A stretch of 43,153 nt of DNA, taken from NCBI RefSeq assembly GCF_001870905.1, contig NZ_LNDC01000048.1, positions 1-43,153 of the forward strand. Direction: 5' to 3'. Below the pieces are notes generated by a model that was not told the origin of the DNA, made no database searches, and saw nothing but the letters and a program-made list of their open reading frames with translations. How positions within the stretch are numbered: the stretch's first letter is position 1; each line of letters begins with the position of its first letter. Positions 1 to 43,153 of the stretch are shown here, in pieces. The DNA is from Geitlerinema sp. PCC 9228. Lineage in GTDB: Bacteria; Cyanobacteriota; Cyanobacteriia; Cyanobacteriales; PCC-9228. A program made the translations under genes and the position numbers.

Positions 1-15
1 TAAATAAGTAGATCG

Positions 16-40
16 GTAGGGTGGGCATTGCCCACCCTAC
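16..40. repeat. Perfect 12-bp palindrome
   Basis: The arms GTAGGGTGGGCA (16-27) and TGCCCACCCTAC (29-40) are perfect reverse complements around one base. It lies just beyond the 3' end of the minus-strand UbiB gene. No T-run follows on either strand, so it is more likely a small dispersed cyanobacterial palindrome than a proven terminator. A similar GTAGGG...CCCTAC hairpin occurs at 41819-41846. Confidence 0.6.
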
Positions 41-140
41 AGAATTTGTTATTAAAATAATAGGAAGCATACCAGCAATAACAAGAAAATTTGGTATGGG
101 CATTTTCCATGCGATAAAATTCTTTTTTTCTATATTCGTA

Positions 141-1820
141 TTATTTTTCTACCATTTTATCCATTCGTTCTCGCATAGCCAATGTACTCAAATTTCGTAT
201 TAAAATAACAGTAAAAACACCAGCAATAACAAAGGCAAAAATTGCCCAAGATGGCAAGGATTGCATGGTTAAAAAGGCACCGACCAAAAAGGTAAAGCCA
301 GCAATACCAGTATAAATTAAACTTTTGATGGCTAAGTTGAGGCGTTTTAAAGCGCGATCGCTTTCAATGGAACGTACTTGCAATTCCCATTCTCCCTGCT
401 GAATGCGTTGATCCAAATGCTGGAATATAATTTCGGCTTTGCTGGGTTGGTTGAAGCGAGACCGAACAAAATCTCTGGTTTGGATAGCAACTTCCCGTAC
501 CAAATTGCTGCCGGTTTTTCCAGTGTTGGGAATTCCCGTTAAACTTTTAATAAATGGTTTGGCTGCAGCGACCAAATTGTATTTCGGATCCAGCGATCGC
601 GCAATGCCATCCAACGTAGTTAACGCTTTTAAAATATACGTCATCTCCGGTGGCAGGCGGAAAGGCTGCTTTTCAAACATGACATACAATTCCTGTTTAA
701 TTTCCCCAAAAGCTTGAAAATCCACCGGTTTTTCCGTAAATTTATCCAACAAAAACGCCACCAATCGCCGTACCGGTTTCATATCCCCCATGGGTTCCAA
801 CAATCCCATCGCCACCAACGTATCCACCACTTCGTTGGTATCTTTCCGCAAAACCGCAAACAGGGTTCGCAGCATTTCCTGTTTGTTGAGGGGATTCACC
901 TCAATTAACATGCCAAAATCGTAGAAAATAATGCTACCGGTTTCGGGATGGATGGCTAAATTTCCCGGATGGGGGTCCGCTTGGAAAAAACCATCCACCA
1001 AAAGCTGTTTTAGATAGCAGCTAATGCCAATTTGATTGATTTTGGCTGGGTCTAACCCGCAGTCTTCTATAGTTTTGCGGTCGTCTACTTTGATGCCGGG
1101 GATATATTCCACCGTGAGAACTTTAGTGGTAGTATAGCGCCAGTATACTCTGGGAACGATGACCCCTTCGTAGTCGCGGAAATTCTCGGCAAAGCGTTCT
1201 TCGTTTCTACCTTCTTGAATATAATCGATTTCTTGGTAGAGAATGTTAAAAAATTCGTTGTAAATGCCTTCTAGATTGTACTGTCGGGTCCATCGCAGGT
1301 AGCGGTGGCAAAAACGTACCAATTTCCCCAAGGCTTGAAAATCTAGTTGAAACAAACGTTCCAAGCCGGGTCGCTGAACTTTGACCACCACATCTTCGCC
1401 GGTGTGTAGTTTGGCTTTGTGAACTTGACCCAAACTGGCGGCAGCGATGGGAAAATGGTCGAATTCGCGGTATAAAGAGTAAATGGAACTGCCTAATTCC
1501 GTTTCTACCAACGCGATCGCTTCTTCGGCGGGAAAAGGAGGAACCTTATCCTGCAATCCCCCCAACGCTTCCACATACTCCCGTGGCAGCAAATCGGCGC
1601 GGGTAGATAAAGCCTGTCCGATTTTAATAAAAGTAGGTCCCAAATCCAGCAGCTTTTGCACCAGCCACTGCGATCGCTGTTTTTTGCGCGCTACTGAATT
1701 TCTTCCCAGTTTGCTATCCGACCACAGGAAAAACAGAAACTTGGCGGCAGCCGAGAAAATTTCCGCTTGGCGCGCCAGAGGAGCGTATTTCGTTTTTTGC
1801 CAGTGTAGAGGCTTCACCAC
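141..1820 (-). CDS. UbiB/AarF/ABC1-family atypical protein kinase
   Basis: This 559-residue protein belongs to the UbiB/ABC1 (AarF) atypical kinase family, whose members act in quinone, prenyl-lipid or membrane-lipid homeostasis, usually at membranes. The diagnostic KIGQ motif is at about residues 66-69 and is followed by the STRADLLPREYV segment. An alanine-rich nucleotide loop (AAASLGQVHKAKL, about 125), a VVVKVQRPG lysine strand, a DPHPGNL catalytic loop and an FYDFGM metal motif follow. Two hydrophobic segments near the C-terminus (about 505-550) look like membrane anchors. The start is GTG; the only nearby upstream ATG is out of frame. It lies 82 bp downstream of the histidine kinase on the same strand and could be cotranscribed. 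Cyanobacteria carry several paralogues, so no specific substrate can be given. Confidence 0.93.
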   Translation of the reverse strand: MVKPLHWQKTKYAPLARQAEIFSAAAKFLFFLWSDSKLGRNSVARKKQRSQWLVQKLLDLGPTFIKIGQALSTRADLLPREYVEALGGLQDKVPPFPAEEAIALVETELGSSIYSLYREFDHFPIAAASLGQVHKAKLHTGEDVVVKVQRPGLERLFQLDFQALGKLVRFCHRYLRWTRQYNLEGIYNEFFNILYQEIDYIQEGRNEERFAENFRDYEGVIVPRVYWRYTTTKVLTVEYIPGIKVDDRKTIEDCGLDPAKINQIGISCYLKQLLVDGFFQADPHPGNLAIHPETGSIIFYDFGMLIEVNPLNKQEMLRTLFAVLRKDTNEVVDTLVAMGLLEPMGDMKPVRRLVAFLLDKFTEKPVDFQAFGEIKQELYVMFEKQPFRLPPEMTYILKALTTLDGIARSLDPKYNLVAAAKPFIKSLTGIPNTGKTGSNLVREVAIQTRDFVRSRFNQPSKAEIIFQHLDQRIQQGEWELQVRSIESDRALKRLNLAIKSLIYTGIAGFTFLVGAFLTMQSLPSWAIFAFVIAGVFTVILIRNLSTLAMRERMDKMVEK

Positions 1821-1902
1821 GAGATATCTGCGTACATGTTAACCAATCTACCACTCTACACTGTACAAACTTTGGAAGCTAGAGACATCCATCCAATTGG
1901 CT

Positions 1903-3969
1903 TTAGCGTTTTTCTCGTAACTGCGGTAAAGTCACCGTAAAACAAGTTTGCCACTGTTCGCTTTGGTCTTGGCAAGGGGAACTGCTAACAGTAATGCTGC
2001 CATCGAGATGTTCGACCAAGCATTTTACCAGAGTCAACCCCAACCCCGTTCCGGCAACGGCTTGCTGGGTTACTCCCTGACCGCGGCGGAATTTCTCAAA
2101 AATATGCGGTAAATCTTCTTCCGCAATCCCATCGCCGTAGTTGGTCACCTGCAAAACCACCTGTTCGGTACCGTCTTGCATCTGGGAACTCACTTTAAGT
2201 TCGGCAGTGGTGTTTTTATCGGAATATTTACCGGCGTTGACCAACAATTCGCTGAGAATGCGCTGGAAATTTTCTGCTTCCGTATGCAAATAAAGGGGAT
2301 TTGGCGAGATGGCTACATCTAAGTTCAAGCCTTTTTGCTGCCACTTTTGCTGGAACTCCGCTGCTTCTTCTTGCAAAGTACTAGCTAGATCCACCCACTG
2401 CAAATTTTGCAGTTCTACTTGTTGGGATTCGTACCGTTGCAGGGTCAAGACATCGTTGACCAATTTGGACTCTTGGTGGCACTGTTTTTCTAAAATATCC
2501 AGATACAAGGCTTGCCGTTCTGGTGGTAGGTTGGGTTGGCGTAGCATACGAATCGCCAGTTGCATGCTGGTCAGCGGCGTTTTCAGTTCGTGAGACATGG
2601 TGTCTACGAACTCGTCTTTCAGTTGATTGAGGCGTCGCAGTTGGTCTACTTGCTTGCGAGTTTGTTCGTACAGTTTGGCTTGTACTTCCAAGCTGCGCTG
2701 CAATTGCGCTGTGCGTTTTTCCACCAAAGCTTGTACGGAAGTGAGGGTTTGATTGTGAATAATGGCGGTACTCAACTGCGCGGCAATGAGTTGCAGGAAA
2801 TCCAATTCATCGGTTCGCCAACCTCTGGGTTCGGCATGTTGTAGCGCCATGAAGCCTAAAACCGAGGGATGTTTGCGGTTGTCTTCGTTTTGCGCTCCCA
2901 CCAAGGGAACCAATGCCAAAGCCGGAAACTCGTGAGGATTGAAAATGGGAGCGATGCGGCGCTGGGGATGGTTGCGTAAAATGGGACGTTGGTCGGCGAT
3001 CGCTAAAACTTCTGGTGCTTGGCGATACGCTTGCTGGCACCAGTAACAATCGGAAGCGGTAAAGCTGGTATCCACCCAAGTTCGATCTTTTTGGCGGCTG
3101 GATTGCGAACCAACCACGGTGGCTTTGCTTTGCGGCATGGATGGTTGTGGCGCTTCTACCGTTGGGAAAGCTGGATCTTGAATGCCAGCAGCTTCCGAAC
3201 CGTGGCGAACTGTCGATAGCTGCGGGGTCGTATATTTGAGCAGCAAGACCTCTCCCTGCTCCATCTGCAAAACTTTGAGGACGCCTTCTATAGCCAGCTG
3301 GAAAATATCTTCTAGTTGCCAAGAGTTATGCACGGCTTTGGTCAGATCGGCAATAATCGATTGATATTGGGTAGTTATCGTTGTCTGCCGCTGCACTTGC
3401 ATCTGGAAAATGGCAATGGCGATGCGATCGGCGGCCATTTTCAGCGAATCAATTTCCTCGTCTTTCCAGGAATATGGTTGAAACTTCATAAGGACCACCA
3501 CCCCGTTTTCCTGCCCTTGAAATTGAGTTTTGGTTGCTAAAATCCCCCTAGGAAAAGATTGACCTGTCTTGGCAAATTTCTCCTGGTACTGCTGCTGCAA
3601 CTGTTGCAAGTCGCATACCACCAAAGGATCTTCCTGCATGGGGGTTTGCCAAGTTGTTAGATCGGGAAAATCCGACTCATCAACTGGTGAGGAAGTATAG
3701 GTATATATTGGTTGAATTTCCCGTTCGCTATCGGCAGCACCTAAGGTACTTGCCTTCCAATTTGATTTAGATGCCACACCAAGTAAACATATATCCGCCC
3801 CAAACCACTTCCCCACGATTTCCGTGATGGCGGGTAGCAAGGAACCTGCATCGAGTGAATGCACGATTGTCGAACAAATCCGTTGGTAGAGCAGGTTCGC
3901 ATCTGATGGTTGCTGCTCCTGTGGGGAGTGAATCATAAAAGATGACATCCCAAACAGAGACTCTATCAT
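1903..3969 (-). CDS. GAF-domain sensor histidine kinase
   Basis: This is a cytoplasmic two-component sensor kinase with no transmembrane segment. Measured from a possible TTG at 4035, an N-terminal GAF-like region spans about residues 45-215 and a second about 225-425. A Gln-rich coiled-coil linker (about 425-470) leads to the HisKA box DEFVDTMSHELKTP, with phospho-acceptor His near 482. The ATPase domain has its N box (NAGKYSD) near 600, a G1 box (GDGI) near 634 and a G2 box (GTGLGL) near 662. The start is uncertain: the first in-frame ATG (3969) is used here, and ATGs at 3948 and 3936 are also possible. None has a good ribosome-binding site. No response regulator is adjacent, so its partner and signal are unknown. 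The second GAF-like region has a CYWCQQ pair of cysteines, which could bind a ligand; that is only a guess. Confidence 0.9.
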   Translation of the reverse strand: MIESLFGMSSFMIHSPQEQQPSDANLLYQRICSTIVHSLDAGSLLPAITEIVGKWFGADICLLGVASKSNWKASTLGAADSEREIQPIYTYTSSPVDESDFPDLTTWQTPMQEDPLVVCDLQQLQQQYQEKFAKTGQSFPRGILATKTQFQGQENGVVVLMKFQPYSWKDEEIDSLKMAADRIAIAIFQMQVQRQTTITTQYQSIIADLTKAVHNSWQLEDIFQLAIEGVLKVLQMEQGEVLLLKYTTPQLSTVRHGSEAAGIQDPAFPTVEAPQPSMPQSKATVVGSQSSRQKDRTWVDTSFTASDCYWCQQAYRQAPEVLAIADQRPILRNHPQRRIAPIFNPHEFPALALVPLVGAQNEDNRKHPSVLGFMALQHAEPRGWRTDELDFLQLIAAQLSTAIIHNQTLTSVQALVEKRTAQLQRSLEVQAKLYEQTRKQVDQLRRLNQLKDEFVDTMSHELKTPLTSMQLAIRMLRQPNLPPERQALYLDILEKQCHQESKLVNDVLTLQRYESQQVELQNLQWVDLASTLQEEAAEFQQKWQQKGLNLDVAISPNPLYLHTEAENFQRILSELLVNAGKYSDKNTTAELKVSSQMQDGTEQVVLQVTNYGDGIAEEDLPHIFEKFRRGQGVTQQAVAGTGLGLTLVKCLVEHLDGSITVSSSPCQDQSEQWQTCFTVTLPQLREKR

Positions 3970-4129
3970 AGCGAATGGGAAAGATACTTGCCACAACCAG
4001 ACAGCCCGAACCTTTCGCCTATTCCAACTTCCCAAGACTTGACAGGAGTCCGGTCTGGGAATTGTTTGAGCTTAAAGTGCCCGCATATACAACCAAACAA
4101 AGAGCTAACCCATACCCGCACCTATGTTC

Positions 4130-4505
4130 GGTGAGACCGATGTCACGGAAAATCTTCGATACGTTTGCAAGCCCTGTCGCTTTAGCGCCGGGAGGAAAAA
4201 CGAACGGCGACTAAAGTCGCCTTCCCCACCAGAAAGAGGTGCAGTTTCCGCTCTTTCGGTGTTCTAGCCGGAATCGCCTACCTGGCACAGCGTTATGTTT
4301 TCCTCGCCGATGTTTTTCGGGCTGGTGGAGCTAACGGCACGGCCTGACCCCTGGTAGGGCGGTTTAACCGTTAACGGCAAAGCTACAAACACCGAAAGCA
4401 TTTGTAGGTGCCATGACCCTAAAAACGTCGCCCCAAAGGGCGAAGGGCCGATCGGCTACCTGAAGCTGGAGGCATGAAGCCCCTGTACTTTAGCCGGGTG
4501 GGCTG
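4130..4505 (+). mobile_element. Degraded IS605/IS1341-type (TnpB) element
   Basis: The segment keeps the look of an IS200/IS605-superfamily element without intact genes. Near its left side are compact hairpins, including GGCGAC-taaa-GTCGCC at 4206-4221. The right side carries a short reading frame resembling a TnpB C-terminus and ends in a subterminal hairpin, AGCCC (4478-4482) with GGGCT (4500-4504), around a CCTGTACTTTAG core typical of cyanobacterial elements of this type. There is no TnpA (Y1 transposase) frame and most of tnpB is missing, so it is an internal-deletion relic. The boundaries are approximate because this family makes no target duplications. Confidence 0.5.
4358..4477 (+). 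pseudogene. tnpB 3' remnant
   Basis: An open frame runs from just after a TAG at 4355-4357 to a TGA at 4475-4477, giving 39 residues. It begins GGLTVNGKAT and ends PIGYLKLEA, with a Cys/His-containing middle (ICRCHDP) and KNVAPKGEGP. This matches the usual tail of cyanobacterial OrfB/TnpB proteins: a GLxV-type start, an RPK-like basic patch and a final LKxEA before the stop. The upstream zinc-ribbon and RuvC parts are absent or interrupted by stops. In functional TnpB elements this part of the gene also encodes the omega (guide) RNA. The assignment rests on recognising the tail motif only. Confidence 0.45.
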
Positions 4506-5149
4506 ACTTGCTTGGTTGGGCAACCGCTGTTTTACGGTTGGCGATCGCTTGGTATTCCGGGGGATGGTTGTTGTCGGTTGTACTTAGTTCCCTATGTAGC
4601 CAGAGCTATGCAATCTGAATTTGGCGATCGCGTCTTTAGCTGCTGCTATCAATGGGGAACTTCCGCAGGCGTGGTTGTCGTCGAGGCCTCCAACGATAAC
4701 TCTTTTAGCTTAGCTTTGGCGAGACGGTTTAAACATCCGTAATTATCCGGAATAAGAGCGGAAAAAAGCAAATTGATTTTGAGGCACATTTCTCCACCCA
4801 CAACCTGCCAGTTATAAGAACAACCCATCCCCATTTGCGATCGCACCCTGGTATGGCGTGATTCTGCCAGTTTCTCCGCAGGTCTTACAACCAGGAGGCT
4901 TGACGATTGCTTTCCCACCGCTATATTGACTTCAACCGATTACGATAACTCAATTTCCAGAACTTGAGTACAAATACGTAAGAAATACTTAATATTTCTC
5001 AAAATTGGGGACACCCCCCAATACAGAGCAACTTGACGGCATGTCCCATATCGGCATAATAAATATAAAATTAACTGCGGTCGTAGCAGGGGCCGCTAAA
5101 TGCCATGAGGTTTTTTTGGGAAATCGCCGTTCATCATTGAGAGGTTTTC
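4506..5149. other. Spacer between the IS relic and comB, no firm gene
   Basis: This 640-bp spacer has no gene I can name. A plus-strand open frame at 4512-4742 (76 codons, TTG start, running in from the IS relic) encodes a plausible but unrecognised peptide and might be the 3' piece of an interrupted gene. The last 200 bp are richer in A and T and probably hold the comB promoter. The sequence TTGAGAGG just before the comB GTG at 5150 is its likely ribosome-binding site. Confidence 0.35.
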
Positions 5150-5908
5150 GTGCAATTATTTGTTTATCATACCCCCGAACTTACCCCCACCGAACCCGTT
5201 CCCAACTGCGCCGTTGCGGTGGACGTTTTGCGCGCCACCACCACCATGACAACGGCTTTGTCAGCTGGTGCCAAGTCCGTACAGGCTTTTTCCGATATCA
5301 AGCTACTCATGGAAACGAGCGAGTCCGTTCCCGCCAACCAACGGCTGCGCGCTGGCGAACGCGGTGGCAAGCAAGTTTCTGATTGCGAGATGGGAAATTC
5401 TCCCCTCGATTGTACGCCGGAAAAGGTGAGCGGACGGAAAATTTTTCTGAGTACCACCAACGGTACCCGTGCTTTACAAAAAATCAAAGCTGCTCCGGTG
5501 GCTGTGGCTGCGGCTTTGGTTAACCGGCAAGTGGTGGTGGACTATCTGGTGCAAAAACAACCGGAAACTTTGTGGATTGTCGGTTCTGGCTGGGAAGGCA
5601 GCTATTCCCTAGAAGATACGGTTTGTGCCGGTGCAATTATTGATGGTTGGCTGCAGACGACCCAAGCCACCCTCGCCGATGTGGCTGGCAACGACGAAGC
5701 GATCGCGGCGCACACGTTATATTTTCAATGGCAAAACCAACTCCTGCGTCTGATGGAGCTTTCCAGCCACGGCCGGCGCTTGTTGGGATTGGAACGCCAC
5801 GAAGATCTAAAATATTGCGCTCAATTAGATATTTTGGACGTACTGCCTTTACAAACCAGTTCGGTAGAGGAAAGCAATCCCATTTTTGCCAGCGCCGCCA
5901 ATCTCTAA
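5150..5908 (+). CDS. comB: 2-phosphosulfolactate phosphatase family protein (ComB)
   Basis: This 252-residue protein matches the ComB family, Mg-dependent phosphatases that convert 2-phospho-3-sulfolactate to sulfolactate in methanogen coenzyme M synthesis. Cyanobacteria keep ComB homologues without making coenzyme M, so the true substrate here is unknown. Family landmarks are an early [13 protein letters not shown] segment (about residues 24-36), an ERGG turn near 65, the GNSPL stretch near 83, the STTNGTRAL loop near 100 and the [12 protein letters not shown] helix near 158. The start is GTG with GAGAGG 6-12 bp upstream. The gene converges on the next one with only 15 bp between them. Confidence 0.9.
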
Positions 5909-5923
5909 TTTGGTACTAGCGAG

Positions 5924-6589
5924 TTACAACGCGATCGCCTGCTTGCGGATAAACTGGCTGATACCAACGCTTTCCGGTGCGCTAACGGTCAGCTGTGCCA
6001 TCGGGCAACGATAGGTTAGTTTTCCCCGAGACAAAGGCAAGGTCGCCAAAGGACTTTCCTCGGGAATTTCTAACCTACTGCCTGTCCCCCCCATCCAACC
6101 GCGCATGCGAATGGCAAACCGCAATAAAGCTGGTTCTAAAATACTATACCCATATAACTGCGCTCGCAGGGGCAAATATCCCAACGACCGCCGGTACTCA
6201 AGACGCAACAGGGTTGTTCCTTCCTGGCGAACGGTCACTTGGGAGGGATTTCCCTTTTCCCACGTAAATTCTGCCATTTCTTTGGGCAATCCCCAAATTT
6301 CTCGACCCCCCGCTACCGAGTCGGGATGGTCCACATAAATATAAGAAATCCAACCACCTGCTTTGCCGCCATGGCGAACCAAACTGGGGGCGACAATCAG
6401 TTCGCTGTAGGATAAAGCAGAACCCGCTTCGTATTTGGCCAGGTAAACGCTGGCTAGGGTTTTTCCCGGCAAGATTTCTACAATTTGGCATTCAGACGGT
6501 AGCAGCGATCGCACCGCCGCCGAATCGATCCAATGGAGGGTGCCGACAACAAAGCCTTTGAGAGTCCAGGGAGACTTAGGATATGCCAT
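5924..6589 (-). CDS. Acetoacetate decarboxylase-like protein
   Basis: This 221-residue protein resembles the acetoacetate decarboxylase (ADC) superfamily. The diagnostic region is the YSELIVAP strand, then GGWISYIYVD, then GGREIWGLPKEMAEF near residues 93-107. In Clostridium Adc the catalytic Schiff-base lysine sits in a YPKK motif. Here the first lysine is kept (LPK) but the second, which tunes the pKa, is replaced by Glu. True acetoacetate decarboxylation is therefore doubtful, and a related decarboxylase, aldolase or lipid-binding role is possible. It lies 53 bp downstream of the LpxB-like gene on the same strand and may share its transcript. Confidence 0.75.
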   Translation of the reverse strand: MAYPKSPWTLKGFVVGTLHWIDSAAVRSLLPSECQIVEILPGKTLASVYLAKYEAGSALSYSELIVAPSLVRHGGKAGGWISYIYVDHPDSVAGGREIWGLPKEMAEFTWEKGNPSQVTVRQEGTTLLRLEYRRSLGYLPLRAQLYGYSILEPALLRFAIRMRGWMGGTGSRLEIPEESPLATLPLSRGKLTYRCPMAQLTVSAPESVGISQFIRKQAIAL

Positions 6590-6642
6590 ATTGACGGAAC
6601 CTTTTTTTGCAAATGTTTGTATGGGCTATTGTAGCTGTTTGG

Positions 6643-7932
6643 TTATGTTGTTGGCGCGACCACCAAATGTTCCATCAAATAGCTAGCAATGCGATCGCTG
6701 GCACCAGGGGTTCCCATACGACGGCGACCATTATCGGCAATAGCTTGCAACCAATCCGGGTCTTGCAGCAACTCCACCACCAGAGACACCACTTGGCTGG
6801 GTTGTTCGATGAAAAATAAAGATTCTCCCAACAGGCGTTTTTGTGCTTCGGCAAAGGCAGGGGTAAACTGTGGTCCTTTCCCGGGAATAGTAATGGCGGG
6901 TTTTCCCAGTCCCACAAACTGTTCGGTGGCGGTTCCTGCCATGGCAATAGCAATATCTGCCAGCCACAAACATTCCTGGTAGGCATCTGGGGTTAAAACT
7001 AAGGTAGCTTTCTGTTGGGTGTAGACCCATTTGGTTTTGGGTTCTAAGGGAGAAGGAATTTTCGCCTCGGGAGTTTCCGTCCAACCAAAATTATCTAAAA
7101 TTTCCCGAAAACCGTCGCTACTGACACCAGGCGCAATGGGGGCTACAAACAGAATCGGTCGTTCGTCCCAAGCACTTTGCAAACAGGTAACGGCTTGGAG
7201 AATGGTATTCCAGTTGTTTTGCGCTTCCGCAGGACGCGAACCCGGCAGCAAGGCTAAGGTCAGCGATCGCTGTTTTTCGATTTCTTCGATTTCTTCGGCG
7301 GTTTTGGGAAGCAGTTGGGTGGGTTGTAAATTGTCCATCATGGGATTGCCGAGATTTAAGGCAGGTACCCCATGTTTTTGTAAGATTTCCGTGGTCAGAC
7401 CATCCCGGGGAAAAACACCGCGACAACGACGCCGTTTCATGAGAAATCGTTCCCAAGGTAAATATACCGAACCGGTCCATTTGGCCAAGCGATCGCTTCC
7501 CCACTGTTTTCGCTGCAGCCAACCGGATTCGTCGCGCAGGTAGTATTCCGATTTTGCCGTACCCACAAAAACATAGGGAACGCCGCTCAACCAAGCAAAC
7601 AGCAACGGTAAAATATCACCAACGGCCAAAACCACACCATCGGGACGAACCCAGCGGCGCATGGCACGAAATTGCTGCCAGGTCAGTTTCAGCAAACCGC
7701 TGCGGATGTCTCGCCAGAACTGTTTGCTGTCCATGTAAACAAAGCCTCCCGATGGCATGGACTGCACCGGACCCACAATGGAAACATCCGACAGTTGGGA
7801 ATAGGCTTGTCCTTCGCCTACCATTGGCAAAGCGCCAATTTCCGGACAGCGAGGGTGTTGTTGCAGTTGCTGTAAGATCCGAACGGCGATCGCGTCTTCT
7901 CCGTGACCGTTGCTCAGGCAAAGTAGTTTCAA
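6643..7932 (-). CDS. Lipid-A-disaccharide synthase-related glycosyltransferase
   Basis: This 429-residue protein fits the cyanobacterial family related to lipid-A-disaccharide synthase (TIGR03492 type), a GT-B fold. The N-terminus has the LSNGHGEDAIAVRILQQL loop that holds the nucleotide-sugar-facing Asn/Gly/His/Glu. Central features are DGVVLAVGDILPLLFAW and the PRDGLTTEIL strand. The C-terminal domain has LLPGSRPAEA and AGTATEQFVGLGKPAITIPGKGPQ-type sugar-nucleotide motifs. It differs from canonical LpxB and is longer, so the acceptor is not known; a role in an outer-membrane glycolipid is inferred. The start is ATG. The ssrA gene lies divergently about 210 bp upstream. Confidence 0.85.
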   Translation of the reverse strand: MKLLCLSNGHGEDAIAVRILQQLQQHPRCPEIGALPMVGEGQAYSQLSDVSIVGPVQSMPSGGFVYMDSKQFWRDIRSGLLKLTWQQFRAMRRWVRPDGVVLAVGDILPLLFAWLSGVPYVFVGTAKSEYYLRDESGWLQRKQWGSDRLAKWTGSVYLPWERFLMKRRRCRGVFPRDGLTTEILQKHGVPALNLGNPMMDNLQPTQLLPKTAEEIEEIEKQRSLTLALLPGSRPAEAQNNWNTILQAVTCLQSAWDERPILFVAPIAPGVSSDGFREILDNFGWTETPEAKIPSPLEPKTKWVYTQQKATLVLTPDAYQECLWLADIAIAMAGTATEQFVGLGKPAITIPGKGPQFTPAFAEAQKRLLGESLFFIEQPSQVVSLVVELLQDPDWLQAIADNGRRRMGTPGASDRIASYLMEHLVVAPTT

Positions 7933-8144
7933 GGTTCGCTGAATTTAGCCATGATAGAGATGCTTTCGTTTCTATCCAAGCAGGTTCTAACGCTTTCGGC
8001 AAGACCGAACTCAAATTTTTCGGCATTTTCGCCACCAAAAACGTCCAATTCCGGGGATTGATGCGATCGCAAACTGGAAAATTTGGTTATAATGAAATTG
8101 AAAACAACGAACGGGGAACGATGCCGCACGCTGCCTAGCCACAT

Positions 8145-8529
8145 GGGGCCGTAATGGTTTCGACAGGCAGGCAAAAGCCACTTCGTGATGCAGGCCGAGA
8201 GCGAACCTCCTCTCGTAAATCAAAGGTTCATAAAATGTAAGTGCGAACAACATCGTTCCTTTCGCTCGCAAGGCAGCCACTGTTGCCTAAAACCTAGATA
8301 CAGGTGCGAGCACTCGTAGTCTGACTCCGTTAAGGGCTACGGGTAAAACCCAACGGATGCGCTAGCTAACGGTCTCTGGTCTGTTAGCTAGCAAAGAAAC
8401 TAAACCAGAGATCCCAGCCATGCCGGGATAAAGGATGGCTCCCGCCCTGAGGGTCAGAAGGGCTAAGCCTGTGAAGGAGCGAAGGGTTAATAACCTGTCT
8501 GGACAGCAGTTCGATTCTGCTCGGCTCCA
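8145..8529 (+). ncRNA. ssrA: tmRNA (transfer-messenger RNA), one-piece
   Basis: The 5' end GGGGCC and the 3' end GGCTCC (8523-8528) form the acceptor stem, with one G-U pair. The 3' TTCGATTC arm is tRNA-like. The tag frame starts at the resume codon GCG (8243-8245) and ends TAA (8288-8290), encoding ANNIVPFARKAATVA, a slightly diverged form of the cyanobacterial tag. Several pseudoknot-forming segments follow the tag, including a GCTAGCTAAC/GTTAGCTAGC pair. The CCA end is not encoded, as AC is followed by TT. With SmpB, encoded elsewhere, it would rescue stalled ribosomes and tag peptides for proteolysis. Confidence 0.97.
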
Positions 8530-8540
8530 CTTCTCCACAA

Positions 8541-8592
8541 AAAGCGATCGCGCTTCCCTTGCTACAAGAGGTGCGATCGCTTTATTTTATGG
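8541..8592 (+). terminator. ssrA terminator built from two HIP1 octamers
   Basis: AAAGCGATCGC (8541-8551) pairs perfectly with GCGATCGCTTT (8573-8583) across a 21-nt loop, followed by a T-rich stretch (TTTATTTTAT). It sits 12 bp after the tmRNA 3' end. Both arms contain the HIP1 octamer GCGATCGC. Confidence 0.75.
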
Positions 8593-8650
8593 TTTTTGAT
8601 GGTTCGTAGGGGACAAATGGGGGTTGACCCCATTTGCAAATGCGACAACT

Positions 8651-9523
8651 TTACGCAGTTTTTCTTTTGGCAAAGACCAGCAAACCGCTAAGAGCTGTTA
8701 ATCCTAAAATTGCAGAAGGCTCGGGAACTTGAGCGCGACTCGGTTCCACAGTTCCTTGAGTTGTCCAAGTATAACGTCCCGTATGGGAGGAAGTATCGTT
8801 ATCTGCCGCATCTACCGCCAATACACCGGTTTCCTCAGCCGAGAAACTGTAGGCATAGGACACCTCACCATCAACGGTTACTTTAGCAATTTCGCTGATT
8901 TGGAGCGTAGGAACTGCTTCTTTAAGTGGCTCTATTGTATCACCAAAGTTCGCATATACATTGCTCATCCAAGGTGTATCCCAAATATTATAGTGACCAA
9001 TTAAGTCCAAACTGATTTCTCCAGTTGCATTATCTTTGGTCATACTGGCAACGTTCGGATCGCCAGAACGATTTTCTAAGGAAGCTGCAACAGTATCAGC
9101 AAAATTCAAAGGAAATGAACCAAATAAAGTATCAATCACAACAGAGGTGTCTAATGCCTTGTATGCTGTCTTAAAGTCACCCAACCACTGCTGTCGTAGA
9201 CCATTATTCCAATCTTGGTCTGTAATGCCTTCAACTGTAACGGATTGGGAGCCTAGCTGGCCAGTAAAGCCAGTTACGTTGTCGCTCAAATATTCGTTGG
9301 CAGAATTTAACTCTACGTTGGTATAGCGATCGCTATCCGTCAAGGCATTAACTGCTGCCTGTTCGTCCCTCCTGTAGACATCATCTTCTGTATAAGTTTG
9401 ATAGTCGCCGCCGAACATTTGAACGTTGCTGAGGCTAGCGGCAGCAGCAGGGGTAGCAGCGATCGCGCCAATTCCTACAATAGCAGAAGCGCCGAGTATG
9501 TATTTTTGAAGGCTTGCAGTCAT
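8651..9523 (-). CDS. PEP-CTERM sorting-domain protein
   Basis: This 290-residue exported protein has a clear signal peptide, with a hydrophobic run ending ATPAAAA near residue 29. It ends with the tripartite PEP-CTERM signal: a VPEPSA motif, a hydrophobic helix (ILGLTALSGLLVF) and a basic tail (AKRK). Such signals direct handling by an exosortase and usually mark surface or extracellular-matrix proteins. The middle of the protein is acidic, rich in Asp, Asn, Thr and Ser, and has no enzyme motif I recognise. AGGAG lies 8 nt before the ATG, supporting the start. It converges on ssrA, with a spacer of about 120 bp. Its function beyond surface location is unknown. Confidence 0.9.
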   Translation of the reverse strand: MTASLQKYILGASAIVGIGAIAATPAAAASLSNVQMFGGDYQTYTEDDVYRRDEQAAVNALTDSDRYTNVELNSANEYLSDNVTGFTGQLGSQSVTVEGITDQDWNNGLRQQWLGDFKTAYKALDTSVVIDTLFGSFPLNFADTVAASLENRSGDPNVASMTKDNATGEISLDLIGHYNIWDTPWMSNVYANFGDTIEPLKEAVPTLQISEIAKVTVDGEVSYAYSFSAEETGVLAVDAADNDTSSHTGRYTWTTQGTVEPSRAQVPEPSAILGLTALSGLLVFAKRKTA

Positions 9524-10461
9524 GATTATTTCTCCTGGCTGGTGATTGCGACGGGTTGTCTGGAACGAAAGACGGACATGAAAACAATAGGAAAACTCAA
9601 CGAGTTCTGGTACATGAAACTGCCAACAGCTACGCAGCAGATTATTGGGATAGAGATGCTTGCCACCACCGATGCTTTCGTTGTTTGTATCTATCTACAT
9701 GGGGAAATATTTTTCTTGAGTTCGTCTATAAAAACCGTTCCCCCAAAACACCCCACGTCTTCCAACTCTCAAGATAGCCTTTAGCAATGTAAAACCTCAA
9801 GGGATTTCATCAGAGTTTACCAAAGATTTAAATTTCTCGGCAGGGTATCGATGTTTTATAAAGTTTTACCAGAAATCAACTAGGAAATTACTTTCCCAGC
9901 CCCTAGGAAAATGCTACAGTACCTACATATAGAGCTTTTTAAAATATCAATATTGACAGCAAGATCGATTTTTTCTTATGAATTTTAAGCAATTGTACGG
10001 AAGTTTTCCAGTGATAATACGTAGATATTAGTAAAACCAAGAAAATAATTAAGTAGAAATACGGTGGCACAATTCGAGTTGGGAACTTGCTAATACCATT
10101 TCTGAAAAATAATAATTTTCGGGAATTATCCAAAATTGTCAAATTTTTCTGGTAGGTATGGGTGTTTTAAGAAACACCGATAATCACGCGTTGCGCCACC
10201 ACAAAAATGTCGCTATTATCTCTTGCAAACTATTAAAGAAATAGGAGGACCAGTGAAGCCACCATCCCCCATCAAAAAAATAGGGGCGAACGATATCCAC
10301 CCCCAAAAACCAATCAATTTCATTTGTCTGGCTATACCAAATCCCTTTTCCGCCAACCCAATCCCAAAACCACGCTCCATGCGATCGAATTTCGGGAAAT
10401 CGTAGCGCGGATTTGGTGGAATTTGCCGAACTAGGAGCTTATGAAAGTCTCTCCCGATTAT
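9524..10461. other. AT-rich spacer without a supported gene
   Basis: This 940-bp stretch separates the divergent-facing upstream side of the PEP-CTERM gene from the 3' end of pepA. From about 9780 to 10210 it is strongly AT-rich, with no frame that looks like a protein. On the minus strand, 10216-10380 is an open frame of 54 codons (ATG at 10378-10380) that reads as a Gly- and Phe-rich hydrophobic peptide. It could be a small membrane protein or a decayed gene end; I do not recognise it. Confidence 0.4.
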
Positions 10462-11937
10462 TCACTTGGACAGAATCCAGTTAACCAACGTGCGGACACC
10501 GTATCCAGTGCCGCCAGCGCCCGTGTACTCTTTTTCCTTATCCGTCCAAGCTGCCCCAGCAATGTCAATATGTGCCCAAGGGGTTTTCTCCACAAACTGC
10601 TTCAAGAACAACGCAGCTGTAATCGCGCCGCCAGCACGGGGTCCGGCATTTTTCATATCGGCAATTGGCGACTTCATGCCTTCAAAATATTTCTCTTCCA
10701 AAGGCATTTGCCAAAGTTTCTCCCCAGCATTGCTAGCCGCTTGCCGCAACTGTTCCGCGAGAGTGTCGTCATTACTCCAAAATCCAGCAATATCTTCTCC
10801 CAAAGCAATGAGGCAAGCACCTGTCAAAGTCGCTAAATCTACAATTGCATCTACTTCTAGCTTTTCGGTGTAGACCAAAGCATCTGCCAGAGTCAAACGA
10901 CCTTCCGCATCGGTATTGTTCACTTCAATGGTTTTGCCGTTGGAAGCCGTAAGGATATCCCCCGGACGCATGGCGCGACCACTAATCATATTTTCCGTCA
11001 CGGCAGAGATAAAATGGACTTCTACATCTGGTTGGAGCTGCGCGATCGCTTTTGCCGTCCCAAACGTGGTAGCCGCGCCTCCCATATCCATTTTCATGGT
11101 TTCAATGCCGCTGCCGGAGGGTTTGAGGTTCAATCCACCCGAATCAAAGGTCAATCCCTTACCAACAATGGCAATTTTGCGGCGGGGCGTTCCTTGGGGT
11201 TGATAAGATAGGTGCACAAACTTGGGTGGTAGGTCCGAAGCTTGTGCCACACCCAAAAACGACCCCATCCCCAGCTTCTCACAATCTTCCTTTTCCAGAA
11301 TTTCCAGAGACAAACCGTACTCGGAAGCCAGTTGTTGGGCTGTTTCCGCCATAGTCACCGGCGTAACTTGATTGGCAGGTGCCGATACCAACTCCCGCGC
11401 CAAAATCACACCAGAAGCAATTTGCTGCCCCCGACGAATCGCGTCTTCCTGTCCGGAAAGTCCCAACAAATCCACCTGTTCCAAGAAACTTTTCTTCTCT
11501 TCCGGGTCGGATTTGAAGCGGGTATCCTTATGCAATCCCAACGCCACGCCTTCCACCATCGCTTGGGTGGTATTGGACGCATCGTTGTTCCAAAGGTTCA
11601 ACCCCAAACCCAAGGTTTTGCAGCGTTCTTTTTGAGCCACCTTAGCAGCGGTTGCCGCAGCCAAACGCCAATTTTCGAGGGGGCTGTCTTCAGCTTTGCC
11701 CAAACCCAGTACAATAATTTTACGAATCTGGCTACCACCACCGACGCGGGTGACAGCACTGCTCCCGGCAGACCCCTTAAATTCGGTTTCCTCAATCAGT
11801 TCTGAGATAACGCCAGAGAGTTTTTCATCTAGCTTGGCTACATCGCCAGTGACATTCACGGCTTCTTCGTGAAACGCGATCGCCAGAGCGTCTCCAGACC
11901 AATTCAAAATCGAGGTATCGGTTGCGCGAAAATCCAT
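10462..11937 (-). CDS. pepA: Leucyl aminopeptidase (M17)
   Basis: This is a 491-residue cytosolic M17 leucyl aminopeptidase, close to the usual family length. It removes N-terminal residues from peptides using two divalent metals. The full catalytic set is visible: Lys260 and Asp265 in [12 protein letters not shown], Lys272, Asp283 in MKMDMGG, and the signature NTDAEGRL with Asp343, Glu345 and Arg347. The N-terminal domain (about 1-170) is the divergent macro-like part. The start is ATG with AAGGAAAGG a few bases upstream. It is divergent from the FAD oxidoreductase gene, with 145 bp between them, so both promoters should lie there. Confidence 0.96.
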
Positions 11938-12082
11938 ATACAGCCTTTCCTTACTGCGTCTCGTTAATGCACAATGCTATCAGTTAACCAGCATGACGCT
12001 ACCAAGCACAAGCGTGCAAGCGTTTACGCTTTTTTTGGCTTCCTGAAAAATTATCTTAAAAGAGTTCTGCAAGTTTTCCCAT

Positions 12083-14104
12083 ATGAAGCGCGTTTTTCTT
12101 TTACCAGCCGGTTTTTTATTTTTTTGTCTCTCGGGAGTTTCTGCCACGACACAAGCACAAACGACCTCCACACCGACGCCAGATCGAGAAGTCGCTTGCG
12201 ATATTTTGGTAGCTGGTGCTGGCTTGGCTGGCGTGGCAACGGCGTACGAAAGTTTGCACGCTGGCAAAACGGTTTGTTTGACCGATATTACTGATTGGCT
12301 GGGGGGTCAAATTTCTTCCCAAGGCACTGCCGCACTGGACGAACGCCCTACCCAACGCCGTCGTTTGTTTTTTCCCCGGGGATACTTGGAGCTGCGCCAG
12401 CGGATTGAAGATTTTTACGATCGCCTCAATCCGGGAAAATGCTGGGTGAGCGAGTCTTGTTTTCTGCCCCGAGATGCCCACCACATTCTCCAGCAAATGC
12501 TGCGCGATGCCGAACAACGGGGAGAAGGAAGGCTACACTGGTTCCCGAATACGGTGGTGAAAGAACTCCGGAAAAATGAACCGGGAAATTTTTTAACATC
12601 TGCGATCGCGATCCAGCATCAAAGTGCTGCTGATGCGCCGCCTTTGAATACCAAACCTCTATCCGAAACTATTACGGAAGCCTACCGCTATCAAGATTCG
12701 GAAAATTTTACCAAAACCATGATTCGCCTGCATCCCCCAGCGGCGGAAACAGAAAACAACGATGGTCCCAACTGGTATGTGGTGGATGCCACGGAAACAG
12801 GAGAATTGATTGCTCTGGCCGATGTTCCCTACCGTTTGGGGATTGACCCGCGTTCGGCTTGGGAACCCTCGGCATCAACTCGTCACGGCGATCGCTATTG
12901 TACCCAAGGTTTTACCTACACGTTTGCTATGGAGGCCACCCAAGAACCGCCATCCCATACCAAACCGGATTTTTACGATCGCTACCAGCCTTATTACAGC
13001 TACGAGTTGGAACGTTTGGCGGATTTTTCTCTGGTGTTTACCTACCGACGCATTCACAGTGCCAAACCAGACAAACCGCTACCGAGCAATATTCGCGACT
13101 ATCCCATCCATGTTGGGGATATTTCCATGCAAAATTGGACCTGGGGTAACGATTATCGTCCGGGAACTCGCCGCGATAATTTGATTTATACCCGGGAACA
13201 GTTGCAAGCCCAAGGTCAATTAGAACCTGGTGGTTGGATGGGGGGATTGCGTGTGGAAACGTTGGCGGCGGCGGAAGAGCTGGCGCGGGGATTTTTCTAT
13301 TGGTTGGTACGCGGGGAAACGGATTCTCAGTTGGGTGCCGGGGTGAAAGAACCCCATCCCAACTATCGCTACTTGCAGGGGTACGATTCGCCCATGGGAA
13401 CCGCACATGGGTTGTCGAAATATCCCTACATTCGGGAGGCGCGTCGCATTATTGGACGTTCCTATCCGGCTTATCCGGAAGGGTTTACGGTTTGGGAGGT
13501 GGATATTTCCCGGCAAAATTTTCAACAGGATTGGTATCGCTTGAATCTTACGCCGGCGGAGTACGAAGGTCTGTGGACGGAAATTGCGGGGGTGGATACG
13601 CTGCAGGCGATTCGTGCTGACGGACCACAACCGCGTTTGCAGCGATCGCGATCGCGGATTTATCCGGATGCGGTGGGAATTGCTCACTATGCGATTGATT
13701 TTCATCCTTGTATGGGGATGCATCCACCCGAAGCACCGGGCAATTTTGAACGTCCTGGGGAACGATTTGGTGCGGGGGCGGCGTATCCGTTTCAAATTCC
13801 TTTACGGGCGACGATTCCCCAACAGTTCGATAATTTTTTGGTGGCTGGGAAAAGTATTGCGACTAGTCACGTGGCGGCGGCGGCTTACCGGGTGCATTCT
13901 TTTGAATGGTCGGTGGGTGCGGCTGTGGGCAATACGGTGGTGTTTGCTTTGCAACGGGAGATTTTGCCGGTGGAATTGGTGGACGATTTGCCGCGGCGGG
14001 AACCGATGTTGGAGGCTTTGCAGGGGCGTTTGCGAACACGGGGCAATCCCATTGCGTTCCCGGATACGTCGATTTTCAATCAAGATTGGCAAGATTGGCG
14101 TTAG
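12083..14104 (+). CDS. Exported FAD-dependent oxidoreductase
   Basis: This 673-residue protein has an N-terminal signal peptide (basic MKR, hydrophobic core, likely cleavage after about residue 25 at ATTQAQ). The dinucleotide-binding fold follows: CDILVAGAGLAGVATAYES with GxGxxG at 45-50. Next comes TDITDWLGGQISSQG, typical of the FAD-dependent oxidoreductase family PF12831. The C-terminal part carries the second FAD-contact segment (NFLVAGKSIATSHVAAAAYRVH), which is well conserved in the family. The substrate is unknown. The many Trp and Tyr residues between about 200 and 500 suggest a large substrate domain. Location is probably periplasm or thylakoid lumen. clpS follows on the same strand 122 bp downstream, but has its own strong ribosome-binding site. 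Confidence 0.85.
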   Translation: MKRVFLLPAGFLFFCLSGVSATTQAQTTSTPTPDREVACDILVAGAGLAGVATAYESLHAGKTVCLTDITDWLGGQISSQGTAALDERPTQRRRLFFPRGYLELRQRIEDFYDRLNPGKCWVSESCFLPRDAHHILQQMLRDAEQRGEGRLHWFPNTVVKELRKNEPGNFLTSAIAIQHQSAADAPPLNTKPLSETITEAYRYQDSENFTKTMIRLHPPAAETENNDGPNWYVVDATETGELIALADVPYRLGIDPRSAWEPSASTRHGDRYCTQGFTYTFAMEATQEPPSHTKPDFYDRYQPYYSYELERLADFSLVFTYRRIHSAKPDKPLPSNIRDYPIHVGDISMQNWTWGNDYRPGTRRDNLIYTREQLQAQGQLEPGGWMGGLRVETLAAAEELARGFFYWLVRGETDSQLGAGVKEPHPNYRYLQGYDSPMGTAHGLSKYPYIREARRIIGRSYPAYPEGFTVWEVDISRQNFQQDWYRLNLTPAEYEGLWTEIAGVDTLQAIRADGPQPRLQRSRSRIYPDAVGIAHYAIDFHPCMGMHPPEAPGNFERPGERFGAGAAYPFQIPLRATIPQQFDNFLVAGKSIATSHVAAAAYRVHSFEWSVGAAVGNTVVFALQREILPVELVDDLPRREPMLEALQGRLRTRGNPIAFPDTSIFNQDWQDWR

Positions 14105-14226
14105 TTCGGCAATTTCGACTTGTGATTGGTTGCTGCTTGGCTGACGCGATCGCTCGGGGCAGGTAAACTGTCACTAATGTCAATAATGTTTTTATCAAGA
14201 TTTTCTATAGGAGGAGATTACCAACT

Positions 14227-14529
14227 ATGGTTGGCATGACGACGGCACCAACGGTAGCTCCAGAAAAAACCGGTCAAACCAAGACCAAATACTATCCCGA
14301 TTATAAGGTGATTGTACTCAACGATGATTTCAATACGTTTCAGCATGTGGCGGAATGTTTGATGAAGTATATTCCCGATATGAGTAGCGATCGCGCTTGG
14401 GAACTGACCAACCAAGTTCACTATGAAGGTCAAGCCACGGTTTGGGTTGGTCCCCTGGAACAGGCGGAACTCTACCACATGCAGCTGCGGCGTGCTGGTC
14501 TCACCATGGCACCTTTGGAACCGGCATAA
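14227..14529 (+). CDS. clpS: ATP-dependent Clp protease adaptor ClpS
   Basis: This 100-residue ClpS adaptor brings N-degron substrates to the N-domain of the ClpC/ClpA unfoldase. The core is textbook: YKVIVLNDDFNTFQHV (about 33-48), whose Asn-Asp-Asp is part of the N-end-rule pocket, and the terminal strand with EQAELYHMQLRRAGLTMAPLE. The N-terminal 25 residues are a flexible Thr/Pro-rich tail that in ClpS enters the unfoldase pore. AGGAGGAG 10-17 bp before the ATG is a strong ribosome-binding site. Cyanobacteria often have two ClpS paralogues; this looks like the conserved ClpS1 type. Confidence 0.95.
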   Translation: MVGMTTAPTVAPEKTGQTKTKYYPDYKVIVLNDDFNTFQHVAECLMKYIPDMSSDRAWELTNQVHYEGQATVWVGPLEQAELYHMQLRRAGLTMAPLEPA

Positions 14530-14613
14530 CCTTTCCTGTCGGCATGGTATGGCGTTTTTTTTGAAAGGAGATCTAGTTCAATAGACTCGGGTGGGGGAGG
14601 GAGGGATTTGGCG

Positions 14614-14655
14614 ATCCCCGAACTTGAGAAAGTTCTCTGGACGGGGATTTTTTTT
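14614..14655 (+). terminator. Intrinsic terminator upstream of the cpc operon
   Basis: ATCCCCG (14614-14620) pairs with CGGGGAT (14642-14648), with an inner GAACTT/AAGTTC helix, followed by a run of eight T. It should end clpS transcription and insulate the cpc promoter. Confidence 0.75.
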
Positions 14656-15284
14656 AAGCAATTCTACTTAACAAATGGGGAAGGGAAAATGGTTTTCCAC
14701 CGGAAAAAATCGGTGTAAACAAATTGTAACTTAACACTAGTTAACAAGATCGAAACCATCTGGTTAACCAAGATCTTCGGGAAAAGAAGCTTTCAAATCG
14801 TGATTCTATCGGCAATAGCATCTAGCAAGGACCTAGGAAGCGTTCCCGCTCGATCGGTGCAGGGAGAAAAGATCGAGTGCCCCTAATGTAAAGAAATGTT
14901 GCGAGCAAGACCCTGAAAGCCGCTACAAATAAAGGTTTCGCATTGTAAGGGCAACGATAGGTTATTTAATAAACTGTAATAAAAAAAACCGCTTCAGCAT
15001 TGTATAAAAAATACCTGGTAGGGTAAAACAAAGAAAGCAAAAGCCTACTACCACCAACGATCGACAAAAGCTGGTAGGAGAGTTCGCCCAAGAACTTCCT
15101 CTCTCAGAATTCTTAAAGGTAGCTAGTCGGATTTGATATTCCTTCACGGTGCCTTTAAGGAAATTCCCTAAGCAGTGCTGGGATTGTTGGTAGATGGGGC
15201 TTTTGCCTGTGACTACCAAACCGCCCATCAAAACCAGTTTGATATCGAAGCTGTACCCCAGAAAAGAAGAAGGAGATTTATTCC
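14656..15284 (+). promoter_or_regulatory. cpcB promoter and structured leader
   Basis: This 630-bp region before cpcB has no convincing gene. It must hold the phycocyanin promoter; I could not place it with confidence. One possible -10 element is TATAAA near 15003. The last 200 bp are rich in inverted repeats. These include AGGAGAGTTC facing GAACTTCCTCTC (about 15076-15105), TTAAAGG (15113-15119) with CCTTTAA (15152-15158), and TTGGTAG (15187-15193) with CTACCAA (15213-15219). The last overlaps a competing pair GATGGG/CCCATC. AAGGAG about 10 bp before the ATG is the ribosome-binding site. Confidence 0.55.
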
Positions 15285-15803
15285 ATGCTAGACGCATTTA
15301 CTAGGGTTGTTTCTCAAGCGGATGCTCGCGGTGAATTCCTCAGCGACTCCACCATGGACGCTCTCACCAACATGGTGAAAGAAAGCAACAAACGTTTGGA
15401 TGCTGTTAACCGCATGACCTCCAACAGCTCCACCATTGTTGCCAACGCCGCTCGCGCCTTGTTTGCCGAGCAACCCCAACTGATCCAACCCGGCGGCAAT
15501 GCTTACACCAACCGCCGCATGGCTGCTTGCTTGCGCGACATGGAAATCATCTTGCGCTACGTCACCTATGCCACCCTAGCTGGTGATGCTAGCGTTCTCG
15601 ACGATCGTTGCTTGAACGGCTTGCGCGAAACCTACCAAGCTTTGGGCGTACCCGGAGCTTCCGTGGCCGTAGGCGTGCAAAAAATGAAAGATGCCGCCGT
15701 GGAAATGATCAACGATCCTGCCGGCATCACTCCTGGGGATTGCAGTGCCCTGGTTTCTGAAGTAGCCGGTTACTTCGATCGCGCTGCCGCTGCTGTAGGC
15801 TAA
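15285..15803 (+). CDS. cpcB: C-phycocyanin beta subunit
   Basis: This 172-residue phycobiliprotein is exactly the length of C-phycocyanin beta. The first chromophore site is the RRMAACLRD cysteine (position 82 in the standard numbering) and the second is the Cys in GDCSALVSE (position 153). The GGNAY asparagine methylated in beta subunits is present. The overall pattern is phycocyanin, not phycoerythrocyanin or phycoerythrin, because there is no insertion before the C-terminal cysteine. It binds two phycocyanobilins and forms hexameric rod discs with CpcA. It is first in the operon and has a strong AAGGAG ribosome-binding site. A small hairpin, TTGGCG/CGCCAA at 15823-15841, lies in the spacer after it. 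Confidence 0.98.
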
Positions 15804-15918
15804 TCGCGAACCTTTTCTACCCTTGGCGTTTGTTGCGCCAAATCCAATTCGCTTGAATTGCTCGTTTTAAACAAAACCACTAGAAAACCACAGGACAAAT
15901 TAGGGAGAAAGATTCACA

Positions 15919-16407
15919 ATGAAAACCCCAATTACCGAAGCGATCGCAGCCGCAGATACCCAAGGACGTTTCCTGAGCAACAGCGAACTGCAAGCTGCCA
16001 ACGGACGTTTTGACCGGGCCATGGCCAGCTTGGAAGCTGCCCGCACCTTGACGCAAAACTCCCAACGCTTAATCGATGGGGCTGCCCAAGCCGTTTACAA
16101 CAAGTTCCCTTACACTACCCAAATGCAAGGGCCCCAGTATGCTTCCACCCCGGAAGGCAAAGCCAAGTGCTCCCGCGACATCGGCTACTACCTGCGTATG
16201 GTCACCTACTGCTTGGTAGCCGGCGGCACCGGTCCCATGGACGAATACTTGATTGCCGGCTTGGCAGAAATCAATGCCACTTTTGAACTTTCCCCCAGCT
16301 GGTACATCGAAGCTCTCAAGTACATCAAAGCCAACCACGGCTTGAGCGGCCAGGCAGCCAACGAAGCCAACACCTACATCGACTACGCCATTAACGCTCT
16401 CAGCTAA
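15919..16407 (+). CDS. cpcA: C-phycocyanin alpha subunit
   Basis: This 162-residue protein is the exact length of C-phycocyanin alpha. The chromophore cysteine (position 84) is in [18 protein letters not shown]. The [15 protein letters not shown] helix turn and the C-terminal [12 protein letters not shown] helix are typical. It pairs with CpcB to form the (alpha-beta) monomer and carries one phycocyanobilin attached by CpcE/CpcF, encoded downstream. AGGGAG lies about 13 bp before the ATG. It is separated from cpcB by 115 bp and followed by a strong stem-loop. Confidence 0.98.
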
Positions 16408-16847
16408 GAAAGCAGATAGTGCTTGCCCGGTGAGGTATGCGGGTGCTGGTTTGAAGCTGGCATCGGTACACCTGACCGGGCAATTTTGTAGGATTCGGTG
16501 GAAATTCGTGGCAACAAGGACGAACCAAATCACTGGAGATGAACTGACACTCTGGTTGATGATGGTTCGGTTGCTCCAGCCTCTGTTCGTCAACTACGTT
16601 ATCGGTAAGTGCCAAAGTTCCTACCTTGGGGTGCGTCGCCAGCCCCAAGCCCGTCAATTGCAGCATTAGATAGGTCCAAGTGGTTGACAAAAGCCAGTGT
16701 GCTGGAAATGTGCCGATCGCTCACTTTAGCGAGGCGAACGTTCCCCGCGTTTTGCGGAGTTTGAGGGCAATTATCCCCCTCTCCCCAATCCAAATGAAGT
16801 CGAACATTGTCAAGTAATATAACCCATTTAGGAGGTAGTAGTTTACT
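16408..16847. other. cpcA-cpcC spacer
   Basis: This 440-bp spacer starts with the 16423-16487 stem-loop. After that I see no gene. The end has AGGAGGT about 10 bp before the cpcC GTG, which supports that start. A linker-specific promoter may lie here but was not located. Confidence 0.5.
16423..16487 (+). terminator. Partial terminator/attenuator after cpcA
   Basis: TTGCCCGGTGAGGT (16423-16436) pairs with ACCTGACCGGGCAA (16470-16483) with one mismatch, followed by a short TTTTG. The loop can fold further through GCTGG-type repeats. Such stem-loops after cpcA are known to limit read-through so that linkers are made in smaller amounts than the subunits; that role here is inferred. Confidence 0.65.
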
Positions 16848-17708
16848 GTGGCTATTACTGCAGCAGCACCTCGGTTGGGCACTTCTGCCTTTGACGAAGG
16901 TTTCCAGGTAGAACTACGTAATTTAGATGACGTAGAAGCGGTGATTCGCGCCGTTTACCGCCAAGTTCTGGGCAACGACTACGTCATGGAGTCCCAACGA
17001 CTCACCAGCGCCGAATCTTTGCTACGCAACGGCACCATCTCCGTACGCGAGTTTGTGCGCAGCGTGGCGAAATCGGAGCTGTACAAGGAGAAATTCCTGT
17101 ACGGCAACTTCCAAACCCGGGTCATCGAACTCAACTACAAACACTTGTTGGGTCGTGCCCCGTACGACGAGTCGGAAGTCATCGAACATCTCGACCTCTA
17201 TCAAAACCAAGGATTCGATGCCGAAATTGATTCTTACATCGATTCCAGCGAATATATAGAAAACTTCGGTGACAACATCGTTCCTTACTACCGCGGTTTC
17301 AACACCCAAACCAGTCAAAAAACGGTTGGGTTTACCCGCATGTTCCGCCTGTATCGCGGCTATGCCAACAGCGACAATTCCCAGCTAGAAGGCAAACGGA
17401 CGCGGTTGGCGCGGGATTTGGCGTTAAACCGTCCCGCTCCTGTGGTGGCACCTTCCGGCAACCTCACTGGCTGGAGCTATCGCCCCAACGCGCAAGACCT
17501 GCCGACCCAAGCTTTGGGCGGTTCGGTGGGCATGTCTACCGATAGCCGCATGTACCGCGTGGAAATTGTAGACACCCGCTCTGGTGGTGGCAAGTTGGCT
17601 ACCCGTCGCAGCAGCCGAGTTTTGTACGTTCCTTACGAACAGCTATCCAACAAAATGCAGCAAGTTCTGCGCCAAGGCGGAAAGATTGCCAGCGTCACCA
17701 GAGCTTAA
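16848..17708 (+). CDS. cpcC: Phycobilisome 30-35 kDa rod linker (PC-associated)
   Basis: This 286-residue rod linker has the phycobilisome linker domain at about residues 15-180, with [13 protein letters not shown] near 40, [18 protein letters not shown] near 75 and [16 protein letters not shown] near 105. A C-terminal CpcD-like domain spans about 228-286, with [13 protein letters not shown] and [14 protein letters not shown]. It joins phycocyanin hexamers into rods and tunes energy transfer. The start is GTG with AGGAGGT upstream; GTG GCT ATT matches the usual MAITAAAxRLG N-terminus. Only one such linker is present in this operon. A foldable repeat lies between it and cpcD. Confidence 0.95.
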
Positions 17709-17788
17709 TCTCAAAAAAACAAAAAACAAAACAGTAATTTGGGCAGCCGAGGCCGGAGGCACGCTACCGGTGGGACTGGTTTCCTAGT

Positions 17789-17870
17789 AAAATGAAAGAT
17801 AGGAGATAGGGGTTGAAGTGACGGAGTCACCCTTCGTCTCTTGTAGCCTTTATCTTTTATCTTTGATTTT
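17789..17870. repeat. 82-nt imperfect palindrome between cpcC and cpcD
   Basis: The outer arms AAAATGAAAGATAGGAGATA and TATCTTTTATCTTTGATTTT pair along about 20 bp with a few mismatches or G-U pairs. The inner part holds GAAGTGACGGAGTCACCCTTC, a second hairpin. The arms suggest a small MITE-like or REP-like element inside the operon spacer (17709-18014). Nothing else is recognised in that spacer. Confidence 0.6.
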
Positions 17871-18014
17871 GCCAGTGGATGGCCCATATTCCAGCGTAGT
17901 TGCTGCCTACAAGATTCGTTCTGAGGCGCTCGGCATCGCGCCTTTAGCGCCTGTCACGACAACAGGGCAGCTTTTTGAAAACATTCCTTAACCAGCATCG
18001 GAGATTGACAAAAT

Positions 18015-18257
18015 ATGCTTGGTGCAGCATCAGTTGGCAGAATGGGAATGTCTCCCTCGGAAAACCGCATGTTCCGCTACGAGGTGGTAGGGTTACGTCA
18101 AAACGAAGACAACGACCAAAACACCTATCCCATTCGCCGTAGCGGCAGCGTGTTTATCAACGTTCCCTACAACCGCATGAACGAAGAAATGCGTCGCATT
18201 ACTCGTATGGGGGGAAAAATTGTCAACATTGAACCGATAAATCCAGAATCGGAGTAA
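18015..18257 (+). CDS. cpcD: Phycobilisome rod-capping linker CpcD
   Basis: This 80-residue small linker caps the distal end of phycocyanin rods and limits their length. It is the typical single CpcD domain: MFRYEVVGLRQN near residue 19, GSVFINVPYNRMNEEMRRITRMGGKI near 43-69. It resembles the C-terminal domain of the CpcC protein just upstream. GGAG lies about 14 bp before the ATG. The 306-bp spacer from cpcC is unusually long and contains a palindrome. Confidence 0.96.
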   Translation: MLGAASVGRMGMSPSENRMFRYEVVGLRQNEDNDQNTYPIRRSGSVFINVPYNRMNEEMRRITRMGGKIVNIEPINPESE

Positions 18258-18302
18258 TGCTCTGACAAGCATCTATTTGTTCTCCCAGAATTCTCTTGGC
18301 AG

Positions 18303-18365
18303 GTGGCTAATGGCTAATGGTTGGCAGCTCTTTTTTCGATCTGCAAGCTACTAGCTGTTAGCCAC
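18303..18365. repeat. Inverted repeat between cpcD and cpcE
   Basis: GTGGCTAATGGC (18303-18314) can pair with GCTGTTAGCCAC (18354-18365), with two mismatches. The left arm is part of a short tandem repeat of the TAATGGC type. It could lower read-through into cpcE. Confidence 0.45.
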
Positions 18366-18434
18366 TTGTTGTCACTGGGGATGGGGACTTTTTCCCATTT
18401 CCCCATGGTTGTAAATTGCTGTAGGTCGAAATTC

Positions 18435-19244
18435 ATGTCTGTTTCCCATCCCGAATCTGGAAATGGCTTGACCGTGGAAAGCGCGATCGCGAATCTTTCC
18501 CATCCCGATACTAGCCTGCGCTATTATGCGGCTTGGTGGTTGGGCAAATTTAGAATTGGTTCTGCTGATGCCGTTGCGGCTTTGATTGAGGCTTTGCAGG
18601 ATGAAGACGATCGCACGGAATTGGGAGGATATCCCCTGCGACGCAACGCTGCCAGAGCTTTGGGGAAAATTGGCGACCCGCAGGCAGTACCCGCTTTACT
18701 TGAATGCCTGAACTGCGAAGATTATTATGTCCGCGAATCCGCCGCCCAAGCTTTGGGAGAAATCGGCGATCGCAGTGCCATTCCTCCCTTGCAAACCCTC
18801 CTAGCTGGTGGTGTGGAAGCAGCGCAACAGGTCCCCGGACGCCCGCATCTCACGCAACCCTACGAGGCGGTCCTGGAAGCTTTGGGAAAACTGCAAGCCA
18901 ATGACGCGATCGCTGCCATTGAACCTTTTATCAATCATTTCTTACCCCGCATTCAGTATGCGGCCGCCCGGGCCATGTACCAGCTCACCCACGAACCCAG
19001 CTACGCGCAATATCTGGTAGATGCACTGACAGGAAATGACGTACAACTGCGCCGTTCCGCCCTGTTAGATTTGGGCGCAACCGGGTATTTACCAGCCACC
19101 GAAGCGATCGCGCAAGCCAAGGTAGAAAACAGTTTTAAACTCATTTCCCTCAAAAATTTACTGGCCGCAGAAATTCAAGCATCCGATGATTTCTCATCTC
19201 CCCGCGCCAATCAAATTATGGATTGGATGGATGCGCTGTTGTAA
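18435..19244 (+). CDS. cpcE: Phycocyanobilin lyase subunit CpcE
   Basis: This is the E subunit of the heterodimeric lyase that attaches phycocyanobilin to Cys84 of CpcA. It is built of HEAT-like repeats: SLRYYAAWWLGKFRIG near residue 28, LRRNAARALGKIGDPQAVPALLECL near 72 and YYVRESAAQALGEIGDRSAIPPL near 100. The ATG at 18435 gives 269 residues, the normal CpcE length, and the conserved GLTVESAIANLSHPD block follows soon after. Longer in-frame starts (from 18321) add a non-conserved tail and are less likely. cpcF follows after 16 bp, so the two are surely cotranscribed. Confidence 0.94.
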   Translation: MSVSHPESGNGLTVESAIANLSHPDTSLRYYAAWWLGKFRIGSADAVAALIEALQDEDDRTELGGYPLRRNAARALGKIGDPQAVPALLECLNCEDYYVRESAAQALGEIGDRSAIPPLQTLLAGGVEAAQQVPGRPHLTQPYEAVLEALGKLQANDAIAAIEPFINHFLPRIQYAAARAMYQLTHEPSYAQYLVDALTGNDVQLRRSALLDLGATGYLPATEAIAQAKVENSFKLISLKNLLAAEIQASDDFSSPRANQIMDWMDALL

Positions 19245-19260
19245 CCCCTCGATGTGAATT

Positions 19261-19902
19261 ATGACCATCCAAGAACTCATTCAAGCTGTAGAGGAAGCCA
19301 CCACCCCCGATAGCCTTGTCCAAGCGGTGCGTTCTTTGGCTGCTACCCGCGATCCCAAAAGCATTCCCACGCTAATTGACGTGCTGGGATACAACAACCC
19401 CGGTGCCGCGATCGCTGCTGTGGAAGGACTCACCAACATCGGCACTGCTGCCGTACAGCCCATTTTAGAAAAAATCGACGGGTACAACTACGGTGCCAGA
19501 GCTTATTCCATTCGTGCTTTAGCCGCGATCGCCGATCCGGCGGCTTTTGAGGTTCTGCTGCAAGCTGCCGCCACCGACTTCTCTCCCAGCGTCCGCCGCG
19601 CCGCTGCCAAAGGGATGGGACGATTGCATTGGGAAAAAATGCCCCCTACTGGCGTGAGTGCGGCCCAAAGTCAAGCCGTGGGAACGTTGTTAGAACTCAC
19701 CCAAGCTGAAGATTGGTCCATTCGCTACGCTGCGGTGGTGGGATTGGAAGGTCTGGCAAGGGCCCTTGGTGAGGAATTAACCAGCGAACAGGAAGCCATT
19801 CGCCACCGCTTGCAAGCACTATACCAACAAGATGCGGAAGTAGCAGTGCGCGCTCGTGCCCATCAAGCGCTACAAGTTGCCCCTGCATGCCTAGGAACCT
19901 AA
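19261..19902 (+). CDS. cpcF: Phycocyanobilin lyase subunit CpcF
   Basis: This 213-residue partner of CpcE has HEAT-like repeats throughout: LVQAVRSLAATRDPKSIPTL near residue 20, YGARAYSIRALAAIADPAAF near 77 and WSIRYAAVVGLEGLARAL near 152. CpcE and CpcF act together to attach phycocyanobilin to the alpha subunit. The ATG is 16 bp after the cpcE stop. The last 12 bp overlap the convergent 3' end of the next gene. It is the last gene of the cpcBACDEF unit. Confidence 0.95.
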   Translation: MTIQELIQAVEEATTPDSLVQAVRSLAATRDPKSIPTLIDVLGYNNPGAAIAAVEGLTNIGTAAVQPILEKIDGYNYGARAYSIRALAAIADPAAFEVLLQAAATDFSPSVRRAAAKGMGRLHWEKMPPTGVSAAQSQAVGTLLELTQAEDWSIRYAAVVGLEGLARALGEELTSEQEAIRHRLQALYQQDAEVAVRARAHQALQVAPACLGT

Positions 19903-20184
19903 GATTTGCTCGATCGCTGTTTCCAGTTCCTGTTTGCTTAAATCTGTTAAAATAAAAACTTCCTGTACGGTTTTTCCCTGGCGGGCGATCGCTTTAAACC
20001 CACCGCGAATGGGAATAGAAATTCGTACCTTGAGCTTGGGGATATGGCCCTTGACACGACCCAATTCTCCTGGGGTAACTGTTTGAATACCATTTATTTG
20101 AGTTAGTTTTTCTAAAATCGGAATCAAACCTGGCAGGTGGGTGGAGTGATTTAAGACCAACCGGCCTTTCTCGCTAGAACTCAT
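19891..20184 (-). CDS. DUF2103-type conserved protein
   Basis: This small basic protein (97 residues from the ATG at 20184; a GTG at 20220 would add 12) fits, in my reading, the DUF2103 family found in cyanobacteria and archaea. Distinct segments are GRLVLNHSTHLPGLIPILEKL, GIQTVTPGELGRVKGHIPKL, VRISIPIRGGFKAIARQGKTVQEVF and a C-terminal helix. The mix of Arg, Lys and Gly loops suggests nucleic-acid or phosphate binding, but no function is established. It is convergent with cpcF and overlaps it by 12 bp. No ribosome-binding site is visible at either start. Confidence 0.7.
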   Translation of the reverse strand: MSSSEKGRLVLNHSTHLPGLIPILEKLTQINGIQTVTPGELGRVKGHIPKLKVRISIPIRGGFKAIARQGKTVQEVFILTDLSKQELETAIEQILGS

Positions 20185-20603
20185 GAGGTGGTAAGGAGGA
20201 ACAATACAAACGCTACCCACCGATTTTAGCCTGTTTGCTATGGGATGGCGAATCGAGTTTTGCTATTTGTTAAGTTTGGCCGGTAAATGCGCAGCTAGCA
20301 CAGTCGTGGAACTGCCAGCAACGGAACAAAAATTCATAAAAATTCATAAAAATTCGCGGGCGTTTTCAAAATTTCATATTTTTTCTCCTTTACATCAGTT
20401 CTTCCCCACTATCATCCACCTGCCTCAAGCCCATTTAAAACGCAAAATGCCGCTTTTTAACCTCCAACCCGAACATATTTCATCTATCCCCATCCTACCT
20501 TATTAAATTTTAATAGAATCTCTAGAAGAGATATTGTAAAAAGAAACTAAGGAATCTTTCTTAGAACTTGACCAGTTGAATAGTTTGTATAAAAAGTATT
20601 GAT
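20185..20603. other. Spacer upstream of cpcL with a 10-bp tandem repeat
   Basis: This 420-bp spacer separates the DUF2103 gene and cpcL, which diverge. The main feature is three tandem units of AAAAATTCAT, the last imperfect, at 20328-20356. A TTGACC (about 20569) and TATAAA (about 20589) lie near the cpcL start, but their spacing is too short to be a confident promoter. I did not find the CTTTNCNATTT pair used by CcaR in Synechocystis. Confidence 0.45.
20328..20356. repeat. Direct repeat AAAAATTCAT x 2.9
   Basis: Two perfect 10-bp units and a nine-base third unit (AAAAATTCG) lie head to tail. The 10-bp period is close to one DNA turn, as expected for stacked regulator sites or a bent A-tract segment upstream of cpcL. 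Confidence 0.7.
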
Positions 20604-21359
20604 ATGGCTCCCATGACATTGCCGTTACTAGACTATTCTCCCACCAGCAGCAACCAACGGGTGGCTGGGTTTGAAGTTCCAGGGGACGAACAACCCAAAG
20701 TCTACGATCTGGAACAGCTACACTCTCAAGACGAAATTAAAGAACTCATTGAAGCAGCTTACCGTCAAATCTTCAGCGAACATCAGCTTCTCAAAAGTAA
20801 CCGCCAACCGGTTTTGGAATCGCAGCTGAAAAACCGCAAAATTTCTGTAAAAGATTTCATCCGCGGTTTGGCCACCTCGGAAACTTTCCGGGAACGTAAC
20901 TACGAAACCAACAACAACTATCGTTTCGTACAAATGTGCGTACAGCGACTGCTCGGTCGCGATGTTTACAGCGAACGGGAAAAAATCGCCTGGTCTATTG
21001 TGTTGGCAACCAAAGGCTTACCCGGTTTTATTGACGATTTGCTCGATAGCGAAGAATACGCGCGCTACTTTGGAAATTCTATTGTTCCCTATCAAAGAAG
21101 GCGCATTTTGCCCCAACGCAGCCAAGGAGACGTGCTGTTTGTACGTCAAACGCCGCGGTATGGAGACATGTTCCGTACCCAGCTCGAAGCAATGGGGTAT
21201 TTCCGCAAGCAAAAAGACTATATTTGGGAATGGCAAAAACCGCCTTTCTCCCAAGCTTACCGCATCTTGGCGATCGCTGTAGGTGGGGCAACAGCGGCTT
21301 TTATTGTGGCCTTTCTCATTCTGACCATGCTGGAATTCATCGGCATTGTGAATATTTAA
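20604..21359 (+). CDS. cpcL: CpcL (CpcG2-type) membrane-anchored rod linker
   Basis: This 251-residue linker begins like CpcG rod-core linkers (MTLPLLDYSPTSSNQRV) and contains one phycobilisome linker domain at about 40-180, with EAAYRQIFSEHQLL, VKDFIRGLATSETFRERNY and VQRLLGRDVYSEREK. Instead of the soluble core-binding tail of CpcG1, the C-terminus is a hydrophobic helix at about 221-246 (LAIAVGGATAAFIVAFLILTM) and a short tail. That is the hallmark of CpcL, which anchors core-less phycocyanin rods to the thylakoid and passes energy mainly to photosystem I. The start may be the second ATG (20613). It stands 700 bp after cpcF, with its own upstream region and terminator. Confidence 0.93.
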   Translation: MAPMTLPLLDYSPTSSNQRVAGFEVPGDEQPKVYDLEQLHSQDEIKELIEAAYRQIFSEHQLLKSNRQPVLESQLKNRKISVKDFIRGLATSETFRERNYETNNNYRFVQMCVQRLLGRDVYSEREKIAWSIVLATKGLPGFIDDLLDSEEYARYFGNSIVPYQRRRILPQRSQGDVLFVRQTPRYGDMFRTQLEAMGYFRKQKDYIWEWQKPPFSQAYRILAIAVGGATAAFIVAFLILTMLEFIGIVNI

Positions 21360-21424
21360 ACGCCACCCAAACAAACGCGATCGCTCTTTCAAATGAGAAA
21401 GCGTTCCTTCCTCCTCGCAACTAG

Positions 21425-21467
21425 ACCCAGGGCCGGTGGTTTGCCTGCCCTGGGTACCTTACTTTTT
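21425..21467. terminator. Terminator shared by cpcL and the convergent gene
   Basis: ACCCAGGGC (21425-21433) pairs perfectly with GCCCTGGGT (21447-21455) across a 13-nt loop. A TTTTT run follows at about 21463 on the plus strand. It lies between the ends of cpcL and the convergent 470-residue gene. Confidence 0.65.
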
Positions 21468-22879
21468 CAAGGATTGGAGAAGGTATTAATCCGACCGCCA
21501 CCAATATTTCTTCCCGGAACCGGACGCGGTGCGGAAAACGGTTGCACTTGCTGTGGGTTGTTGCCATTCGTAGCCGGTTGGTTGAGATTTGGATTGGTAT
21601 TTTGACGAGAATCCCCAAACCAGCGATTGTTCGTGTTTCCCGTGCGGTTGCTACGCTCGTTGCCGCTGCCTCGATTGTAGGGATTGCCCCGTACAGAAAA
21701 GCTGCCTTGGGTCGCATTGGTTCCCCAATTGTAGCCACCGCCATTGGGATTGGCAGGAGACAAAGAAGGATTGGGCGTTGGCATTGAGTTTTGCGAGGGC
21801 AGCATGTTGTTGTCGTTGGTACCTACCCCGGCATTGCCATTGGTGTTCGGTAGAGGCGTGGCATAAGGATTGTTGCCAGCCGCCGAATCATTCCTGCCTT
21901 GACCGCTATTGGTGTTGGTTTGGGGGTCGGGCAACGGATAGGCGTAGGGATTGCTGCCGGAAGTGGTATCCATACCTGGTGGGTACACCTGAGAGCCAGT
22001 TCGCACATCCCGTTGTATCGGTGTTTGCTGCCCATCAGCCTGACGATTGCCATCGCTAGAACCCTGCAACGGAGATAGAAAATCCATTCCCTGCCCCTCG
22101 CCAGTAGACGTGGTTGCTCCTTGCGCACTTGTAGAAGTCGATGAATTGTCGCTACGGGATTGAATCGCCGAAAACACATCGATGCCGCCAATAGGATTGT
22201 AATTAGGGTGAGCGTTCAAACTGGGCAGAGAACGCCCGTCAGTTCCCGACCTAGCATTGGCAGAAGTTTCTCCATTGGCAGGAGACCCTGTCGAGGACAC
22301 GAAAGGATTGTTGCTTTTGTTTTCTTCGTCTTTCTCAGAGCTAGATAGGAAAGTGTTATCGATTCCGAACACTTCTCCAGAAACAACGCCCCCTCCGCTA
22401 TTGGAAGCGTTGGATTTTTCCATTTGCTGGCGTACTTCTTCTGGCACCAAATTCGCCATCACCTCTCGCTGCAAGCTAACTACCCCATGTTGCGAGGAGA
22501 GGTCTTGCTCGGGATTGATGGTGTTTTCCTGTTGTTCGGTGTTTTCCAGCTCTTGCAGCAAAACGGAAGAACTCTCGATATCGGCGGCTTGAGCGCGGGT
22601 TTCTTTTTCAGCGAGGGTTTTTGCCAGTTCTTCCTGTTCGAGATTGCCCGCATCTGTCCCCGCATTTGTGGAAGAGCGAGCATCGGTGGCAGTTTGGCTG
22701 GGCTGTTCGTTGAAATGAGTTACATAGCTACCTGCCAAGGAAATGGCAGCTATTACCAAAAGAGCCGAACCCCACACGGGAGGTCGGGCTAAGTTACGCG
22801 CTTGCGCTCTCAAAAGGCGTAGTTGCTGTTGAGAAAAAGCACGAAATTTCGGAGTGGGCAGACGATTTGGATCGAGCAT
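21467..22879 (-). CDS. Membrane-anchored Asn/Ser/Gly-rich protein
   Basis: I do not recognise a family for this 470-residue protein. It has a basic N-terminal segment (RLLRAQARNLARPP, about 22-35) followed by one hydrophobic helix (about 36-52, GSALLVIAAISLAGSYV), which fits an N-in, C-out single-pass anchor. About residues 60-150 are acidic and likely coiled coil (EEELAKTLAEKETRAQ, QELENTEQQENT). The remainder is low-complexity Asn, Ser, Gly, Thr and Pro with a repeated NNPYATPLP/SNPYAYPLP motif near 310-345. It is probably disordered and periplasmic. It is downstream of the Lpt-type genes on the same strand, but a 630-bp gap with a repeat separates them. Confidence 0.6.
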   Translation of the reverse strand: MLDPNRLPTPKFRAFSQQQLRLLRAQARNLARPPVWGSALLVIAAISLAGSYVTHFNEQPSQTATDARSSTNAGTDAGNLEQEELAKTLAEKETRAQAADIESSSVLLQELENTEQQENTINPEQDLSSQHGVVSLQREVMANLVPEEVRQQMEKSNASNSGGGVVSGEVFGIDNTFLSSSEKDEENKSNNPFVSSTGSPANGETSANARSGTDGRSLPSLNAHPNYNPIGGIDVFSAIQSRSDNSSTSTSAQGATTSTGEGQGMDFLSPLQGSSDGNRQADGQQTPIQRDVRTGSQVYPPGMDTTSGSNPYAYPLPDPQTNTNSGQGRNDSAAGNNPYATPLPNTNGNAGVGTNDNNMLPSQNSMPTPNPSLSPANPNGGGYNWGTNATQGSFSVRGNPYNRGSGNERSNRTGNTNNRWFGDSRQNTNPNLNQPATNGNNPQQVQPFSAPRPVPGRNIGGGRINTFSNP

Positions 22880-23267
22880 GGTACTTTGAGGGAGAGAATG
22901 CTGCTTCCCTGATAAATAGTCGGCAAGGAATTTGGCTCTGGAAAGGTGCTCATTTAGCCACCAGTAGCCACCAGAACGGTACGTGTGCGTGCGGCTGGTA
23001 CGTGGGTCGGGTTGCCGCTAGCGATCGCTACCTGGGTTGGATACGAGCATCCTTCCATTACTTTCTATTTTGACACTCTCATGAATAGAATTCGTGAGAT
23101 TCTCGCTTCATTGGATGTGCCTAGATGGATTTGCGCTTAAGCTATTCTATCTAGGTACAGGAACCCTTCCTATGGCATGACCGCTGCTTCGGCGTAGCTC
23201 AGCACAAGTTATAGGTGGTTGGGGAACTTTCACATCCGCTTACAGCGATCGAATGAGGTAGCATCCA

Positions 23268-23430
23268 CTGAGAGTCAACATGATGGACGAAAATAGATTT
23301 ATAAAATTTCGCCTGTTTTTCTAGATTCTAGCACATCCACTTGATTTTGACGGCGGCGACCGCACGGGGAGCTTTTCCTCCCTGCTGGGTAAAGAGGCAG
23401 GGCTTTCAAGCTCCCATCTTTGTTTCGTAA
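23268..23430 (+). repeat. Dispersed ~160-bp repeat, copy 1
   Basis: This copy is closely similar along its whole length to 36747-36910, starting at CTGAGAGTCAACATGATG and ending near TTTCGTAA. A partial inverted copy lies at 42115-42210. The 3' half folds strongly: GGGAGCTT (23367-23374) pairs with AAGCTCCC (23408-23415), and inside it CCCTGC (23380-23385) pairs with GCAGGG (23397-23402). No coding frame is shared, so it looks like a MITE or a transposon end. Confidence 0.75.
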
Positions 23431-23438
23431 CCAGGAAT

Positions 23439-23471
23439 GGCCGGCAATTGGCTCGGTTACCCGGCCTTTTT
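23439..23471 (+). terminator. Terminator-like hairpin after repeat copy 1
   Basis: GGCCGG (23439-23444) pairs with CCGGCC (23461-23466), followed by TTTTT. It reads as a plus-strand terminator, yet no plus-strand gene lies just upstream, only the repeat. Confidence 0.45.
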
Positions 23472-23512
23472 ACCAAAAATTTATATAAGCTTTTCCAGGC
23501 AGGGGCATGGCC

Positions 23513-24709
23513 TCAGCGGGAGAAACGCCACAACAAAAATAAGCCAAACAGCGAAGTACATAGGGTCGGCAACCAACCTGCCAGTGCGGGGGGGATGGCA
23601 CCGCTCAAGCCCAAGGCATCGCCAATGGACATTAACAGGTAATAGCTAAAAATCACCACTACGCTAATGCCAAATCCGGTGGCTTTGCTGGTACGGTCCG
23701 GTTTCATCCCCAGCATGGTACCCACCAAAGCAAAGGCTACGCAAGCAAAAGGAATCGCCAGTTTTTGTTGGATGCGGATGGTCAGTTTGCGCACTTCGTC
23801 TTCATTGCCGCTATAGCGCAGCAGTTCCCGACGGCGCATGGCCTGCAGGATGTTCATTTCGCTGTAATCGCGCCGTTCGGAAGCCAGTTCTATAGGGGCT
23901 TTGGGCAGCAGCAATCGATGGTGGTCGAAGGTGACTACCCGACGGTAGGACCCGTCGTTATCCAAAATGTAGATGGTACCGTTGTAGAAATCCCAAATCT
24001 GTTCGCGAACGTTCCAGCTGCCCGAACTTGCAAGAATGAGTTGTTTGAATGATGGTTGCGAATAATCGAGGATGGTGACATTTTTCATGCGATCGCCATT
24101 AAATTCCTCGGCATAAAACAGCCGATACAGGCGAATTCCCGTATCGCCGCCGCCGATGGGGCGTTCGCGGTATTCTGGGTAGAGGATATTGGTTTCATCT
24201 CGTAGGGGATGGCTGTCGTCGGTAATTGCTTTTTTCAGGGTCAGGGTGGCTTCGTACTTGGCGGCCGGAACCACCATTTCGTTAAAAGCGAAGGTAACGC
24301 CAGTGACCAACAATCCCACGGCCAAAGCCGGAGCCAGCAAACGCGCGACGCTGACCCCGCAACTGCGCATGGCAATCAATTCGCTATCGCTAGCCAGGCG
24401 GCTGTAAGCCAGCAACGTTGCCAGTAGAATCGCCGTGGGAAAAGCAAAGGACAAAAAATAAGGAATTTGCAGGAAAAAGACTTTAACAGCGATCGCGAAA
24501 GAAATATCCCCGTCAGTTACCTTGCGGACCAAATCGAAGACGCTGCCAATGGATACCCCCAGCGAAGCAAAAGCGCCCAAACCAAATAAGAAAGGTGCCG
24601 TCAATTCGGACATAATGTAGCGGTCCATCACCGAGATCCGCGGCAACCAATGAAAAGGGTTCCAGGATTTTGCGAATTGGTATTTCATAGAGTGTGGTGG
24701 GTAGCCCAT
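23513..24709 (-). CDS. LptF/LptG-family permease
   Basis: This 398-residue inner-membrane permease belongs to the YjgP/YjgQ (LptF/LptG) family, which with LptB extracts glycolipid from the inner membrane. The N-terminus has MDRYIMSELTAPFLFGLGAF and the first transmembrane helices. The SRLASDSELIAMRSCGVSVARLL segment near 105-127 is the cytoplasmic coupling helix that meets LptB. A periplasmic beta-jellyroll domain spans about 155-300, and three more helices end the protein. Cyanobacteria typically have one such gene instead of separate lptF and lptG, probably working as a homodimer (inference). The start may be the ATG at 24688 rather than 24709. It follows lptB by 35 bp. Confidence 0.9.
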   Translation of the reverse strand: MGYPPHSMKYQFAKSWNPFHWLPRISVMDRYIMSELTAPFLFGLGAFASLGVSIGSVFDLVRKVTDGDISFAIAVKVFFLQIPYFLSFAFPTAILLATLLAYSRLASDSELIAMRSCGVSVARLLAPALAVGLLVTGVTFAFNEMVVPAAKYEATLTLKKAITDDSHPLRDETNILYPEYRERPIGGGDTGIRLYRLFYAEEFNGDRMKNVTILDYSQPSFKQLILASSGSWNVREQIWDFYNGTIYILDNDGSYRRVVTFDHHRLLLPKAPIELASERRDYSEMNILQAMRRRELLRYSGNEDEVRKLTIRIQQKLAIPFACVAFALVGTMLGMKPDRTSKATGFGISVVVIFSYYLLMSIGDALGLSGAIPPALAGWLPTLCTSLFGLFLLWRFSR

Positions 24710-24744
24710 CGAAGCTTACGATGCTCCTGTGCCAGTGAAACTGG

Positions 24745-25473
24745 TTAGAGTTGAAAATTTTTGCCCAGATAGTACTTGCGTACCAAGGAATTATTGTATA
24801 ATTCCGTCGCCGTTCCCGAAGCGAAAATTTCCCCTTCTCGCATAATATAGGCGCGATCGGTAATTTCTAGGGTTTCGCGCACGTTATGGTCGGTAATTAA
24901 AATTCCCATGGGATAGGTACGCAACCGGGCAATAATATTTTGAATTTCCGAAACGGCAATGGGATCGATCCCAGCAAACGGTTCGTCGAGTAGCAGAAAT
25001 TTCGGTCCCCAACGACCCACCGCCAGAGAACGAGCAATTTCCGTACGCCTTCTTTCTCCACCAGAAATGCGAACACCCGTGGTGGAAGCAACTTGATGCA
25101 AGCGAAATTCATCCAGTAAAGCATGCAAACGTTGGGACCACTCCTGCCGGGGAACTTGGGTTTGTTCCAGAACCAACAGCAGATTTTCCCGTACGGTCAA
25201 GTGGCGAAAAATGCTCGGTTCTTGGGCGAGATAGCCGATTCCCAATCTAGCGCGACGGTCGATCGGTAAAGAGGTAATGTTGCGTTTCCCCAACCAAACC
25301 GAACCGCAATCGGGTTCGATCAAACCTGTAATGGTATAAAACATGGTCGTTTTGCCAGCGCCGTTGGGACCGAGCAAACCCACAATTTCCCCTTGGCTAA
25401 CGGCCAGGTTGGCCTCTTTGACTACCAAGCGCTCGCCGTAGGACTTACAAATATTCTCCAGGACAATTTTCAC
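24745..25473 (-). CDS. lptB: LPS export ABC transporter ATP-binding protein LptB
   Basis: This 242-residue ABC ATPase powers the Lpt machine. Visible motifs are Walker A GPNGAGKTT (about 35-43), a Q-loop (GYLAQEPSIFRHLT, about 83), the signature ISGGERRRTEIARSLA (about 138-153), Walker B FLLLDEPFAGID (about 158-169) and the H-loop ITDHNV (about 192-197). The ERRRTEIAR form of the signature is the LptB form rather than a generic ABC protein. The start is GTG, overlapping the lptA stop as GTGA, which indicates translational coupling. Confidence 0.95.
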   Translation of the reverse strand: MKIVLENICKSYGERLVVKEANLAVSQGEIVGLLGPNGAGKTTMFYTITGLIEPDCGSVWLGKRNITSLPIDRRARLGIGYLAQEPSIFRHLTVRENLLLVLEQTQVPRQEWSQRLHALLDEFRLHQVASTTGVRISGGERRRTEIARSLAVGRWGPKFLLLDEPFAGIDPIAVSEIQNIIARLRTYPMGILITDHNVRETLEITDRAYIMREGEIFASGTATELYNNSLVRKYYLGKNFQL

Positions 25474-26093
25474 CGAACTGATTCCTCCGACTCCTCCGAT
25501 TCCGATTCCGATGGCATCGAAGGCAGCGACGGCGGATTATTGTCCCTGGTATCGTCAGTATTGCCATTGGCAGAGGCTTCCGATTCCGATGGAGTGGTAG
25601 GAAGCGCCGGGGCATCCGTACCGCTACTGCCAGGATTGTTGTTGGTCGATTCTGGCACTACGTAAACCGATTCTACCTGTTCGTTGCTAGCCGGTCGCGC
25701 CACAAACAACCCTTCGTCAATCAGGTAAGTCACAGTTTCCCCGCGGATGGTGTTGCCGTTTTGTAAGACACGTACGTTGCCCGTAAGGACGATACGACGT
25801 TCGCGGGTAAAGTATTGAGCTTGATTGGAAGTGGCGTAGATTTGTTGGGCCGGATAATCAATCTGTACGTTGCCGCGGGCAGTGATAATTCCAGTTTGGG
25901 CATCGGCTTCTTGAATGTCCGACTTCACCGTCAGTTTCCGATTGCCCGCAGGTGTATTGGGGGAGGTTTGAGCAGTTGGGGAATTGCTCGGTTGAGCATC
26001 CATCGGTTGGGTCCAACTGCCAGCCACCACCAACCATCCAAGCAACAACCAGCCAGAGGTAGATAAAAAGGAACGCAGCAATAGCTTGAACAT
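25470..26093 (-). CDS. lptA: LptA/OstA-family periplasmic protein
   Basis: This 207-residue exported protein has a signal peptide at about 1-33 of the ATG start (MFKLLLRSF, then a hydrophobic run). The OstA/LptA-like beta-jellyroll spans about 55-135, with KLTVKSDIQEADAQTGIITA, NVQIDYPAQQIYATSNQAQYF and RRIVLTGNVRVLQNGNTIRG. LptA forms the periplasmic bridge carrying glycolipid to the outer membrane. The C-terminal 75 residues are a low-complexity Ser/Asn/Glu/Asp tail ending in SESESEESEES, absent from proteobacterial LptA. The listed start is the ATG at 26093; a TTG at 26117 is less likely. It overlaps lptB by four bases. Confidence 0.88.
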   Translation of the reverse strand: MFKLLLRSFLSTSGWLLLGWLVVAGSWTQPMDAQPSNSPTAQTSPNTPAGNRKLTVKSDIQEADAQTGIITARGNVQIDYPAQQIYATSNQAQYFTRERRIVLTGNVRVLQNGNTIRGETVTYLIDEGLFVARPASNEQVESVYVVPESTNNNPGSSGTDAPALPTTPSESEASANGNTDDTRDNNPPSLPSMPSESESEESEESVR

Positions 26094-26150
26094 GTTGGTA
26101 AAGAAAATACCATGCAAATGAAAAAAAAACTTAGGCAGGGAAAAACCTTC

Positions 26151-26711
26151 CTAAGAAGAGGACGTACCTTGGTCGTTTTGGGGTTCAAATTCTGGGGCGT
26201 AGGCTTGCAGCAAATTGCTGACTTGGGAAATGACTTCCTCTTTGGAAGAGGTACCCAAAGCTTGCCGTTCCGGGAAAAATTCCGGTTTGTTGAGGGACTG
26301 AGCGATCGCTTCTTTGACCTGCTTGCTGATAAATTCTTGCAATTCTTCCTTGGCACGGGCACGTTGGAAATTCGCCCCCTCTTCGGTGGTAGCATATAAA
26401 GGTGGCAAGCGATTGAGCGCGTAAGCAGCAATATCCCCCACATCCAGGTTTTGCTCGCTGGTTGCCTCGATTTCCGCCACCTTGGCGATCGCTTCCGCCA
26501 ACACCAACTCTTCCATAACGTTAATAAATTGCTTGCGGGGCAGCACCACCACTTCCCCAGTTAACAAAGCACCCATGAGACGGTCGAGGGCCATATACTC
26601 TTCAATGGATAGTTCGCTGGCGGCATTGCAAATCCGCCCCACCTCAGCTTCCATCGCCGAGGTGAGATATCCATCTTTGAGAGCTTGTTCGACAATTTTG
26701 ACAATGCTCAT
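26151..26711 (-). CDS. ComFB-domain protein
   Basis: This 186-residue protein contains the late-competence ComFB domain (PF10719). The core spans about residues 60-135: FINVMEELVLAEAIAKV, then LDVGDIAAYALNRLPPLYATT, then GANFQRARAKEEL. Recent work describes cyanobacterial ComFB/CdgR proteins as receptors for cyclic di-nucleotides (c-di-GMP, c-di-AMP) acting in competence and cell-size control; binding here is inferred from family. An N-terminal extension of about 55 residues and a C-terminal tail of about 40 residues flank it. It lies 57 bp upstream of lptA on the same strand. Confidence 0.88.
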   Translation of the reverse strand: MSIVKIVEQALKDGYLTSAMEAEVGRICNAASELSIEEYMALDRLMGALLTGEVVVLPRKQFINVMEELVLAEAIAKVAEIEATSEQNLDVGDIAAYALNRLPPLYATTEEGANFQRARAKEELQEFISKQVKEAIAQSLNKPEFFPERQALGTSSKEEVISQVSNLLQAYAPEFEPQNDQGTSSS

Positions 26712-26826
26712 ACAATTAACTCGCGTTCTACAAAAAGACTGTTTACCAATTTTGACCGATAGCTAGCAAAAATACGATCGCCCAACTAGGTTCTCGTTGA
26801 TGGAATCCCTACTGGCAAAGATTGTA

Positions 26827-27735
26827 TTACTCAATTCCCCGAAAACGCCAAGGAACCGGATCGATCGCCCGGCCGTGAACGTACAACCCCCAATGCAGGT
26901 GAGGACCAGTGGAAATTCCCGTAGACCCCACCGTACCAATCGCTTCCCCAGCAGCCACCATTTGTCCCGGTTGCACGTCAATGCGATCGAGGTGTAAAAA
27001 GATGCTAACCACCCCTTGTCCGTGGTCAATGCCCACCGTATTGCCATGAAGGGCAAAGCCTTCGGTTTCGCGGCCCACCAGAGCTACCCGTCCGGCGGCA
27101 GGCGCTACCACCGTCGATCCCCTTCTGCCTGCATAGTCTACCCCACGATGGTAGTAATTGTTGGCAAATTCACCGTTGTAGTAGCGACGAACTCCGTACA
27201 CGGTGGTCACGGAACCGGGATGGGGGCGTAGGAACGGACCCTGCCAGAATTTTTGCGGACTCACCAATTGCTTGAATTCTGCCACCCGGTCGAATTCGTA
27301 ATCAGTGCCGGTAAGGCTGGCTTTAGAATCGCTCAGCCAAATGGATTGGGTAGGAAAATTGCGATCGCGTACGTAGACCGCCAAATTTCTCACCTGTTGG
27401 TCATCGCGAACGCGCAAAGTCCGCCGACCGGGCTCTTGTAGGGGCGTTGTGGGCAACAGCACCCGAAATCGATTGTCTGCCTGGGGAAAAGCCGGATAGC
27501 TCGTTCCATCCCAAATCACTTTCGGAGGAGAACCGCCGGGGACCTCTGATTCGATGGTAACGGAAATCGTCTCCCCCAAACGCGGGGTTTGTGGGGTCAA
27601 CTCAACTTCCAAAGCCAGACATCGCGCCGCCGGAGACAAAATCCCCAGCAAAAGTCCCCAACCAAGCCAAAAAAATCTTCCCCGCAACCGCCTACCTAGA
27701 GGCAGACGAAAAGTCAGCCGGTTCGCTTGCAGCAT
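26827..27735 (-). CDS. M23-family metallopeptidase (LytM type)
   Basis: This is an envelope endopeptidase of 302 residues from the ATG at 27735, which has AAGGA upstream; a TTG at 27756 is rejected. A signal or anchor segment lies at about 20-42 (FFWLGWGLLLGILSPAARCLA). A beta-rich N-terminal domain spans about 45-165. The LytM catalytic domain has YYHRGVDYA with zinc ligands His196 and Asp200, and GPHLHWGLYV with the HLH pair near 279-281. All expected zinc ligands are present, so it should be an active peptidoglycan hydrolase. It lies between comFB and hfq. Confidence 0.93.
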   Translation of the reverse strand: MLQANRLTFRLPLGRRLRGRFFWLGWGLLLGILSPAARCLALEVELTPQTPRLGETISVTIESEVPGGSPPKVIWDGTSYPAFPQADNRFRVLLPTTPLQEPGRRTLRVRDDQQVRNLAVYVRDRNFPTQSIWLSDSKASLTGTDYEFDRVAEFKQLVSPQKFWQGPFLRPHPGSVTTVYGVRRYYNGEFANNYYHRGVDYAGRRGSTVVAPAAGRVALVGRETEGFALHGNTVGIDHGQGVVSIFLHLDRIDVQPGQMVAAGEAIGTVGSTGISTGPHLHWGLYVHGRAIDPVPWRFRGIE

Positions 27736-27803
27736 GCCTGTCGATCCTTCTTCCAAAACTGAATTTCAGAATTCTTGCCCAAACCGGTCCCCTGCAAGGA
27801 ACC

Positions 27804-28016
27804 CTAGAATTTGGGTTTCATGTAAACAATGGCTTGACGCCACACCAAAGTTTGTTGGTCGTAACTATCCACCAAGCAAATACATTCCGCATCTTGCCAA
27901 AAAACCTTCCCTACCAAGAGATCGCCGGTGATTAATTGCAATTCCACTTCCTTTTTCTCTTTGATATAGTCGGCAATTTTGCGAACGCTTGGCAATCCAG
28001 GATCAAATTCTGCCAT
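27804..28016 (-). CDS. hfq: Cyanobacterial-type Hfq
   Basis: This 70-residue Sm-like protein begins MAEFDPGLPSVRKIADYI, the standard cyanobacterial Hfq N-terminus. The Sm1 region is VELQLITGDLLVGKVFWQDAE-like, and the Sm2 region reads RQAIVYMKP. The canonical YKHAIS motif of enterobacterial Hfq is lost, so classical sRNA binding is not expected. In Synechocystis, Hfq binds the C-terminus of the pilus ATPase PilB1 and is needed for motility and competence. The ATG at 28016 gives the normal length. It is first in the minus-strand run hfq, M23, comFB, lptA, lptB, lptF/G. Confidence 0.95.
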   Translation of the reverse strand: MAEFDPGLPSVRKIADYIKEKKEVELQLITGDLLVGKVFWQDAECICLVDSYDQQTLVWRQAIVYMKPKF

Positions 28017-28293
28017 AGGTAAAAAAAATTGAACTCTTTCAAGTTTATAAAAAAACGGGAGCATTTTTGCAGCCAGCTATAGCTTAGCTCGCCCCAAGAA
28101 GCCATCAGAAACCGCCGCGAATAGAAACATCCACCCATCGGGGCACCCAGCTGCTGCCAGGGCCTTTTCTGCCTGCCGGTACCATCTTTCGATCGTACCG
28201 GGGAAAAAAGGATAATATCCACAAGCAGACACCAAGACCCCTTGGTATAGTACAAGGTTGAGGAAAAAACCGCACGCAAGCGCCGGAAAAACT

Positions 28294-29181
28294 ATGGAAT
28301 TTATCAAGTATCAAGGCCTGGGAAACGATTTTATCCTGATTGACAATCGCCAGCAAAACCAACCCTTACTCGCTGCCCAACAAGCCATCCAACTGTGCGA
28401 TCGCCATTTTGGCATTGGGGCCGATGGCGTGATTTTTCTACTACCCCCCCAAGCAGATAGCGACTGCAGCATGCGCATTTACAACGCCGACGGGTCGGAA
28501 CCGCAAATGTGCGGCAACGGAATTCGCTGTTTGGCCAAATTTGCCGCCGATTTGGGTGTTTCCCCCAGCCAGCAAAGCGGTCGTAGTTGGCAGTACCGAA
28601 TTCACACCCCAGCCGGCATGATGATTCCCGAATTGTTAGAAAATGGCAACGTCCGGGTTAATATGGGCATGCCGCGGCTAACCGCTCGGGAAATTCCTAC
28701 CACTTTGGTCGCCCCCGACGAACGCGCGATCGCCACTTCCCTAGAAGCAGCCGGCCGCCCCTGGCAGGTTACCGCCGTCAGCATGGGCAATCCCCACTGT
28801 ATTATTTTCACCGAAAACGCCGACGAAATAGCCCTCGAAACCATCGGTCCGCAATTGGAAAACCATCCCGCCTTCCCCGAACGGACGAATACAGAATTTG
28901 TGGAAATTGTCAACCCCTCTTTAATCAAAATGCGGGTTTGGGAACGGGGGGCTGGTGCCACTCTCGCCTGCGGTACCGGTGCTTGTGCTTGCGTTGTGGC
29001 CGGCGTTCTCAATCACCTGTGCGATCGCAACTGTACCGTAGAACTGCCCGGCGGTCCTTTAGACATTGAATGGTGCGAGTCGGACAACCGCGTTTACATG
29101 AGCGGTCCTGCCGAAGCCGTATTCACCGGTCGATTGACTAGCGAATCAACGACGTTAAAGCCAACTGCAACTGTTGGGTAA
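28294..29181 (+). CDS. dapF: Diaminopimelate epimerase
   Basis: DapF interconverts LL- and meso-diaminopimelate for lysine and peptidoglycan synthesis. The ATG at 28294 starts the conserved MEFIKYQGLGNDFILID. The first catalytic cysteine lies in PQMCGNGIRCLAKF (about residue 73) and the second in LACGTGACACVVAG (about residue 228). The protein is about 295 residues, slightly long because of a tail (TSESTTLKPTATVG) not typical of the family. That tail overlaps the 3' end of the convergent acyltransferase gene by 44 bp. hfq diverges from it, so promoters for both should lie in 28017-28293. Confidence 0.96.
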   Translation: MEFIKYQGLGNDFILIDNRQQNQPLLAAQQAIQLCDRHFGIGADGVIFLLPPQADSDCSMRIYNADGSEPQMCGNGIRCLAKFAADLGVSPSQQSGRSWQYRIHTPAGMMIPELLENGNVRVNMGMPRLTAREIPTTLVAPDERAIATSLEAAGRPWQVTAVSMGNPHCIIFTENADEIALETIGPQLENHPAFPERTNTEFVEIVNPSLIKMRVWERGAGATLACGTGACACVVAGVLNHLCDRNCTVELPGGPLDIEWCESDNRVYMSGPAEAVFTGRLTSESTTLKPTATVG

Positions 29182-30535
29182 GTTCGGAAACCGCTTGGCG
29201 GCGGCTGGTTTGGTAGTGCTCGAAGCGGCGGCTGACATCGATGGGCGTACCCACCCGAATGGTAGCGCGTTGCTGGCCCAAGCGGGGGCGTTTGAACGGA
29301 TTGCTACCGCGAAAGCGCGCCATCACATCCCACATCAAAAAGAGGGTATCGGCAAAACGTTCCGCTGTGGGATTTTCCTTCACGTAATCCCCGGTCACCG
29401 CCACAAAACTCTCCACCAGCCGCATGTGCCACATGTACCGATTGGCTTCAACGGCAATCCAGTCAGCCAACCCCCGTTCCAGTAGGGAGAGACTTTCCCA
29501 ATCCTGGATATCGCTGCGGTAAATAAACTCCCATCCCGCCTGTTCGATGCGACGGCAGCGATCGACAAACGTACCTTTCCCCGACAGCCCAAAATAGGTT
29601 TCCGACACCCGCAAAGCCGCATCCAGCAACACCGGCAACTGCTTTTGGAATTTGACATTGAGGTCGGTTTCCGAGGAAAACTCTGGAATGGGTTGCTGGT
29701 AGTGGTAGCGGTAAAATTCAGCCATAACCGATAGCAAGCGATCGCCCAAACGCAACAAGCGTCGGTACAAATACATCTGTCGGTCGCTGCCCAAATCAAC
29801 CGGCGTCTCCGGCAGCGTATCCCGATCCGGTGCCTGGGGAACCCCCATATCCTGCTCCAACTTCCCCAGCAACTTTTCAATCCCCTGCCAGGGCGGTTGC
29901 AAATAATCATATTGAATTCCCACCGGCAAAATCAGTACCCGCTCGCCCCGGTTTGCCTTTTGCAAATCCTCCACGCACCAAAATCCCAACTGGGCAACCC
30001 CCGGTTCCAAAGGACTTATAATTTCATTGTGCCCGTTGGTAGCTCCTTCCGGCGCTGCCATCATGGGAAATTGACCGTTCAAAAACAAATCTCTCGCAGA
30101 GCGCAACCCCACTCGGTCTACCTTCCCCCGATGAATGGGAGTCCCCCCCAATTTTGGGTACAACCAGCTCACCCAACGACCCGCCCACAAAGGAATGCCG
30201 CGGTCGTAGATAAAATGGGTGTGTACCGGCTTGGGCAAAGTCACCCCCTGGCGTTTGGCGTAGCGGGGCAGCCAGTGCCACAAACAATAAGACAGAACCA
30301 ACGGATCGTCAACGCTGGGATGTCGAAAAGCCAGCAGCCACCGAATTTTTCCATCGGCAAAATCCTGATAGGTCTGCAGCAACTGTTCCCCGTTTTCCAC
30401 CTTAATATGGGCTACTGAAGTGCGCCAGCGTAGCAATGGTAAAAGCGTCAGTTGGGCCCCCTGGCAAACCCATCGATTGTACTGAGGGGGCAAAAAAGGC
30501 AGGGCAGGTTGGGCGCGCAGGTCGGAATTAGACAT
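29138..30535 (-). CDS. PlsC-like 1-acylglycerol-3-phosphate acyltransferase family protein
   Basis: This 465-residue protein carries the acyltransferase motifs: HPSVDD, an HX4D box with His72 and Asp77, and the glycerolipid-binding APEGATN segment (about residue 160). The N-terminal part up to about 230 is the catalytic domain. The C-terminal half is a long, mostly helical extension with many Trp and Arg residues and no recognised domain. It is much longer than ordinary PlsC (about 240), so the acceptor may differ. The ATG at 30535 is preferred over a TTG at 30562. Its 3' end overlaps dapF by 44 bp. Confidence 0.83.
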   Translation of the reverse strand: MSNSDLRAQPALPFLPPQYNRWVCQGAQLTLLPLLRWRTSVAHIKVENGEQLLQTYQDFADGKIRWLLAFRHPSVDDPLVLSYCLWHWLPRYAKRQGVTLPKPVHTHFIYDRGIPLWAGRWVSWLYPKLGGTPIHRGKVDRVGLRSARDLFLNGQFPMMAAPEGATNGHNEIISPLEPGVAQLGFWCVEDLQKANRGERVLILPVGIQYDYLQPPWQGIEKLLGKLEQDMGVPQAPDRDTLPETPVDLGSDRQMYLYRRLLRLGDRLLSVMAEFYRYHYQQPIPEFSSETDLNVKFQKQLPVLLDAALRVSETYFGLSGKGTFVDRCRRIEQAGWEFIYRSDIQDWESLSLLERGLADWIAVEANRYMWHMRLVESFVAVTGDYVKENPTAERFADTLFLMWDVMARFRGSNPFKRPRLGQQRATIRVGTPIDVSRRFEHYQTSRRQAVSELTQQLQLALTSLIR

Positions 30536-30674
30536 GAAAGAACCTACGAAAATACTGGACAAGCAACGGTACCAACAGCAAAATAGAGGAACAATGACCG
30601 ATTGGCTTCAATGATACAGTTTTTGAAGCTGGGCAATTCAGGCAACATAGAAACGGTAGCTACGAAGGACGCTC

Positions 30675-31841
30675 ATGAGCGGTGGTATTTATTTAATTCA
30701 AAACGACGATCGGCTTGTAGAAATGAAAGAGCAAGCTTATGAAACGGAAGAACAGTTACAGGAACTCCTAGAAAAATATCCCAACCTGCTTGCCGGCGAT
30801 CGCATTGACCGGGGCACTGCCAGGCAGTGGTTGACTGTTTACCGGGAAATCGACCTCCCCATCGATGAAGATGGCGACGGTCGCTGGTCGTTGGAGCATT
30901 TGTTTGTCGATCAGAATGCCATTCCCACACTGGTATCGGTCAAACATAGCGATGATACGGCCAGCCGGCGTCAAGTTATCGGGCAGCTGTTGGAGTATGC
31001 CGCTAATGCTATGGTGGCTTGGCCTTTGGAATTTATCGTCTCCCAATTTGAAAGCAACTGCCGCCATGCCGACCGCGACCCGGAGCAGGTATTTGCCGAG
31101 TTTTTGGGGGATGAAGCCGACGAAGAACGATTTTGGCAGCAGGTAAAAACCAACTTACAGGCTTCCAAAATTCGCCTGATTTTTGTTTCCGACGAAATTT
31201 CCTCGCAATTGCAGCAAGTGGTGGAGTTTCTCAACGAGCAAATGAGCCCGGCGGAAGTTTTGGCGTTGGAAATCAAACAATTTGTGGGCGAGGGAGAGCT
31301 CAAAACGTTGGTACCGCGATCGATTGGCCAAACGGCAGGTGCCCGAAAACGCAAAGCCAGTGCTACCCGGGAGAGACGCAAATGGGACCCGGTTTCCTTT
31401 TTCCAAGAATTTCAAGCGCGACACAGCAGCGAGGAGGCGGCCAAAGCTCGCTGGATTTACGATTGGGCAATTAGCAAGGCACCGAATGTGATGGTTCACT
31501 GGGGAACGGGGGATACCTACGGTGGTTTCAGTGCGGAAGTCAAACCCAAAAATCTCCTGCCCATGACTTTGTTTACAGTGGCGATTGATGGTGGGTTGTG
31601 GATTGATTCGCGGGAATATGCCAAGCAACCTCCGTTTAACGAGCAACAGGAATGGTTGGAGTTGCGCAGTCAGTTGAGTTCGATTGGCTTGGCTTTGCCC
31701 CTAAATCTCACCGAAGGCAGGCAGCCCAACTGCTTGCTATCGACGGTGAACGATAAAACGGCTTTGGATAAAGTGCTGGATACGTTTGAGAGGATTTTGC
31801 AGAAAATCCTCGCTTCCGAACAACGTGGGTCCCAAGATTAG
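30675..31841 (+). CDS. PD-(D/E)XK nuclease-like protein of unknown function
   Basis: This 388-residue protein looks like the widespread orphan PD-(D/E)XK-type family: an N-terminal helix with ETEEQLQELLEKYPNLL (about 23-39), then HLFVDQNAIPTLVSVK (about 75-90), then RRQVIGQLLEYAANAM (about 98-113). The expected catalytic set is Glu24/26, Asp79 and the E-x-K pair, but here the middle acidic residue is Ser88 (SVK instead of EVK), so activity is doubtful. A basic linker (about 222-238) leads to a C-terminal domain from about 238. No methyltransferase or toxin partner is nearby. The last four bases overlap the convergent gene. Confidence 0.65.
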   Translation: MSGGIYLIQNDDRLVEMKEQAYETEEQLQELLEKYPNLLAGDRIDRGTARQWLTVYREIDLPIDEDGDGRWSLEHLFVDQNAIPTLVSVKHSDDTASRRQVIGQLLEYAANAMVAWPLEFIVSQFESNCRHADRDPEQVFAEFLGDEADEERFWQQVKTNLQASKIRLIFVSDEISSQLQQVVEFLNEQMSPAEVLALEIKQFVGEGELKTLVPRSIGQTAGARKRKASATRERRKWDPVSFFQEFQARHSSEEAAKARWIYDWAISKAPNVMVHWGTGDTYGGFSAEVKPKNLLPMTLFTVAIDGGLWIDSREYAKQPPFNEQQEWLELRSQLSSIGLALPLNLTEGRQPNCLLSTVNDKTALDKVLDTFERILQKILASEQRGSQD

Positions 31842-33577
31842 TTGCTTGTGTGGCTTTCGATGGACTGCATGAGGGTGCGCAATCCTTGACGACGCAGTTG
31901 GTAGAGTAATTGGAGGGCGCGGTAGCGTTCGCGGAAAGCGCCGGCTTGCCACCAGGTACGCTCGTCTACTTCCACCCGGAAGCTCTCAGGAACCAGCGAT
32001 CGCAAGCGTTCTCGTTCCCGTTCGCTTTGGGCATCCACCAGGATGCGATAGTTTACCCCCAAACGCGCGGCATGGTTATTATCGACGCCGGGGGCTTGAC
32101 GGTTGGACGTATCTATGGTAATAGAGGGTGCCTCCCCAGAGGTGGGGATATTGGCCTCGGGCACTGGCAGGACGTTGTTGGGAGGTGCGTCCAAATTAGG
32201 TAAGGGAGAAGGGCGGCGCTGCCGTTGAGGGGCGGTATTGCCAGCATTGCGGTTGGCAGCTGGGCGGCGGCCATCCTGACCACGGTCGCTGGCTGGTTGC
32301 GGTACTTCAATTTCGATGGGATTGGCCCTGGTGGGCACTTCTGTCTGAGCAGGGGTGGTATCTGCGATCGCCGGGAAGTTGCGCTCGCTTTGATTTTGGC
32401 GATTGGAGCGATGGGGGGATGCCCCAGCTGGTTGTGGGTTCAGGGAGGGGGGTAGTTGGGCGATCGCTTCGCGGCGGTTATTCGTCGAGGCAGTGGGATT
32501 GGGCATTAAATTACCTGCAATATCCACCCGTCCTTGCAAGCGATCGGGGGATACCTGATTGCCGAACGCTGGAATAATGCGGGAAGTAGCGTTATTGTGA
32601 ATATTGTAGCGACCGTTGTTGCGAATCTCATTGTTGCCAGGACGCCCCTGCATCCCCAAATCAGGCAAAGCATTGTTAATCGCCACCACCCCATCCCGCT
32701 GGTTGTCGGCAATACGGTTTTGCCGCAAAATAGGCTGTGCCTCTCCCTGCACCAAAACCCCATCGCGATTGCCAGCAATCACATTATCCACCACCAACGG
32801 GGCAGCTTGTTCGGCAATATTAATCCCAAATCCCGTATTGCGAATTTGATTGCCTTGAATGCGTGGGGTAGCCCTACCATAGACCGTAATGCCGTTGGCA
32901 CCGTTTTGCCAAAACCAATTGTTTTGAACAATGGCATCGCTTTCCCCCAACACGGCAACCCCATCGTGGGTATTGCCGGTAAAGGTATTGCGCACGATAA
33001 CCGGACTGGCGGATTCCACCCAAACCCCATAACCGCGGGGATTGGGATTGGTCACCGTCACCCCTGTCAATCCCGACCAATCGGAAGCCACAATGGCCGC
33101 ATTTTGCCGGGCGTAGGTGTCGCTGGTAAACCGGCCGCCCCCTTCGATCGTCACATTGTCGCCGCGACGGTTAGGATTGCCCTGGAGGGTGACCCCCGGT
33201 TGCAAGCGTAGGGGAAACTGTTCGCCGCTGGCTGTGCTGTAGGTACCGGCTGCCAAACGAATGACCGTGTTTGATGGGGCCACGGCTAGGGCTTGGGTAA
33301 TGGTTTTTAACGGTGCTGCTTGGGTCCCCTTGCCCTCGCGATCGCTACCGGTGTTGGGATCGACGTAGAGGACTTGGTAGTTGGGCGCATCTGTGGGATT
33401 GGCAGAAGTGGCAGGGGCGTTCTGGGCAACAGCAGGTGGAGACACCAGCCCAGTTCCCCAACCCACCACGGTGCCCAAAGCACCAATTCTCAAAACCATA
33501 GCGGCAAAACCGATGCCAGCTACAATTTGGATAGACCGGCGCGTAGAGGCGGCGTGGTTTTGGTACGAACGTGCCAT
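31838..33577 (-). CDS. Exported DUF1565 / right-handed beta-helix protein
   Basis: This 579-residue protein has a signal peptide (residues 1 to about 52, ending PPAVAQ). The DUF1565 domain begins YVDPNTGSDREGKGTQAAPLK (about 71). Parallel beta-helix repeats follow, with Asn-rich turns such as NTFTGNTHDGVAV, NNWFWQNGANGITVYG and NQIRNTGFGINI (about 190-330). A Pro/Arg/Gln-rich disordered linker spans about 360-500. The C-terminal domain starts near LGVNYRILVDAQ and contains VEVDERTWWQAG. Beta-helix proteins often bind or modify polysaccharide, but no catalytic residues can be assigned. Confidence 0.82.
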   Translation of the reverse strand: MARSYQNHAASTRRSIQIVAGIGFAAMVLRIGALGTVVGWGTGLVSPPAVAQNAPATSANPTDAPNYQVLYVDPNTGSDREGKGTQAAPLKTITQALAVAPSNTVIRLAAGTYSTASGEQFPLRLQPGVTLQGNPNRRGDNVTIEGGGRFTSDTYARQNAAIVASDWSGLTGVTVTNPNPRGYGVWVESASPVIVRNTFTGNTHDGVAVLGESDAIVQNNWFWQNGANGITVYGRATPRIQGNQIRNTGFGINIAEQAAPLVVDNVIAGNRDGVLVQGEAQPILRQNRIADNQRDGVVAINNALPDLGMQGRPGNNEIRNNGRYNIHNNATSRIIPAFGNQVSPDRLQGRVDIAGNLMPNPTASTNNRREAIAQLPPSLNPQPAGASPHRSNRQNQSERNFPAIADTTPAQTEVPTRANPIEIEVPQPASDRGQDGRRPAANRNAGNTAPQRQRRPSPLPNLDAPPNNVLPVPEANIPTSGEAPSITIDTSNRQAPGVDNNHAARLGVNYRILVDAQSERERERLRSLVPESFRVEVDERTWWQAGAFRERYRALQLLYQLRRQGLRTLMQSIESHTSN

Positions 33578-33920
33578 GGCAATTTCCTCAGTAAATAATA
33601 CATCAGGCTTGGTTGGTTAAGAATGGGTGGTAGAACTGTTTGTCAACCCCGATCTCGATCTGCCTGGAAGTTTGCAGGTAGAGGGCTGCCAGGTAGCTGA
33701 CACATTTTCTGTCCCAGCAGGCTGTCCCTACTGGACTGGAATAGATGATAGAATCAATGCCTACGTTTCGGGAACCGTCAACCCCACCAACCAAGTAACC
33801 AGTTGGCGAACGCATTTTTTTGTTAGACGTTTTGATGAAACCATGCATGGAGATGTTCCCATGGGCGAAACACCACGCGATGGTGCCCACCAAATCGACC
33901 GCAGCGATCGCGGCACCAGA
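33578..33920. other. Spacer upstream of thiE
   Basis: This 343-bp spacer lies between two divergent genes. The thiE frame stays open back to 33627, and an ATG at 33861 has GGAG 8 bp upstream, so the true thiE start could lie inside this spacer. I looked for a TPP riboswitch (CTGAGA and the GATCTGGATAATGCC-type element) and found none. Confidence 0.45.
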
Positions 33921-34982
33921 ATGGCCAGTGTCCCGTATCCACAAGCACAACCGGCCTTGTACCGTATTTTAGACGCCAATCTAGACCGGGCGCGAGAGGG
34001 ATTACGCATTATTGAAGAATGGTGTCGCTTTGGCGTGCGCCATACCCAATGGTCGAACGAATGCAAGGAAATGCGCCAAGAGTTGGGCAAATGGCACCTT
34101 CCGGAAATGCGCGCTGCCAGAGATACCCCAGGCGATCCGGGAACTGAACTGACCCATCCTCACGAACAAACACGCGCTACAATCAGCCAGCTATTGCAAG
34201 CAAACTTCGGTCGCGTGCAAGAGGCATTGCGCGTGGTTGAGGAATATGGGAAATTATACCATCCCCAAATGGGGGAAACTGGCAAGCAAATGCGCTATCG
34301 TGTCTATACCTTAGAGAGCAACTTACTTTCCTACCAACGCCAACAATTGCTACAACAAGCGCAGCTGTATTTGGTCACTTCGCCATCGGACGACCTGTTG
34401 GGAACGGTCGAGGCAGCTTTGCAAGGCGGTTTGAGCTTGGTGCAGTATCGAGATAAAAGCATTAGCGATGGCGATCGCTTGGAACTAGCCCGGCAATTGG
34501 GCCAGTTGTGCCACCGCTACGGTGCCTTGTTTTTGGTGAATGACCGGGTAGATATTGCCTTGGCGGCAGATGCCGATGGGGTGCATCTGGGGCAAGAGGA
34601 CCTCCCCATTGAAGTTGCCAGACAGTTGTTGGGACCCCACAAGATTATCGGACGGTCCACCACCAATCCGGAAGAAATGGCAGCAGCGATCGCGGAAGGG
34701 GCCGATTACATTGGTGTGGGTCCAGTGTACACCACCCCCACCAAACCCAATAAAGAAGCGGCTGGTTTGGAATACGTACGCTACGCCAGCGAACACGCCT
34801 CAATTCCTTGGTTTGCTATTGGCGGTGTGGATACCAACAACGTACAGGAAGTAGCCGCAGCCGGTGCCGAACGGGTAGCGGTGGTCCGCGCTATCATGCA
34901 GGCAGAACAGCCGACCCTGGTGACCCAGTATTTTGTTTCCCAACTGCACCAAGCACGCATGATGCATCAAATGCAGTCTTAA
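33921..34982 (+). CDS. thiE: Thiamine phosphate synthase with N-terminal fusion domain
   Basis: This ThiE joins the thiazole phosphate and HMP pyrophosphate to thiamine phosphate. From the ATG at 33921 it is 353 residues. About 1-145 is the cyanobacterial helical domain (ALYRILDANLDRAREGLRII, then FGRVQEALRVVEEYGKL). The TIM-barrel synthase follows at about 150-345, with SLVQYRDKSISDGDRLELA, NDRVDIALAADADGVHLGQ and IGVGPVYTTPTKPNK. The in-frame ATG at 33861 (373 residues) has a better ribosome-binding site and could be the start; the conserved part begins with QPALYRILDANLDRAREGL. thiS follows 50 bp downstream. Confidence 0.93.
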   Translation: MASVPYPQAQPALYRILDANLDRAREGLRIIEEWCRFGVRHTQWSNECKEMRQELGKWHLPEMRAARDTPGDPGTELTHPHEQTRATISQLLQANFGRVQEALRVVEEYGKLYHPQMGETGKQMRYRVYTLESNLLSYQRQQLLQQAQLYLVTSPSDDLLGTVEAALQGGLSLVQYRDKSISDGDRLELARQLGQLCHRYGALFLVNDRVDIALAADADGVHLGQEDLPIEVARQLLGPHKIIGRSTTNPEEMAAAIAEGADYIGVGPVYTTPTKPNKEAAGLEYVRYASEHASIPWFAIGGVDTNNVQEVAAAGAERVAVVRAIMQAEQPTLVTQYFVSQLHQARMMHQMQS

Positions 34983-35032
34983 ATGGTTTTGTCTGTTCCA
35001 TGCAGTCTCTGGTGAATTGCGAATCAATATCT

Positions 35033-35236
35033 ATGGCAAACGTACAAGTCAATGGCGAATATTGTAGCTGTCCCGATGGGTTGAAAATTCCCGAGTTTTT
35101 GGAACATTTTGGGTACAACCCGCGTTTGGTGGCTGTGGAGTACAACGGGGAAATTTTACACCGCCAGCATTGGGAAACCACGCAAATTGCCCCCGGCGAT
35201 CGCTTGGAAATTGTTACCATTGTTGGCGGCGGCTAG
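35033..35236 (+). CDS. thiS: Sulfur carrier protein ThiS
   Basis: This 67-residue ubiquitin-like sulfur carrier delivers sulfur for the thiazole ring of thiamine. It ends in the required Gly-Gly (IVTIVGGG), where thiocarboxylate forms. The beta-grasp fold is seen in VQVNGEYCSCPDG, LVAVEYNGEILHRQHW and GDRLEIVTIVGGG. The start is taken as the ATG at 35033, beginning MANVQVNG; an upstream ATG at 35000 is possible. It follows thiE closely on the same strand. Confidence 0.93.
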   Translation: MANVQVNGEYCSCPDGLKIPEFLEHFGYNPRLVAVEYNGEILHRQHWETTQIAPGDRLEIVTIVGGG

Positions 35237-35528
35237 TTTTGGAAAGCGATCGCTGAGATAGGCAGTACCAAAGGCTTTGGCTTCCCCGAACCAGCCACCA
35301 ATACTGCGACCTCTAGCAAAAAACGATAGAGTGGAAGAGAGGAACGTTAAAGAAGTTTAACAAAAGCTGGACAAAAACCGGACAAGCAAACAATCTATAG
35401 GTGCTTCCACTGTTTTTGATTTGGATTGTCGGGGACTCGAATTGACGGCCCCTGGCGAACATCTCTGGCCATTCTGACGCAAGACGCTAAAAACGATAAC
35501 ACCGATTGCAATTTCCATCGTGGCAACC

Positions 35529-36461
35529 ATGTATCAAAAAATCGCAACCTTTCTCAAATCGGTTCTCAAACCGCTGTTGGTCTTTACTCTCGTCGTCGCT
35601 CTGGCTTTCTCCCAAATTCATGTAGATGAGGCAGCTGCCCGTCGCAGCGGCGGTCGCATCGGCGGCGGTTCCTTTGGTGCCCCCCGGAGTCCTTCTTCCG
35701 GTCCTACCTACAAGGGACCCAGCCGCGGCGGTCCTCGCGGTGGCGGTTTTGGCTTTCCCTTTCTGCTGCCCTTCTTTGGCTTTGGCGGTTTTGGCGGAAT
35801 TTTCGGCATTCTCGTGATTATCGCGATCGCCAATTTCCTCCTACAAAGTTTCCGCCGCATCAGCGATTCCTACGAAGAACAAGCTGCCAGCAATCCCAAC
35901 GTAACTGTTGCCAAAGTGCAGGTTGGTTTGCTCGCCGAAGCCCGAGAGTTACAGGATAACCTCAACAACTTGGCAGAACGGGTCAATACCAACACCTCCA
36001 GCGGTCGCTTGCAAGTCCTACAGGAAACCACGCTTTCCTTACTTCGCCATCCCGAGTACTGGGTTTATGCCTCTGCTAGCAGCGAACAAACCAAACTCCA
36101 GCAAGCAGAAAGCAAATTTAACCAGCTGTCCCTACAAGAACGCAGCAAATTTACCGAAGAAACCCTCTATAATGTCAGCGGTCGCCGTCAGAACAGTGAC
36201 TCCTCTGCCATTACCGAACCCAACAAAGACCAAGCACCAGGAGAATACATCATGGTCACGGTCGTGGTAGCTGTACAAGACAAGCTCAAGCTACCGGAAA
36301 TCAACAGCAGCAAGGATTTAGAACAGAGCTTGCGGCAGCTGGGTAGCGTCTCCAGCGATAGCTTGTTGGCGGTGGAAACCCTATGGACCCCCCAAGCACA
36401 AGGGGATACCCTCACCGCCGACGATCTGCTAGCGGAATATCCCCAACTGCACCTGCTCTAA
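35529..36461 (+). CDS. DUF1517-domain membrane protein
   Basis: This membrane protein is about 310 residues. A signal or anchor segment (about 5-30) is followed by a Gly/Arg/Ser-rich stretch (RRSGGRIGGGSFGAPRSP) and a Phe/Gly hydrophobic helix (about 75-107, FLLPFFGFGGFGGIFGILVI), then the DUF1517 domain with VTVAKVQVGLLAEARELQDNL and LLRHPEYWVYASASSEQ. Homologues occur in cyanobacteria and chloroplasts, and the plant FLAP1 protein with this domain affects photoprotection; I do not know the role here. The ATG at 35529 is preferred to a GTG at 35520. A strong terminator follows. Confidence 0.83.
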   Translation: MYQKIATFLKSVLKPLLVFTLVVALAFSQIHVDEAAARRSGGRIGGGSFGAPRSPSSGPTYKGPSRGGPRGGGFGFPFLLPFFGFGGFGGIFGILVIIAIANFLLQSFRRISDSYEEQAASNPNVTVAKVQVGLLAEARELQDNLNNLAERVNTNTSSGRLQVLQETTLSLLRHPEYWVYASASSEQTKLQQAESKFNQLSLQERSKFTEETLYNVSGRRQNSDSSAITEPNKDQAPGEYIMVTVVVAVQDKLKLPEINSSKDLEQSLRQLGSVSSDSLLAVETLWTPQAQGDTLTADDLLAEYPQLHLL

Positions 36462-36498
36462 GTTGTAACCGAAAATTCTCGTTAAAATAGGTAAGGAG

Positions 36499-36531
36499 GA
36501 CGTACAGCAATTGTTTGTACGTCTTTTTTTT
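36499..36531 (+). terminator. Intrinsic terminator after the DUF1517 gene
   Basis: GACGTACA (36499-36506) pairs perfectly with TGTACGTC (36516-36523), directly followed by eight T. Confidence 0.85.
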
Positions 36532-36746
36532 GTAGGTTTTTGGCTTTTGGAAGTTGGAAATTGCGATGGGGAAGCAACAAAGCGATCCAATTTTCTTAAA
36601 ACTATGCAATAAAAAATCGAGTCTCTTTGTCTCATCTTTATCTTTGCGTTCTCTCAGCCCATCATTGCCAACTTGCCGACAGATGTCCAACTACGACTCC
36701 ATCGTTTGAGCCTGGCGGCATGTCGGTTTGAGGGGAGAATTCGTAG

Positions 36747-36910
36747 CTGAGAGTCAACATGATGAACAAAAATAGATTTATGAAATTTCGCCTGCTTTTC
36801 TAGATCCTAGTACATGGACTTGATTTTGACGGCGGCTAAAGCCGCACGGGGAGCTTTTCCTCCCGGCTGGGAAAGAGGCAGGGCTTTCAAACTCCCGTCT
36901 TTTTTCGTAA
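36747..36910 (+). repeat. Dispersed ~160-bp repeat, copy 2
   Basis: It is very similar to 23268-23430 along the whole length. It contains GGCGGCTAAAGCCGC, a perfect hairpin that in copy 1 is altered, and a GGGGAGCTTTTCCTCCCGGC fold. It ends with CTCCCGTCTTTTTTCG. It lies 36 bp beyond the 3' end of the DUF3370 gene, in the spacer with the terminator. Confidence 0.75.
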
Positions 36911-36940
36911 AATTGGGAAATCCTCAGAAATCATCATTTC

Positions 36941-38377
36941 TCAGAAATTGGATCGTTGTGTTTCTGCCGAGTTATTGGGTTCTTGTTGGATGGTCAATAC
37001 CTGCGGTGGCGTAGAGTCCGGTGGATAAATTAAATTTACTTCCACCGTACGGGTTTGTTGGGGGGTCAGCTGCAAGCGCAGTAGAGGTTTGCCTGCCTGA
37101 CCCCGTTGTTGAACCAAATGAACGTAGCGGGTTTGTTCGTTGCCCTGTTGGTCTTGATAGTGTAAGCGTACCGTTCCCCGGAAAAAGACCCGCTGTTGGG
37201 GTGGTGTAAAAAACAATAATTCCTGGGCGTTGTCGTCTTGCTTGAGGGGGGTAGAAAGGGAAATGGTGGCAGTTTGTTGTTGTGCGGTGGGATTGTGCAG
37301 GGGGATGGTTAAATCGTATTCTACCCCATAGTTCCCGTGGGCGTAGTAGGCTGTATCTTCGTAGCGAACCAACATTTCGCCGCTTTGCACTTGGTTGGTC
37401 CCCAAACGACCGCGGTGAAGGGTACTCAACCCATAGGCGATCGCTCGGCCGGAAGAAGGAATCGTCAAGCGATCGCTTTCCGGATCCGTGAGAGTTGCTT
37501 CCCAGCGCGAACCGCGCGCCACCCCAGCAACGCGACCGTAAATGGTTTTCATGCCCCGCAATCCCAACGGCGTAGGTTTCAAATCCCGAGGACCAGCCAA
37601 ATCACCGGTTTTCAGCAATTTTTGCCAATCATCCAGTTGGGGAATGGTTTCGCGACCCTGCTCGTTCAAAGGCGCGTACATCGCCAAATTCGCCACATAG
37701 ACCGAGCGATCGCTTTGCAGGCGCATCAGCGTAGACCTGGCATTGGAAGAAGGAGTCCGCCTGCCCACTGGAATCGGCATATTCAGCAGCATTTTACTTT
37801 CCTGCGGTGGAATCACCATTTCCGGATGCCAGTTGCCTTGGCTGTTGCCCCGCAAAAATTCATTTACCAAACGACTTCCCGGACCCGAATAGACATTGCC
37901 CCGCGGATCTGGCAGATAATCCGGCAAATCCACAAACGGAGCATCGGGTTTGGTTAGATAGCTGAGTCCTTGTAAAATTTCTACAGTGGCCGGCTGTGTG
38001 TTGGGATTGTGCAGCAAAATTCCTTGAAACAGAGTATGGGTTTCTTCCGGCGTTCGGGCTTTCGCCAAATGGTGGGAAAAGATATCAAAACGTCCTTGAA
38101 AAGCAAAATCTAAGTGGGCTTCAGGATGTTTTTTTTCTGTAGGGGGAAATGTAGATAAAAGAATTCCTTCCGTATCGACCACTTCCGGGCTATTGCTGTT
38201 AAAAACGGGCACATCGTTGAGTTCCCCAGGCAGGGCTCGTACCCGACTGGGTTGTATAATTTCGTGGGGAGGTAGTGTAGACTCCGCAGGAGGTGTTTGT
38301 TCCGGAGGTAAAGCGCGTACCGGTGTAGGAAGCGATCTAGGTTGCGATAGAGTAAGGACAAGAATATGTGGAAGCAT
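36941..38377 (-). CDS. DUF3370-family exported protein
   Basis: This 478-residue protein belongs to the cyanobacterial DUF3370 family. The typical start of the mature part is seen: EIIQPSRVRALPGELNDVPV, then FNSNSPEVVDTEGILLSTFP. Later blocks are GILLHNPNTQPATVEILQG, SMQL-like SSNARSTLMRL and a C-terminal beta-rich part (LTIPLHNPTAQQQTATISLS). A short hydrophobic N-terminus (MLPHILVLTLS) may be a signal peptide. Its function is unknown. The ATG at 38377 is chosen over a TTG at 38401. Even so the 5' end overlaps the divergent MORN gene by 12 bp. Confidence 0.88.
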   Translation of the reverse strand: MLPHILVLTLSQPRSLPTPVRALPPEQTPPAESTLPPHEIIQPSRVRALPGELNDVPVFNSNSPEVVDTEGILLSTFPPTEKKHPEAHLDFAFQGRFDIFSHHLAKARTPEETHTLFQGILLHNPNTQPATVEILQGLSYLTKPDAPFVDLPDYLPDPRGNVYSGPGSRLVNEFLRGNSQGNWHPEMVIPPQESKMLLNMPIPVGRRTPSSNARSTLMRLQSDRSVYVANLAMYAPLNEQGRETIPQLDDWQKLLKTGDLAGPRDLKPTPLGLRGMKTIYGRVAGVARGSRWEATLTDPESDRLTIPSSGRAIAYGLSTLHRGRLGTNQVQSGEMLVRYEDTAYYAHGNYGVEYDLTIPLHNPTAQQQTATISLSTPLKQDDNAQELLFFTPPQQRVFFRGTVRLHYQDQQGNEQTRYVHLVQQRGQAGKPLLRLQLTPQQTRTVEVNLIYPPDSTPPQVLTIQQEPNNSAETQRSNF

Positions 38378-39274
38378 GGGCGCACTTGCGTAAAACGACA
38401 AACCAAAAACGTACTTTTACCGAAAATTCGCGTAAAGATCTGGTGGCAAGTTCGAGTGCCAATTATAGCAACAGTTCTTTTCCTAGCTGGAATTGGCCAT
38501 GGGAATCCCAACGCTAACAATCGGGTATGGGCAGCTCCAGACCCCAACCGACCCCAGCCATCTGAGTCCAGATCTTCTTATTGTGAGGGGAGGTTTCCGG
38601 ATGGTTTTCTAACCGGGGAAGGTACCTGCGAGTTTCCCAGCGGCAATCGCTACAAAGGAGCGTTACGTCAGGGAAAACCCCACGGTCAGGGGCGATTTGT
38701 TTGGGCAGATGGCACCTACTGTGAAGGGGATTTTCAAAACGGCCGCTTGCACGGACAAGCGGTTTGTTTTATGGCCAACGGCGATCGCTACGAGGGAGAG
38801 TTTCGCCACGGCAAGCGCCACGGTCAGGGAGAAATTCAATTTGCCAACGGAGGTCGTTGCCAGGGAGAATTTGCCAACGATCGCCTCAACGGAGAAGGGG
38901 TTTGTCAGTTTACCAACGGTACGCGATTTGAAGGGCATTTTGTCAACGGCGTTCCCCAGGGATTTGGCGAATATCGATTTGCCAACGGTACCATCTGCGA
39001 GGGATATTTCGACGACAATTTGCTTGACGGTCGCGGCGTTTGTACCTTTCCCGGCGGCGATCGCTTTATTGGCAACTTCGTACAAGGGGTTCCCCAGGGA
39101 GAAGGGGTTTACATCGCAGCCAACGGCGATCGCACCCGCGGTATCTGGCGAAACGGCGAATTCAAACCCCAAAATCCTCCAAAAGAAGATTCGGAAGAAG
39201 ATGCGGATTCAGAAGACGACGACAACCAAGAGGAATCACCAACCGCCGCTATGGTTGAGTTAACGGGAAAATAG
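38366..39274 (+). CDS. MORN-repeat protein with N-terminal anchor
   Basis: This 302-residue protein has about eight MORN repeats (about residues 72-265) of the form CEGxFxNGxxHGxGxxxxxNGxRY, for example CEGDFQNGRLHGQ and YEGEFRHGKRHGQGE. A basic region and a hydrophobic helix (about 30-47, VRVPIIATVLFLAGIG) suggest a signal peptide or membrane anchor. The tail (about 270-295) is strongly acidic (EDSEEDADSEDDDNQEE). MORN repeats often bind lipids or link proteins to membranes. The given ATG overlaps the divergent gene; a later start (for example GTG near 38456) would remove the overlap but cut into the hydrophobic helix. Confidence 0.85.
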   Translation: MWKHGRTCVKRQTKNVLLPKIRVKIWWQVRVPIIATVLFLAGIGHGNPNANNRVWAAPDPNRPQPSESRSSYCEGRFPDGFLTGEGTCEFPSGNRYKGALRQGKPHGQGRFVWADGTYCEGDFQNGRLHGQAVCFMANGDRYEGEFRHGKRHGQGEIQFANGGRCQGEFANDRLNGEGVCQFTNGTRFEGHFVNGVPQGFGEYRFANGTICEGYFDDNLLDGRGVCTFPGGDRFIGNFVQGVPQGEGVYIAANGDRTRGIWRNGEFKPQNPPKEDSEEDADSEDDDNQEESPTAAMVELTGK

Positions 39275-39298
39275 AAAAGTCAGCGAGCGTACCGAGTG

Positions 39299-39335
39299 TG
39301 GGAGATGTAGAAAATAAATTTATTTTTGTCTCCCA
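39299..39335. repeat. Long hairpin before the transketolase-like gene
   Basis: TGGGAGA (39299-39305) faces TCTCCCA (39329-39335), with an inner AAAATAAATTTATTTT palindrome. It may be a terminator for the MORN gene. A second, imperfect dyad (ACATTTTTTATGT facing ACATAAAAGTTGT, about 39414-39461) lies nearer the next start. Confidence 0.5.
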
Positions 39336-39539
39336 TCCCCCGACGCCCCGATGCCACCATACCCCCTCTTGAAGACTTCCCATTTCCCATAAACATCTGC
39401 GAAAGTGGATATAACATTTTTTATGTCCGAAGGGACGACTTTGGCAACATAAAAGTTGTAAAATGGGGGAACAATTCATACAGTAGAGAATACCCAGAAA
39501 ACAAAACCATTTGGCGAAACGAATATAAGGGAGTTCAGC

Positions 39540-41771
39540 ATGACCATCAGCGCCGATGCCACCACACAAGAAAATCGCGGCGGTAACGAGCTACCGGATT
39601 TTTGCGAAGGGATTCAGTATTTTTGCGAAACCAAACCCGATCTAGATATTTACGGCAACGAAGCCGCGATCGCAGCGGAAAAGACCGCGATCGCCAAGGC
39701 CAGCGACCCCACAGCCGTATATCAAACCCTCCTCGCAGCGGATGCGTTGCGCTATTTAACCCTGCAAGTCACCGCCAGTAAAGGGTCCGGACACCCCGGC
39801 GGCTTCGCCAGCAAGGCAGAAGTCTACGCTGCTTTGGTCATGCTGGGGTATAAAAACATCATCACCGAAGTGGGACACCACGCCCCTGGTTTTTACAGCG
39901 CCATGTTTCTGGACCGTTCCCTAGAAGAAATGGGAATTTACAACGTCCAGCAAATGCGCGATCGCTTCCGGGAACACCAAGGTCTGTTGGGACACCTCTC
40001 CGGGCAAATTCCTGGGTTGCTCAACCCCGCCGGTCCCCTCGGTCAAGGGCAACACTTTGCCATGGCAGGGGCCAAACTGCATCCGGGGGTTCTGTTCCCA
40101 GTCACCATTGGCGATGGCGGCATGGGCGAACCCTACGTCATGAGCAGCATGGCACACTTCAACACCGCCTATCCCAACATCACCAACTTCCTACCCATCC
40201 TGGTATGGAACGGATTTTCCCAAGAACACCACAGTATGGTTTCCACCAAACCCAACCAGGAAATGATCGACTACTGGCGCGGTCACGGCTTCCAAGAAAT
40301 TATCTTGGTCAACGCCAAAGACTACGACGACGCCAACCAGCCGGGAGAATACGTAGACAGCACAGAATTCTCCTGGAAACAGCGCATGGCCTTTACCAAA
40401 GCAGTCTTGGAAGGGTTGGATCGGGCAGCCAAATCCGCTTTAAGCGGCAAGCTGACAGTCTTTATCATCAAACAGCTCAAAGGGGCCGGCGTTCACACCC
40501 GCGGTGCCAAATCCCACAACCTGAAACCTGGAGATACCCTAGACAAACCCCACATTATCGAATCTTTGCAAAAACGCGCCCTGCCGGTAAAAGCTTGGGA
40601 ATTGGTACGTCAAAACTTCGAGCGTTCCAGCGGCGGACCAGCCGTGAAAACTGTAGTCACTGAAAACCAACTACCCCTGTCGGATTTAGGGGAACTATCC
40701 CTAGAAGAATTTGAAGTAGGCGGCGAGAAAAAAGTAGCCACCACCGCCATGGGAGCGATCGCAGCGCAAGTGGGACAAAAAGACCCCAACTTCCTGGTCA
40801 GCAACGCCGACGGCAACGCTGCTTCCGGGATTAACAACATCAACATGGCGCTGAAAATTATTCACCCCACCCCCGACGAAGACTACCATCAAGCGCCCCA
40901 AGGACAGGTATACGAACCCCTCAGCGAAGATGCCTGTGCTGGTCTGGCGGCTGGATTGTCCCTATTTGGCGGGCGATCGCTGTGGTGTTCCTACGAATCC
41001 TTCGCCATCAATGGCTTGCCCATTTGGCAGACCGTCACCCAAGCTATGGCCGAATTGCGACGCCCCACCCCAGCCACCATTACCCTATTCACCGCTGGCG
41101 CTTTGGAACAAGGGCGCAACGGCTGGACCCACCAACGTCCAGAAATTGAAAACTACTTTGCCGCCATGATGCGCAATGGCAATGTTTTCCCTTTGTTCCC
41201 CTGCGATGCTAACAGCATCCAAGTCTGCTATCGTTGGGCGCTAACCGCGAAAAATAAAGGCATTACCATCACCGCCAGTAAGTCTCCGCTACCAGTACGG
41301 AGCACCTTTGAACAAAGCCACCAGGCATTGCGCGACGGCGCAGTGATTTTGCAGGAAACCCCCGGCGACAAAACTGTGGTTCTGGCCGTTATTGGTGATA
41401 TGACCCTGATTCCAGCCTACGAAGCTGCGGAAAAACTAGCCGAACAAAATATTGGTTCTAAAATTGTTTCCGTTATCAACCCGCGTCGTTTGTATCGTTC
41501 CCACGATACCGCTTGGGAAACCTGTGCCGAACCCGACGGCGATTTTCTCAGCGATGCCAGTTTCCAACGTTTGTTTGGCGGCGATGCGTTGATTGGCATT
41601 ACTGGTGGTTCCAGCGCCATGTTTGAACCTATCATGCTACGCAGTACCGTGAATCGAGATATTTTTGCCTGGAAGCGTGGCGAAACGGCTGCCAGTGCTT
41701 CCCAAGTGATGGAAATTAACGGTATCACGGGAGATAATTTGGCCAAACGTGCTATGGAATTGATGGGTTAG
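39540..41771 (+). CDS. Transketolase-like ThDP-dependent enzyme
   Basis: This 743-residue protein has the full transketolase architecture. The N-terminal pyrophosphate domain has TASKGSGHPGGFAS (about 78-91), HHAPGFYSAMF (113), GHLSGQIPGLLNPAGPLGQG (151-170) and the ThDP motif GDGGMGEP with Asp192 and Asn224. The pyrimidine domain has SLFGGRSLWCSYESF and the C-terminal domain follows. It lacks the phosphoketolase GPGHGGP-type motif, and resembles the second, poorly characterised TK/phosphoketolase-like protein of Synechocystis (Sll0529 type). The exact reaction is unknown; a carbon-shuttling role in the pentose-phosphate network is likely. GGGAG precedes the ATG by about 9 bp. Confidence 0.82.
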   Translation: MTISADATTQENRGGNELPDFCEGIQYFCETKPDLDIYGNEAAIAAEKTAIAKASDPTAVYQTLLAADALRYLTLQVTASKGSGHPGGFASKAEVYAALVMLGYKNIITEVGHHAPGFYSAMFLDRSLEEMGIYNVQQMRDRFREHQGLLGHLSGQIPGLLNPAGPLGQGQHFAMAGAKLHPGVLFPVTIGDGGMGEPYVMSSMAHFNTAYPNITNFLPILVWNGFSQEHHSMVSTKPNQEMIDYWRGHGFQEIILVNAKDYDDANQPGEYVDSTEFSWKQRMAFTKAVLEGLDRAAKSALSGKLTVFIIKQLKGAGVHTRGAKSHNLKPGDTLDKPHIIESLQKRALPVKAWELVRQNFERSSGGPAVKTVVTENQLPLSDLGELSLEEFEVGGEKKVATTAMGAIAAQVGQKDPNFLVSNADGNAASGINNINMALKIIHPTPDEDYHQAPQGQVYEPLSEDACAGLAAGLSLFGGRSLWCSYESFAINGLPIWQTVTQAMAELRRPTPATITLFTAGALEQGRNGWTHQRPEIENYFAAMMRNGNVFPLFPCDANSIQVCYRWALTAKNKGITITASKSPLPVRSTFEQSHQALRDGAVILQETPGDKTVVLAVIGDMTLIPAYEAAEKLAEQNIGSKIVSVINPRRLYRSHDTAWETCAEPDGDFLSDASFQRLFGGDALIGITGGSSAMFEPIMLRSTVNRDIFAWKRGETAASASQVMEINGITGDNLAKRAMELMG

Positions 41772-41818
41772 AGCTAACGAAATCCTGGTTTGGAGGGTCA
41801 ATCTGCTAACATCCCTAT

Positions 41819-41846
41819 GTAGGGTCGATTTGCCAATCGGCCCTAC
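41819..41846. terminator. GTAGGG hairpin downstream of the transketolase-like gene
   Basis: GTAGGGTCGAT (41819-41829) pairs with ATCGGCCCTAC (41836-41846) with one G-U pair. No T-run follows, so it may be a palindromic repeat with terminator activity; it resembles 16-40. Confidence 0.45.
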
Positions 41847-42114
41847 CCCTTTGAAATCATTTTTGGCTCGTTTCCATACAATTCTCCGAATCCGTTTTAT
41901 AAAACCCTCAATAATTTTGGTTGTTGTCAGGGCAACGTCCGATTTTATAAATACCAAAACAAATGAAGATTAACCAAGAATCTTGTTTGTTGGGTGGACA
42001 TCTATTTGAATTTGGTGGATCGAGCAATGGCCTGTTCCCGTATTGGATACAATCTAGCCATTAAATTACCCACTATTTTAGCCTAGATATGCTACTACTT
42101 GAAGGTGGTTTTTC

Positions 42115-42210
42115 CGAAAAAAGACGAGAGCTTTCAAGCTCTGCCTCTTTCCCAGCCGGGATGAAAAGCGACCCGTGCGGCGGTCGCCACCGTCAAAATG
42201 TGCTACAATT
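42115..42210 (-). repeat. Dispersed repeat, copy 3 (partial, inverted)
   Basis: On the minus strand this reads ATTTTGACGG, a hairpin-forming segment, CATCCCGGCTGGGAAAGAGG and then GTCTTTTTTCG, matching the 3' half of copies 1 and 2. It has an AGAGCTT/AAGCTCT hairpin followed by a T-run, so on the minus strand it resembles an intrinsic terminator. The 5' half of the repeat is missing or too diverged to see. Confidence 0.65.
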
Positions 42211-42367
42211 GCGTTAAAGTACGTTCGGATAGGGCGGAAAAATGCTTGCCGAGGGGAATGGAATGTCGTCGGGGATGGACTAGCTCTGTTCGCGAATCCC
42301 TTCGCAGGCACACCCAACGAAGCCAGCATCTCACGAATTCTATTTGTGAGAGTATCAAATATTGGAT

Positions 42368-43153
42368 TTAGGAAGGTTCCTGAAAACCAGGTGCTTCTGC
42401 CCGTACAGCCGTACTTAAATCGGGAGTAAATTCAATCTCGTAATCAAAGGGAGAACTGGTATCCGAACCGGTGTTTTCCATAGCTGTGGTATCGGTTTTT
42501 CTAGGGGAGAAGAAAGATTCCGCTTGGACCACCAAATTTTCACCGTTTAGAGATAAATCGGTGACGGTGAGAGTGTTGCTATTGCCATTGCTTAACACGG
42601 CAGATAGGAAGGTTGCGTTGGTAATATTGCCGTTTTCGGGATTGACCTTGGCAATGATAGAAACTTCAGCGCCACCGCCTTGACCGTAGCTGCTGAGCCA
42701 TCCATTACTGGCAAATTCTCGGAAGTCATCTTCGGGTTGCCCTTGGGTACCGGTAGCGCTAAAGATGGCATAGAAGTTGTCAGTACCATCCCACAACAAG
42801 CCATATCCCTGGCTGTCGTCGTTGCTAACTTCGTAATCGGTGCGTTCCCAAGCTAGTTCTCCGTCGGTATAGCGAACCAAGATGGGATTTTGATTGTTGG
42901 TGGAAACTTGTTCGTAGCCGATGTACAGGCTGCTGTTGTCAATGGTGACGGAAGGTCCGTTTAAAGCAGCGACGGCTTGTTCGTTGCTGGTATCGACGCC
43001 AGAGAAGTTTACGCGGTTGTCGCTATTGACAGAAACGACGGGTTCGACGGCGCTATCGCTACCGGTGCTGCCATCGCTATTGCTGGTATCGTCGGAATCA
43101 TTGGTGTTATCAGTTCCATCGGTATTGTCGCCATCGCTATTGCTGGTATCGTC
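42368..43153 (-). CDS. C-terminal part of an acidic repeat-bearing protein (cut by window edge)
   Basis: The frame stays open from the stop at 42368-42370 to the window edge, 262 codons with no start seen. Reading from the edge, the first part is a low-complexity Asp/Ser/Thr/Asn linker with a 20-residue period. A beta-rich domain follows: NRVNFSGVDTSNEQAVAALN, SSLYIGYEQVSTNNQNPILV, YGLLWDGTDNFYAIFSATG and VSIIAKVNPENG. The domain resembles parts of SBBP-type or PQQ-like beta-propeller proteins, but I cannot name a family. It is probably extracellular, because Asp/Thr-rich linkers separate domains in cyanobacterial surface proteins. Confidence 0.7.
   Translation of the reverse strand, partial: DDTSNSDGDNTDGTDNTNDSDDTSNSDGSTGSDSAVEPVVSVNSDNRVNFSGVDTSNEQAVAALNGPSVTIDNSSLYIGYEQVSTNNQNPILVRYTDGELAWERTDYEVSNDDSQGYGLLWDGTDNFYAIFSATGTQGQPEDDFREFASNGWLSSYGQGGGAEVSIIAKVNPENGNITNATFLSAVLSNGNSNTLTVTDLSLNGENLVVQAESFFSPRKTDTTAMENTGSDTSSPFDYEIEFTPDLSTAVRAEAPGFQEPS
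43070..43153. repeat. 60-bp-period tandem repeat inside the edge CDS
   Basis: A 24-base block at 43070-43093 is repeated exactly at 43130-43153, giving a 60-bp period (20 residues) within the Asp/Ser/Thr-rich linker. More units may lie beyond the window. Confidence 0.75.

What the first reader, a model, noticed from the sequence alone, without database searches (positions are those of the whole stretch)
4130..4505. Deletion relic of a TnpB element that keeps its right end (possible omega-RNA region)
A 39-residue frame ending PIGYLKLEA looks like a TnpB tail and is followed at once by a CCTGTACTTTAG-type subterminal hairpin. In active IS605/IS1341 elements this segment specifies the omega RNA and the element end. 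Here almost all of tnpB is gone but the RNA-specifying 3' part is preserved, which could be decay or an RNA serving a TnpB supplied in trans.
Basis: partly seen in the sequence, partly recalled or inferred. Interest (0 to 1): 0.5.

Follow-up and report, generated by a model that had tools for sequence, protein, structure and literature searches.

The report
Stand-alone IscB guide-RNA mini-element
This is not a TnpB remnant but a small mobile DNA element, read from the other strand, that carries only the guide-RNA part of an IscB (Cas9-ancestor) transposon; the genome holds many relatives of it, and sister elements in another cyanobacterium often sit exactly in front of gene start codons.

Summary
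Window 4292-4507, minus strand, is a HEARO RNA (RF02033, 102.9 bits, cut-off 83), the omega RNA of IscB. The "39-residue TnpB tail" is an antisense frame inside it. It belongs to a 361-bp element (4147-4507) without a nuclease gene, one of 43 HEARO matches in this cyanobacterial genome. Its 3' part matches iscB-bearing elements there, one encoding a 430-aa IscB. The element abuts GTGA; at one sister copy, 19 of 21 relatives have RTGA as the gene's start codon, so RTGA is target, not element. Stand-alone IscB omega RNAs are known. Additional here: an accessory 3' hairpin shared with other cyanobacteria, RNA cores exchanged between lineages (62% core against 82% tail identity), and in one relative 12 of 16 testable copies exactly on a start codon (about 9% expected), far weaker in this genome (5 of 22). 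Most likely an IscB supplied in trans uses the RNA to recut the empty site and keep the element; expression and cleavage are untested.

The parts
4147..4507 (-). mini-element: left end at 4507, right end at 4147; no nuclease gene inside
   Evidence: Similarity to sister copies stops at both ends; alignment of 18 copies
4292..4507 (-). HEARO RNA (RF02033), the IscB omega-RNA scaffold
   Evidence: 102.9 bits, cut-off 83, whole model 1-211
4508..4523 (-). presumed 16-nt guide: host flank just outside the left end
   Evidence: Flank differs among the copies shown; the only exact match in the genome is this place. That IscB guides are the 5' flank is established knowledge, not tested here
4143..4146 (-). 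GTGA next to the right end: host target, TAM-like
   Evidence: RTGA present in relatives of sister copy L009
4222..4291 (-). accessory segment with GAAACTGCACCTCTTT (4233-4248); the 3' arm of its hairpin is partly deleted in this copy, as in L017
4197..4221 (-). hairpin followed by a T-run, terminator-like
   Evidence: 2 such sites in the region against 1.6 expected in shuffles, so the scan alone is not significant; folding z -2.94; pairing kept across copies
4147..4196 (-). right-end region, shared with iscB-bearing elements of the genome
   Evidence: 92-95% identity over 73-81 bp with the 3' ends on C98 and C89
1903..4035 (-). neighbour downstream of the element in the same direction: GAF sensor histidine kinase
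   Evidence: Pfam GAF, HisKA, HATPase_c
5150..5908 (+). neighbour on the guide side, pointing away: 2-phosphosulfolactate phosphatase family
   Evidence: PF04029; NF002056

Best explanation
Window 4147-4507 (minus strand) is a non-autonomous IscB-family mini-element: left end, complete HEARO omega-RNA scaffold, accessory hairpin segment, terminator-like hairpin and right end, inserted immediately 5' of a host GTGA. The host sequence just outside the left end is the guide. SHOWN: the RNA family, the boundaries, many sister copies, a 3' part shared with iscB-bearing elements, RTGA as target, and an IscB gene in the same genome. INFERRED: (1) a Y1 transposase supplied in trans moves the element; (2) a minus-strand RNA that begins in host sequence, and perhaps ends at the internal hairpin, joins an IscB made elsewhere in the genome; (3) the complex cuts the restored empty site (guide sequence followed by RTGA) after excision, or in sister chromosomes without the insert, so that repair copies the element back. 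The element would be a passenger that uses resident IscB to persist, as TnpB does for its own insertion sequence (PMC11870625, passages).
For: RNA family 102.9 bits over the whole model. 43 HEARO matches in the genome, 22 at or over the cut-off, 0 of 14 control genomes. Sharp ends. Ends shared with iscB-bearing elements on C98 and C89. A 430-aa IscB on C98 (NF040563, 431 bits against a cut-off of 175). RTGA pre-exists as a start codon in 19 of 21 relatives of copy L009. The DtIsrB TAM is NTGA and stand-alone omega RNAs that can function with IscB are reported (PMC9581776 passages). Scaffold pairing over 18 copies: 81.9% of cells, slid controls 30.2-43.1%; 16 of 61 pairs with changes on both sides.
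Against: No expression data. The promoter scan shows no sigma-70-like site on the minus strand upstream of the RNA (its only minus-strand site is at 3994-3965). Most both-side changes separate a 4-row from a 14-row group, so independent events are few, and the number of further pair types is not above shuffles (29 against 32.2, 480 of 500 as high). The only complete IscB seen (C98) has Tyr where OgeuIscB has the RuvC His340 (my reading); C89 has His but contains N stretches. No transposase was tied to the element (8 Y1 matches in the genome, none examined for a link). The single-strand DNA folds tried at the two ends are not better than shuffles (z -0.35 and +0.49). No empty site of this copy was seen: no close relative is held.
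Confidence: 0.75

Rival explanations
1. Plain decay: a dead MITE-like remnant of an IscB element; the RNA structure is a leftover and no functional RNA is made.
For: No minus-strand promoter-like site upstream; part of the accessory hairpin is deleted in this copy; several HEARO copies of the genome are clearly degraded (21 of 43 below the cut-off).
Against: This copy's scaffold covers the whole model at 102.9 bits, and pairing is kept across 18 copies. Its deletion is shared with L017, so a form without a nuclease gene seems to have moved.
Confidence: 0.35
2. One reading: a tnpB deletion relic that keeps the right end and the TnpB omega RNA.
For: The genome does hold many tnpB matches (48), and two HEARO copies (C81, C99) lie upstream of a tnpB gene.
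Against: Rfam family, strand and end disagree; the frame has no TnpB similarity; none of 48 TnpB matches is on contig C48.
Confidence: 0.01
3. The RNA partner is IsrB (the HNH-less nickase relative), not IscB.
For: An IsrB-like gene on C169 (best solved match 8dmb IsrB, E 9.4e-33) starts 85 nt after the right end of a sister mini-element.
Against: Of 16 isrB loci scanned, 5 have HEARO at E<=0.01: the C169 mini-element itself and four weak ones (32-36 bits, cut-off 83). The accessory motif is absent from the isrB loci fetched from relatives. The window's scaffold groups with the genome's iscB-linked scaffolds (100/97).
Confidence: 0.08
4. The element has been taken up by the host as a regulatory leader of the downstream histidine kinase gene.
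For: It lies upstream of and in the same direction as the kinase gene. Sister copies dock on start codons with an SD-like sequence 7-8 nt before them.
Against: In the window the GTGA opens only a 13-codon frame, and the longest kinase frame starts more than 100 bp further on. Conservation of this insertion cannot be tested without a close relative.
Confidence: 0.07

Closest known systems
HEARO RNA (Rfam RF02033), the IscB omega RNA
   Same: Whole covariance model matched over the gathering score
   Different: No iscB gene follows; an accessory segment and a right end follow instead
Stand-alone omega RNAs reported to function with IscB (cited in PMC9581776 passages; original Altae-Tran 2021 not held, details recalled)
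   Same: Scaffold without its own nuclease gene, in a genome that has iscB elsewhere
   Different: Here the whole element is delimited, with ends, RTGA target, accessory hairpin and core exchange; I could not check what the original says of these
IscB-bearing elements of the same genome (C98, C89)
   Same: 3' part 92-95% identical over 73-81 bp; scaffold of the same clade
   Different: They carry iscB directly after the scaffold; the accessory segment is absent from C98 and C89 in the blast
TnpB elements (IS605/IS1341) with right-end omega RNA
   Same: Works by the same logic: flank as guide, insertion motif as TAM (PMC11870625 passages)
   Different: RNA lies at the left end; different RNA family and nuclease

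Membership tests
HEARO RNA (RF02033) | covariance-model score over the gathering cut-off | tested here: met
   102.9 against 83 bits, model 1-211
HEARO RNA (RF02033) | consensus pairing kept among copies | tested here: met
   81.9% of cells paired, slid controls 30.2-43.1%; further pair types not above shuffles
IscB (OMEGA) element | iscB gene directly 3' of the scaffold | tested here: not met
   PF14239 has 10 matches in the genome, none on C48
IscB (OMEGA) element | IscB available in the same genome | tested here: met
   C98, 430 aa, NF040563 431 bits; RuvC-III His is Tyr by my reading
IscB (OMEGA) element | RNA-guided cleavage of the empty site next to a TAM | not testable with these tools
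   Only RTGA as target was shown
non-autonomous derivative of an IscB element | shares both ends with autonomous copies of the genome | tested here: met
   Left scaffold in the same clade; 3' part 92-95% identical
non-autonomous derivative of an IscB element | moved by a Y1 transposase in trans | not tested
   8 Y1 matches in the genome, none linked to the element
TnpB element (IS605/IS1341) | tnpB C-terminus next to a right-end omega RNA | tested here: not met

The most novel reading that the evidence does not exclude
A lineage of stand-alone IscB omega-RNA mini-elements in cyanobacteria has become a start-codon-docking passenger: it inserts exactly 5' of RTGA start codons, brings its own ribosome-binding-like sequence so that the gene stays translatable, records the gene's own leader as its guide, persists by borrowing a resident IscB, and refits itself by swapping its omega-RNA core for one that matches the IscB of its current host while keeping a conserved accessory hairpin and its ends.
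Probability: 0.3. Interest if true: 0.68.

Novelty: new variant of a known kind. Interest (0 to 1): 0.45.

Why it matters
If right, guide RNAs of IscB live as independent parasites of a nuclease, much as MITEs parasitise transposases. One genome would then offer a natural panel of dozens of guides and targets served by a few IscB proteins, and docking on start codons would explain how such elements spread without breaking genes. It also corrects a likely kind of misreading: antisense frames inside HEARO RNA taken for TnpB tails.

Tried and rejected
TnpB tail: rejected. IsrB as partner with a longer IsrB-type RNA: proposed, then not supported, because the isrB loci fetched from relatives lack the accessory motif and have at most weak HEARO matches. 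HEARO-tnpB chimeric element (C81, C99): the mini-element's right end is complete apart from a GCGA ending at C81 and cut short at C99, so adjacency or nested insertion is simpler; the missing end piece was not found on the C99 stretch; not resolved. Exact right-end pattern in named genomes: 0 hits (the own genome may be left out). RNAalifold on whole elements gave a structure unlike Rfam's with little covariation (term -0.51); I then used the Rfam structure. A second target for the window's guide: the two one-mismatch places and two of the two-mismatch places were looked at and none is followed by RTGA; the other listed places were not looked at. Literature: the listings of searches showed no paper on start-codon docking of IscB omega-RNA elements, but Weinberg 2009, Kapitonov 2015 and Altae-Tran 2021 are not held, so it may be in print there; I recall, without a source, that Weinberg 2009 gives ATGA/GTGA as HEARO integration sites.

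Full report
WHAT IS THERE. At gathering scores Rfam finds two families in the window: a tmRNA and, on the minus strand at 4292-4507, HEARO (RF02033), 102.9 bits against a cut-off of 83, over the whole model. HEARO is the guide (omega) RNA of IscB. None of the 48 TnpB matches in the genome is on the window's contig.

THE ELEMENT. In the same genome (4.8 Mb, 223 contigs; the window is on contig C48) there are 43 HEARO matches at E<=0.001, 22 of them at or over the cut-off; 0 of 14 control genomes has one. A DNA search with window 3700-5700 (10 places scored per genome) aligned nine other places of the genome: eight begin within 9 bases of 4143, one at 4203, and all nine end within 2 bases of 4507. 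The usual left end is GTCAGC; the 16 nt before it differ among the copies shown, as expected of host flank. A right-end match was found in 27 of the 43 copies. Of the 22 of these listed, 18 end in GTGA, one in ATGA, two in GTGC and one in GTAA; the five left out are L001 and L010 (iscB-bearing), L007 (GCGA), L018 (CTAA) and L015 (a poor match, 7 errors). Between scaffold and right end lie an accessory segment with GAAACTGYACCTCTTT and a terminator-like hairpin. The terminator scan alone is not significant (2 sites, 1.6 expected), but this hairpin folds better than shuffles (z -2.94). The window copy and L017 share a 13-column deletion in the accessory hairpin.

RELATION TO iscB. Within the last 80 bp of the mini-element, 73-81 bp are 92-95% identical to the 3' ends of the iscB-bearing elements on C98 and C89. 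L012 and L008 read as internal-deletion forms of such elements with the same right end. C98 encodes a 430-aa IscB (NF040563, 431 bits, cut-off 175; RRXRR and HNH domains). Against the OgeuIscB residues D61, E193, H247, H340 and D343 (PMC9640706 passages), by my reading the C98 protein keeps the acids and the HNH His but has Tyr for H340; C89 has His there but contains N stretches. Six contigs end in near-identical right ends of the full-length type, and six more in a related right end with TTGA; I infer that recent full-length copies collapsed in assembly.

TARGET SITE. In copy L009 the right end abuts the GTG of a conserved gene. Of 21 relatives with that gene, all 21 have a start codon at this residue and 19 have RTGA; as I read the 12 codons printed upstream, none shows the right-end sequence. 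For L016 (now GTGC), 26 of the 28 matching relatives were examined: 19 have a start codon at the same residue, 12 of them RTGA. So RTGA is host sequence and the target. The published TAM of the IscB relative DtIsrB is NTGA (PMC9581776 passages). In the window the GTGA is not a gene start; it opens 13 codons.

START-CODON DOCKING. In the relative G002, of another family in the order, I fetched 27 of 28 HEARO matches. Six are followed at once by iscB, two are of another left-end type, two are cut by contig ends. Of the remaining 17 one is cut just after its right end, and 12 of the other 16 put ATGA at the start of a gene frame of at least 80 codons (sorted by my reading). NCBIfam aligns UDP-sulfoquinovose synthase from residue 1 to profile position 1 and SufB from residue 2. 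In the window 9 of 104 RTGA sites that are intergenic or at gene starts are gene starts (rough gene calls). Twelve of 16 at that rate has a binomial tail of 2e-10; 5 of 22 in the own genome (L008, a sixth long frame, left out as unverified) gives 0.04. So docking is strong in G002 and weak here, and the window copy itself does not show it. The sequence before the codon is SD-like in many copies (GGAG, GAGG or GAAG, then 7-8 nt); since copies share their right end this is one observation, not many, and translation is untested. Selection against insertions inside genes can produce part of the pattern.

ACCESSORY SEGMENT AND CORE EXCHANGE. In named genomes the accessory motif pattern was found only in uncultured cyanobacterium PMM_0019 (9 stretches) and Argonema antarcticum A004/B2 (1) (the own genome may be left out); 9 of these 10 stretches carry HEARO over the cut-off, the tenth being cut. 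A tree of 56 scaffolds puts 14 mini-elements of this genome with its iscB-linked cores (100/97), and 4 others in a group of 20 stand-alone rows from three genomes without an iscB-linked one (99/89). The mini label needs 7 changes on this tree, so it is not one clade: L007 sits with the iscB-deletion forms, and a G008 stand-alone copy sits with G008 iscB rows, which speaks for repeated origins as well. Between the two kinds in this genome, scaffold identity is 62% and tail identity 82% (59% and 82%). The simplest reading is that a stand-alone lineage exchanged its RNA core for one like that of the resident iscB element. Some part of the accessory-plus-right-end query is matched in 21 of 148 genomes of the order, the own genome included; most of these matches cover the right end only.

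RNA STRUCTURE. On 18 mini-elements with the Rfam structure, 81.9% of cells pair (slid controls 30.2-43.1%), and 16 of 61 pairs have changes on both sides; further pair types are not above shuffles. The accessory and terminator hairpins: 93.2% paired (slid 26.5-62.0%), 4 of 12 pairs with both-side changes. Most changes separate the 4-row from the 14-row group, so independent events are few. The window RNA 4195-4523 folds better than shuffles (z -3.03). Against expression: the scan found no promoter-like site on the minus strand upstream of the RNA.

MECHANISM. Shown: RNA family, boundaries, sister copies, RTGA target, shared 3' part, an IscB gene in the genome. Inferred: movement by a Y1 enzyme in trans (8 Y1 matches in the genome, none linked), transcription, loading into IscB, cutting of the empty site and copying back, by analogy with TnpB (PMC11870625 passages). 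PMC9755519 (passages) reports natural expression of HEARO 5' UTRs and only rare linkage of such nucleases with TnpA, which fits a transposase in trans.

NOVELTY. Stand-alone omega RNAs that work with IscB are already reported (cited in PMC9581776, passage), so the kind is known. The accessory module, core exchange and start-codon docking were not seen in the listings of my searches, with the caveat that the three key papers are not held.

Noticed in passing
window 16573-16744 +: A second, degraded HEARO match (40.5 bits, below the cut-off) with another left end, about 100 bp upstream of a phycobilisome linker gene (16848-17708 +).
   Followed up: partly
G000 C98 (L082:657-1946 +): The only complete IscB seen has Tyr in place of the RuvC-III His of OgeuIscB; it could be a natural nickase or simply damaged.
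   Followed up: no
G000 C169 (L083:1207-2433 -): An IsrB-like gene (best solved match 8dmb, E 9.4e-33) starts 85 nt after the right end of a sister mini-element.
   Followed up: partly
G000 C81 (L084) and C99 (L085): HEARO mini-elements lie 200-480 bp upstream of tnpB genes on the same strand; at C99 the mini-element's right end is cut short where the tnpB part begins.
   Followed up: partly
G000 contig ends C151, C8, C30, C11, C6, C2: Six contigs end in the same right end of a related element that abuts TTGA; probably another recently active family whose bodies were not assembled.
   Followed up: no
accessory hairpin loop, window 4233-4248 -: The conserved loop ACCTCTTT resembles the anti-Shine-Dalgarno end of 16S rRNA and could pair with the SD-like right end; a guess, not tested.
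   Followed up: no
PMC8400943 (one passage): A Limnospira radiation study sets HEARO RNAs among its RNA genes aside as intron remnants; its data might show omega-RNA expression.
   Followed up: no
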